This document shows, piece after piece, positions 1-36,840 of a stretch of 36,840 nt of DNA (position 1 is its first letter; every line of letters begins with the position of its first letter). The translations under genes were made by a program, and so were the position numbers. The notes under the pieces are model-generated. The model ran no database searches. It was not told the origin of the DNA and worked only from the letters and a program-made list of their open reading frames with translations. The DNA is from a virus: positions 1 to 36,840 of IMG/VR virus record IMGVR_UViG_3300022668_000022. The stretch is one strand, 5' to 3'.

Positions 1-991
1 AGGCACAGCTGCGGATTTTACGCCAGCAGCAGCGGCCGCAACAGGAACAGACAAAACAGCAGAAAGCGTTTCTGTAACCATCACTAAATCAAGAAAAACC
101 ACATGGAATCTCACTGGCGAACAAATCAGAAGTTTAGAAAATGGGAAAGAGTCTAATTATGGAGAATGGGTTAGGCAGTTAATCGGCCAGGGCATGAGAA
201 CGCTTAGAAATGAGGCAGAGGATGAGGCATTTGCTTATGCTTATATCGGAGCATCAAGGGCTTACGGAACAGCAGGAACAACCCCTTTTGGGTCTGATTT
301 GTCAGAACTTGTCGGCGTGCGGCAGATACTGAGAGATAATGGCGCACCAATGGCAAACCTACAATGCGTAGTTGACACAAACGCTTATACAAACGCATTG
401 AATCTTGGACTTGTTAACCAGGCTTTTGCTGCAGGATCAGCAGACGAGCGAAGAACAGGTATTTTAGGCAGGCAATACGGTTTCCAAATTGCTGAATCAG
501 CATCAATAACAACCCACACCAAAGGGACTGCAACAGGGTTTGACGCAAACGGAGGCGAGCCAGTTGGAGAAACGACAATAGTTGTTGATGGTTCGGATTC
601 TGGGACTATTCTTGCAGGGGATGTTGTCACATGGGTTGGCGATACAAATAAATACGTTGTAGCATCAGCGACAGCATCAGGGGCAGCTACAGGGAATATT
701 GTTATAAATAAGCCTGGTATGCGAGAAACTTTAGCGACTACAGTAGAGGGAACAATTGGAGACACATATACAGGGAATATAGCATTTGAAAAGGATGCTA
801 TTGTGGGAGTTATTAGACCTCCGCTTATTCCTGCAAATCCAACAATCTCTCAGATGTTAATCTCTGATCAGTTTGGAATGACATATCTATTACTTGACAT
901 TGCTCAGTATGGTATGAGGACATGGGAACTACATCTTGCTTTCGGGTTCCAAGTTGTACAGCCTGAACATGTAGCTTTACTGTTAGGATAA
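1..991 (+). CDS. Major capsid protein, P22 coat-like (C-terminal 330 codons; continues from 36701)
   Basis: This is the main shell protein of the head. The reading frame is open from base 1 (first base completes a codon) and joins in frame to the segment starting at 36701, giving about 376 residues. Visible features are a TWNLTGEQ segment, a helical spine-like region (GEWVRQLIGQGMRTLRNEAE), a P-domain-like core with the TTPFGSDLSEL and LQCVVDTNAYTNAL segments, and an inserted beta-rich stretch (GDVVTWVGDT). The C-terminal MTYLLLDIAQYGM and GFQVVQPEHVALL segments are typical of the P22 gp5-like coat family, usually about 400-430 residues. It follows the scaffold gene, the normal order. The upstream start seen inside this part (194) is internal. 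Family assignment is from recognised motifs, not a search. Confidence 0.88.
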   Translation, partial: GTAADFTPAAAAATGTDKTAESVSVTITKSRKTTWNLTGEQIRSLENGKESNYGEWVRQLIGQGMRTLRNEAEDEAFAYAYIGASRAYGTAGTTPFGSDLSELVGVRQILRDNGAPMANLQCVVDTNAYTNALNLGLVNQAFAAGSADERRTGILGRQYGFQIAESASITTHTKGTATGFDANGGEPVGETTIVVDGSDSGTILAGDVVTWVGDTNKYVVASATASGAATGNIVINKPGMRETLATTVEGTIGDTYTGNIAFEKDAIVGVIRPPLIPANPTISQMLISDQFGMTYLLLDIAQYGMRTWELHLAFGFQVVQPEHVALLLG

Positions 992-998
992 TAATCAC

Positions 999-1021
999 GG
1001 CGGTGAAATGCCGCCTTTATT
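999..1021 (+). terminator. Hairpin terminator or attenuator after the coat gene
   Basis: GGCGG (999-1003) pairs with CCGCC (1011-1015) across a 7-nt loop, followed by a T-rich tract. It sits 7 bases after the coat stop codon and just before the ribosome site of the next gene. It probably lowers read-through from the highly expressed coat gene or marks an mRNA 3' end. The T tract is interrupted, so termination is likely partial. Confidence 0.5.
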
Positions 1022-1034
1022 TAAAGGAGAAACA

Positions 1035-1193
1035 ATGGCTCAAGGCAAACAGGGCAATTCAAGAGAAAAGAAACCTCAGGAGAAGAAAACCACTATATAT
1101 AAGGGTGGTGTGACAATGAAGGTCGAGAAAGATTTATTAAACGGCAACGGTGAATTCATAGGTTTTCTGGATGCCGGATGGAAGGTGAAATAA
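1035..1193 (+). CDS. Small head-region protein of unknown function (52 aa)
   Basis: No family is recognised. The N-terminal half is strongly basic and polar (GKQGNSREKKPQEKK). The C-terminal half looks like a short beta hairpin (LLNGNGEFIGFLDAGWKVK). The start at 1035 is chosen because AAAGGAG lies at 1023-1029; an upstream in-frame ATG at 1008 falls inside the terminator hairpin. The stop overlaps the next start as TAATG. Its position directly after the coat protein suggests a minor head or decoration role, which is inference from order only. Confidence 0.6.
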   Translation: MAQGKQGNSREKKPQEKKTTIYKGGVTMKVEKDLLNGNGEFIGFLDAGWKVK

Positions 1194-1399
1194 TGGCAAT
1201 GTCAACAGCAGATGCAAATACAATCGATAATATGAATCCTGATTCTCAAAAAGTCGGGTTAGGAACAGAGGTTAAAGCAAACCAGGACAATATAACAAAT
1301 GTCCTTGCAGGAACAGGGATAACTCTTCCGACAAGCGACCCGTCAAGTGCTGGTGCGTTGTGGAGTGATTCAGGAACAGTCAAAGTAAGTGCAGGTTAA
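1193..1399 (+). CDS. Small virion-associated protein with SAG-type C terminus (68 aa)
   Basis: The protein ends in LPTSDPSSAGALWSDSGTVKVSAG-like sequence, a C-terminal motif recurring in small phage head and tail proteins (LPxxDPxxxGxLWxxxGxVxVSAG). The N-terminal part is polar and probably helical or disordered. The start at 1193 overlaps the upstream stop (TAATG) with GGAAGGTG just before it; an ATG at 1178 is less likely because it precedes that ribosome site. Probably a minor head or head-fibre-like component; the exact role is unknown. Confidence 0.65.
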   Translation: MAMSTADANTIDNMNPDSQKVGLGTEVKANQDNITNVLAGTGITLPTSDPSSAGALWSDSGTVKVSAG

Positions 1400-1402
1400 T
1401 AA

Positions 1403-1723
1403 ATGGGATTTGATACAAAAAAAGGAAATGTAACAACATTATTAAACGCTGTAACGTCAACAGGCACAAGTGATTATCTGGATTGTTCAATAAATAAGAA
1501 TATTACATTCCAGATAATTGCGGCGAGTGTAAGTACTGGCGGAACGGTAGATATTGAGGCTTCCCTGGATGGGACTAATTACGGCGTAATAAGTACAAAT
1601 GCTATCAGTGGGAATGGCAGTACTTTCTTTACTATAAGCCAAAAAGTGTATAAATATCTAAGGGCTAATTTATCGGCAAGAACAGACGGCACATATACGG
1701 TAAAAGTAATTAGACAGAGTTAG
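1403..1723 (+). CDS. Beta-sandwich head decoration-like protein (106 aa)
   Basis: The whole protein reads as alternating beta strands with a core VDIEASLDGTNYGVIS and a C-terminal YLRANLSARTDGTYTVKV. This resembles small phage beta-sandwich proteins near coat genes, in which xxGSLDGTNW and RANVTxxTSGTVTVKL motifs recur. It starts 3 bases after the previous stop. A surface decoration or head-fibre role is plausible from fold and location; neither is demonstrated. Confidence 0.65.
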   Translation: MGFDTKKGNVTTLLNAVTSTGTSDYLDCSINKNITFQIIAASVSTGGTVDIEASLDGTNYGVISTNAISGNGSTFFTISQKVYKYLRANLSARTDGTYTVKVIRQS

Positions 1724-1744
1724 CGGATTATGAAAGGAGTGTAA

Positions 1745-2383
1745 ATGGCTATTATAACATTAGCAGAGTTTAAAACATATACCTCATTATACAATTCGAC
1801 AACAATGTCTGACGCTGAAATTTCTGCGTTAATTCCTTTAGTGGAAGCTGATTATATTAAAATCCAGGGTAAAGTATTTCCTGAAATTATAGCAACTACA
1901 GCAAATACAGACGATGATATAACCGATGTGTCAGATTATGATTGGTTAGTTTTGGGATTGCTTGTAAACGGTGATAGCATAAGAGGAACCATAACAGTTA
2001 TCAATGAAACAGATGATATAGTAACATTAAGCGCAGCTGCAACAGCAACCACGGAAGATGAAGAGATGACGGTTTATCCTGTTGGATCAACATACACGGC
2101 AGCCAAAATGATTAAACACCAATTTGATTTAAACGGAACAGACGGATTTCTTAAGTCTGAAAGTCTCGAAAAACATAGCGTCACATGGAGAGACAGCAAA
2201 GAATTGTTATACGGTTATCCTGTTACAATTATCGGCAGCATAAAGAGATATGCATCAGTCAAGACCGGGACTATATCATATAAAGGATATGACAAGGGGC
2301 GAAGAGATTTACAAACTTTTTGCGACGGAACAGAGATAGATAATGGTGTTGATTTGAACGCCAGGAATGCGGACGGTAGTTGA
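1745..2383 (+). CDS. Head-tail connector (adaptor) protein, gp6/gp15-like
   Basis: A protein of 212 residues in the slot of the neck adaptor that docks under the portal. It opens with a helical segment typical of the family (ITLAEFKTYTSLYN, then DAEISALIPLVEADYIKIQGK). A beta-rich insert of about 60 residues (WLVLGLLVNGDSIRGTITVIN onward) separates this from a C-terminal helical part (AKMIKHQFDL, WRDSKELLYGYP). Ribosome site AAAGGAG lies just upstream. The stop overlaps the next start as TGATG. The insert is larger than in typical adaptors of 100-120 residues. The assignment rests on order and helical pattern. Confidence 0.7.
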   Translation: MAIITLAEFKTYTSLYNSTTMSDAEISALIPLVEADYIKIQGKVFPEIIATTANTDDDITDVSDYDWLVLGLLVNGDSIRGTITVINETDDIVTLSAAATATTEDEEMTVYPVGSTYTAAKMIKHQFDLNGTDGFLKSESLEKHSVTWRDSKELLYGYPVTIIGSIKRYASVKTGTISYKGYDKGRRDLQTFCDGTEIDNGVDLNARNADGS

Positions 2384-2766
2384 TGGCATTAGCGGCGGCA
2401 CTTGCAAAACATTTTAATATAGTATTTTCTGTATATAGGAAGACAGCCAACACAACCGGCAGTATGAGCGTAACATATGCTTTATCAAGTGCAAGCAATG
2501 AAGGGTATATGAGCTGTTCAGTTAAAGAGAATCTTGACAATGGCGTATATCAGCAAAAGGCTATATATAGATTGCGCACAGCTCCATTGGATGTGAAAAA
2601 TGATGATCGTGTATTAGTTACGGCAGTTAGAGGGACTGCGTTAACAGGATATGATAGAGAGATTTATCAGGTTTTGTCAGCAGAAAATATCGACCGGCTC
2701 AATGATGAACAGGTTACGGTATTGGATAAATTAAATGAGGGTGCTATTGATGGGCTTCCAACTTAA
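2383..2766 (+). CDS. Head-closure (stopper) protein candidate
   Basis: A protein of 127 residues between the connector and the gp10-like gene, the standard place for the head-closure protein. The ATG at 2383 overlaps the previous stop (TGATG). The middle is beta-rich (IYRLRTAPLDVKNDDRVLVTAVRGTAL), followed by YDREIYQVLSAENI. This fits the family pattern of a short beta barrel in which a DRV-type strand is followed by a strand beginning Y-x-V. Assignment is mainly positional. Confidence 0.6.
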   Translation: MALAAALAKHFNIVFSVYRKTANTTGSMSVTYALSSASNEGYMSCSVKENLDNGVYQQKAIYRLRTAPLDVKNDDRVLVTAVRGTALTGYDREIYQVLSAENIDRLNDEQVTVLDKLNEGAIDGLPT

Positions 2767-3151
2767 AGTAATAAAAAATCCAGAAGTTCTCATTAAGCTG
2801 AATGTCGCTAAAAACAGGACATTGGAGGCTGCAGGGCAAATACTTGTAGATCAGACTGCGACAAATACTGTTCCAATAACCGGGGCATTGCGGAATTCAT
2901 GGCACTATAAAACAAGCAAAGTTTTTTCAGGGTTCGGAGATTTTCCAACAACCCCTGACGTGAAACAATTAACCTTAGCAGATCAGATTACAGCACCGAA
3001 AGAAGATAATGTTGTAGTAACAGGTTCTAATTTAATCTATGCCGCAAGATATGAATTAAGGCGAGGCGTTTTAGCAACTGCGAGTGATGTTGCGATACCT
3101 TCAATTAGGGCGGCCGCTGTTAAGATTTTTAATGAGGAAATGCAGGACTAA
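2750..3151 (+). CDS. HK97 gp10-like neck/tail-completion protein
   Basis: The protein has 133 residues. An N-terminal helix (AKNRTLEAAGQILVDQTATNT) leads into VPITGALRNSWHYK, the hallmark P-x-x-TGxLRxS segment of the HK97 gp10 family. YAARYELRRG, another conserved element, lies near the end. The start at 2750 is preferred over an in-frame ATG at 2735 because GAGG at 2737-2740 sits at proper distance. It overlaps the upstream gene by 17 bases and its last base overlaps the next start. Confidence 0.78.
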   Translation: MGFQLKVIKNPEVLIKLNVAKNRTLEAAGQILVDQTATNTVPITGALRNSWHYKTSKVFSGFGDFPTTPDVKQLTLADQITAPKEDNVVVTGSNLIYAARYELRRGVLATASDVAIPSIRAAAVKIFNEEMQD

Positions 3152-3351
3152 TGAAAGAACAATATATTGAAATAGGCAAACAGTTGCGAGAAAAGAGGTT
3201 GGATAGAATAGGTGATGATGATTTAAAATCGATCGATCATAATATTAGAGATCATGTTGATGTAATTGAATCCGGGGTATGGGGTATGGTTAGCGTAGAA
3301 ACTTTCTTAAAATATCTGGATTTAATAGGCGTTGACCTGGATTTAAAATAG
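3151..3351 (+). CDS. XRE-like helix-turn-helix protein inside the tail operon (66 aa)
   Basis: The small protein reads IGKQLREKRLDRIGDDDL ... VIESGVWGMVSVETFLKYLDLIGVDLDL. This matches the spacing of Cro/CI-type domains (an IGxxLRExR helix, a degenerate middle, IESG, then a helix of the type SxETFLKYLxxLGVxL). The recognition helix is degenerate, so DNA binding is uncertain. It starts one base before the previous stop and is followed 8 bases later by the tail-terminator gene. A regulator-like fold in this late position is unusual; it could be a regulator or a recruited structural part. Confidence 0.65.
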   Translation: MKEQYIEIGKQLREKRLDRIGDDDLKSIDHNIRDHVDVIESGVWGMVSVETFLKYLDLIGVDLDLK

Positions 3352-3359
3352 GGGTTTAG

Positions 3360-3752
3360 ATGGCGTGGAATGAGGCGATTTATACATTATTATATGCAGA
3401 CTCTACAATTTCAGCTAATGTTGATACTGACGCTATAAGCCCGAATTATTTACCAGATGCCAGTGTGAAATCACCGTCAATATATTTTGTTAAATTAGAC
3501 AATCCAAAAATTGATGATGATACAGAGAACTGGATTAGATTACGAATATGGATAGCGTCAAATGACATGGCAAAATGTGAGCTATTAGCAGATGCAATTG
3601 ACGCTATATTTAATAATGGTAGTGGTGATGTTGGAGCGTTTACATTTGATTACACAAAACTAATCAGTAAACCAGCAACTCCAATATACAGCACTAATTT
3701 ACAACGATATGAAACTTTCGCAGATGTGAGAGTTATATATAGAGACCAATAA
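3360..3752 (+). CDS. Tail terminator/completion protein candidate
   Basis: A protein of 130 residues just before the tail-tube gene, the normal site of the tail terminator (lambda U / SPP1 gp17 type). Features include an N-terminal helix (WNEAIYTLLYADSTI), a central strand pair (SIYFVKLDNPKID, WIRLRIWIASND), a long helix (AKCELLADAIDAIFNN) and a C-terminal strand ending RYETFADVRVIYRD. This strand-helix-strand plan with a final VRVIY strand fits the family. Position and fold pattern carry the call. Confidence 0.65.
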   Translation: MAWNEAIYTLLYADSTISANVDTDAISPNYLPDASVKSPSIYFVKLDNPKIDDDTENWIRLRIWIASNDMAKCELLADAIDAIFNNGSGDVGAFTFDYTKLISKPATPIYSTNLQRYETFADVRVIYRDQ

Positions 3753-3769
3753 TTAAGAGGTGAAAAAAA

Positions 3770-4594
3770 ATGGGAATTTTTCAAAGAACAGACACTTATG
3801 AAGATTCTTCAAATGTATTTAGAGGCTCGGCAAAAGTTTCGGTTTCACCGTATCAGGCCGTACCATCATATACATTAGTAGGAGCGCAGACAGGACTTAC
3901 TATTACAAGGAACTTGGAGACTACAGAAGAAACTGTTGACGATGCACAAGGGGAACAGGCAATCTACAATGATGAATATACTGTAACTTTTGATCAGTAT
4001 GAAATATTGAATAGTGCGGTTTATGCTTTGTTTATGGGTGACACAGACACTATTGCTAATGTTGCTGGCGTGTTGGTTGCAGGAGCAACTGATGTGTGGA
4101 CAGCATCAGGGTGGGCGTTTAGTACATGGGTACAGATTGAAGGTCAGAATGGAACAGGAGCGATTCCAACTATCAACAGCGTAACAGGGTCAGTTGATGG
4201 GCCATTAGTAAACAGAACTGATTACTCAGTGTCTAAAGTCGGCTCATATTGGGGTGTTGAGGTTTACGACTCAGCAACAGTTACAACAATAGCGCAAACA
4301 ATAACAATCGACTATGATTATACACCGTCGGCAGGGTATACAGTATACAGTGGCAATAGTTCAACATTGTCAAAATTTATCCTTAAAATAGAAGGCGCAA
4401 ATGATGACGGGAAAACTGGAAAATGGGATTTCTGGAAATGTCAGATTACATCATTAGGCGATTTGACATTTGCTCCTGACGATGCAGAGGATAGAAGGCT
4501 TAAAAGGCCATTGGAAATTATATGTAGACCAGATGCGACTTATCATTCTGATGGTGCGAATGGTGGCTACAGCGCATATTTTACTCAAGCATAA
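3770..4594 (+). CDS. Major tail tube protein
   Basis: The protein forms the tail tube rings. It has 274 residues and is predicted almost all beta. Its early segment TGLTITRNLETTEETVDDAQGE with DEYTVTFDQYEILNSAVYALFMGD follows the usual tail-tube pattern. A Thr/Gly/Ser-rich middle (about residues 95-190) looks like an inserted domain, and the end returns to a core FILKIEGANDDGKTG segment. It has an upstream site AAGAGG and lies between the terminator gene and the chaperone gene. A hairpin after its stop probably limits read-through. Confidence 0.75.
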   Translation: MGIFQRTDTYEDSSNVFRGSAKVSVSPYQAVPSYTLVGAQTGLTITRNLETTEETVDDAQGEQAIYNDEYTVTFDQYEILNSAVYALFMGDTDTIANVAGVLVAGATDVWTASGWAFSTWVQIEGQNGTGAIPTINSVTGSVDGPLVNRTDYSVSKVGSYWGVEVYDSATVTTIAQTITIDYDYTPSAGYTVYSGNSSTLSKFILKIEGANDDGKTGKWDFWKCQITSLGDLTFAPDDAEDRRLKRPLEIICRPDATYHSDGANGGYSAYFTQA

Positions 4595-4621
4595 TCCCTC
4601 GGTAGTCGTCAGGATTTACCG

Positions 4622-4662
4622 CACTCCTTTGCCTGGCGATTACCTTTTTATTCAAAGGAGTG
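4622..4662 (+). terminator. Perfect 10-bp hairpin between tail tube and chaperone genes
   Basis: CACTCCTTTG (4622-4631) and CAAAGGAGTG (4653-4662) are perfect inverted repeats across a 21-base loop. There is no following T tract, so it is more likely an mRNA-processing, stability or attenuation element than a clean terminator. The right arm contains AAAGGAG, a decoy Shine-Dalgarno sequence, while the true site for the next gene (AAAGGGG) lies about 10 bases downstream. Confidence 0.6.
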
Positions 4663-4684
4663 TACACATTAAAGGGGTGTTTAA

Positions 4685-5143
4685 ATGGCAGAGGACAAAT
4701 TATTTGAGTTCTTTAACAAGTTTAGAGAAAAAGATTATGTGACAATTAGAGAGCGAAAGACAAAAAAAGAATTTGAGGTGTGTACAGAATTACCGGCAGG
4801 AATAGCTTTTTATCTGGGTGAAAATATGGACGAAATAAGAACTATTCTTACAGATATACAAGAAGCATATAAAGAAAAATCAACACCTGAGAAAGCGGTT
4901 AAGAAGATTGTTAAAAAATCGTATTTTGGAAAAGGGTTGGATTTTGTGTTTAATCTGTTGTCAGAAATCTTAATGAATGATTTTGATTTTATGGATAGCG
5001 AATGGGTTAAGAAAAATCTTGGATTGAGGTATGCCGTAGAATTAGTGTTCACATTTGCGGCTGAAGTTGTGGCAACATTTAACGATCTTGGGGGTCAGGA
5101 TTTAATAGGGGCGGCGGTGGCAAAAGCAAAGGACGAAAATTAA
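4685..5143 (+). CDS. Tail assembly chaperone (G-like)
   Basis: A protein of 152 residues between the tail tube and the tape measure, the fixed location of the chaperone that coats the tape measure during tail assembly. It is largely helical (KLFEFFNKFREKDYVTIRERK, AIAFYLGENMDEIRTILTDIQEAY, GLDFVFNLLSEILMNDFDFMDSEWVKKN). Start is supported by AAAGGGG upstream. The last 60 bases overlap an open frame in -1 that continues into the next gene, as in G/GT pairs. Confidence 0.7.
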   Translation: MAEDKLFEFFNKFREKDYVTIRERKTKKEFEVCTELPAGIAFYLGENMDEIRTILTDIQEAYKEKSTPEKAVKKIVKKSYFGKGLDFVFNLLSEILMNDFDFMDSEWVKKNLGLRYAVELVFTFAAEVVATFNDLGGQDLIGAAVAKAKDEN

Positions 5144-5484
5144 GCCTCGATGGCTTGATAAATTGTGTTGCCTATGACTATAAAATAGAGCCTATTGTAT
5201 TATTGAAAAAATATACAGTGAGGCAAATATATTGTATGTTTGATGATGCGATTTATTTTAAAGGTGGGAAAGATCCTGGCGGTGATGCTTTAGACAAAAA
5301 GAACGCTAAACATAGTTTTATCTTTAACGATAACGATGAACAGGCGCAGGATTTTGTCGAGGCTGAAAAAGAACGTTATTGTTGGGATGAAAATAGAAAT
5401 GAATGGTATATACCGTTTACTGGGTTTCCAGAGGGGCGGTATAATTATGATAATTACCCGATAGCTAAATATCGGAAAAGGTGA
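5083..5484 (+). CDS. Tail assembly chaperone extension (T-like), probably made by -1 frameshift
   Basis: The frame is open from 5083 and lacks an ATG near its start. The only initiation option is TTG at 5155 without a good ribosome site. Reading back from there gives a coherent Gly/Lys-rich linker (GGGGKSKGRKLSLDGLIN) that joins the helical part (IVLLKKYTVRQIYCMFDDAIY). This resembles T domains of G/GT chaperones. The frame lies -1 relative to the upstream gene. Candidate slip tracts are CAAAAG (5121-5126) and CAAAGG (5127-5132). No classical XXXYYYZ heptamer was found, so the shift site is unproven. Confidence 0.55.
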   Translation, partial: RSWGSGFNRGGGGKSKGRKLSLDGLINCVAYDYKIEPIVLLKKYTVRQIYCMFDDAIYFKGGKDPGGDALDKKNAKHSFIFNDNDEQAQDFVEAEKERYCWDENRNEWYIPFTGFPEGRYNYDNYPIAKYRKR

Positions 5485-5487
5485 TGT

Positions 5488-7998
5488 ATGGCGATAACAG
5501 CGTTTGAACTAATCGGAAAACTTGCAATTGAAGGGATTGACAAAGTTATAAATCAGTTGAAAGGGTTAGATCGTGATTTAGACAAATTCAGCAAGAAAGC
5601 CATAAAAACAGGAAAAGCTTTAACAACTTTCGTAACATTGCCTATTCTTGGAATCGGGGCGGCTGGTGTTAAAGCTGCCTCAGATTTAGGAGAAAGTTTA
5701 AATGCAATTGATGTTGTCTTTGGTGATGCGGCAAAAACTGTCAATAATTTTGGAGAGACTACAGCCGGGGCTGTTGGATTAGCGCAAGCGCAGTTTAATG
5801 AATTAGCAACATCAACAGGAACACTATTAAAAACAACAGGCCAAGATATTGAGTCAGTGGCAAACTCTACAATTGAGCTAACAAAGAGGGCGGCCGATGT
5901 TGCGAGTGTTTTCAACGTTGAGGTTGACGAAGCCCTTAACGCTTTTAACTCTGCCTTGCGTGGTGAGGCAGAACCGGCAAGACGATTCGGTGTTTTATTG
6001 TCCGCAGCTTCCGTCGATGCGGAGATATTGTCATCAGGCCTTGACAAACTTACAAACCTGACAGAAGAGCAACGTAAAGTACAAGCAAGATATAATTTAA
6101 TTCTAAAAGACACCGCACAAACGCAAGGTGATTTTTCTAATACTCAGGACTCATTAGCTAATAGAATGAGGATATTAAAAGCTGAAATTACAGATACAGC
6201 AGCTAAATTTGGAACTGCTCTTGTTCCCATAATTGAGGATGTTTTAGGGGTTATCAGTGATCTTGTAGGAAAGTTTTCGGATTTAGACGAAGGGCAAAGA
6301 AAAACGATAATAAGAATTGCCGCTGTTGTTGCTGCTATCGGGCCACTATTATTAGGCGTTGGAAAAGCAATTCAAGTTTTCCAGACTTTAAAAACAACGG
6401 TTCTTGCTGCGTCAGGTCCAGGGGGGTGGCTGTTATTATTGACAGGGGCTTTGGTTGGGTTAGGTGTTGCAATTGCAACTAAGCCAGCGGTAGAAGTCGT
6501 AAAGTTTAGATCAGAGATTGATCTATTAAAAGATTCTACAGACGAATTAAATAAGAGTTTTAAAACATCTCAAGAGCTTGTAGATGGTGGGCTTTATGGT
6601 GAACAGGCAATAGAGCGCCTTAGCAGAATTTTAATAGGGCAGGAAAAGCTCTTAGAGATTGGCGATATTGCCATAAACAATGTAAAAAAAGAAATTGCAG
6701 CGCATGAGGAATTAATAGATTCAATAACCTCTGACTCTCAATTAGCAGACTACACAAGAAACGAAGAACAGAAAGTAATAAATGTTTTAAAATTAAAACT
6801 TGAAAAATTAGAAGCATTGAGATTGCAGCAAGTAGAATATGTCGAAGCTACAAAAACTCTAATATCACAAGCGGAGGAAGAGGCAACATCAATTGACGCT
6901 GTTGTTGACAGTGTAGAAGACTTAGGTGAAACGTTTGCAAAAGCCACGGAGAAAGCAGGAACATTTGATAAGCGTGTTCAGAAAGAAATAGAAAAAATTA
7001 AAAATAGCATAGATGAAACTATAGAAGCCGGGGAAGGCCTTGATAATATATTTGCAATTGATCTTGATAATATATTATTAAATGATCTTGCAGAAATCCC
7101 GGATGCACTAAAAGAAATTGACGCTGCTTTTCTTGGGATTACCGACAACACGCTTACTTTTCTTAATGTAGCTGAACAGAGTATATCAGCACAAGAGAAG
7201 GCGGCTAGATCTACAGAGGGAACAATAGCTTTATATGGTAATCTCCTTGATTTAGGCGTACAGACATTTACAGATATTGACAAAGCCATTATTGCAAACA
7301 CGCAAACATTTGAAAGAGAAACCAGGGCACAAATTGATCAGGCGTTTGAACAGTATAAAATTGAACAACAGCTAATAGAGGGAAGAAAGAATCTATGGGT
7401 TAGTCTGTATGATGTAATTTCAACTCAGGCAGATAAATTAAACAATACATTAGTCGGATCACTAACAACCCTCTCAAATGCTATTGATAGATTGATAAGG
7501 AAACTCGAAGATGAATTTGTACAAGCATTTTCTGGACCTATAAATACCGCTATTGGGTTAATGAGTAATCTAACTGCATCATGGGTGGAAAATGGTTTCC
7601 AAGTAGAAGATACTAAAATTATTATTTTAGAGGCTTTATCTGATATATTAGACAGTCTATCCAAATGGCTTGTTGTTGAGGCTTTGAAATCTTTTTTAAA
7701 TCAAAATATTGGATTAGGAATATTAAAAAGCGTTTTGGCTGTTGCCGCTGGTATAGGGGGCGGTGCTCTGTCAGGGCAGGCCGAAAAGATAGCAAACGAA
7801 AGCAACACCGCAGATAGAGAAGAGTATAATCCAGTCAGAAACACATTAGATACTAGATCTAATGCAATATATACAAACTCAAATGAAAGCAATGTTGTTC
7901 CAATATACAATGTTATAAATGTAAACGAAGAGCCGATTTTAAATATAGTATCAGAAGGAAACACTAACGGAAAAATTAAACAGGCGGAGAGCGCATGA
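5488..7998 (+). CDS. Tape measure protein (836 aa)
   Basis: The longest gene of the genome sets tail length and helps DNA delivery. The N-terminal region has the classic pattern of the family: helical IDKVINQLKGLDRDLDKFSKKAI, then a LGESLNAIDVVFGDAAKTVNNFG segment and EVDEALNAFNSALRGEAEPARRFG. Two hydrophobic segments lie around residues 275-330 (IIRIAAVVAAIGPLLLGVG and WLLLLTGALVGLGVAIAT). Long coiled-coil helices follow. Family knowledge of about 1.5 angstrom per residue predicts a tail near 125 nm. The stop overlaps the next start (ATGA). Confidence 0.9.
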   Translation: MAITAFELIGKLAIEGIDKVINQLKGLDRDLDKFSKKAIKTGKALTTFVTLPILGIGAAGVKAASDLGESLNAIDVVFGDAAKTVNNFGETTAGAVGLAQAQFNELATSTGTLLKTTGQDIESVANSTIELTKRAADVASVFNVEVDEALNAFNSALRGEAEPARRFGVLLSAASVDAEILSSGLDKLTNLTEEQRKVQARYNLILKDTAQTQGDFSNTQDSLANRMRILKAEITDTAAKFGTALVPIIEDVLGVISDLVGKFSDLDEGQRKTIIRIAAVVAAIGPLLLGVGKAIQVFQTLKTTVLAASGPGGWLLLLTGALVGLGVAIATKPAVEVVKFRSEIDLLKDSTDELNKSFKTSQELVDGGLYGEQAIERLSRILIGQEKLLEIGDIAINNVKKEIAAHEELIDSITSDSQLADYTRNEEQKVINVLKLKLEKLEALRLQQVEYVEATKTLISQAEEEATSIDAVVDSVEDLGETFAKATEKAGTFDKRVQKEIEKIKNSIDETIEAGEGLDNIFAIDLDNILLNDLAEIPDALKEIDAAFLGITDNTLTFLNVAEQSISAQEKAARSTEGTIALYGNLLDLGVQTFTDIDKAIIANTQTFERETRAQIDQAFEQYKIEQQLIEGRKNLWVSLYDVISTQADKLNNTLVGSLTTLSNAIDRLIRKLEDEFVQAFSGPINTAIGLMSNLTASWVENGFQVEDTKIIILEALSDILDSLSKWLVVEALKSFLNQNIGLGILKSVLAVAAGIGGGALSGQAEKIANESNTADREEYNPVRNTLDTRSNAIYTNSNESNVVPIYNVINVNEEPILNIVSEGNTNGKIKQAESA

Positions 7999-8750
7999 GA
8001 CTATCATACGATAATTTAGTAAATGCAGATAATAGCTTAACAGTATCGAGTAATGAGATTTCAACTCCGGCAAGCAATTTGTATGATCCATATTTAACAA
8101 GTTTTGTTCTGTTCACCGGCAACACCTCGGAATGGTGTATGATTGACGCAGGGGCTGGAAATACTTTTGACATTACGGCTGTCGGAATTGCAGGACATAA
8201 TTTCACAAGTTCGGCTGTGATAAAAATACAGGGAAATGCTACCGATTCATGGGGAGCCCCAAGTTTTGAAGAAACCATTACATATAGAGAAGGGACTATA
8301 TATCATTTCACAGCATCTAAACAGACATATAGATTTATTAGATTGTTAGTTGCCGACACAACAAATCCTGATAATTTAGAAATCGGCTATTTATCATTTG
8401 ATGAATATGTACAGTTTCCAGGATTACGGCCAGAGGTACAAATAACCCATACTCAGGTTGGCACAAGAAGCATAACACAAACAGGCCAGATTTCAGGGAC
8501 TAAAGATTATAGTTTTAGAACACTGAGCTTAACTTTACCGAACATGACAAACACACAAAGGCAAACAGTTGCCAACGTAGCAAAGTCGGTTTATAATAGT
8601 GGTGTGGTGATAGCGGTTTTATGGGAGGGTAATTTTGACATGGAGCCGCCTATTTTTGGAGTAATTGAAAATGAAACATTAGGGATAAATAAACTCAAAA
8701 GCTCATTAAATAGATTTAGTTCATCATTCACATTAAGGGAGGCATTTTAA
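7995..8750 (+). CDS. Distal tail/baseplate protein with discoidin-like N-terminal domain
   Basis: A protein of 251 residues directly after the tape measure, where the distal tail protein normally lies. The N-terminal two thirds read like an F5/8 type C (discoidin) fold: PASNLYDPYLTSFVLFTGNTSEWCMIDAG, then FDITAVGIAGHNFTSSAVIKIQGN and YRFIRLLVADTTNPDNLEIGYLSF. The last part (RTLSLTLPNMTNTQRQTVANVAK ... VIAVLWEGN ... FSSSFTLREAF) is typical of phage proteins in this slot. Start overlaps the tape-measure stop (ATGA) with GGAGAG upstream. It may bind surface sugars. Confidence 0.65.
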   Translation: MRLSYDNLVNADNSLTVSSNEISTPASNLYDPYLTSFVLFTGNTSEWCMIDAGAGNTFDITAVGIAGHNFTSSAVIKIQGNATDSWGAPSFEETITYREGTIYHFTASKQTYRFIRLLVADTTNPDNLEIGYLSFDEYVQFPGLRPEVQITHTQVGTRSITQTGQISGTKDYSFRTLSLTLPNMTNTQRQTVANVAKSVYNSGVVIAVLWEGNFDMEPPIFGVIENETLGINKLKSSLNRFSSSFTLREAF

Positions 8751-9551
8751 ATGGCAGGATCACAGGTAAGTAAAACTGTTGCAATTGACTATTTTCAAGA
8801 AGCAGTTCTCGGATATTCGGCGGCAAACATTTCAAATTATGACAACACGTCAGAGCCTAAAGTACAAGCAGGCTCAGTAATAGAAATCAGTCAAGAATTA
8901 TACGAATTTTCATCAGAAGAAAGCATAACCGGCTGGTCTGGGATTGCGAACGCAACACAAGCGTATATTTATTTTGTGCCGGCTGGAACAAGTTGTACTG
9001 TTATATTTTCATCAACTACGCCAACGTGGAGCAATGCTAAAAATGGTTGGTATAACGGTAACAATCGGGCGGAGTGGGCTGTTTATAGAACTAATTCAAC
9101 CACATATAGCAATAAATACAGATTATCTAATCAATCTATAAATAGGCAAGGTGATCAATATAATCTTGGCGCATTAGATGTAACCGGGGCGATAACAACA
9201 GACGTTGGTGTTGACTCAATAACAGATGGTACAAATAGGCTTAGACCTAAATTGATAAATATTGGTGATTGGGACATGGCAACAACCGCTTCAGTTTCAA
9301 TAACGCATGGGTTGACTTTATCAACAATAAGGGGGGTAAACGCTGTAATTAGAGACGATGCTGCTACTTCACTTGACCCAATATATTCGTTTGCAAATAC
9401 GACAGACCCAGGGCTGTTGTCTGGTGGGGTGACTACAATAGATGCTACTAATATTACTTTAGCAAGGAGAGCCGGGGGGCAATTTGATTCAGCAAATTAT
9501 AATGATACGTCATATAATAGAGGGTGGATTACAGTTTGGTATGAGGATTAA
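8751..9551 (+). CDS. Tail/baseplate protein with beta-rich C-terminal domain
   Basis: A protein of 266 residues starting directly after the previous stop. Aromatic and Ser/Thr-rich strands fill the first half (WSGIANATQAYIYFVPAGTSCTVIF, WYNGNNRAEWAVYRTN). The C-terminal part, from about residue 165, reads LINIGDWDMATTASVSITHGLTLSTIRGVNAVIRDD. This is a module I associate with phage tail-tip proteins in which a 'GDWxMxxxxSVxVxHGL' motif recurs. It lacks recognised enzyme residues. Likely an accessory baseplate or receptor-contact protein. Confidence 0.5.
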   Translation: MAGSQVSKTVAIDYFQEAVLGYSAANISNYDNTSEPKVQAGSVIEISQELYEFSSEESITGWSGIANATQAYIYFVPAGTSCTVIFSSTTPTWSNAKNGWYNGNNRAEWAVYRTNSTTYSNKYRLSNQSINRQGDQYNLGALDVTGAITTDVGVDSITDGTNRLRPKLINIGDWDMATTASVSITHGLTLSTIRGVNAVIRDDAATSLDPIYSFANTTDPGLLSGGVTTIDATNITLARRAGGQFDSANYNDTSYNRGWITVWYED

Positions 9552-9614
9552 ATGAATAAATTATTTACTTGTTTGTATAGATATGATACACTATACATAA
9601 GGAGTATTATATGA
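9552..9614 (+). CDS. Leader peptide-like ORF (20 aa) before the moron-like gene
   Basis: An ATG begins one base after the upstream stop, and the 20-codon frame ends in TGA that overlaps the next gene's ATG. The peptide begins MNKLFTCLYRYD. It spans a candidate promoter, so it can only be read from the upstream tail transcript. It may simply be chance, or it may couple translation of the next gene to the tail operon. Confidence 0.3.
   Translation: MNKLFTCLYRYDTLYIRSII
9564..9592 (+). promoter_or_regulatory. Candidate promoter inside the tail operon
   Basis: TTTACT (9564-9569), 17 bases, TACACT (9587-9592), with an extended TATGATACACT context like other promoters of this genome. GTATAG (9575-9580) and CTATAC (9591-9596) form an inverted repeat around the -10. 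AAGGAG follows at 9599-9604 before the ATG at 9611. Confidence 0.5.
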
Positions 9615-9982
9615 ATATATTGATTTTCTTATTTGCTATTGAAATGGGGTATTCTCCAATGAATATTTCAAGAATAGAGACTGATATAGATTATAAAGTT
9701 AATTTATGGGATATCAGCCTTGAACCAGAGGTCATATTATTTGATTATTTACATATTTACGGCAAAGCAGACATTAAGATGTTGCCAGAAACAAGGACGT
9801 TTTATCCAATGAGCATAGAAAGCACATTCAAAGCGTCTTTCCAATATAAAGGATTAGAATTAGGGTATGAACATTTATGTATACATCCAATAGTTCCGGG
9901 GAGTGTAGAACTGTTCTACCCTCAAGTTTATGATGAAACTAATAATAGATTTTATATAAGGTTTGAGAGTGGAAATAAATAA
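9611..9982 (+). CDS. Moron-like gene; candidate envelope protein (123 aa)
   Basis: No family is recognised with confidence. The first 15 residues (MNILIFLFAIEMGYS) look like a short signal peptide. The rest is a run of amphipathic strands with alternating aromatics (FKASFQYKGLELGYEHLCIHP), as in small outer-membrane beta barrels. It stands alone between tail genes, has its own candidate promoter and a good ribosome site, and overlaps the next gene. These are the marks of a moron. A role in altering the infected cell surface, for example superinfection exclusion, is inference. Confidence 0.5.
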   Translation: MNILIFLFAIEMGYSPMNISRIETDIDYKVNLWDISLEPEVILFDYLHIYGKADIKMLPETRTFYPMSIESTFKASFQYKGLELGYEHLCIHPIVPGSVELFYPQVYDETNNRFYIRFESGNK

Positions 9983-11990
9983 TACTTTAGAGACGGCATT
10001 ACAGAACAAAAACGCAACTCCAATATTGTTATTACAGTTATCTATACGCCGACCACAAACACAATTTATTGTTGACAGCGCAGGAATATGGAAGTTTTCA
10101 GTACAAACAAATATATATACAGGGATTGATTCAGACATAACAGAAAATCTTGATACTCTTGCAATAGTTGGAATAGGGGATGTAATCGTTAATGGTTCCT
10201 CTCTCACAGAGGTAACAAGCTACACGAACACAATTGACGGTAGAGCTACCGCTTTGAGTTCTGATCCTGGGTTCATTTATGACGGAGTAAACGATATATT
10301 ATACTGTAGATTTGACGATGATTATAACCCACCGTTAGTGCAGTCAATTACAATAGGCGCTATCATTGGTTTATCTACTCATGCATATTATGACTATGTT
10401 AATAATATAAATTATGTTCCTGATTTATTGAATTCCCCATTGTTAGCACAAAGAAAAGATCCTATCTTTTTTGAAACATTGCGGTTTGATAGTTTTAATC
10501 AGCAAATAAACAACGCCCATTATAAATATGATCAGTATAAAACGTCCGGGATTTTTGGTAGTCTAGCGGAATATTATATCGGAACAATGGATTTAGATTT
10601 TGAATATTTCGAAAAAGTATATGAGGGAAGAGTCACTAAATATACATATGATAAATCATTATTTATTTTAAATATAAAAGATGGAAGGAAATCACTTTCA
10701 AATAGAGTTCCGACAAGGACTATTTCAGAAACTACATATCCAAATGCAAATGAATACAGTTATTCAATGCCTGTACCATTTTTATATGGCACTGTTAATG
10801 ATTCGCCGTGTATTAGTTTGGATGAAAGAACAGGATTGGGGAGCTACTCATTTATATTTGCTGACGCAACAGATTTTGATTTAGACGTGTCAAACACAAC
10901 TATAAAAGTTGACGGTGTAGAGGTCGCCGCCGTTGCCGCTGGCCCTAGTGGAACTACAGGACTTTTCACGCTTGCAAATACATATTACACACCAGGTCAA
11001 ACAGTTACTTATTCGGGCGGTGGCTATGTTGACGCTTCAGGCTCTCCGATTGAAAATCAGGTTGATATTGCGAAACATTTATTAGAAAATTATTCTAATA
11101 TAGATTATAGTGCTACTAATTTTAATACTACAGAATGGGCTCTTGAAACAGGAAAGGCAAAAAACAATGGGCTTGCAATAACAGAGTTTACAAGCGTTAT
11201 AGAACTGATTAAACCATTAGCTGCTACAAGTGCAGCAGGGTTTATAAAAGAGCCTGACGGCAGATACACTTGGAGAACCTTTGCAGATTATAACGAACCT
11301 ATGTTTCATATTTCAAATGATGAATGGGACTCACTAAACCCTCCGAAATTAGTAGGAGACTCTGAAGAAGTTCTGTCGAGTGCCTCCGTAAAATATAATA
11401 GATCAATTATTCGTGATGTTTGGAAAATACAGACAGACGACAGCAAAGAAGAAACTGTCAATCAAGAATATGGATTATATAGAAATAGATCATTTGAGAC
11501 TTTATATTATAATGCCCCTGACGCATTGGCGTTTTCACAGGATATAATGACCAGGTCTGATAGCGTAAAAGACGTAATAGAGGGAACTACTGGGTTAGAC
11601 AAAATAGCAGGTGACATAGGACAGAATTGTGAGATAGAATTAAACAGGCCGGACAGTACAGATTGGATCGGGTTTTATCGATGTGAGATCTTAGAAAAGA
11701 TCCCAGATATAAAGAGAAATAAATTAACTTTGAAACTGAGAGCATTTGATCAGGTTGACAATTTTACATATGTGCATGATTATAATGGTGATAGTACAAC
11801 CGAAATTGATGATTTTGATTGTGATAATGATGTGTTAATTTTAGAAAACATACTGGACGGTGGTACATCTAGTTCTTTACCTACCGATATAATTGACGGC
11901 GGTTCATCCAGTTCTTTACCAACAGATATTTTGGATGATCCAACATGGTATAGAGGATATGTTATATATGATTTTAATGGGGGTTGGTAG
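9969..11990 (+). CDS. Large tail-tip/baseplate hub-like protein (673 aa)
   Basis: The second largest tail gene, placed after the distal tail region like siphovirus tail-associated hub proteins. The N-terminal segment ILLLQLSIRRPQTQFIVDSAGIWKF and GTMDLDFEYFEKVYEGRVTKYTYDKSLFILNIKDGRKSL resemble minor tail proteins that carry a gp27-like barrel. The C-terminal end has a 13-residue motif repeated twice (DGGTSSSLPTDII / DGGSSSSLPTDIL). GTG at 9969 is preferred as start because AAGG at 9958-9961 is well spaced; a TTG at 9963 is too close. It overlaps the moron-like gene by 14 bases. Confidence 0.6.
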   Translation: MEINNTLETALQNKNATPILLLQLSIRRPQTQFIVDSAGIWKFSVQTNIYTGIDSDITENLDTLAIVGIGDVIVNGSSLTEVTSYTNTIDGRATALSSDPGFIYDGVNDILYCRFDDDYNPPLVQSITIGAIIGLSTHAYYDYVNNINYVPDLLNSPLLAQRKDPIFFETLRFDSFNQQINNAHYKYDQYKTSGIFGSLAEYYIGTMDLDFEYFEKVYEGRVTKYTYDKSLFILNIKDGRKSLSNRVPTRTISETTYPNANEYSYSMPVPFLYGTVNDSPCISLDERTGLGSYSFIFADATDFDLDVSNTTIKVDGVEVAAVAAGPSGTTGLFTLANTYYTPGQTVTYSGGGYVDASGSPIENQVDIAKHLLENYSNIDYSATNFNTTEWALETGKAKNNGLAITEFTSVIELIKPLAATSAAGFIKEPDGRYTWRTFADYNEPMFHISNDEWDSLNPPKLVGDSEEVLSSASVKYNRSIIRDVWKIQTDDSKEETVNQEYGLYRNRSFETLYYNAPDALAFSQDIMTRSDSVKDVIEGTTGLDKIAGDIGQNCEIELNRPDSTDWIGFYRCEILEKIPDIKRNKLTLKLRAFDQVDNFTYVHDYNGDSTTEIDDFDCDNDVLILENILDGGTSSSLPTDIIDGGSSSSLPTDILDDPTWYRGYVIYDFNGGW

Positions 11991-12971
11991 ATGGCTACTG
12001 AATATAAACGAATAAAACTTTTAAGAGATACCAGTTCAAACTGGAATTCAAACGACCCTGTTTTGTTATCAGGAGAACAGGCTTATGCAACTGACACAGG
12101 AACTATGAAAATTGGAAATGGCACTGATAATTATTCAGACATAGAATTCTTTCAAGGATATGACAAGATCATTAGTTCCAGCCTTGCAGTATCTGGCTGG
12201 TACACAATTGCAGAAATGGATTCTGTTGCATTAGGCGGAGGCTCATGTTTAATTGTTTTAGGATGCAGGGGATCTGCCAGGCTCGGTAATATGATAATTA
12301 GGTGTTCTTTTATTCAGAGTTCTAGTGCAAAAACATTAAAAAATGCATCTATAGAAATAAAGGGGAGGGCTACTAATGGAACGACATTTGACACGGTATC
12401 AATGCCACTAAAGCGCGTTCGTTTAGCCAAATCTGACAGTGTGAATGATTCTGGAGCTAAAATACAAGTTTATATAGATGTTTCAACAACTGTTAATCTT
12501 ATAACAGAATTGTATGAAAATACAGGGACACAATATTCTGACGATGGATGGGGATTAAAATCAGCATATCTTGACAACACACCAACGTTGCCTGACGGCG
12601 TAACTACAGGCACATTTTTAGAGGCTGGATCAGAGATATATTTTGATACTGGTACAACATATTATCCTAGCAATTGGGTAGCTAGAGTTAACGATGCAAA
12701 CACATTAATATGTAGTATTTCAACCGCATTCAGGCTACGCTATGGAACGACCGCAACGCTAACACTTCCAAGTACAAGTTTAATTTTTAGAAATGCAGAT
12801 GTAACGGCCACTGGGACAGTATCAGCGGCAGCCACAATAAGTGGTGAGGTTTTTAATGAGTATGATTTAAAATTTACTTTAACTGAACCAGGCGTATTCT
12901 CAGCTCTAACGACAGGTCAAATAGTTTTTCCACAGATATCTGGGTCTGGTTGTAAAATAGTTATAAGTTAG
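11991..12971 (+). CDS. Tail-tip/receptor-binding protein candidate with repeat-type N-terminal domain
   Basis: A protein of 326 residues. It opens with KRIKLLRDTSSNWNSNDPVLLSGEQAYATDTGTMKIGNGTDNYSDI. This is the 'xxRxGTxxxWxxxNPVLxxGExxxxTDTGxxKIGDG' module found at the start of many phage tail-fibre and hyaluronidase-like or Mtd-type proteins. The remainder is beta-rich with a VSGWYTIAEMDS start that resembles fibre heads. It begins at the base after the upstream stop. The same module starts the gene at 13266, so the two probably attach to the same tail site. Confidence 0.65.
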   Translation: MATEYKRIKLLRDTSSNWNSNDPVLLSGEQAYATDTGTMKIGNGTDNYSDIEFFQGYDKIISSSLAVSGWYTIAEMDSVALGGGSCLIVLGCRGSARLGNMIIRCSFIQSSSAKTLKNASIEIKGRATNGTTFDTVSMPLKRVRLAKSDSVNDSGAKIQVYIDVSTTVNLITELYENTGTQYSDDGWGLKSAYLDNTPTLPDGVTTGTFLEAGSEIYFDTGTTYYPSNWVARVNDANTLICSISTAFRLRYGTTATLTLPSTSLIFRNADVTATGTVSAAATISGEVFNEYDLKFTLTEPGVFSALTTGQIVFPQISGSGCKIVIS

Positions 12972-12981
12972 GGGGTAATTT

Positions 12982-13269
12982 ATGAGCGATATATTATATA
13001 ATTGGGTTTTAATTTGGAAAGCTACTGGAAATTATCAATCATGGTCTAAATCTGTCAATAAGCCACATTGTGGAGATCCTGATAATTTAGAGTGGATAGA
13101 ATGGGGAAAAGAATTACCTGAAGATATTGAATTGTGTAATGAAATTTCATCATTGCCAAGCGGCATAGGACCATTTGAATACAAGTTGTCAACTAAAACA
13201 ATTAATAATAAAAAAATTGGTGACAAGCTGGTAAAAAAGACAAAAAAAGAAAAGGCGGTTAAAAAATGA
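12982..13269 (+). CDS. Hypothetical tail-region protein with basic C terminus (95 aa)
   Basis: No family recognised. The first part is rich in Trp and polar residues (YNWVLIWKATGNYQSWSKSVNKPHC), and the last 25 residues are mostly lysine (KKIGDKLVKKTKKEKAVKK). GGGGG ribosome-like sequence precedes it and its stop overlaps the next start (ATGA). Placed between two tail-tip proteins that share an attachment domain, it could be an assembly factor; this is only positional. Confidence 0.5.
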   Translation: MSDILYNWVLIWKATGNYQSWSKSVNKPHCGDPDNLEWIEWGKELPEDIELCNEISSLPSGIGPFEYKLSTKTINNKKIGDKLVKKTKKEKAVKK

Positions 13270-13934
13270 GTGAGAAGCGTCAGAAATGGAAAAGAGGAAC
13301 TGCCTCTGAATTTACGTCAGATAATCAGGTTTTATTGATAGGGGAGCCAGCCATAGAAACTGATACAGGAAAAATAAAAATAGGTGATGGTTCTACAGCA
13401 TGGACAAGTCTTTATTATTGGGACTCACATCTTGTTGGTGATATGTGGGATTATGCAGGGGCGGTAGTTTTAAATAACTATAGGCATCTTATATGTAATG
13501 GTCAGACGATAGGTGACACTGGATCAGGCGCAACAAACGAAGGGAGCGTTTACGAGACACTTTTTAATATAGTAAAAACAGGATGGGGAAATGCTGGGAC
13601 TGAAAGTTTTTCAGCCGGTGATACTGTTTTAATACCTGATCTCAGGGGAGCCTTTAGGAGGGGAACAGGCAGCCACGGCACAGAGACAATGGCAGACGGA
13701 AACCCTTTTGCAGGACCAGCTATAGGCTCATATGAAGATGATCAATTTCAAGGACATTATCATACAGACGATGCCAGGAAAGATGGTGCTGGGGTAGATT
13801 ATTCATCTGGGACGGATGGCGGTTTTTCAAACGCATCCACAACAACACCAACAACTGGAGTTAATGGTGCTGTAAGATCAGGTGATGAAACAAGGCCGTT
13901 TTCTGCAGGCGTGACAACATTAATTAAATTTTAA
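13266..13934 (+). CDS. Tail fibre/collar protein (receptor-contact candidate)
   Basis: 222 residues in two modules. Residues 5-57 carry the attachment domain KWKRGTASEFTSDNQVLLIGEPAIETDTGKIKIGDGSTAW. From about residue 65 follows a phage tail-collar domain: WDYAGAVVLNNYRHLICNGQTI, then the signature IPDLRGAFRRGTGS and a HYHTDD segment, where HxH residues bind metal in collar fibres. The final part (FSAGVTTLIKF) matches the usual end of the domain. It is the last recognisable tail gene. The attachment domain is also used in Mtd-like variable proteins, but no reverse transcriptase is present. Confidence 0.8.
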   Translation: MSEKRQKWKRGTASEFTSDNQVLLIGEPAIETDTGKIKIGDGSTAWTSLYYWDSHLVGDMWDYAGAVVLNNYRHLICNGQTIGDTGSGATNEGSVYETLFNIVKTGWGNAGTESFSAGDTVLIPDLRGAFRRGTGSHGTETMADGNPFAGPAIGSYEDDQFQGHYHTDDARKDGAGVDYSSGTDGGFSNASTTTPTTGVNGAVRSGDETRPFSAGVTTLIKF

Positions 13935-13945
13935 AAGGGGATAGT

Positions 13946-14302
13946 ATGACAATAAAAGAATTCTTAACAATCGAAGCGCCTAAACGGTGTGTGGTAAATC
14001 CTGCGTTTGGGTTTGTTGCTGGGTTGGTCTTTGATGCAGAGTGTGAGGGGGAGAAAGCTTTTTCTATAGGGAATTTCCCTACTATGAGAGAACGTTGTAA
14101 ATTAGGTCTACCATATATTCCTGTTAACATTGCAGAATATGAGCGGTGTTTGAACATCCTTGAATTAGTGCATATCAATCACTATGAAAAACGACATAAC
14201 AAAACAGGCGAGTTTGATAAACGAATTGAGGTTCTTTTGAAAGAAACCGTGTTAACAGAAGAAGAAACAAAAATGATAGAAGCAGATTGGTGGAACTTTT
14301 AA
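13946..14302 (+). CDS. Hypothetical protein (118 aa)
   Basis: No family recognised. The protein has a Cys/Pro-rich N-terminal third (IEAPKRCVVNPAFGFVAGLVFDAECEG) and a helical C-terminal half (YERCLNILELVHINHYEKRHNK, TVLTEEETKMIEADWWNF). It has a good ribosome site (AAAAGGGG) and lies after the tail fibre gene, overlapping the membrane regulator candidate by 16 bases. It may be a tail-fibre assembly factor by position, but nothing in the sequence shows it. Confidence 0.55.
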   Translation: MTIKEFLTIEAPKRCVVNPAFGFVAGLVFDAECEGEKAFSIGNFPTMRERCKLGLPYIPVNIAEYERCLNILELVHINHYEKRHNKTGEFDKRIEVLLKETVLTEEETKMIEADWWNF

Positions 14303-14949
14303 ACAGAATAGGTATTATAACTGCATTTACTATGGCTCTGTACAACTGTATTTATTGGATTGCTTACAGTAAGCCTTTAATAATGCTGTTTACTCATGTA
14401 TTAATATGGCCTATAGTTGGTATTGTGCTGTTAAAGAATAAAAGAAAAATAGTGCATGCTATCATATTTCTATTAGTAGGATTCATAACTATTGCGTTAG
14501 GGTATCAAGGGAATCCAAGCGGAATAATTTTCATTATATTTGGAACTCAGTTAATAAATAAAATAGATATAAAAATAATAATATTTATAATTTCAGGTGC
14601 TGCTATGGTATGTAAAGGGATAGCTCTAAAATTAGACGTTGGTCAGTTTATGATATTGGTGGTGGGGTCTGCTATAATTGGCGCATACTACTATGCTCTG
14701 AATGTTAAGGTTAAGCCAAAGATAAGTATAGCATACAAAAACGATAAAGAGAAGATAATACTCGATATGGTGACACAGAACATGAATGCAAAGACAATTG
14801 CCCATAAACTAAATATTTCTCAAAACATGGTTAACAAGTATATCAAATGTGTTCGTGACCGTTCAGGATGCGAAACTAATGGAGCTCTTTTTTGGAATCT
14901 GTCACAATTGGTAAATAAAAAGAATAATAATGACACAGGTGGTATTTAA
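14287..14949 (+). CDS. Polytopic membrane protein with C-terminal helix-turn-helix
   Basis: About 220 residues. Five or six hydrophobic segments fill residues 5-145 (for example IIFLLVGFITIALGY, IKIIIFIISGAAMV, MILVVGSAIIGAYYY). The C-terminal cytoplasmic part reads EKIILDMVTQNMNAKTIAHKLNISQNMVNKYIKCVRDRSG, a helix-turn-helix of LuxR/resolvase style (MNAKTIAHKLNIS then MVNKYI). It lies directly upstream of a promoter that overlaps an 11-bp palindrome and serves the lysis genes. A membrane-bound regulator of lysis timing is a reasonable inference. Start may be TTG 14287, GTG 14290 or ATG 14332. Confidence 0.65.
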   Translation: MVELLNRIGIITAFTMALYNCIYWIAYSKPLIMLFTHVLIWPIVGIVLLKNKRKIVHAIIFLLVGFITIALGYQGNPSGIIFIIFGTQLINKIDIKIIIFIISGAAMVCKGIALKLDVGQFMILVVGSAIIGAYYYALNVKVKPKISIAYKNDKEKIILDMVTQNMNAKTIAHKLNISQNMVNKYIKCVRDRSGCETNGALFWNLSQLVNKKNNNDTGGI

Positions 14950-14957
14950 TGTATAAT
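14930..14957 (+). promoter_or_regulatory. Candidate promoter for the lysis cassette
   Basis: ATGACA (14930-14935), 16 bases, TATAAT (14952-14957). The transcript would start near 14964 and run into the lysis genes; AAGGGAGAGG lies at 14993-15002, with the ATG at 15012. The -35 lies inside the end of the membrane regulator gene. Confidence 0.45.
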
Positions 14958-14984
14958 TATAATATCACCTCTGTTATAATTATA
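14952..14984. promoter_or_regulatory. Perfect 11-bp inverted repeat, candidate operator or hairpin
   Basis: TATAATTATAA (14952-14962) and TTATAATTATA (14974-14984) are perfect inverted repeats around an 11-base centre. The left arm is the -10 box of the lysis promoter and the centre covers the likely start of transcription. This is the geometry expected of a repressor operator. As RNA it would form a weak AU hairpin. Confidence 0.55.
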
Positions 14985-15011
14985 TTATTTATAAGGGAGA
15001 GGTAGAGAAGG

Positions 15012-15404
15012 ATGGCTTTTTCAATGGAAGAACAAAAATATTTAGAAGAAAAAATAAATGGCCTGTCTGGAAAAATAGATGGTGTGAAAGACATGGTCAA
15101 TGATAAGTTTGATGAGCTGAAAGATTTTTATAAAAACAGTATAGATGCATTTAGAGAGAATACGGCGATACAGCTTAGCCACATAAAAGAACAAAGCGAT
15201 ACATTTAAAGATTATCATAAAAAGCATTTTGAAGAAGTAGAAGAGTTGAAAATTAAAGTTGCTGAAGTTCCACAACAGATAACCGCTGCCAGGGAATCGA
15301 TAAGAAAGGACTTAATATCAAAAAGCCGTTTTAATTTTGGGTCTGTAATGGCTATCATAAGCTCTATAATTGCCGTGGTTGCTGTGTTGGTTGCCGTGTT
15401 ATGA
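15012..15404 (+). CDS. Tail-anchored coiled-coil protein, XhlA-like lysis accessory candidate
   Basis: 130 residues. Residues 5-105 are highly charged heptad-like helix (YLEEKINGLSGKIDGVKDMVNDKF ... FEEVEELKIKVAEVPQQI). A single hydrophobic segment at the very end (VMAIISSIIAVVAVLVAVL) would anchor it in the inner membrane with the coiled coil in the cytoplasm. This layout matches XhlA-type haemolysin/holin partners. It is the first gene of the lysis cassette and its stop overlaps the holin candidate start (ATGA). Confidence 0.6.
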   Translation: MAFSMEEQKYLEEKINGLSGKIDGVKDMVNDKFDELKDFYKNSIDAFRENTAIQLSHIKEQSDTFKDYHKKHFEEVEELKIKVAEVPQQITAARESIRKDLISKSRFNFGSVMAIISSIIAVVAVLVAVL

Positions 15405-15556
15405 AAGAATTCTTAACACGGATTTCAAGCAGAAAGTTTTTAGGTTTGGTTTTAGCAACTGCATTGCTTTGCTTTAAATTGATTGACCAAAATATTTGGC
15501 TTGTAGCTTTCGGCCTGTTTATCGGTGGGAATGCAATAGAGTATATAAAAAAGTGA
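15401..15556 (+). CDS. Holin candidate (51 aa, two transmembrane helices)
   Basis: A short frame begins at 15401, overlapping the preceding stop as ATGA. It has a basic N terminus (MKEFLTRISSRKFLG), a first hydrophobic helix at about residues 14-27 (LVLATALLCF), a short turn (KLIDQN), a second helix at 33-48 (LVAFGLFIGGNAIEYI) and a KK end. This hairpin layout fits small class II-type holins, which open the inner membrane to release the endolysin. The endolysin candidate starts inside its stop codon (GTGA). Confidence 0.65.
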   Translation: MKEFLTRISSRKFLGLVLATALLCFKLIDQNIWLVAFGLFIGGNAIEYIKK

Positions 15557-16197
15557 ATCGTTATTTACTTTCCAGGTCACAACATCATGAATGGATTATA
15601 CCGAAATGGTTTAGGGATGCTGTACATTATATAGAAAGCGGTGAACATCGAGAAGCGTATATTCAAAACACATATTCTGCAGGATCTTGCAAGTCAATGG
15701 AATATGAATTTGAAGCAAACTATACAGGATTGCTTTCAGTAACAAAACCAAATAAATATCGAAATGTAAATTATGACTATACAGGCACGCAGACATATTG
15801 TAATTATGCTGTTGCTACTGTTTGCGCATTCTTTGGGCGTGAGGATATAGGATGGAGATTTAAGCACCCAGTAAATGACGCTATAAAATTAATGTTAGCG
15901 CAGAGCGAACCACAATTAAAAAATGGAATAACCCTATTAGAAAATCAGCCAGATTATACAGAATGGAATAAATCTTTGGTTGAACCTGATAAGTTTTATA
16001 TTGCAATGCAGGAAAATAAATCAGGCCATGGACATACAGCTCCATTGGTAGGATATGACAACGATGGAATATTGCATGTATTTAACACCGGCGCATTTTT
16101 CAGGCATGGCGTTGTACCAATAGAAGGGAAGAATGATAAATCTGCATTTTATTCAGACGGTAAAGACCTGTTATATTTTGAGGTAAAGAGGGTATGA
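15553..16197 (+). CDS. Endolysin candidate, Cys-His-Asn peptidase/amidase fold
   Basis: 214 residues from a GTG at 15553 that overlaps the holin stop; a TTG at 15496 in the same frame lies inside the holin gene and is unlikely. The centre reads YTGTQTYCNYAVATVCAFFG (Cys83), followed by GHGHTAPLVGYD (His159 or His161) and LHVFNTG (Asn178). A Cys near an N-terminal helix followed by His and Asn is the catalytic plan of NlpC/P60 and CHAP-like cell-wall hydrolases. Position between holin and spanin candidates supports this. No signal peptide is visible, so holin-dependent release is expected. Confidence 0.6.
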   Translation: MNRYLLSRSQHHEWIIPKWFRDAVHYIESGEHREAYIQNTYSAGSCKSMEYEFEANYTGLLSVTKPNKYRNVNYDYTGTQTYCNYAVATVCAFFGREDIGWRFKHPVNDAIKLMLAQSEPQLKNGITLLENQPDYTEWNKSLVEPDKFYIAMQENKSGHGHTAPLVGYDNDGILHVFNTGAFFRHGVVPIEGKNDKSAFYSDGKDLLYFEVKRV

Positions 16198-16550
16198 AAA
16201 TTGAGAAGAAAGACGGTATTTATATTGGTGTTATTATTCTGTTGCTTGCAATCCTTATCAGCACAAACACCTGCTTACAAGGATCGATTCACAAGCTTGA
16301 AACAACAATTACAAGAATTAAAGGAAATTACGACAGGCAGGGAGCAGAGCTTAAAACAAGTCAAGACGCAACTAATAACCTCAAAGAAATTAATAGATCA
16401 GCAAGAGAACACATTATTACAGCTATCGGAATCATTGACGAAAGTATCTTTACTGAGGGATCAGCAATCGAAAGAATTGACGCAATTATCAGAGGACTTG
16501 ACGAACTTGAAAAAGCATTCCAGACAGACGATAATAGTAGTCGGGATTAG
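16194..16550 (+). CDS. Inner-membrane spanin (Rz-like) candidate
   Basis: 118 residues. The ATG overlaps the endolysin stop (ATGA). A single N-terminal membrane helix (GIYIGVIILLLAILIST, about residues 8-24) is followed by a helical, charged periplasmic domain (IHKLETTITRIKGNYDRQGAELKTSQD, RIDAIIRGLDELEKAF). This N-in anchor plus periplasmic coil is the plan of Rz. Its frame is almost entirely shared with the 16201 gene in another frame, as in Rz/Rz1. Sequence similarity to known Rz was not established. Confidence 0.55.
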   Translation: MKIEKKDGIYIGVIILLLAILISTNTCLQGSIHKLETTITRIKGNYDRQGAELKTSQDATNNLKEINRSAREHIITAIGIIDESIFTEGSAIERIDAIIRGLDELEKAFQTDDNSSRD

Positions 16551-16605
16551 CTGTACTGTTGTCGGTGTAGCCGGCGGTATTATCTTGGGTCAAATCTTGA
16601 AATAG
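16201..16605 (+). CDS. Second spanin candidate in an overlapping frame (Rz1-like or unimolecular type)
   Basis: 134 residues from TTG at 16201, in the +1 frame of the gene starting at 16194 and sharing 350 bases with it. The N terminus is a clear signal peptide (MRRKTVFILVLLFCCLQSLSAQ) with a relaxed lipobox (LLFCC) or a signal peptidase I site after LSA. A long coiled coil follows (residues 28-110), then a C-terminal membrane helix (IIVVGISCTVVGVAGGIILG). Exported N terminus plus C-terminal anchor is the layout of unimolecular spanins such as T1 gp11. Both frames look coding. Confidence 0.5.
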   Translation: MRRKTVFILVLLFCCLQSLSAQTPAYKDRFTSLKQQLQELKEITTGREQSLKQVKTQLITSKKLIDQQENTLLQLSESLTKVSLLRDQQSKELTQLSEDLTNLKKHSRQTIIVVGISCTVVGVAGGIILGQILK

Positions 16606-16774
16606 CAATGTTATTAAATATAGTCACCTCGCCATATCTATGTATAGGCTCTTCAATGAAAAACAGATGACAGCGTGAATGTTGAAATTTCCTTATTCGT
16701 TTCTCTAATTCCTTTCTATCTATCTGATTTGCTCGGTATCTTATGAAATGGTTTCTTAGTTCGTAATATGACAT
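16580..16774 (-). CDS. Small helical hypothetical protein (64 aa), convergent with the spanin gene
   Basis: No family recognised. It reads MSYYELRNHFIRYRANQIDRKELEKRIRKF at the N terminus, a charged amphipathic helix, and has GGAG five bases before its start codon. Its last 26 bases overlap the 3' end of the 16201 gene on the other strand. It is the last gene of the leftward cluster. The C-terminal half looks less protein-like, so the true gene could be shorter or chance. Confidence 0.4.
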   Translation of the reverse strand: MSYYELRNHFIRYRANQIDRKELEKRIRKFQHSRCHLFFIEEPIHRYGEVTIFNNIAISRFDPR

Positions 16775-16791
16775 CTTCGCTCCATTGTAAA

Positions 16792-16811
16792 TACCCTATA
16801 ATCTTAGGGTA
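16792..16811. promoter_or_regulatory. 7-bp inverted repeat between leftward genes
   Basis: TACCCTA (16792-16798) and TAGGGTA (16805-16811) flank a 6-base centre. It lies just downstream of the ribbon-helix-helix gene (leftward). It may be an operator for that protein or a weak hairpin; there is no T tract in the leftward direction. Confidence 0.4.
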
Positions 16812-16851
16812 CAAGGGGTCTATTTGCAGACTTCTACTAAAAGTTAACTTC

Positions 16852-17034
16852 CTAATCGTTTTCTCTTTCTTCTTTCAATCTGAGCAATTCAGCAAAAACA
16901 CCCTTTGCTGGATACTTGTTTATATAATGAAAGGTTTTCTCTTTGGCGAATTGACTTTTAGACAACCCTCGTGCCTTTGCTTCATGCTCAATAATTGCGT
17001 TTTCTTCCGGCGTTATGCTGAATCTAATTGTCAT
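16852..17034 (-). CDS. Ribbon-helix-helix (CopG/Arc-like) DNA-binding protein (60 aa)
   Basis: It reads MTIRFSITPEENAIIEHEAKARGLSKSQFAKE: a short beta strand followed by two helices joined by a GLSKSQF turn, the Arc/CopG/MobC-type fold, in which the strand pair enters the DNA major groove. The start at 17034 has AAAAAGG upstream; an in-frame start at 17073 would add 13 residues lying inside the previous gene. It overlaps the end of the upstream gene (17024-17242). It may regulate the leftward cluster, possibly through the nearby inverted repeat. Confidence 0.65.
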   Translation of the reverse strand: MTIRFSITPEENAIIEHEAKARGLSKSQFAKEKTFHYINKYPAKGVFAELLRLKEEREND

Positions 17035-17242
17035 TTGATATATCCTTTTTAACCATGTCGCTTTCAGGAACAATTATAATCCGTCCTCCGTCCCAATCAA
17101 ATCCTGGATTTATTTGTTCAATCTTAACTACAGCAGATGGGCCAAGAGCTGTAATGCTCTCTTTTATAACAACTTCTGATTCTCTGTAATGTTTTATTTT
17201 CATAAGGCTTTTAATAATTCGGTCTAATTCTTTAAGCTTCAT
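17024..17242 (-). CDS. Hypothetical protein (72 aa) paired with the ribbon-helix-helix gene
   Basis: No family recognised. An N-terminal helix (LKELDRIIKSLMKIKHY) is followed by two strands (AVVKIEQINPGFDWDGG, RIIIVPESDMV). Ribosome site GGAGGG lies upstream of the start. Its 3' end overlaps the ribbon-helix-helix gene by 11 bases, implying coupled translation. The gene order invites comparison with two-gene control modules, but no toxin motif is visible. Confidence 0.5.
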   Translation of the reverse strand: MKLKELDRIIKSLMKIKHYRESEVVIKESITALGPSAVVKIEQINPGFDWDGGRIIIVPESDMVKKDISNDN

Positions 17243-17266
17243 TCTTCACCCTCCACTTATAGCTAC

Positions 17267-17416
17267 TCAACGGCTCAATTTCGCAGATAAGAATATATTA
17301 TGGTTCTTAAAGTTCCGCACCTCATAAGACCAATCATCAACAATACGAACAATGCAGATTAGTAGCGTTGCTGTGCTGTTGACGTATTGATACTCGGCTG
17401 TCGTTCTGTCGCACAT
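17267..17416 (-). CDS. Hypothetical protein (49 aa) translationally coupled to the Gly-repeat gene
   Basis: The ATG lies two bases beyond the stop of the repeat-protein gene (TAATATG), which suggests re-initiation. The protein (MCDRTTAEYQYVNSTATLLICIVRI-type sequence, then a basic end) has one hydrophobic strand-like stretch. The same frame stays open upstream through the hexamer repeat as an Ala/Met/Leu repeat, which I regard as a by-product of the repeat. No function can be given. Confidence 0.4.
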   Translation of the reverse strand: MCDRTTAEYQYVNSTATLLICIVRIVDDWSYEVRNFKNHNIFLSAKLSR

Positions 17417-17417
17417 A

Positions 17418-17666
17418 TTAGCGATCGCCATAGCCATCGCCAGAACCATCGCCAGAACCATAGCCAGAGCCATCGACAGATCCATTGCCATCGCCATAGC
17501 CAGAGCCATCGCCAGATCCATAGCCATCGCCAGAACCATAGCCAGAGCCATCGACAGATCCATAGCCAGATCCATCGCCATCGCCATAGCCAGAACCATA
17601 GCCAGAGCCATCGCCAGATCCATAGCCATAGCCATCGCCATTGTTTAACTTGTCTTTAACTTCCAT
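17418..17666 (-). CDS. Gly-Asp/Tyr/Ser dipeptide-repeat protein (82 aa)
   Basis: After MEVKDKLNN the protein is an almost uninterrupted series of glycine alternating with Asp, Tyr or Ser (GDGYGYGSGDGSGYG style) to the end. Such a chain is probably disordered, acidic and able to phase-separate or bind calcium; that is inference. The start overlaps the upstream stop by 11 bases and has GGAG 12 bases upstream. I recall similar Gly-repeat proteins beside DUF6948-like genes in other phages, which matches the neighbour here. The other frames through the repeat are open too, but only this one has a fitting start. Confidence 0.6.
   Translation of the reverse strand: MEVKDKLNNGDGYGYGSGDGSGYGSGYGDGDGSGYGSVDGSGYGSGDGYGSGDGSGYGDGNGSVDGSGYGSGDGSGDGYGDR
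17420..17640. repeat. Hexamer-based tandem repeat
   Basis: The segment is built from 6-base units of the type CCATCG, CCATAG, CCAGAA, CCAGAG and CCAGAT in shuffled order on the plus strand. It encodes the Gly-X repeat on the minus strand and leaves several other frames open. The base composition is unlike the rest of the genome. Slippage and unequal recombination should make its length variable. Confidence 0.85.
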
Positions 17667-18060
17667 TAGGCTCTTTCTCCATAATTGATGTAAAAGCTTT
17701 GTCTGTGCATTTAGTCAAAGAATAATCTTCAACTATAAGTTTGCTGTCTTTGGTGTTTGAAACTTTGGAATCGGGATGCAATCCGCTTTCTGATACACCC
17801 TCATACCAGCTGTCATGCCTGTTGGCAGGTCTATAATAATACAGTCTCCGAACGTTTTTTAATTCAACGCCAGTTGAATCAGCAAGAACCACTATACCTG
17901 CGTTAATTCCTTCATTTATGCTACGAACAAGAACCTTTTTACCGATCCACCTACTTTGTAGTGTCTTTTCTCCATTCCATTCGATAGTTTCGCTTTTCTG
18001 TACGTCCGCTTCTCGGATATACTTTTCATCATCAATCATCATTGTTTTTGGTTTTCCCAT
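17656..18060 (-). CDS. Small accessory protein, possibly DUF6948-like (134 aa)
   Basis: The core reads IGKKVLVRSINEGINAGIVVLADSTGVELKNVRRLYYYRPAN, which resembles the DUF6948 pattern as I recall it (VRTYSAGVHxG ... LxNARRLWxW), a phage family of unknown function. The rest, including YSLTKCTDKAFTSIMEKEP, fits the family's end, where a Cys-Thr pair precedes a helix. Ribosome site AAAGGAG lies upstream. It overlaps the Gly-repeat gene. The family call is from memory of its motif. Confidence 0.55.
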   Translation of the reverse strand: MGKPKTMMIDDEKYIREADVQKSETIEWNGEKTLQSRWIGKKVLVRSINEGINAGIVVLADSTGVELKNVRRLYYYRPANRHDSWYEGVSESGLHPDSKVSNTKDSKLIVEDYSLTKCTDKAFTSIMEKEPNGS

Positions 18061-18093
18061 TAAAAACTCCTTTAAATATATTTGTCGCTAAAA

Positions 18094-18336
18094 TTAGCAG
18101 TCTCCCAGAACCTTTCCCTGCTCATCAATAGCAATTTCATGACAACTATTTTCTGTCTTAGTTAAATTGTAATCTAATATATGCATTCCCAAATCAGGGT
18201 CAAAATAATAACAATCATTCCATGTATTATGATGAATTGGCTTTTCTATCCAGTGTACATTATGCCGTTTGTAAGCAGCAATTATCAAGGTAATAATAAT
18301 TTTCTCTTTACATGATCCGCTTAACGGTTGGTTCAT
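18094..18336 (-). CDS. Hypothetical protein (80 aa)
   Basis: No family recognised. It has a hydrophobic early segment (KIIITLIIAAYK), then a Trp/His-rich middle (HNVHWIEKPIHHNTWNDCYYFDPDLG) and a polar end. A strong ribosome site (AGGAGG) precedes the start. It belongs to the leftward cluster between 19042 and 16580, in which all genes are small and each has its own good ribosome site. Confidence 0.5.
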   Translation of the reverse strand: MNQPLSGSCKEKIIITLIIAAYKRHNVHWIEKPIHHNTWNDCYYFDPDLGMHILDYNLTKTENSCHEIAIDEQGKVLGDC

Positions 18337-18348
18337 AGTTCCTCCTGA

Positions 18349-18552
18349 TTATGTTTCTAAAGTATCTATGCCTAAATCCTGCGCTTCGCTCATTGTTATT
18401 GTTTCAGGCGTTTCTATAACTGGATTGAAATCAGATGTAGATATTTTCATAACCCCATCGTTTGTTTTTATTATAATGTTTCCATTAAATATATCTATAT
18501 ATTCGATTGTTAAATCAACCATATCATTTACATCGCTAATCAGCTTCGTCAT
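18349..18552 (-). CDS. Hypothetical protein (67 aa)
   Basis: No family recognised. From the chosen start (AAAGGAG precedes it) the protein reads MTKLISDVNDMVDLTIEYIDIFNGNIIIKTNDG, two strands of a small beta structure, and ends with acidic helical sequence. A longer version starting at 18711 would overlap the 18608 gene and lacks a ribosome site. Confidence 0.5.
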   Translation of the reverse strand: MTKLISDVNDMVDLTIEYIDIFNGNIIIKTNDGVMKISTSDFNPVIETPETITMSEAQDLGIDTLET

Positions 18553-18607
18553 ACTCTTAACTCCTTTTCTTATCACTGACGGCCATTTCTGGCCGCCAAT
18601 AAATTGG

Positions 18608-19042
18608 TTATTGATTACAGTACTTTTCCCATAAATCGCCATTAAAAAACAATTGTTCATCAACATCATTTCCATCAGCATCCCGAAACGTACTACTGTA
18701 AACATTTTCAATTGAAACGTTCATTTTGGGGTATGTTTTTTTTACGAATGCTGCGAATTGTTCTTCTTCTCCGTTACATGAACCGGCTGAAATAACATAT
18801 TCCATGTTTTCTGTTTCATCATCTTTTGCATTATCAACAGCTTCAACGGCTTCAGCATAATCAGCATCTTCAACAGAATTAAAATTATTAAATTCTTTCT
18901 GATAGATTTTTTCACCGTCATTTTTGTTTCTTGAATCTTCGCCTTTTACGATAGTTACCAATTGGCGCCCTTTACTGTTTGTTGTTGAAATAAAAACTCT
19001 GAAACCGTTTCCGTCTAATTCTCTAAAATCTTTTGTAGTCAT
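18608..19042 (-). CDS. Acidic hypothetical protein (144 aa), first gene of the leftward cluster
   Basis: No family recognised. It starts with a beta segment (GNGFRVFISTTNSKGRQLVTIVKGED), has a very acidic, probably disordered middle (EDADYAEAVEAVDNAKDDETEN) and ends with an alpha/beta part (QFAAFVKKTYPKMNVSIENVYSS, then VDEQLFFNGDLWEKY). Ribosome site AAAGGAG and a strong promoter lie upstream, so it is probably the first protein made from this cluster. Strong negative charge is common in phage proteins that mimic DNA or block host enzymes, but that is speculation. Confidence 0.55.
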   Translation of the reverse strand: MTTKDFRELDGNGFRVFISTTNSKGRQLVTIVKGEDSRNKNDGEKIYQKEFNNFNSVEDADYAEAVEAVDNAKDDETENMEYVISAGSCNGEEEQFAAFVKKTYPKMNVSIENVYSSTFRDADGNDVDEQLFFNGDLWEKYCNQ

Positions 19043-19071
19043 CCTTAACTCCTTTCGTTTAACTTAATATC

Positions 19072-19100
19072 ATTGTATCATAACCATAGTATTATGTCAA
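19072..19100 (-). promoter_or_regulatory. Strong sigma70-like promoter, leftward
   Basis: On the minus strand: TTGACA (19100-19095), 17 bases, TACAAT (19077-19072), with extended TTATGATACAAT. It faces the 18608-19042 gene and its cluster. It is the best match to consensus -35 and spacing in the window. Confidence 0.75.
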
Positions 19101-19140
19101 CAAAATAATGAAAAAAAGTGCAAAATAATTAAAAAAAATC
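19101..19140. repeat. 20-bp tandem repeat between divergent promoters
   Basis: CAAAATAATGAAAAAAAGTG (19101-19120) is followed directly by CAAAATAATTAAAAAAAATC (19121-19140), 17 of 20 positions identical. It fills the space between two -35 boxes facing away from each other. It could be an operator pair or a shared A-tract UP element. Confidence 0.6.
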
Positions 19141-19145
19141 ACTAT

Positions 19146-19174
19146 TTGACAAACATTCCATAATCTGATATGAT
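19146..19174 (+). promoter_or_regulatory. Strong sigma70-like promoter, rightward, for a leaderless gene
   Basis: TTGACA (19146-19151), 17 bases, TATGAT (19169-19174). The next ATG is at 19180, at or within a base or two of the expected start of transcription, so no ribosome site can be present in the mRNA. Confidence 0.72.
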
Positions 19175-19179
19175 ACAGC

Positions 19180-19437
19180 ATGGATAAACAGAAAATAGAG
19201 ACAAGACCAGGATATACTAAACACGGCAGAACGATTGAAGCGGACGAACGCAGAAAGAAAGTATGGCTTAAGAAGCAAGCAGAATTGACTAGAATATACG
19301 CTTTAGTTGAACGTGATTTCAGCGCACTTGTAACTGAGGCGGCAGGGGATGTTGGCGAGAGCAAGGACGCATTTATCAAAGGCGCTGTGATGGATCGTAT
19401 GCAAGAATTAGGATACAGTGTTGACAAATGGCTTTAG
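19180..19437 (+). CDS. Hypothetical protein translated from a leaderless mRNA (85 aa)
   Basis: The protein is charged and helical (HGRTIEADERRKKVWLKKQAELTRIYALVERDFSALV, then AFIKGAVMDRMQELGYSVDKWL). No family recognised. There is no Shine-Dalgarno, and the -10 box ends 5 bases before the ATG. The next in-frame ATG is about 200 bases further in. It overlaps the VRR-NUC gene by 10 bases, so the two are probably co-translated. Confidence 0.6.
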   Translation: MDKQKIETRPGYTKHGRTIEADERRKKVWLKKQAELTRIYALVERDFSALVTEAAGDVGESKDAFIKGAVMDRMQELGYSVDKWL

Positions 19438-19742
19438 AGTCTACTATACAGAAAAGCATAATTGAATATCTCAGATTATTAGGCTATAAAGTTCACCGAA
19501 TGAACAGCGGAGGAAAGCGTGTTCCCGGGGGGTATATTCATCTATGTGAATCAGGCACGCCTGACGTGTTAATTTTAGGCAAAAACAACTTTATTTTGTG
19601 GATCGAGTTTAAACAACCTGGAAAAGAACCTACCGAGATTCAAGAACAGCGGATAGCAGAATATAGAGCTATGGGTCATACCGTATTAGTAGCCCATAGC
19701 CTACATGAAGTTAAAAGTTATTTTTTTCACGAAGAGCTTTGA
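19428..19742 (+). CDS. VRR-NUC domain nuclease (104 aa)
   Basis: A stand-alone VRR-NUC domain. The N-terminal helix reads ESTIQKSIIEYLRLLGYKVHRMNSGG. The core strand pair SGTPDVLILGKNNFILWIEFKQPGKEPT carries the D-(10-15)-ExK residues of the PD-(D/E)xK fold (Asp in TPDVL, Glu and Lys in IEFK). A Gln-rich helix follows (QEQRIAEYRAMG, then VAHSLHEV). Phage VRR-NUC proteins of about 100 residues are common near replication genes and probably cut branched DNA. Its 3' end overlaps a leftward gene by 32 bases. Confidence 0.85.
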   Translation: MALESTIQKSIIEYLRLLGYKVHRMNSGGKRVPGGYIHLCESGTPDVLILGKNNFILWIEFKQPGKEPTEIQEQRIAEYRAMGHTVLVAHSLHEVKSYFFHEEL

Positions 19743-19827
19743 TCACAAGAACAATAGCCCCTATACAGAGAACTAAAAAAGTGATAAACACTATTCCTAA
19801 TATAATAAATGTAAATACTTCCAACAT
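19711..19827 (-). CDS. Single-pass membrane peptide (38 aa)
   Basis: The peptide is MLEVFTFIILGIVFITFLVL-type followed by CIGAIVLVIKALREKNNF: one long hydrophobic helix and a charged tail. Ribosome site AGGAGG precedes it. It starts just after a similar membrane peptide and ends inside the VRR-NUC gene on the opposite strand. Role unknown. Confidence 0.5.
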   Translation of the reverse strand: MLEVFTFIILGIVFITFLVLCIGAIVLVIKALREKNNF

Positions 19828-19829
19828 AG

Positions 19830-19946
19830 TCACTTCCTCCTATTATAAAAATAATCAATACCCGCAACAATTCCACCAACAAACACCACGATCAAAAGAC
19901 CTACGCCGATTATCTGAGCTATGACTTTGATTAGTTCTTTAATCAT
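19830..19946 (-). CDS. Single-pass membrane peptide (38 aa)
   Basis: MIKELIKVIAQIIGVGLLIV followed by VFVGGIVAGIDYFYNRRK: a basic amphipathic start, one membrane helix and a basic end. The ATG overlaps the YopX gene stop, so it is probably coupled to it. With the next gene it forms a pair of tiny membrane proteins at the end of the Rad52 operon. Role unknown. Confidence 0.5.
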   Translation of the reverse strand: MIKELIKVIAQIIGVGLLIVVFVGGIVAGIDYFYNRRK

Positions 19947-20262
19947 TTAAAAGTTCCTTATTTTCGTGGATGTTTCCGATTATTTCAAGATATTCACCTC
20001 CGTTAAATAATTTGTCAGAATAATAAAAACACGCTCTCTGAACATCACATCTAACTACGGCTGTATAATAATTATGAAGCCATTTATAACGAACAATATC
20101 CCCCTCATAAATCTCCTTACCATTCTTGTCTTTTAGGCCGGTGTATTGTTCAATGGTGTGCGACCCGTTAAACAATTCACAAACAGAAAGTGATGGACAA
20201 GTTAAATTATCCCATGAATAATATTCTTCACCGTCCCATTCTCTAAATTTAATCTCTCTCAT
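19939..20262 (-). CDS. YopX family protein
   Basis: 107 residues. It starts MREIKFREWDGEEYYSW and contains the family signature IEQYTGLKDKNGKEIYEGDIVRYKW, then a beta-barrel-like end with a GEYLEIIGNIHENKELL finish. YopX proteins are frequent in phages of many hosts and have no established function. It overlaps the upstream gene by 4 bases (ATGA). Confidence 0.9.
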   Translation of the reverse strand: MREIKFREWDGEEYYSWDNLTCPSLSVCELFNGSHTIEQYTGLKDKNGKEIYEGDIVRYKWLHNYYTAVVRCDVQRACFYYSDKLFNGGEYLEIIGNIHENKELLND

Positions 20263-20756
20263 TTTCTACCATCCTTAGTATAATCATTCCACATCTTAAC
20301 CATTTCCTGAAACCGTTTGTCATTTACGCCAACCATTAGCATTTCATCAATTGTACCCTGTATCAGATTTCTACTTTCTTTCAGCGTATATTCTGATATG
20401 CTTTTCAGTGTAGCAATTACCTTGCTGTCATATTCAAAAAACTCGGTTATACCATGTTCATATTTAAGCCGGTTTCTCAGTTTAGTTTTAGACAAATCCG
20501 AACACATTCCAGATTTCCAGTAGATACCCCATAGGTCATGAAACGTGCTATTTTGCTTTACTGACTTGCTCGTGTTAACGTTGTCGATTGTAATCTCAAG
20601 CGGGGAGCTAATTGTAAACTTTCGCTTTTTGATTTCCTCAATAACCCTCTCATGATACCGACCTGAGAACGAAAGGGAAAGCACGCCGTCATTATAAAAC
20701 GACAGCGCACCTTTTACTATTGTGCATTTTAGTGGTTCAGATTTCATTTTCTTCAT
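20259..20756 (-). CDS. Hypothetical protein (165 aa) in the Rad52 operon
   Basis: No family recognised with confidence. The N-terminal part is beta-rich (LKCTIVKGALSFYNDGVLSLSFSGR). The C-terminal part is helical (TFHDLWGIYWKSGMCSDLSKTKLRNRLKYEHGI, YTLKESRNLIQGTIDEMLMVGV). The position beside a Rad52-type annealing protein recalls NinB-like recombination accessories, whose FHALWT/LxEMxxxL pattern is faintly similar, but I cannot support that name. It overlaps the 20737 gene by 20 bases. Confidence 0.5.
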   Translation of the reverse strand: MKKMKSEPLKCTIVKGALSFYNDGVLSLSFSGRYHERVIEEIKKRKFTISSPLEITIDNVNTSKSVKQNSTFHDLWGIYWKSGMCSDLSKTKLRNRLKYEHGITEFFEYDSKVIATLKSISEYTLKESRNLIQGTIDEMLMVGVNDKRFQEMVKMWNDYTKDGRK

Positions 20757-20919
20757 TCTCGTTTTTATGCTTAAAATCTGCGCAATATTCTGTTGTCATA
20801 AATTTATCAAAATGTTTCAGCGCACATTTAGGAAAAGCCTTTCTCATAATGATTTCATTATAATTATAATGGCAATCTATACACATAACAACATCGTCAA
20901 TAGTTTCAACAGGCATCAT
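20737..20919 (-). CDS. Hypothetical Cys/His-containing protein (60 aa)
   Basis: The sequence has VVMCIDCHYNYNE, a CxxCH pair, later Cys at FPKCALKHF and TEYCADFKH, so it may bind zinc. The end is acidic and polar (KHKNENEENEI). Its start overlaps the Rad52-type gene stop as TGATG. Probably a small accessory of the recombination operon; no family recognised. Confidence 0.5.
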   Translation of the reverse strand: MMPVETIDDVVMCIDCHYNYNEIIMRKAFPKCALKHFDKFMTTEYCADFKHKNENEENEI

Positions 20920-21614
20920 CAGAATATATCCAATTGTTGTTTTTCATCTTGTGGTTTAGCTTCATGCTCAACTTTTTTATTAACCTCTTCAACAGCTTTA
21001 TCATAAACCGTCTGTAGGAAATCAACACCTTTCCCATGGTCTCTAATATGTAAACAATAATCAAACTGTTCTTTGCTGATATACTTTTGATTCACTTGTA
21101 CATATTCAATTATTTTTTTACAAAGCTGTTCGGCTTCATTAGTTACTGTATCAGACGGCAAGGCAAAAGCTGGTAATTCCGGAGCGTCCCATTTAAACCA
21201 TTGATTCTCAATTTTTGCGGAGTATTTTCCGTTGGTTGAAAATGTTGCGTAATTAGCATCAAGCTTATACAAATATCTGCCTATACCCCATTGAACAGCG
21301 GCACGTTTCATAGCTCCTGACAACCCACCTTTCACAGCCTCAATATTAGTATTGTCAGCACCATCATATTTAGTCACCCACTCATTACCAACGTTAATTG
21401 ATACCCCACAAAGCACGCCACCATCAGGGCCGGTAGTAAACTCATTTTTCCAACATTCAGGACTGCACACATCGTCAAGCCGTTCCATTATAGCTCTGTT
21501 TGTAACATAGGCCAAAACAAAAGCCCAGGGTTTTCCGTTCTTAATGCCGCTACGCTGGACCCTCCATTCAATATCAGATTCTTGGAATGGTGTTTTTAGT
21601 TTTGATAAATCCAT
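20919..21614 (-). CDS. Rad52/22-type single-strand annealing protein
   Basis: 231 residues from ATG at 21614 (GGAGG upstream). The N-terminal 150 residues show the Rad52 core as found in phages: DIEWRVQRSGIKNGKPWAFVLAYVTNRAIMERLDDVCSPECWKNEF, then GGVLCGVSINVGNEWVTKYDGAD and EAVKGGLSGAMKRAAVQWGIGRYLY. The last segment, a run of helix with an RAAVxWGIGRYLY signature, is diagnostic. The C terminus is helical and acidic, ending KQQLDIF, which may contact partners such as SSB. It anneals complementary single strands during phage recombination. Confidence 0.88.
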   Translation of the reverse strand: MDLSKLKTPFQESDIEWRVQRSGIKNGKPWAFVLAYVTNRAIMERLDDVCSPECWKNEFTTGPDGGVLCGVSINVGNEWVTKYDGADNTNIEAVKGGLSGAMKRAAVQWGIGRYLYKLDANYATFSTNGKYSAKIENQWFKWDAPELPAFALPSDTVTNEAEQLCKKIIEYVQVNQKYISKEQFDYCLHIRDHGKGVDFLQTVYDKAVEEVNKKVEHEAKPQDEKQQLDIF

Positions 21615-21651
21615 AATGCCTCCATCGCTTTTCATCTTCTAAAATTTCCAT
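21574..21651 (-). CDS. Possible 25-aa peptide overlapping the Rad52-type start
   Basis: An ATG with AAAAGGAG upstream overlaps the stop of the interrupted frame before it (TAATG). It encodes MEILEDEKRWRHYGF-type sequence and ends 40 bases inside the Rad52-type gene in another frame. The good ribosome site suggests it is translated, perhaps to tune initiation of the downstream gene; it could also be chance. Confidence 0.3.
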   Translation of the reverse strand: MEILEDEKRWRHYGFIKTKNTIPRI

Positions 21652-21800
21652 TATTTTTTCTCCTTTTCCTTGTAAATCCTTACAGTGATTTCCTTATAAT
21701 CATTTCGATAATGTCTGGTATATCGACACATAAACATTGAAATATTATAGCCGTTATTTAATATCAACTCCTGAACTTTTTTTTCTATTTACATTTCCAT
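21651..21800 (-). pseudogene. Small ORF interrupted by TAA at codon 4
   Basis: After a well-placed AAGGAG, the frame reads Met-Glu-Met-stop and then stays open for 45 codons (IEKKVQELILNNGYNISMF onward, ending VRIYKEKEKK). The downstream part looks like real protein: a helix then a basic strand. Either a nonsense change broke a 49-residue gene or a later non-ATG start is used. Other genes here use TAA as a normal stop. Confidence 0.45.
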
Positions 21801-21822
21801 AGTTACTCCTTAAAAATAATCC

Positions 21823-21852
21823 TTGACAGAATAGTATCATAACGTGTATAAT
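21823..21852 (+). promoter_or_regulatory. Rightward early promoter
   Basis: TTGACA (21823-21828), 18 bases, TATAAT (21847-21852), then AAAGGAG before the ATG at 21884. It probably drives the early operon. CTTGAC at 21822 and GTCAAG at 21855 make the region symmetric. Confidence 0.7.
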
Positions 21853-21859
21853 AAGTCAA
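21831..21859 (-). promoter_or_regulatory. Leftward promoter of the Rad52-type operon
   Basis: On the minus strand: TTGACT (21859-21854), 17 bases, TACTAT (21836-21831), with extended TTATGATACTAT. It lies within the same 37 bases as the rightward promoter. Confidence 0.6.
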
Positions 21860-21883
21860 GATATATTTTAAAGGAGTTTTTAG

Positions 21884-22126
21884 ATGACGTTATTTATTAT
21901 TTTTATTTGCTTATCGGTGTGGTCTGTAATGGCCTATTTCACATTCAAGATGTGCGTTGCTCATGGGTTCGGGATTAGTACAACAACATTCATTTTATTG
22001 GATGATGAAACAGACATGTTTGGATGTACATTCATAACTATATTCTCACCTATTTCTTTTTGGATAGTGCTTCCAATGCACCTTGTATTAAAGAATGTTA
22101 AAAAGGATTCAAACAATGAGCAATGA
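21884..22126 (+). CDS. Small membrane protein (80 aa)
   Basis: Two hydrophobic segments (LFIIFICLSVWSVMAYFTF and FITIFSPISFWIVLPMHLVL) are separated by an acidic loop (LLDDETDMFG). It is the first gene after the rightward early promoter, with AAAGGAG at good distance. No family recognised. Early phage membrane proteins of this size often act in superinfection exclusion or host takeover, but nothing specific is visible here. Confidence 0.55.
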   Translation: MTLFIIFICLSVWSVMAYFTFKMCVAHGFGISTTTFILLDDETDMFGCTFITIFSPISFWIVLPMHLVLKNVKKDSNNEQ

Positions 22127-22406
22127 ACACGGCAGAGACTATATATACAGCCAAGAAAATATGGCTCGGTTAGCCTACGGAGTTGGCTTTGATGGATGCG
22201 CTAATTTAATCATGGAGCATTTAGAAATCACCTATCGAAAAGATAGGCCGAGAAGATTAGAATTAGAAAAGATAATCAATGATGCTTTAGACAAATACTA
22301 TGAGCGTTCAGGAAACGGCGTTGATGCTAAGAATCGAGTACTTGCTGCGGATAGATTTAAAATCAAAGAATTAGTGAGGCGAATGGATGAACAGAAAGCA
22401 GTTTGA
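22116..22406 (+). CDS. Hypothetical early protein (96 aa)
   Basis: A helical, charged protein (ENMARLAYGVGFDGCANLIMEHLEITYRKDRPRRLELEKIINDALDKYYE). The ATG at 22116 has AAAAAGGA upstream and overlaps the previous gene; an in-frame start at 22095 is less suitable. It overlaps the HNH gene. No family recognised. Confidence 0.5.
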   Translation: MSNEHGRDYIYSQENMARLAYGVGFDGCANLIMEHLEITYRKDRPRRLELEKIINDALDKYYERSGNGVDAKNRVLAADRFKIKELVRRMDEQKAV

Positions 22407-22698
22407 CATACAACAGAAAAGGAGCGAAATCTTTGAACGTGATGGCTATATGTGTCGAGCTTGCGGTGAAAGCATTCATCGGTTCGGGTCAATGTGTTGC
22501 GCTCACGGAATACATAAAAGCGCTACTAATCTCAAAAAGTTTGGTGATGAAATAGTCAATTCCAAATACAATTTATATTCATGTTGCGGCGGGTGGCATC
22601 GTGGGGTCAGTTGTAATGATAGCCTAAACGTAGGCGTTGCAAATGAAGAGAAAGAGGCACGTAGGATTAAGAGGTTGATTGAAGATGAAATTACATAG
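22387..22698 (+). CDS. HNH-like endonuclease (103 aa)
   Basis: The protein reads RSEIFERDGYMCRACGESIHRF, an RxxxxxRDxxxCxxCG start typical of HNH proteins, then SMCCAHGIHKSATNLKFG-like sequence, where His/Cys would form the active site. A second metal-binding stretch follows (LYSCCGGWHRGVSCNDSL). The order CxxC, then H-x-x-H, then a late C-x-H-x-C-N is a variant of the HNH/zinc arrangement. Phage stand-alone HNH proteins nick DNA and often assist packaging or home. It overlaps its neighbours on both sides. Confidence 0.65.
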   Translation: MNRKQFDIQQKRSEIFERDGYMCRACGESIHRFGSMCCAHGIHKSATNLKKFGDEIVNSKYNLYSCCGGWHRGVSCNDSLNVGVANEEKEARRIKRLIEDEIT

Positions 22699-23200
22699 AG
22701 AGTGGGCAATGCCAAACAGTAAGACGTTTGATATTCTCCCGATAAAAAATTTGATAGAATATTATTTAAAAACTAACAATTCGATTGATCCATTTGCAAA
22801 TACAGGAAAACTTGCCCGGGTAACAAATGACATAAACCCAGGAATGAATACAGATTTTAATTTACCTGCAGATAAGTTTCTTGGAATGTTTGACACTAGT
22901 TCGATTGATTTTATTTTTTATGATCCTCCATATTCATTGAGGCAGATGAAAGAAGTTTATGAAGGTGCAGGGCGTGAATTTACAGAGAATGAGAGCCAAT
23001 CAAGTTATTTGTCTATATGTAAAAAACAATGTATAAGGATTTTAAAGCCTAATGGGATCTGTATGTCTTTCGGATGGAATACAAATGGAATCGGTAGTGA
23101 TTCCATGCAGATAGAAGAGATTCTAATTGTTGCGCATGGTGGTCAACATAACGATACATTATGTACTGTTGAAAGAAAACTCCAAGGGGAATTATTCTAA
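22685..23200 (+). CDS. DNA adenine methyltransferase-like protein (N6/N4 type)
   Basis: The catalytic motif DPPY is at about residue 80 (SIDFIFYDPPYSLRQM). The SAM-binding motif is a variant, SIDPFANTGKLARVTNDI, in place of the usual FxGxGxT. Later SYLSICKKQCIRILKPNGICMSFGWNTNG matches the strand-and-turn region after motif IV. 171 residues is short, with little room for a target-recognition domain. It may protect phage DNA or need a partner. The start is set at ATG 22685 (a TTG at 22679 is possible). Confidence 0.75.
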   Translation: MKLHREWAMPNSKTFDILPIKNLIEYYLKTNNSIDPFANTGKLARVTNDINPGMNTDFNLPADKFLGMFDTSSIDFIFYDPPYSLRQMKEVYEGAGREFTENESQSSYLSICKKQCIRILKPNGICMSFGWNTNGIGSDSMQIEEILIVAHGGQHNDTLCTVERKLQGELF

Positions 23201-23380
23201 TGACTGATTCAAAATGGCGCTCCTGCGAAAGTAAAAAGAAACTCACATCACAGAGACGCTAATCTATACTATCGCAGACAGAGAAAGCGTGGTGTAATAA
23301 TCGGCTATTGGAGACTATATAAATGTCAGTACTGTGGATTTTACCATGTCACGACTAAGGAGCAATGGGGGAAGAAATGA
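23200..23380 (+). pseudogene. Zinc-ribbon phage protein, frame broken by one base
   Basis: The ATG at 23200 (overlapping the methyltransferase stop, TAATG) encodes MTDSKWRSCESKKK and then soon stops. The +1 frame carries the rest without a start codon: NLYYRRQRKRGVIIGYW, then YKCQYCGFYHVTTKEQW, the 'YxCxxCGxxHxTS' zinc-ribbon end common in small phage proteins. Joining the frames at the AAAAA tract (23231-23235) gives a normal 60-residue protein. It could be a real frameshift mutation, a sequence error or programmed slippage. Confidence 0.55.
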
Positions 23381-23505
23381 CAATATCAAAACGAAATCAT
23401 CGAAAAACTGAGCAAGCATGGAACACTTTACACCGAACACACTACGGCAGGCTATGGAGACTCAAGTTTTTATTCTGGAAGATAAAGGGGATATTTAGAA
23501 AATGA
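23377..23505 (+). CDS. Small basic protein (42 aa)
   Basis: MTISKRNHRKTEQAWNTLHR followed by THYGRLWRLKFLFWKIKGIFRK. It is strongly basic with an amphipathic, Trp-rich C-terminal half that could bind DNA or membrane. Both ends overlap neighbours as ATGA, so it is in a tight translational chain between the zinc-ribbon frame and the nuclease gene. No family recognised. Confidence 0.5.
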   Translation: MTISKRNHRKTEQAWNTLHRTHYGRLWRLKFLFWKIKGIFRK

Positions 23506-23990
23506 ATATTAAAGAATCTATAATACAATATCAAGTCTGGAGACTACATCATTTTTTAAATGTGTTCCCAAATATTCACACAGACGAATGGGGCGGATCA
23601 GAGGTGGACGCACTATATCTTACAAACACAAATAGAGCATATTTTTATGAAATCAAATGTAGCAAGGCAGATTTCAAAAACGATCTGAAAAAGGAAAGAC
23701 ATAAATTATTTCTAAATAGATCGTCAGAAATCAGAGTAAAACCAAAACATTTTATCTATCTTTGTTATGGGTTTATTCCTGAACTATCTGAAATTCCAGA
23801 ATATGCAGGTTGTTATCTTGTTAATGATAGATTTTTGATAGACAAATATAATCCATATAAAAAACCACCCATATTATTTAAAGAGCCGCTGACAGAATCA
23901 AATATGGTTTTTCTTAATAAAAAGATTTATACAAGATACAGCAAGTTAGCGAATGATTTCGGGTTTAAAGAATACTGGAAAACAAGATAA
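23502..23990 (+). CDS. PD-(D/E)XK-type nuclease-like protein (162 aa)
   Basis: Residues 30-60 read EWGGSEVDALYLTNTNRAYFYEIKCSKADFKNDLKKERH. This has the acidic residue of the first strand (EVDAL), the E-x-K of the second (YEIKCS) and a following DFxxD-K helix, as in MmcB-like and related phage nucleases that carry ExKxSxxDF. The C-terminal half (KHFIYLCYGFIPELSEIPEYAGCYLVND) fits the rest of that fold. It probably processes DNA ends or branches; specific substrate unknown. Confidence 0.7.
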   Translation: MNIKESIIQYQVWRLHHFLNVFPNIHTDEWGGSEVDALYLTNTNRAYFYEIKCSKADFKNDLKKERHKLFLNRSSEIRVKPKHFIYLCYGFIPELSEIPEYAGCYLVNDRFLIDKYNPYKKPPILFKEPLTESNMVFLNKKIYTRYSKLANDFGFKEYWKTR

Positions 23991-24000
23991 AGGGGATAGT

Positions 24001-24192
24001 ATGCAAGACTTTAAAACAATCGAAATAGACGGCGAGTTCTTCCAAGATCCATGGGAGTGGTTGTTTGAGGACACATTACAGTTTGCAGTCGATAGGTTAC
24101 ATTATGCTATGCATGAATTTGGAAACGAATTATACAAAGTATTAGCTCCTCTCATGAAATCAGTTTCAAACGCTTTGACAACCGACAAGTGA
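24001..24192 (+). CDS. Hypothetical protein (63 aa)
   Basis: MQDFKTIEIDGEFFQDPWEW followed by LFEDTLQFAVDRLHYAMHEFGNELYKVLAPLMKSVSNAL, mostly helical. AAGGGG precedes the chosen ATG at 24001; an upstream in-frame start (23953) lies inside the nuclease gene. Its last codons contain the -35 box of the promoter for the structured RNA. No family recognised. Confidence 0.5.
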   Translation: MQDFKTIEIDGEFFQDPWEWLFEDTLQFAVDRLHYAMHEFGNELYKVLAPLMKSVSNALTTDK

Positions 24193-24203
24193 TGTGATAG
24201 AAT
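24175..24203 (+). promoter_or_regulatory. Promoter of the structured RNA
   Basis: TTGACA (24175-24180), 17 bases, TAGAAT (24198-24203), preceded by TG (extended -10). The transcript would begin near 24210, exactly where the stem-loops begin. Confidence 0.68.
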
Positions 24204-24209
24204 GAGTTA

Positions 24210-24340
24210 GTCAAGGATTGGTAACCCTTGCAATACTACGTATGTAGTATTACATTACGTGAAGAGCTATTGATAGCTAAAGTATGTGTAATGGCATACG
24301 ATCAGGACTTACCATCCTGGCTATCAGTAGCTCTTTTTTT
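24210..24340 (+). ncRNA. Structured non-coding RNA with intrinsic terminator, about 130 nt
   Basis: In order: hairpin CAAGG/CCTTG (24212-24216 with 24226-24230); hairpin AATACTAC/GTAGTATT (24232-24239 with 24244-24251, loop GTAT); then a 14-bp closing stem AGAGCTATTGATAG (24263-24276) with CTATCAGTAGCTCT (24321-24334), one U-G pair. This stem encloses hairpins GTATG/CATAC (24282-24286 with 24295-24299) and CAGGA/TCCTG (24303-24307 with 24315-24319). Seven Ts end the stem (24334-24340). Loop TGGTAA (24219-24224) is perfectly complementary to loop TTACCA (24309-24314), a possible kissing contact. It may be a free small RNA or a 5' attenuator of the GIY-YIG and replication genes. I do not recognise the class. 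Confidence 0.72.
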
Positions 24341-24350
24341 CGGAGTTTTT

Positions 24351-24827
24351 ATGTTCAATCTATTCGACTTATTGTTAATCAGGAAACCAATATATCAAAG
24401 GGTATTGTCAATGTACAGTAAGAATATTAAGGCATTTTGGAAGATGGCGCCAGAGGAAATGATTCTCGAATTCTGTGAGATTGAGGATCTTGAATTTGAC
24501 ATGGAAGGTGTTTATTCAATTTCTATGAATAGCAGGAAAGGATATAGTGAAAATATATATATTGGAAGAACAAATAGAGCTATAGGAATAAGGATAATAG
24601 AACACATGATGGAGGCTGTAGATTATTTCACAAACTATAAAGATAAAAAGTTTTCTAATGGCAATAAGATAATGGCTATATATGACTGCTTGAATAGTAA
24701 TGGGAAGTTAAAGGTGCGTATGATCTCGGCAGACCCAGAACAAGAATATGATATTATCAAAAGATATAAAATAAAAAGCGACAAAATAGATACCTTAACT
24801 TTATTGAATATAAAACTAGGAGACTGA
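24351..24827 (+). CDS. GIY-YIG nuclease-like protein (158 aa)
   Basis: From ATG 24351 (CGGAG upstream) the motif order is GVYSI at 53-57 (the GIY strand), IYIGRT at 69-74 (the YIG strand), then RxxEH at 81-85, which matches the GIY-YIG core in which Arg and His/Glu follow the YIG strand. The N-terminal 50 residues are a separate helical region. Starts further upstream lie within the structured RNA. It may be a homing or host-DNA-degrading nuclease. Its expression probably depends on read-through of the RNA's terminator. Confidence 0.65.
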   Translation: MFNLFDLLLIRKPIYQRVLSMYSKNIKAFWKMAPEEMILEFCEIEDLEFDMEGVYSISMNSRKGYSENIYIGRTNRAIGIRIIEHMMEAVDYFTNYKDKKFSNGNKIMAIYDCLNSNGKLKVRMISADPEQEYDIIKRYKIKSDKIDTLTLLNIKLGD

Positions 24828-24828
24828 T

Positions 24829-25503
24829 ATGCAATGGTTTAAACACATGAGTAACATGAGAAATGACCCTAAAATCAAAAGGCTTATCAGTAAGTATGGC
24901 ATAGAGGGGTATGGATTATACAGCCTTGTCATAGAGTCAATAGTAGATAACCTAACAACACAATCCCCAATGCCAGACCTACAAGAGACATGCGAAGATA
25001 TAGCAGATTTCTATAGAGGTGATACCGCAAAGATAAACGAGCAAATGTCTTTTATGGTTAATCAAGGATTGTTTGAAGTAGACGAGATCACAGGGCGTAT
25101 AATGTGCCATAAAATATATAAATTTCTGGAAGCAAGCCAAACAAGAAGCGCAGAGATAAGGGATATGATTAAAACATATAAAAACAACAAGGGATTAGTC
25201 GTTGCGTCAGGAATGTCTCAGACAGTACCAGACAATTGTGAAGAAGAGAAAAGAAGAGAAAAGAAGAGAATAGAAAAGAATACCTATAGTGAGTGTGTAA
25301 AACTTTCAGAAGAACAATATAAAAAGTTGATTGACAAGTTTGGTGAACATGACACAAAATTAAAGATAGATAATTTAAACAATTACATCATGAGTAAAGG
25401 AAAACAATATAAGAGCCATTATCACACTATCCTGGCTTGGAGTAAGAAGGATGTCGTGAAACAACCTACTATAAAACCATACGGAAAAAGTATTTTTGAT
25501 TAG
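24829..25503 (+). CDS. Replisome organiser, DUF4373/Lin1244-type
   Basis: The N terminus MQWFKHMSNMRNDPKIKRLISKYGIEGYGLYSLVIESIVDNL is the signature of the DUF4373 (Lin1244/Lin1753-like) winged-helix domain found in phage replication initiators. The C terminus (YKKLIDKFGEHDTKLKIDNLNNYIMSKGKQYKSHYHTILAWSKKD) is the domain common to such proteins that contacts the helicase or its loader. Between them is a Lys/Glu/Arg linker encoded by a decamer repeat. It lies just before the DnaB-type helicase. It probably binds the phage origin and recruits the helicase. Confidence 0.85.
   Translation: MQWFKHMSNMRNDPKIKRLISKYGIEGYGLYSLVIESIVDNLTTQSPMPDLQETCEDIADFYRGDTAKINEQMSFMVNQGLFEVDEITGRIMCHKIYKFLEASQTRSAEIRDMIKTYKNNKGLVVASGMSQTVPDNCEEEKRREKKRIEKNTYSECVKLSEEQYKKLIDKFGEHDTKLKIDNLNNYIMSKGKQYKSHYHTILAWSKKDVVKQPTIKPYGKSIFD
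25241..25270. repeat. Three exact decamer repeats in the replisome organiser gene; origin candidate
   Basis: AAGAAGAGAA occurs three times in direct succession (25241-25270), within a longer purine-only tract on the plus strand. Ten-base periodicity puts each copy on the same face of the helix. Many phages place the replication origin inside the initiator gene; this is the only iteron-like element seen in it. Confidence 0.4.
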
Positions 25504-25512
25504 GAGTGATTT

Positions 25513-26766
25513 ATGGGTATTGATAACGAGTATGCACTATTAGGCCATTGCCTGAATAACAGTAGAGTTGTAAGCCAACATTATCTACACGAAAAACTAT
25601 TTCAGAACAATTCTACTCGAAAGATTTACAGAGCTATAGTTAAGATAATGGATGTTGACGGAACGATACCTGATTTAGTTTCTCTGAGAGATGAAGATAT
25701 TCAGAAGGATGAATTATTAAAACTGTCAGAGCAAGGGTTTTCAGGAACGCCGAAATTCCATTATTCAAAGATTATTAACGATTACAAAATGTTGGGAATT
25801 ACAGCTATAAAAAATGTTGCTGAAAACTGTAATGATAAGCCTGATGAAGTGTTGCAGAAAATAAGCGAAATGATAAGCAAGATTACAAAAGTGAGCGATG
25901 TTGATAGCCTTGTTAATATCAAAGAGTTGCTTATTCCATACATGAACGAGATTGAAGAGCGATTTAAAAACAAAGGTCAATTACCAGGAATAACAACAGG
26001 ATTTGATAAGCTCGATTCTTACACGTTAGGATTACAGAAGAAACAAATGATTGTAGTTGGTGCGAGGCCGTCAGATGGCAAGACAGCGGTTATGTTAAAT
26101 ATGGCTTTGGCTTGTTCAAAGAAAGGGCACAAACCATGTATTCTAAATCTTGAATCAAATAATACTGAAATGATTACAAGGTTTATTAGTCAGATAGCTG
26201 CGGTTAATGGTCAAAAGATTTCTGCAGGAATGGTTACAGGTGATGAGTTTACAAAGATAGTTGACGCTTGCACAGACTTAAGCAGGAATGACATATTTAT
26301 GTATGACTCTCCAAATATCTCATTGACTGAATTGATAGCAAGAGCAAGGCAAGCGGTCAACATGTATAAGTGCGATATTATTTTTATCGATTATATACAG
26401 ATAATTAGGAACACTGGGAACTTCGGATCAAAAAGAGAGAAAGTAGAGGATGTTTCTATCAGATTAAAAGAGCTTGCCAGAGAGTTAGATATTCCAGTTG
26501 TGGTAATGGCACAGTTAAATAGAAACGCCGCAAACACAATGCCAACTGTATCAGAGTTTAAAGAATCAGGGCAGATTGAACAAGATGCAGACATAGCAAT
26601 ATTACTGTACCATGAACGAGACAAAGACAGCCAAGAAACATTTAAGCCAATAAAAAACAGTTGGTTTATTATAGATAAAAACAGGAACGGGGCTAAAGCA
26701 AATATTCCAGTTTTATTTAAAGGTGAATATGTAAAGTTCATGGAAAAAGAATATTACCATGAATAA
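25513..26766 (+). CDS. Replicative DNA helicase, DnaB family
   Basis: 417 residues. An N-terminal DnaB-type helical domain (NEYALLGHCLNNSRVVSQHYLHEKLF) precedes the RecA-like core. The core has ITTGFDKLDSYTLGLQKKQMIVVGARPSDGKTAVML with Walker A GARPSDGKT at about residue 182, Walker B DIIFIDYIQII near 288, and the later SFKESGQIEQDAD-like and KNRNGAKANIPV motifs. The length is a little under bacterial DnaB (about 450-470). It unwinds phage DNA 5' to 3' with the host polymerase, since no phage polymerase was found. Confidence 0.93.
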   Translation: MGIDNEYALLGHCLNNSRVVSQHYLHEKLFQNNSTRKIYRAIVKIMDVDGTIPDLVSLRDEDIQKDELLKLSEQGFSGTPKFHYSKIINDYKMLGITAIKNVAENCNDKPDEVLQKISEMISKITKVSDVDSLVNIKELLIPYMNEIEERFKNKGQLPGITTGFDKLDSYTLGLQKKQMIVVGARPSDGKTAVMLNMALACSKKGHKPCILNLESNNTEMITRFISQIAAVNGQKISAGMVTGDEFTKIVDACTDLSRNDIFMYDSPNISLTELIARARQAVNMYKCDIIFIDYIQIIRNTGNFGSKREKVEDVSIRLKELARELDIPVVVMAQLNRNAANTMPTVSEFKESGQIEQDADIAILLYHERDKDSQETFKPIKNSWFIIDKNRNGAKANIPVLFKGEYVKFMEKEYYHE

Positions 26767-26795
26767 GGCCGAAAGGTATAATTAAGGAGAGATAT

Positions 26796-26981
26796 ATGAA
26801 AATTAATTTAGGATTAGAGCCACACGAATTGGAAAGAAGAGTACAAATAGCTGTTTTAGACTTCCCAATAACGCAAGAGTGTTCCCGAGAAAAGCTTGCG
26901 CAGTTTGCATTTTTGGAAGGGTATCGTGAAGCACTTGAAACGCTTGGTAAGAAACTATATGAAGGTGTTGAAGAAATATAA
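26796..26981 (+). CDS. Hypothetical protein (61 aa)
   Basis: A helical protein, MKINLGLEPHELERRVQIAV followed by LDFPITQECSREKLAQFAFLEGYREALETL. AAGGAGAG precedes the start. The AFLEGYREAL helix recurs in small phage proteins of unknown role. It follows the helicase gene by 29 bases, in which GGCCGAAAGG is seen, and precedes a new promoter at 26992. Confidence 0.5.
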   Translation: MKINLGLEPHELERRVQIAVLDFPITQECSREKLAQFAFLEGYREALETLGKKLYEGVEEI

Positions 26982-26991
26982 AATAAAACCC

Positions 26992-27020
26992 TTGCAATCT
27001 AACAAGCGTTATGATACAAT
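26992..27020 (+). promoter_or_regulatory. Promoter for the second early operon
   Basis: TTGCAA (26992-26997), 17 bases, TACAAT (27015-27020) with extended TTATGATACAAT. TAAGGAG begins at 27026, so the mRNA would begin almost at the ribosome site of the gene at 27039. Confidence 0.62.
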
Positions 27021-27038
27021 CAGGGTAAGGAGTTAATT

Positions 27039-27203
27039 ATGGATAATAAAGATAGATTGATTACTGAACTTAGAAGAGAAATCTTGATTAAGAACATAGC
27101 ACTCGAAAAGGCCCGTGAAGATATAAACTGGATGCTAAATAATCGCAAGTTCTTAAATCCCGAATGTTTTGATTACTTAGATGATAAGGAGTTAATTAAA
27201 TGA
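27039..27203 (+). CDS. Hypothetical helical protein (54 aa)
   Basis: MDNKDRLITELRREILIKNI then ALEKAREDINWMLNNRKFLN: one long charged helix followed by a polar tail. TAAGGAG is 6 bases upstream. Its stop overlaps the next start (ATGA), and its last codons are also the ribosome site of that next gene. No family recognised. Confidence 0.5.
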   Translation: MDNKDRLITELRREILIKNIALEKAREDINWMLNNRKFLNPECFDYLDDKELIK

Positions 27204-27526
27204 GTTTAGACGTATATTTAAAGTGTAATAGTTGTGGATGTGAACATTATAGTGCAAACATAACTCATAATTTAAATACAATGGCGAAAATTGTCGGGAT
27301 ATATACAGAACTATGGAGACCTGAAACAGTTTACATAACACATGCAAGACAATTAATCAGGCCATTAAAATTAGCAATCAGAGCAATGAAAGGAAACAAG
27401 GATAAGCTTTTAAAATATAATCCTAATAACGGATGGGGTACATATGAAGGCCTTCTTATATTCATGAAAGATTATTTAATAGCTTGTTGTCGTTACCCAA
27501 AAGATAAAGTAATTGCATGGAGATAA
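27200..27526 (+). CDS. Conserved phage protein of unknown function (108 aa)
   Basis: It carries the recognisable phage-family pattern SLDVYLxx ... EHYSANITHNLNTMAKIVGIYTELWRP, then ITHARQLIRPLKLAI, YNPNNGWGTYEGLLIFMKDYL and ACCRYPKDKVIAWR. This family recurs in small early regions of unrelated phages without assigned function. An early CxxCGC pair may bind metal. The segment GATAAGGAGTTAATTAAATG supplies its start and is repeated before the gene at 27539. Confidence 0.75.
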   Translation: MSLDVYLKCNSCGCEHYSANITHNLNTMAKIVGIYTELWRPETVYITHARQLIRPLKLAIRAMKGNKDKLLKYNPNNGWGTYEGLLIFMKDYLIACCRYPKDKVIAWR

Positions 27527-27538
27527 GGAGTTAATTAA

Positions 27539-27745
27539 ATGGATTTCAATCACCAAATAGAAATCGATTTCAAGGACATTATGCAGAATGTTGACAAAGA
27601 TGAATTACTTGAAGGGTTATATAGATATTGGTCTATTGAAGAGCTATATAATCAGTGGCTTTCTGACACGGAAAAGAATGATTTAAAACTTGAGATCATT
27701 GCCGAATACCTACAAGAACAGGAGGAATTGAAAGATGGATCGTAA
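27539..27745 (+). CDS. Hypothetical acidic protein (68 aa)
   Basis: A helical acidic protein (MDFNHQIEIDFKDIMQNVDKD, EELYNQWLSDTEKNDLKLEIIAEYLQEQEEL). It is preceded by the same GATAAGGAGTTAATTAAATG sequence as the gene at 27200. It overlaps the next gene by 11 bases. No family recognised. Confidence 0.5.
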   Translation: MDFNHQIEIDFKDIMQNVDKDELLEGLYRYWSIEELYNQWLSDTEKNDLKLEIIAEYLQEQEELKDGS

Positions 27746-27950
27746 AATAAAACTCCATTCATCAACAATCTACTATTACGTTGACAAAGATGAAATAACA
27801 ATAACCGGGATAAAAGCGGATGACGGTTCAATGCATGATGTAATATACAACGCACTGAATAACCATGATAAAATAATCTTTGATCAGATATCACAGACAA
27901 ATCAAGATTTATGCATAGCAGAATCAAAAAAACCTTGGTGGACTAAATGA
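27735..27950 (+). CDS. Hypothetical protein (71 aa)
   Basis: MDRKIKLHSSTIYYYVDKDE then ITITGIKADDGSMHDVIYNALNNHDKIIFDQI: beta strands and one helix. The end is AESKKPWWTK. AGGAGGAA lies upstream inside the previous gene. The stop overlaps the next start (ATGA). No family recognised. Confidence 0.5.
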   Translation: MDRKIKLHSSTIYYYVDKDEITITGIKADDGSMHDVIYNALNNHDKIIFDQISQTNQDLCIAESKKPWWTK

Positions 27951-28246
27951 AAGTAATAGAAATTGAAAGTTGTATAAAATGTTTAGATTACGAGGTTGTC
28001 GGATCTTTGTCGACTACAACATATCATTGTAAAAAAGATGGCCATAGGAACACAACACCAAAAAAGCTATTCAAATCCTGCCACCTTCCAGACAAGCAAG
28101 AAAAAGGCTGTGAGTGGGAATGTTACCCTGGTGATGATTATTACGAGACCGCATGCGGAGAATATCAACATTATATGAATATTGGATTCAAATCAAGCTG
28201 GAAATTCTGCCCATACTGCGGAAATAAAATAAAGGTGAAGTTATGA
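27947..28246 (+). CDS. Zinc-ribbon phage protein (99 aa)
   Basis: Cysteines at ESCIKCLDYE, TYHCKKDG, KSCHLP and GCEWECYPGDDYYETACGEYQHYMN, with a C-terminal WKFCPYCGNKIKV ribbon. The arrangement ending FCPYCGKKI is widespread in small phage proteins and should bind one or two zinc ions. Probably a nucleic-acid or protein adaptor. It overlaps both neighbours (ATGA) in a compact operon. Confidence 0.65.
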   Translation: MKVIEIESCIKCLDYEVVGSLSTTTYHCKKDGHRNTTPKKLFKSCHLPDKQEKGCEWECYPGDDYYETACGEYQHYMNIGFKSSWKFCPYCGNKIKVKL

Positions 28247-28524
28247 AAAAAATATTATTAAAATGGTTAGGAATTGACCGTATATTGGAAAATAATATTA
28301 AAGCAAAAAAACGAATTGAATATCTCGAATCGTTAGTTAAAATAGGAGTTGATTATTCACCGGCAGAAAGAAAATCATGGGCGGTTATTTGTTTAAATGG
28401 AAATCCAGAGCATGTGACTTTTGTCGATTTGAATAGCAAGGATGCCAGAGAAATCTTAAATATCTTTTCCATGTTTAATAGAAATAACATATGGTATGAT
28501 TACCCTTTAGGAATGTTTGAATGA
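28243..28524 (+). CDS. Hypothetical protein (93 aa)
   Basis: An N-terminal helix (KKILLKWLGIDRILENNIKAKKRIEYLESL) is followed by a beta segment (SWAVICLNGNPEHVTFVDLNSKDAREILNIFSMF). The second half, with strand, DLNSKDAREI helix and a short end, resembles small phage alpha/beta proteins without known role. Both ends overlap neighbours as ATGA. Confidence 0.5.
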   Translation: MKKILLKWLGIDRILENNIKAKKRIEYLESLVKIGVDYSPAERKSWAVICLNGNPEHVTFVDLNSKDAREILNIFSMFNRNNIWYDYPLGMFE

Positions 28525-28583
28525 ATAATCTAAAAGAACCAGCACTCAAGAAAGTGCGTGAAGATAAGGGAGCAATCAAATGA
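28521..28583 (+). CDS. Possible 20-aa coupling peptide
   Basis: MNNLKEPALKKVREDKGAIK: the start overlaps the previous stop and the stop overlaps the next start (ATGA on both sides). It bridges what would otherwise be a 55-base gap. Either a tiny gene or a translational link. Confidence 0.4.
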   Translation: MNNLKEPALKKVREDKGAIK

Positions 28584-28888
28584 AAGATAAACCGAGTTTG
28601 GCGACACAATTTAAAAAACAAACAGGGAAACTGGCAAGAGATTTTGATTACAGTACCCATGTTCCTATCATAAAATGGACCAATGATTATGTAGAATGGC
28701 TGGAATCAAAACTGTCCGAGAAAGCCCAGGATGTGAAGACGGTTTGTAGAGAGTTCATAGCCTTATTAAATGATGCAAAAAATAATTATGATGATAATGA
28801 CGGAAAGTTTATTTCTTCAGAAGTTTATTACAAACAAACAGACAAAGTTGCGGAAACAGCCAAGAAGCTATTGGAGGGGATAGGATGA
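28580..28888 (+). CDS. Hypothetical helical protein (102 aa)
   Basis: The middle reads IIKWTNDYVEWLESKLSEKAQDVKTVCREFIALLNDAKNNYDD, a phage-type pattern in which an 'EWLExxL' helix precedes a long charged helix, and it ends AETAKKLLEGIG. Ribosome site AAGGGAG. The stop overlaps the methyltransferase-like start. No function assigned. Confidence 0.5.
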   Translation: MKDKPSLATQFKKQTGKLARDFDYSTHVPIIKWTNDYVEWLESKLSEKAQDVKTVCREFIALLNDAKNNYDDNDGKFISSEVYYKQTDKVAETAKKLLEGIG

Positions 28889-29499
28889 AAATAATACTGC
28901 ACTTATGTGCAGATATAGGAAGTGATTCATACCCGTATCAATTAGATCCTGAATATGAAGTGATTAAAATAGGAAAAGATATTGGGGTTGAAAATTATAC
29001 TGTTAACAAAGATATACATGGAATAATTGCAAATCCTGTATGTACTGAATTCTCAACAGCAAGAGCGAATGGAAAAGCAAGAGAGAACCAAATAGGTTTT
29101 ATTATAGTTGAACACTGTATGAGGATAATTAAAGAAGCTAACCCAAAATGGTGGGTATTAGAAAACCCGGCAAGGGGAACTTTAAAAAAGTATATAGGCA
29201 ATCCAATGGCTATTTATGAACCTTGGCAATATGGAAGCCCATGGACAAAAAAGACTGCGCTATGGGGTAGGTTCCAAATGCCAGATATATTATATAATAG
29301 GTGGGAAGATGTTCCGAAAAATGAGAATCTATATATAAGACCAACGAGAAAGAAGCCAGGGCTTGCTTTCTTACATAAATCAGCAATATATGACATAACA
29401 GAGTTTAATCCGTTCATTGACAAGGTTGATTCTGATAATTCATTTCGCTCTCTATGTAGTCAAGGTTTTGCGCAAGAATTTAAGGAGTGTAACCCATGA
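28885..29499 (+). CDS. Reduced C5-cytosine methyltransferase-like protein (204 aa)
   Basis: The layout follows C5 methyltransferases in shortened form: an N-terminal strand and loop (ILHLCADIGSDSYPYQLD), a motif IV-like ANPVCTEFSTARANGK with Cys after Pro-Val rather than Pro-Pro-Cys, and a motif VI-like WWVLENPARG. A C-terminal segment follows with RPTRKKPGLAF and FRSLCSQGFAQEF, similar to the end of the fold. It is about 100 residues shorter than active enzymes, with little or no target-recognition domain. It belongs to a phage family often labelled Dcm-like. Catalytic activity is unproven. Confidence 0.7.
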   Translation: MKIILHLCADIGSDSYPYQLDPEYEVIKIGKDIGVENYTVNKDIHGIIANPVCTEFSTARANGKARENQIGFIIVEHCMRIIKEANPKWWVLENPARGTLKKYIGNPMAIYEPWQYGSPWTKKTALWGRFQMPDILYNRWEDVPKNENLYIRPTRKKPGLAFLHKSAIYDITEFNPFIDKVDSDNSFRSLCSQGFAQEFKECNP

Positions 29500-29564
29500 A
29501 AATAATACTAATTGACCTACTAAGCGCAGTACTTGCGTGGTTTATTTTGAGGAGAAAGAAATGA
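29496..29564 (+). CDS. Small membrane peptide (22 aa)
   Basis: MKIILIDLLSAVLAWFILRR then KK: one hydrophobic helix with a basic end. AAGGAG precedes the start, and both ends overlap neighbours as ATGA. Very short, but the ribosome site and overlaps support it. Confidence 0.45.
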   Translation: MKIILIDLLSAVLAWFILRRKK

Positions 29565-29884
29565 AACTAATTAAACCAATCCTAATCACAATAGCCTTAA
29601 CCATGTTTGCAATTGCGTTTATAAGAGTTGGCGAGTGGATAACAATGTACAGCTATCCGATTCCTGGAATGGAAAAGTTAGCACCTGCAGAAGAGGTAAA
29701 TATTATATTTCTGCTAATCTTTGGATCTATAACTATTCTATATTTCACATGGAGGTTTAATGGACAAACTACTAAAGGAACGGCTTACTGTAAGGCATGC
29801 AATAGTAAAGTTGCAGCTCCTATCAAGCGTGTTAATTTTGGTAAATATTTTGATAATAGTGTTTACAACAAAAGCTTGATATGA
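29561..29884 (+). CDS. Membrane protein with zinc-binding-like tail (107 aa)
   Basis: Two hydrophobic helices (ILITIALTMFAIAFIRVGEW and VNIIFLLIFGSITILYFTWRF) are followed by a cytoplasmic end with YCKACNSKV, a CxxC pair. The start at 29561 has GAGGAG upstream; starts further left lie in the previous peptide. Its last codons contain the promoter for the tRNA region. No family recognised. Confidence 0.5.
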   Translation: MKLIKPILITIALTMFAIAFIRVGEWITMYSYPIPGMEKLAPAEEVNIIFLLIFGSITILYFTWRFNGQTTKGTAYCKACNSKVAAPIKRVNFGKYFDNSVYNKSLI

Positions 29885-29890
29885 TACAAT
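29862..29890 (+). promoter_or_regulatory. Promoter for the tRNA region
   Basis: TTTACA (29862-29867), 17 bases, TACAAT (29885-29890) with extended ATATGATACAAT. It overlaps the end of the preceding gene and faces the tRNA-Thr at 30063. Confidence 0.62.
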
Positions 29891-30062
29891 GATCTATAAT
29901 ACTTTTTCACTCCGCTGCGGTGTTTGCTGTTGGCGGCACCGTGGCACCTTTGGAGATTAGAATTTATTAAATATCTGAATTATTATTTTAACATTAAGGA
30001 GGCATTATTTAGAGAAGGAATTTCTATTCATATTCGGCCTTGTTCTAGCAGGCAAGGCTTAT
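29891..30062 (+). other. Untranslated, structured leader before tRNA-Thr
   Basis: No convincing gene. CTCC (about 29911) and GGAG (about 29953) can close a G/C-rich segment containing CGGTG/CACCG. Nearer the tRNA, GCCTTG and CAAGGC form a 6-bp hairpin ending 12 bases before it. A Shine-Dalgarno-like TAAGGAGG at about 29996 has no start codon after it (ATT and TAG follow), perhaps a decayed gene start. Confidence 0.4.
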
Positions 30063-30135
30063 GCCGGATTAGCTCAGTTGGAAGAGCATTTGTTTTGTAA
30101 TCAAATTGTCATAGGTTCAAATCCTATATTCGGCT
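30063..30135 (+). tRNA. tRNA-Thr (anticodon UGU)
   Basis: Acceptor GCCGGAT (30063-30069) pairs with ATTCGGC (30128-30134) with one G-T. D stem GCTC/GAGC, anticodon loop TTTGTAA with TGT at 34-36, T stem ATAGG/CCTAT with loop TTCAAAT. The anticodon stem has a T-T mismatch at its loop-closing pair. CCA is not encoded. It reads ACA, a codon used very often in the phage genes, so it probably supports late-protein synthesis. Confidence 0.85.
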
Positions 30136-30141
30136 TATCCA

Positions 30142-30218
30142 GATTCATTGTCTGGTAAAAAGCAATGATTGTTATGAGTGAATCCTCCGGGTTTAAAGTT
30201 GAGGCTCCCGGCATAACA
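30142..30218 (+). other. Structured segment with acceptor/T-arm-like minihelix
   Basis: TGTTATG (30170-30176) pairs perfectly with CATAACA (30212-30218). Directly inside the right strand, CCCGG (30207-30211) pairs with CCGGG (30187-30191). A T-stem abutting the 3' acceptor strand is the tRNA arrangement, but D and anticodon arms are missing and the loop has 15 bases. Upstream, GATTCA (30142-) and TGAATC can also pair, an alternative fold. Confidence 0.4.
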
Positions 30219-30321
30219 ATGGAAGTGGTGGAATAGGTAGACACGAGTGATGTGAATAAAAACGCTTTCACTTTGAGCTGTCAATGCGTGATATGTAAGG
30301 TGCAAATCCTTGCCTTCCGTT
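30219..30321 (+). tRNA. tRNA-Leu-like RNA with aberrant anticodon region
   Basis: ATGGAAG (30219-30225) pairs with CTTCCGT (30314-30320). D arm GTG / GAATAGGTAGA / CAC is as in leucine tRNAs. T stem GTAAGG/CCTTGC encloses TGCAAAT. The region between has about 50 bases instead of about 35: AGTGA (30246-30250) and TCACT (30268-30272) can pair but leave a 17-base loop, and TTGA/TCAA may be a short variable arm. No clear anticodon. Possible pseudo-tRNA or tRNA mimic. Confidence 0.45.
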
Positions 30322-30335
30322 TAAGGAGATTTTTA

Positions 30336-30515
30336 ATGTTCAAATATGAATTAGAAAAGATTCAATCTGTCAGAGACAATCATATTATAATCAGGTTTAA
30401 AGGTACAAACTTTATGCAGGAGTTTAATACCAAGATTTATGATACAGACGAAAAGATATTGCTATATGTAAAACAGTATATAATTGATAATCTTGTTGTT
30501 AAGATTGTTAATTGA
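30336..30515 (+). CDS. Hypothetical protein (59 aa)
   Basis: MFKYELEKIQSVRDNHIIIR then FKGTNFMQEFNTKIYDTDEKILLYVKQYIIDNLVV: strands followed by a helix. AAGGAG (30323-30328) fixes the ATG at 30336; an in-frame ATG at 30252 lies within the tRNA-like RNA and is rejected. It sits between two tRNA-like elements. No family recognised. Confidence 0.5.
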   Translation: MFKYELEKIQSVRDNHIIIRFKGTNFMQEFNTKIYDTDEKILLYVKQYIIDNLVVKIVN

Positions 30516-30543
30516 GTATATGACACATCGGAAAGACGATGGG

Positions 30544-30673
30544 AGACAAGTGGCGGAAGTAGACGCTAAGAATAAATAATTAGATGGTTGTCATTATCCA
30601 TGGTAAAGGACATAAGTTAAAGAGACCTTGAAGGGTTTTACCATCGTGCAAGTATCAAATCTTGCCTTGTCTA
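30544..30673 (+). tRNA. Second tRNA-Leu-like RNA, 130 nt, with expanded middle
   Basis: Acceptor AGACAAG (30544-30550) pairs perfectly with CTTGTCT (30666-30672). D-like arm GCG / GAAGTAGA / CGC lacks the usual GG. T stem GCAAG/CTTGC (30648-30652 with 30661-30665) has an 8-base loop TATCAAAT. The middle is about 81 bases and includes an 8-bp stem ATGGTAAA/TTTACCAT (30600-30607 with 30637-30644), like a giant variable arm. No standard anticodon arm. Confidence 0.4.
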
Positions 30674-30760
30674 AAATGCTTAATCTTGAGCATGGGGGAC
30701 GCCCCGAAAAGAGATACTGAGCTGTGAGACACAGTGGAGACAAGTGGAAGCCTTGCATTT
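30674..30760 (+). other. Non-coding segment with short hairpins and a repeat of the tRNA-like 5' end
   Basis: Hairpins ATGCT/AGCAT (30677-30692), GGGG/CCCC (about 30695-30706) and CTGTG/CACAG (about 30722-30734) follow each other. GGAGACAAGTGG at 30736-30747 repeats the 5' end of the preceding tRNA-like RNA (30542-30553), but no matching 3' part is seen. It may be a remnant of a further copy. Confidence 0.4.
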
Positions 30761-30778
30761 TATAACTAAGGAGTGAGT

Positions 30779-30961
30779 ATGAAGTGTAAAAATATTGCAA
30801 TTTATAGGTATACATGGCCGGGGGAGCAGGAATCATTTGTTTGCAGCGATCATTATATGAAATTAACCGCTATTGCTAATGCAATAGGATTACCATTACA
30901 GTTAATCCCATTGGATACAAACATAGAAAAAATACAGTGCTGCCAAGAGGTTAAGGAGTAA
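30779..30961 (+). CDS. Conserved small phage protein, RYTWPG family (60 aa)
   Basis: MKCKNIAIYRYTWPGEQESF then VCSDHYMKLTAIANAIGLPLQLIPLD and a CCQEV end. The pattern C ... YRYTWPG ... C.. H ... ANAxGLPLQLIPL is recognisable from many phages and probably binds zinc through the Cys and His residues. Function unknown. AAGGAG fixes the ATG at 30779. Confidence 0.7.
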   Translation: MKCKNIAIYRYTWPGEQESFVCSDHYMKLTAIANAIGLPLQLIPLDTNIEKIQCCQEVKE

Positions 30962-30963
30962 CC

Positions 30964-31044
30964 ATGACAGACTTAAAAGCAATACATGACAAGACAGTTG
31001 TTTCATGGTATAATTCTAAGATAGGAGTAATCGATGGATCTTAA
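30964..31044 (+). CDS. Possible 26-aa peptide
   Basis: MTDLKAIHDKTVVSWYNSKI followed by GVIDGS. AAGGAG is present 6 bases upstream and the stop lies 11 bases inside the next gene. It overlaps a promoter, so it may be chance or a leader. Confidence 0.35.
   Translation: MTDLKAIHDKTVVSWYNSKIGVIDGS
30986..31014 (+). promoter_or_regulatory. Candidate promoter before the packaging operon
   Basis: ATGACA (30986-30991), 17 bases, TATAAT (31009-31014), then AGGAG before the ATG at 31034. It could drive the two small genes and the terminase genes. Confidence 0.58.
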
Positions 31045-31234
31045 GCAAGGCGATAAAGTAATAGTCAAGAGATTTGATGGCAAGGTAACATTTAACGGTA
31101 TTTATCAAAGTGTAGAAGATGGACGAACTGTAGTTATTGACGATAATGGTATTTATCGATGTTGTAAGCATGAGGGGTGGAGTGTTGAGAAGGTTTACAA
31201 GAATAAATCTAAAGCGGTTGATAAAAGGGAATAG
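31034..31234 (+). CDS. Small beta-barrel-like protein (66 aa)
   Basis: MDLKQGDKVIVKRFDGKVTF then NGIYQSVEDGRTVVIDDNGIYRC: alternating strands as in SH3 or KOW-like small barrels, with a basic end. It starts directly after the promoter with AGGAG. Such proteins often bind nucleic acid, but no family is recognised. Confidence 0.5.
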   Translation: MDLKQGDKVIVKRFDGKVTFNGIYQSVEDGRTVVIDDNGIYRCCKHEGWSVEKVYKNKSKAVDKRE

Positions 31235-31242
31235 GGTATAAC

Positions 31243-31443
31243 ATGTTTGATGAAATTTATGTAGGAAAAGAAGTTGTTGTTTCTATTGGAAAAGAAACAT
31301 ATTCAGGAATACTATATAAGATGACAATTAGCGGGCAGAAAGATAGAATTGACATTGGTATTGCGGGAGTTAAGACTGACAATAAAGAAGTACAAGCATT
31401 TATCGATATGAACAATGAAATGCATACAGAAATTGGGATGTAG
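31243..31443 (+). CDS. Small beta-rich protein (66 aa)
   Basis: MFDEIYVGKEVVVSIGKETY followed by SGILYKMTISGQKDRIDIGIAGV and a short helix. The start of the protein (GKEVVVSIGKETYSGILYKM) resembles Sm-like or SH3-like folds. The pair of small barrel-like proteins (31034 and 31243) precedes the terminase genes. No function known. Confidence 0.5.
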   Translation: MFDEIYVGKEVVVSIGKETYSGILYKMTISGQKDRIDIGIAGVKTDNKEVQAFIDMNNEMHTEIGM

Positions 31444-31449
31444 TAAGAT

Positions 31450-31845
31450 ATGGCGGGCGGACGACCTTCTAAATATAATGAGAAGTTAGCTAAGGATATA
31501 TGTAACAAGATTATGAAAGGCATGTCTCTGCGTAAAATATGTGAAGCTAAAGGGATGCCAGATAGGGGGTCTGTCTTTAATTGGGTAATGGATTATGAAG
31601 AGTTTTTCAACCAATATCATAATGCTATGGACATTAGGCTTGAAACTCGTATGGAAGAACTACAGGATTTGTGTCAAAATGCTATAGATAATCCTGAATT
31701 AGTACAAGCATATAAGCTAAAGATAAATACCCTTCAATGGGAAGCAAGCAAACTTAAATCTAAGAAATATGGAGACAAACAAGAGATAACTCACGATGTT
31801 AAAGCGATTCCAGATTTAATTATTAAAGTGAATGACGATAAATAA
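31450..31845 (+). CDS. terS: Terminase small subunit
   Basis: 131 residues. It starts MAGGRPSKYNEKLAKDICNKIMKGMSLRKICEAKGMPDRGSVFNWV, the helix-turn-helix of phage TerS proteins (GRPSKY, then a SLRxICxxxGMPxxxTVxxWL-type motif). A long helix for oligomerisation follows (LETRMEELQDLCQNAI), then ALQWEASKLKSKKYGDK-like sequence characteristic of the family, and a short tail that binds TerL. It recognises the packaging site, often within its own gene. It overlaps terL by 14 bases. Confidence 0.9.
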   Translation: MAGGRPSKYNEKLAKDICNKIMKGMSLRKICEAKGMPDRGSVFNWVMDYEEFFNQYHNAMDIRLETRMEELQDLCQNAIDNPELVQAYKLKINTLQWEASKLKSKKYGDKQEITHDVKAIPDLIIKVNDDK

Positions 31846-33025
31846 AGCCTATCTACCGTTATATAATACAGATTACAGATACTATGTTCTAAAGGGCGGT
31901 GCTGGTAGTGGAAAATCACACGGCATTGCTCAAAAAATCATATCAGATATATACACAAATAAATCAAAACGATGGCTTATTATTCGTAAAACAGCCACAA
32001 CATTGTATAAATCAGTATTCCTGTTGTTAAGGGATATTATCATAGAAGCTGGGTTATACGACTATTTCACATTTAACAAGACAGAAAAGACTATCATTTG
32101 TAAACATACCGGCTCAGAGATTTACTGCAGCGGGCTTGATGATCCAGAGAAGATTAAATCAATCACAGGGATAACAGATTGTTGGATTGAGGAAGCAAGC
32201 GAGTTATTGTTAGCTGACTTCAAGCAACTTGTACTTAGGCTTAGAGGTAAGGGATTAAAAAAACACTACTATCTATCGTTCAATCCTATATCAGAGAAAC
32301 ACTGGCTCAAGAAAGAGTTCTTTGACTTCCCTAAAGATGATTGCTTAATCATAGAAACAACTTACCATGATAACGATTTTATCGATGACGATTACAAGAC
32401 AGAGCTTGAAAGCAACAAGGAAACAGACCCATATTATTACCAGGTGTATGTACTGAACAAATGGGGTAATGTGTCAACAGGTAAGATCTTTAATAATTAT
32501 GTTGTACATGATTTCGACTTTGAGACAGATCTTGTAAATCGTTCTATCTGTAGCGGTCAGGATTTCGGTGTTAACGATCCTAACGCAACAACATTCTCAT
32601 ATGTCAAAGACAGGGAATTATATATATTCTCAGAGATGTTTATAGTTGGGATTGATGCCATAGAGTTAGGCAGCCGATTGCGCAAGATTAAATGGATAAA
32701 CCGATCACCGTTATTCTGCGACAGTTCAGGAAAAAATGAGATAATGATCTTAAAAAGATCAGGGGTAGTAAAAGCAACACCGGCGCCCAAAGGTCAAAAC
32801 TCTGTACTCCCTGGAATTAAATATCTTAAATCGTTTAAGAAGATACATATTCATCCAAGTTGTGTTAATACTATTGATGAGTTTGAAAATTATTCTTGGA
32901 AAGTAACGAAAGATGGAATCGTAACCGAAACGCCAGAAGATAAATATAATCATGGGATAGATTCTTTAAGATATGCTCACTCTATAGAAATCAGGAAATG
33001 GGCGCAAAAACGGCGGGCAAGTTGA
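31832..33025 (+). CDS. terL: Terminase large subunit, PBSX-like
   Basis: 397 residues. The ATPase has Walker A in YVLKGGAGSGKSHGIAQK (about residues 18-32), an adenine-side RKT motif (IIRKTATTLYKSVF), Walker B TDCWIEEASEL and coupling motif YLSFNPIS. The nuclease domain shows the three acidic residues in GQDFGVNDPN, LFCDSSGKNE and HGIDSLRYA. Length and motifs match the PBSX/Terminase_3 family. It translocates and cuts DNA into the prohead. Headful packaging would fit the permuted circular assembly. Confidence 0.94.
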   Translation: MTINKAYLPLYNTDYRYYVLKGGAGSGKSHGIAQKIISDIYTNKSKRWLIIRKTATTLYKSVFLLLRDIIIEAGLYDYFTFNKTEKTIICKHTGSEIYCSGLDDPEKIKSITGITDCWIEEASELLLADFKQLVLRLRGKGLKKHYYLSFNPISEKHWLKKEFFDFPKDDCLIIETTYHDNDFIDDDYKTELESNKETDPYYYQVYVLNKWGNVSTGKIFNNYVVHDFDFETDLVNRSICSGQDFGVNDPNATTFSYVKDRELYIFSEMFIVGIDAIELGSRLRKIKWINRSPLFCDSSGKNEIMILKRSGVVKATPAPKGQNSVLPGIKYLKSFKKIHIHPSCVNTIDEFENYSWKVTKDGIVTETPEDKYNHGIDSLRYAHSIEIRKWAQKRRAS

Positions 33026-33049
33026 CAAACAGCTATTTCGGGTTATACT
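33022..33049 (+). promoter_or_regulatory. Candidate promoter before the portal gene
   Basis: TTGACA (33022-33027), 16 bases, TATACT (33044-33049); the -35 overlaps the terL stop. The ATG of the portal gene is at 33068. Confidence 0.55.
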
Positions 33050-33067
33050 AAAATAACAGAGGTTATC

Positions 33068-34639
33068 ATGACAAGCGAACAGATCAAGAAAGCAATCAAG
33101 AATCATAGACAATATAGAGAAGATTACAAACGATACGAGCGATACTACCAAGGGAACAATCCAGCGATTCAGGACAAGGACGCAAAAGAAGAGCCTGATA
33201 ATAGGATAGCTTTAGCGTTCGGGCTTAAAATTGTTAAAACGATTATCGGCTACATGTTTAAAGAGGGGTTGATTTCATTTACAACTAAGGTTGACGAAGC
33301 GAAAGAGTTCCTTGAAAAGCTGAATGTTTTGTTTGACTATAACAATGAGCATATGACTAATACAGAGATAGCAGAAAGCATGCTGTCAAAAGGAAAAACA
33401 TATAAACTATTCTACATCAAAGAGGAAGAGATCAACGGCGTTGTAAAACCCGGCATAATCCAATGGGTTGCGGCCGAGCCTGATAATATAATCGTGAATT
33501 GGTCAAGCGATCTAAAGCCTAAGATGGAGAGCGTTTATTATTATTATGACAGTTGTGATATAGACGCAGAAGGAAACGACGTAAAAAAACACCATTTTTA
33601 TGAGTACACAAAAGAAAACATCAATTATTCTGTTGCAATAGATGACGATGATTATAATCCTGTTGATGATTGGAATAGTACAAATACCGTAGGAGAGATC
33701 CCTTGTATAGAGTTTATTCCCGGTAAAGAAAAACGCTCTATATTTGCTCATGTAATCAGCCTGATAGATCAGTGTGATGAGCTGATAAGCACTAACTTTG
33801 CAAACGAACACGCCTCTATTGGTAATGCCGTTTTAATGACATCAATGTTTTTTGATGATCAGACAAAAGACGCAAACGGATTCACGGATAGAGAGAAATT
33901 TTTAAACGCTCGTTTTAAAACAATCGAGGGGATGAGTAAAGAGGCTGGAGATTTTGCCGAATGGTTAGTAAAAGAGGTTCAGTGGGAGGGCGTTTTTGGT
34001 GCGTTCGACAGAATACAGCGGTTGATATATAGCATTTCAAGCATACCAGACTTTGAAGATCCTACTTTCACAACGCCAGAAGCCGCCCTAGCTATGCAAT
34101 ATAGATTAACAGCATTTGAAAACTTATGCAGTATGATTGAATCATATTACAAGAAATCTCTACACGATCAGATTGTATATCTTGCCAAGGCAATGAAAGC
34201 CACAAAAGACGGCGATTATCTAGAATATGTTGATGATATAGAAATTAAATTTGAAAGGAATTTACCTAAGAGCAAGAAAGAAGCCATTGAGAATGTACAA
34301 ATGTTAGGTATAACTGTTAGTGAACAGGCGAAATTACAGATACTACACAATGCTGATATTATAGGTAATGTTGAAGAAGAAATACAGAACAAACTTGATG
34401 AGGCCGGGACGCTTTCTATAAACGATGAAACCACAGGAACGGAGAAAGAGGGAATAGATCCTAACTTAGACGTTGATCCAACGGTAGTTTTAAACGGTGC
34501 GCAGATAACAGCCGCATTAAAGATTATTGAGGCTATGAAGGCCGGGACTATTACAAAGGATACAGCGATTAGTCAGATTGAGATATTTTTTAATATCAGC
34601 AATGAGAAAGCAAAAAGAATAGTTGGTGATTTGTCCTAA
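33068..34639 (+). CDS. Portal protein, SPP1 gp6-like
   Basis: 523 residues. The N terminus follows the gp6 pattern: IKNHRQYREDYKRYERYYQGNNPAIQ, then NRIALAFGLKIVKTIIGYMFKEG. Middle segments (SMLSKGKTYKLFYI, AEPDNIIVNWSSD, GEIPCIEFIPGKEKRSIFAHVISLIDQCDELIS) and ISSIPDFEDPTFTTPEAALAMQYRLTAFENLC are typical. A C-terminal tail after about residue 440 is acidic and ends in a small helical domain (ISNEKAKRIVGDLS). It forms the 12-mer DNA channel. It runs directly into the MuF-like gene. Confidence 0.92.
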   Translation: MTSEQIKKAIKNHRQYREDYKRYERYYQGNNPAIQDKDAKEEPDNRIALAFGLKIVKTIIGYMFKEGLISFTTKVDEAKEFLEKLNVLFDYNNEHMTNTEIAESMLSKGKTYKLFYIKEEEINGVVKPGIIQWVAAEPDNIIVNWSSDLKPKMESVYYYYDSCDIDAEGNDVKKHHFYEYTKENINYSVAIDDDDYNPVDDWNSTNTVGEIPCIEFIPGKEKRSIFAHVISLIDQCDELISTNFANEHASIGNAVLMTSMFFDDQTKDANGFTDREKFLNARFKTIEGMSKEAGDFAEWLVKEVQWEGVFGAFDRIQRLIYSISSIPDFEDPTFTTPEAALAMQYRLTAFENLCSMIESYYKKSLHDQIVYLAKAMKATKDGDYLEYVDDIEIKFERNLPKSKKEAIENVQMLGITVSEQAKLQILHNADIIGNVEEEIQNKLDEAGTLSINDETTGTEKEGIDPNLDVDPTVVLNGAQITAALKIIEAMKAGTITKDTAISQIEIFFNISNEKAKRIVGDLS

Positions 34640-35773
34640 ATGGCTCAAACATTTAAAGGCTCCGAAATACAAATATTTGAAACTGCTATATTAGGTGTAA
34701 AGGCAACAGATCAAGAGTTGATTGTTTTATATCGGACTATGGCAGAAGATGTCGAGCGCAGGATTAAGCAGATAAACGCAAGGAAAGCCCCTGTTACTGC
34801 AGCACGATTGAATCAGGTTCTTGCGGACATAAATAAAGAGCTAACCATTCTTAAAGCCGAAACACGTAAAATAATTACAACAGGTGTTGTAAGAACTTTT
34901 GACAACACCTATTATGGCACTGCCTACAATTACGAGAAATATGTCAACGAACTTGTAACAGGGTTAAAAGATGATCGATGGGATTTAGGATATTTTAAGA
35001 TAGACAGGAGTTATCCAATTGCATCATTGAATGAACGTATCGCAGGTGAAGGGTTAGTTGATAGGCTAGGAAGGCAATCAGCAATCCTGCAATCTGAGTT
35101 AAGGCAAGCAATCGGTACGGCTATAACAGTCGGAGACAGCCCACAACAAACAGCTAAAAATATTGAGCGTGGTAGTCAATTGCTCCAGGATGTTGCAAAT
35201 AAAACATTAAATCATTCTGCTACAATAGCGAGAACCGAAACGCTAAAAGCCTATTCGTTAGCGCAAGAGATTGCAACGGCGCAAGCGGAGGCGGCAGGGG
35301 TTCATGTATTTCCATCATGGGACGCTTCTCTTGACGGTAAAACAAGGCCGGCGCATAGTTCTGCAGATGGTAAAAAGTTTGTTTTAGATGATTCAGCGCA
35401 ATATGTTTTATCAGTCGGCGGTGTAGTGTTTATATCCCCAAGATTACCGAAATCAGGACAAACAGGAACGGCAGGGCAAGTCGTGAATTGTCGATGTAGG
35501 AAACGCAACAATCCAGAAGGATTTGAACCTACAACACGCATTGCTAAAAAGGCAGATGGATCTTGGGAAACTGTAAACGGTGATTTAACATATAATCAAT
35601 GGAAAAATACTTTACCAGGGCGTGCCGAAATAAACCGCACTTTGATTGATCGAAACGCAAGGGCAGGAGAATTGAGGATATTGCGAACGCTTAGAAATGA
35701 GGACAGAAAACCGACAACGGCAGAGCGGAAACGATTAGCAGAATTGAGGAAAATAATTAAACGCAAAGAATAA
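34640..35773 (+). CDS. Minor head protein, MuF/SPP1 gp7-like
   Basis: 377 residues starting on the base after the portal stop. N-terminal helices (VLYRTMAEDVERRIKQINA, LNQVLADINKELTILKAETRKII) precede the MuF-type core: RQSAILQSELRQAIGTAITVGDSPQQTAKNIE, ARTETLKAYSLAQEIATAQAE, FPSWDASLDGKTRPAHSSADGKKF and the signature VVNCRCRKR. The last 60 residues are basic (RAGELRILRTLRNEDRKPTTAERKRLAELRKI). It sits at the portal vertex and is probably ejected or aids head assembly. Confidence 0.88.
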   Translation: MAQTFKGSEIQIFETAILGVKATDQELIVLYRTMAEDVERRIKQINARKAPVTAARLNQVLADINKELTILKAETRKIITTGVVRTFDNTYYGTAYNYEKYVNELVTGLKDDRWDLGYFKIDRSYPIASLNERIAGEGLVDRLGRQSAILQSELRQAIGTAITVGDSPQQTAKNIERGSQLLQDVANKTLNHSATIARTETLKAYSLAQEIATAQAEAAGVHVFPSWDASLDGKTRPAHSSADGKKFVLDDSAQYVLSVGGVVFISPRLPKSGQTGTAGQVVNCRCRKRNNPEGFEPTTRIAKKADGSWETVNGDLTYNQWKNTLPGRAEINRTLIDRNARAGELRILRTLRNEDRKPTTAERKRLAELRKIIKRKE

Positions 35774-36089
35774 CAGCGATCATATTTAGCTCATATTACA
35801 CGTATCATAACTTATATGACTATTCATACCGCCTACATATAGTGTCACCTTAAAACGCCGTTAAGCGTGTCTGTAAATCCATACTGTATATAGAGTTATG
35901 AATCACCTATAAATAATACTTCTTCAATATTGGATATGACACCATATGTAGCGTATAAAGTCGAAAAACAAGGCTAAAATGTCTATGAGTTAATATTTTA
36001 TGAATAGTTGACAAATTAGAATTTCAGATATAAACTGTATATAAGCTATACTAATAGCATTGATATTTAACATAAGAAAGGAATGTGAA
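35774..36089 (+). other. 316-bp non-coding gap rich in inverted repeats
   Basis: No gene is supported. CGCCTACATATAGTGTCA (35830-35847) is an inverted copy of TGACACCATATGTAGCG (35937-35953), with one mismatch and one extra base. GACTATTCATA (35818-35828) inversely matches TATGAATAGT (35999-36008), and TCATAACT (35805-35812) inversely matches AGTTATGA (35894-35901). TCACCT followed by A-rich sequence occurs twice. It may be a structured RNA, a regulatory region or an origin. Confidence 0.55.
36008..36036 (+). promoter_or_regulatory. Promoter for scaffold and coat genes
   Basis: TTGACA (36008-36013), 17 bases, TAAACT (36031-36036), or TATAAA (36029-36034) at 15. One arm of an inverted repeat touches the -35. 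The scaffold ATG at 36090 has AGAAAGG upstream. Confidence 0.5.
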
Positions 36090-36659
36090 ATGGCAGGATT
36101 AAACCCTCCGGCAGCTGTTGAAGAACAGTCCCCCGAGGCAAACGAAACCAACGAGCAGACAAGCAATGACTTTGCTGAAAGATTATCAAAACTTGAAGAG
36201 GACAACAAGAGACTTCAGGGCAGTATTTCAGCTAAAGACAAATCACTTGCGGCACTGCAAAAAGAAAAAGATGAATTAGCAAAGTCAGTAATGACGGAAG
36301 AAGAGCGAATCAAAGCGGAAAGAAAAGCGGAACATGAAAAGAATGTTGAAACATATCTTGGATTGAAGAAAAAAGAGCTTTCACTTGATGACGGATTCGA
36401 AGCGTTATTAGGGAATGATTATGACAGCATTGACGGAAATGCAACGCTATTACAATCATTTGCTGAAAAGATAACCGCTGGAAAAGACGCTAAGATTAGC
36501 GAATTGGAAACAGAGCTTGCAAAATGGAAGGCTGGTACTGGTGATCCTGGAAGGGGAGATCCTACTGATGGTGAGACCATAACTTTAGATCAGTATAACA
36601 AGAAATCACCAAAAGAAAGGGCGTCGTTCATGGCTGCAGGCGGAAAGATAAAAGCATAA
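36090..36659 (+). CDS. Scaffolding protein
   Basis: 189 residues between the MuF-like gene and the coat gene, the normal scaffold slot. The N terminus is polar (MAGLNPPAAVEEQSPEANET), and residues 35-100 form a coiled coil (RLSKLEEDNKRLQGSISAKDKSLAALQKEKDEL) leading into a helical EERIKAERKAEHEKNVETYLGLKKKEL segment. The end is Gly/Asp-rich then LDQYNKKSPKERASFMAAGGKIKA, likely the coat-binding part. Start at 36090 is fixed by AGAAAGG; a TTG at 36060 is unlikely. No protease gene is present, so it probably exits intact. Confidence 0.82.
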   Translation: MAGLNPPAAVEEQSPEANETNEQTSNDFAERLSKLEEDNKRLQGSISAKDKSLAALQKEKDELAKSVMTEEERIKAERKAEHEKNVETYLGLKKKELSLDDGFEALLGNDYDSIDGNATLLQSFAEKITAGKDAKISELETELAKWKAGTGDPGRGDPTDGETITLDQYNKKSPKERASFMAAGGKIKA

Positions 36660-36660
36660 A

Positions 36661-36692
36661 CAGGGGCTATAAAGCTCCTGATAATTTAGGAG
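36661..36692 (+). promoter_or_regulatory. Competing hairpins over the coat-gene ribosome site
   Basis: CAGGGGC (36661-36667) can pair with GCTCCTG (36674-36680), 7 bp with one G-U. CTCCT (36675-36679) can instead pair with AGGAG (36688-36692), the Shine-Dalgarno sequence of the coat gene 8 bases before its ATG. The two pairings share CTCCT and exclude each other, so one hides the ribosome site and the other frees it. Confidence 0.55.
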
Positions 36693-36700
36693 TTTTATAG

Positions 36701-36840
36701 ATGAGTAACACATTAACAGCATTAGCGCCGACGCTATTTAGCGCAGCGCAAGAAGTTTCTAACGAACCTTTTGGGATTGTTAACGCTATCAACACATCGT
36801 TTGATGATAAGGGTGTAGCAAAAGGTGATACAGTAACAGT
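36701..36840 (+). CDS. Major capsid protein, N-terminal 46 codons (continues at base 1)
   Basis: The gene starts at 36701 with AGGAG at 36688-36692 and reads MSNTLTALAPTLFSAAQEVS, then NEPFGIVNAINTSFDDKGVAKGDTVTV before the sequence ends two bases into a codon. Base 1 supplies the third base, and the protein continues GTAADFTPAAAAT. A start of the form 'MxNTLTALxPTLFxAAxxVSxExVGxI' is typical of P22-like coat proteins. Together the parts give about 376 residues. Confidence 0.88.
   Translation, partial: MSNTLTALAPTLFSAAQEVSNEPFGIVNAINTSFDDKGVAKGDTVT

Follow-up and report, generated by a model that had tools for sequence, protein, structure and literature searches.

A doubly pseudoknotted RNA ending in an intrinsic terminator precedes replication genes in environmental phages

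The window, that is, the whole stretch of DNA analysed here, comprises 36,840 bases of the IMG/VR virus record IMGVR_UViG_3300022668_000022. The element of interest (24175-24340) lies on its + strand, ahead of three genes of the same strand. Two of these could be assigned to replication: a replisome organiser (RepO; Lin1244_N; 24829-25503; PF14297 at 4e-10, PHROG replisome organizer at 1e-17) and a DnaB-like replicative helicase (25513-26766; PF03796 at 3e-69). Between the element and RepO sits a 158-aa ORF (24351-24827), which an earlier, sequence-only reading of this DNA had called a GIY-YIG gene. That name remains unconfirmed, since its sole support is the motif GVYSI...IYIGR; the ORF had no Pfam match even at an E-value of 10 and no PHROG or phage tblastn match, and its AlphaFold model was unusable (pLDDT 35). 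We thus refer to it as a possible GIY-YIG nuclease only. Further upstream of the element, a perfect sigma-70 promoter (12/12; 21823-21852) marks the start of the rightward early genes.

The element opens with a sigma-70 promoter with an extended -10 (24175-24203, + strand), made up of TTGACA (24175-24180), a 17-nt spacer and a TG-extended TAGAAT (24198-24203), i.e. 11 of 12 consensus matches plus the TG. It leads into a structured segment, as the sequence-only reading had proposed, whose predicted fold of -48.4 kcal/mol compares with -30.7 ± 3.3 for shuffled sequences (z = -5.4, with none of 200 shuffles as good). Hairpin H1 (24212-24230; CAAGG/CCTTG, 24212-24216/24226-24230), supported by sequence, fold and descriptor, exposes the 9-nt loop ATTGGTAAC. 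Within this loop, TGGTAA (24219-24224) is perfectly complementary to TTACCA (24309-24314) in the CTTACCA loop of the last hairpin, P5 (24303-24319; CAGGA/TCCTG). This pairing, hereafter PK1, is the kissing loop that had been noticed from the letters alone, at exactly these coordinates, and the equivalent pairing covaries across phages (see below). Of the two hairpins placed upstream of the closing stem in that reading, H1 is formed, while the second (24232-24251; AATACTAC GTAT GTAGTATT), an 8-bp palindrome in the sequence, can form but is optional: the minimum free energy (MFE) fold has an alternative pairing there. The closing stem P3, which encloses the hairpins P4 and P5, and its seven Ts (24334-24340) were likewise recognised correctly; however, the stem spans not 14 but 17 bp once G-U pairs are included (24261-24277/24320-24336). 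Its 3' arm together with the U-run (24320-24340) constitutes an intrinsic terminator, followed by a GGAG ribosome-binding site (24342-24345) 5 nt before the ATG at 24351.

A second pseudoknot, PK2, had been missed. The linker hexamer CATTAC (24253-24258), which ends 2 nt before the P3 5' arm (24261-24277), pairs exactly with GTAATG (24288-24293), the whole loop of hairpin P4 (24282-24299; GTATGT/GCATAC). The MFE fold of the window places CATTAC in a weak local hairpin, with which PK2 would therefore have to compete.

When the window DNA, the 158-aa gene and the helicase were used as direct queries, no close relatives were returned. Only an alignment of the replisome organiser (A1) yielded relatives, in the form of 80 viral loci. 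A first descriptor (a closing stem with a U-run, an upstream hairpin, and a complement of at least 6 nt to its loop inside the stem) was scanned over 169 loci and gave nine matches at a score of at least 36, versus one in randomised sequence; the ten top matches, including the window, all lay just upstream of replication genes. Alignments A3/A4 and a covariance model, R1, were then built from four related copies, and R1 detected further copies among the protein-selected loci. A DNA pattern brought up 76 stretches, 36 of which contained a copy according to R1. Members found by this pattern are not independent of its letters, but the protein-chosen sets are. A second model, R2 (23 sequences), was run on 90 loci chosen by their initiator protein only (80 viral contigs and 10 named phages). 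Eight of them matched at E < 1e-10, every match lying immediately ahead of the initiator gene or separated from it by one small ORF, as opposed to no match in 0.87 Mb of other phage DNA. The element is hence common without being universal, occurring at about a tenth of initiator-selected loci. Among terminase-selected loci there was a single copy (L025) and none elsewhere with R2. On the bacterial side, a DNA pattern scan of genomes produced chance matches only, and R2 found nothing in 369 genomes of one bacterial class (centred on a Pseudoalteromonas; strict filters), 40 of one order and a few more, so that no cultured host is known. In total, we obtained 35 non-identical copies, 31 of which were aligned with a covariance model; E-values from models built in this work are rough.

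The resulting family comprises RNAs of roughly 110-140 nt with two pseudoknots and a terminator hairpin at the end. Pairing is kept in 97.0% of the pair cells across the 31 members of the alignment, and two-sided changes occur in 27 of 35 pairs. The covariation score of 0.646 was matched in none of 500 shuffles, and versions of the alignment in which the pairing was slid scored 0.06-0.09. As the shuffles leave the relatedness among sequences in place, our argument rests on the slid controls, the spread over initiators and the descriptor null. Homologues, which the sequence-only reading had suggested seeking with a covariance model, thus exist and covary heavily; an absence of covariation, which would have spoken against its proposal, did not come true. 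Both pseudoknots take part in this. The H1 loop and the segment after P4 change together in PK1 (TTGGTC/GACCAA, TTGGCA/TGCCAA, TTGGCG/CGCCAA, TTGGAG/CTCCAA, TTGACG/CGTCAA), as do linker and P4 loop in PK2 (CTAGTA/TACTAG, TAGGTA/TACCTA, TCAGTA/TACTGA, CGGATA/TATCCG, TCAGCA/TGCTGA, CCAACA/TGTTGG). For PK2, 20 distinct linker/loop pairs make 113 Watson-Crick pairs, compared with a mean of 71 and a maximum of 92 after permutation. Besides, the family contains 59 G-U cells and not a single A-C cell, which identifies the + strand RNA as the selected molecule. Family P3 consists of 8 bp, a 2x2 internal loop and 7 bp, with no indel in 31 sequences.

The window copy itself remained below threshold with both R1 and R2, whereas L025, another divergent copy, was detected by covariance model at 5e-4. 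A joint mechanical descriptor (P3 at least 15, U-run, PK1 and PK2) was nevertheless met by the window, by L025, by the divergent L109 and by many compact copies. It returned 21 matches in 3.6 Mb of DNA, each at an element copy upstream of replication genes and the window among them, with no false match, and none in 11 Mb of Markov-randomised window DNA. The window also meets the architecture in full: promoter, H1, PK1 into P3, PK2 between linker and P4 loop, terminator, ribosome-binding site and replication genes. Judged from sequence, then, it is a divergent family member, tied to the others by architecture and joint descriptor and not by the covariance models. Both pseudoknots recur in the other divergent copies, too, namely in L109 (PK1 GTAACGA; PK2 AAAGCGAA/TTCGCTTT), L025 (PK1 TTGGCGG; PK2 AGGTAAT/ATTACCT) and L091 (PK1 TTGGAAC; a 6-bp PK2 match whose linker is set apart from P3 by an extra hairpin). 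A hairpin like the optional one of the window is present in the L091 fold and absent from the compact family. A reduced form (L364, 3250-3395; RepO 64%) has an H1 loop pairing inside the terminator stem (TTCCCCC/GGGGGAA), lacks P4 and is separated from RepO by a DNA-binding-type gene. In a close relative (L090; RepO 62% identical), the element is absent at the corresponding place.

In 25 of the 27 copies tested, the end of the -10 box is followed by H1 at a distance of 6-10 nt, and 52% of copies have a promoter score of at least 9, versus 3.4% of the background. The lack of a transcript start near 24210 had been named as a possible refutation; in its testable part this was not borne out, as a promoter stands just before H1 in nearly all copies. 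All 35 copies carry a U-run of 5-9 nt, and in 31 of 34 the next start codon, with its ribosome-binding site, follows 8-18 nt later, which leaves no room for another promoter. With the promoter before H1 and the U-run only ∼10 nt before the start codon, any transcription of the downstream genes has to pass through the element. Where a contig extends far enough, the downstream gene or its successor is almost always a replication initiator. These initiators belong to several types (Lin1244_N/DUF4373, DUF1376, MARIRTIKP-type, DnaD-like and others), and all ten downstream proteins tested matched replication initiation, primosomal or helicase-loader PHROGs. The RNA is not private to the nuclease gene: in other phages it can directly precede the initiator. 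HNH-like or GIY-YIG genes were also observed between RNA and initiator gene in L170, L190, L210 and L243, similar to the 158-aa ORF of the window, and the one in L210, in the position of that ORF, has a Pfam GIY-YIG match. It looks as if the spot after the RNA were a homing target into which nuclease genes are repeatedly inserted.

As for known RNA families, Rfam 15 at its gathering score recognised only tRNA in the window and in seven related loci, and at 24100-24450 there were only chance matches at E-values up to 10. The tRNA of the window is a tRNA-Thr (anticodon TGT; 30063-30135) in otherwise gene-poor surroundings. We found no description of such an RNA in the literature searched, the coverage of which was incomplete and did not include the supplementary tables of large RNA screens. 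Together with the covarying homologues, the missing Rfam match supports the earlier proposal of a possible new class of structured RNA lying between the promoter and the replication genes. We regard the RNA class as new; its presumed mode of action, by way of a terminator-bearing leader, is familiar. The 6S RNA/tR' leader of phage lambda likewise combines a strong promoter, a short RNA and a terminator just before phage genes that are controlled by read-through; however, these are late genes, control is exerted by the Q protein at the promoter, and a conserved double pseudoknot is lacking. SAM-II and similar riboswitches are compact pseudoknotted leaders joined to a regulatory element (expression platform), yet in the phage element we saw no invariant ligand-like pocket, most positions covary, and replication genes lie downstream. 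The STAXI motif resembles it in placing pseudoknots near DNA-handling genes, in that case for single-stranded DNA-binding proteins and topoisomerases, but consists of tandem repeats of one pseudoknot (PMC2864571) and gave no cmscan match here. A T-box leader sensing tRNA via UGG, in which an invariant UGGN bulge would pair with the tRNA acceptor end, was considered and rejected, given that one member (L127) has UGAC with a compensating GUCA and that the PK1 loop of L109 is devoid of UGG.

How might such an RNA act? At the level of aligned sequences, comparison of the copies establishes that the RNA would start at H1, that H1, P3, P4 and P5 form, that PK1 and PK2 pair, and that the U-run at the end of P3 is immediately followed by the next gene's ribosome-binding site. 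It is an inference that the RNA is transcribed in this form and that the terminator controls entry into the replication genes. Our leading interpretation, to which we grant about an even chance, is that the element is a cis-acting leader whose conditional terminator sets replication-gene expression; function and trigger are inferred in the absence of expression data. P3 would then serve as the conditional intrinsic terminator. H1, P4, P5, PK1 and PK2 could all fold before polymerase has reached the 3' arm of P3. The PK2 linker strand would abut the base of P3, where termination is decided, with its partner at the far end of P3, so that PK2 would require P4 to bend back along P3 or else would compete with lower P3, and either could influence closure of the terminator. 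By helping or hindering this closure, the pseudoknotted core may set the read-through of polymerase into the initiator and helicase genes. A strict exclusion of PK2 by P3 was considered as well but is not claimed here, because P4 could fold back along P3. The as yet unidentified trigger might be a protein of host or phage origin, a metabolite or factors of RNA polymerase. Feedback by the initiator protein is unlikely, as one and the same RNA precedes unrelated initiator families. A conserved antiterminator helix with nested pairing was not found, and in a truncated transcript the P3 5' arm was mostly unpaired (mean 0.56); a classical two-state attenuator is thus not seen. The fixed length of P3 would suit a rigid tertiary strut, and a stable free RNA too.

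The latter is the most serious competitor of the cis leader, albeit an unlikely one in our estimation: a trans-acting, discrete and nuclease-resistant RNA of 110-140 nt with a target in host or phage and with a gene that merely adjoins the replication genes. The discrete promoter-to-terminator unit, the compact fold with its fixed P3, the lack of a conserved antiterminator and an RNA form that stays constant while neighbouring genes change would all agree with this. What such an RNA gene would not need is a U-run ∼10 nt before a start codon in nearly all copies, followed by an initiator. Present data do not decide between a free small RNA and a terminator switch, and we favour the cis leader. 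The tight link to replication-initiation genes of unrelated families could also mean that the structured strand acts as DNA (a single-strand origin or primosome site) or as a replication primer and not as a regulatory RNA. However, the 59 G-U cells without any A-C, the promoter at a fixed distance and the U-run with its ribosome-binding site point to a transcript; a primer RNA is not excluded thereby, though we consider this whole line of explanation very improbable. Least credible of all, and already refuted for the family, is that the element is merely an ordinary terminator with fortuitous complementarity or else codes for protein. From the TTG at 24228 one frame does stay open through most of the window element, yet the full descriptor had no chance match in 11 Mb and both pseudoknots covary. 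Stops in all three frames were found in 29 of 35 copies, on which ground the element was rejected as protein-coding; a reading frame kept in homologues, another outcome that would have counted against the sequence-only reading, did not materialise.

Two further explanations borrow from known systems, and we deem both highly improbable, if marginally less so than the DNA or primer role. The RNA might bind and modify the transcribing polymerase on behalf of the replication operon, by processive antitermination or anti-pausing. In phage HK022, putL is likewise a folded nascent RNA directly after a phage promoter, but putRNA, which acts on RNA polymerase, measures only about 70 nt, adopts another fold of two stem-loops and lacks a terminator (PMC9378689), whereas the present RNA contains two pseudoknots and has a terminator as the final part of its fold. 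Alternatively, the element might be a plasmid-type replication-control leader, in which expression of the initiator depends on a pseudoknot and is under the control of an antisense RNA (ColIb-P9 or IncL/M type). The likeness in the UUGGCG loop is intriguing both in function and in loop chemistry (U-turn loops). To judge from the title of Asano et al. 1998, as listed in PMC10724649, the loop motif 5'-UUGGCG-3' belongs to the replication-control RNA of ColIb-P9 (IncI-alpha; repZ); it equals the PK1 loop of several family members, which also precede a replication initiator. IncL/M repA similarly requires a pseudoknot that is blocked by antisense RNA (PMC8125031), and in these plasmid leaders, as in the phage element, a hairpin loop pairs with a distant segment. 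The plasmids, however, rely on translational control via antisense RNA and a leader peptide, without a terminator fold or a second pseudoknot. In the phages, the pairing partner lies inside the terminator stem and there is no Rfam match. Nor was an excess of minus-strand (antisense) promoters seen downstream, weak as this test is, and a leader peptide ORF of the ColIb-P9 type is not met with, the element frames all being stopped in 29 of 35 copies.

Taking the cis leader as the preferred reading, we tentatively propose, at somewhat less than an even chance, that the element represents a novel class of regulatory RNA in phages: two pseudoknots surrounding an intrinsic terminator, possibly sensing a ligand or factor, would gate replication genes, and the RNA would move as a module between phages with unrelated initiators. 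Few structured phage RNAs are clearly linked to DNA replication. The present one, which Rfam 15 does not contain, occurs commonly in environmental phages and accompanies unrelated initiator proteins; it is therefore likely to respond to some general property of the host or of infection timing. Its covarying loops, PK1 and PK2, offer direct targets for mutants that break and compensate the pairing. Should it be a switch, phages would have in it a novel means of timing their replication, and it could help to find out what they sense.

Copies were also seen in GenBank records. In MW202520.1 (L372, 1874-1988), MW202462.1 and MW202544.1, hypothetical proteins are annotated across the element; these are probably spurious ORFs. 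Chlorobiaceae phage CV-1-33 (MT192033.1; L371, 1850-1980) displays a similar architecture before a DUF1376 initiator, with PK1 GTAGCT/AGCTAC and no clear PK2; including it would bring phages that infect green sulfur bacteria into the family.
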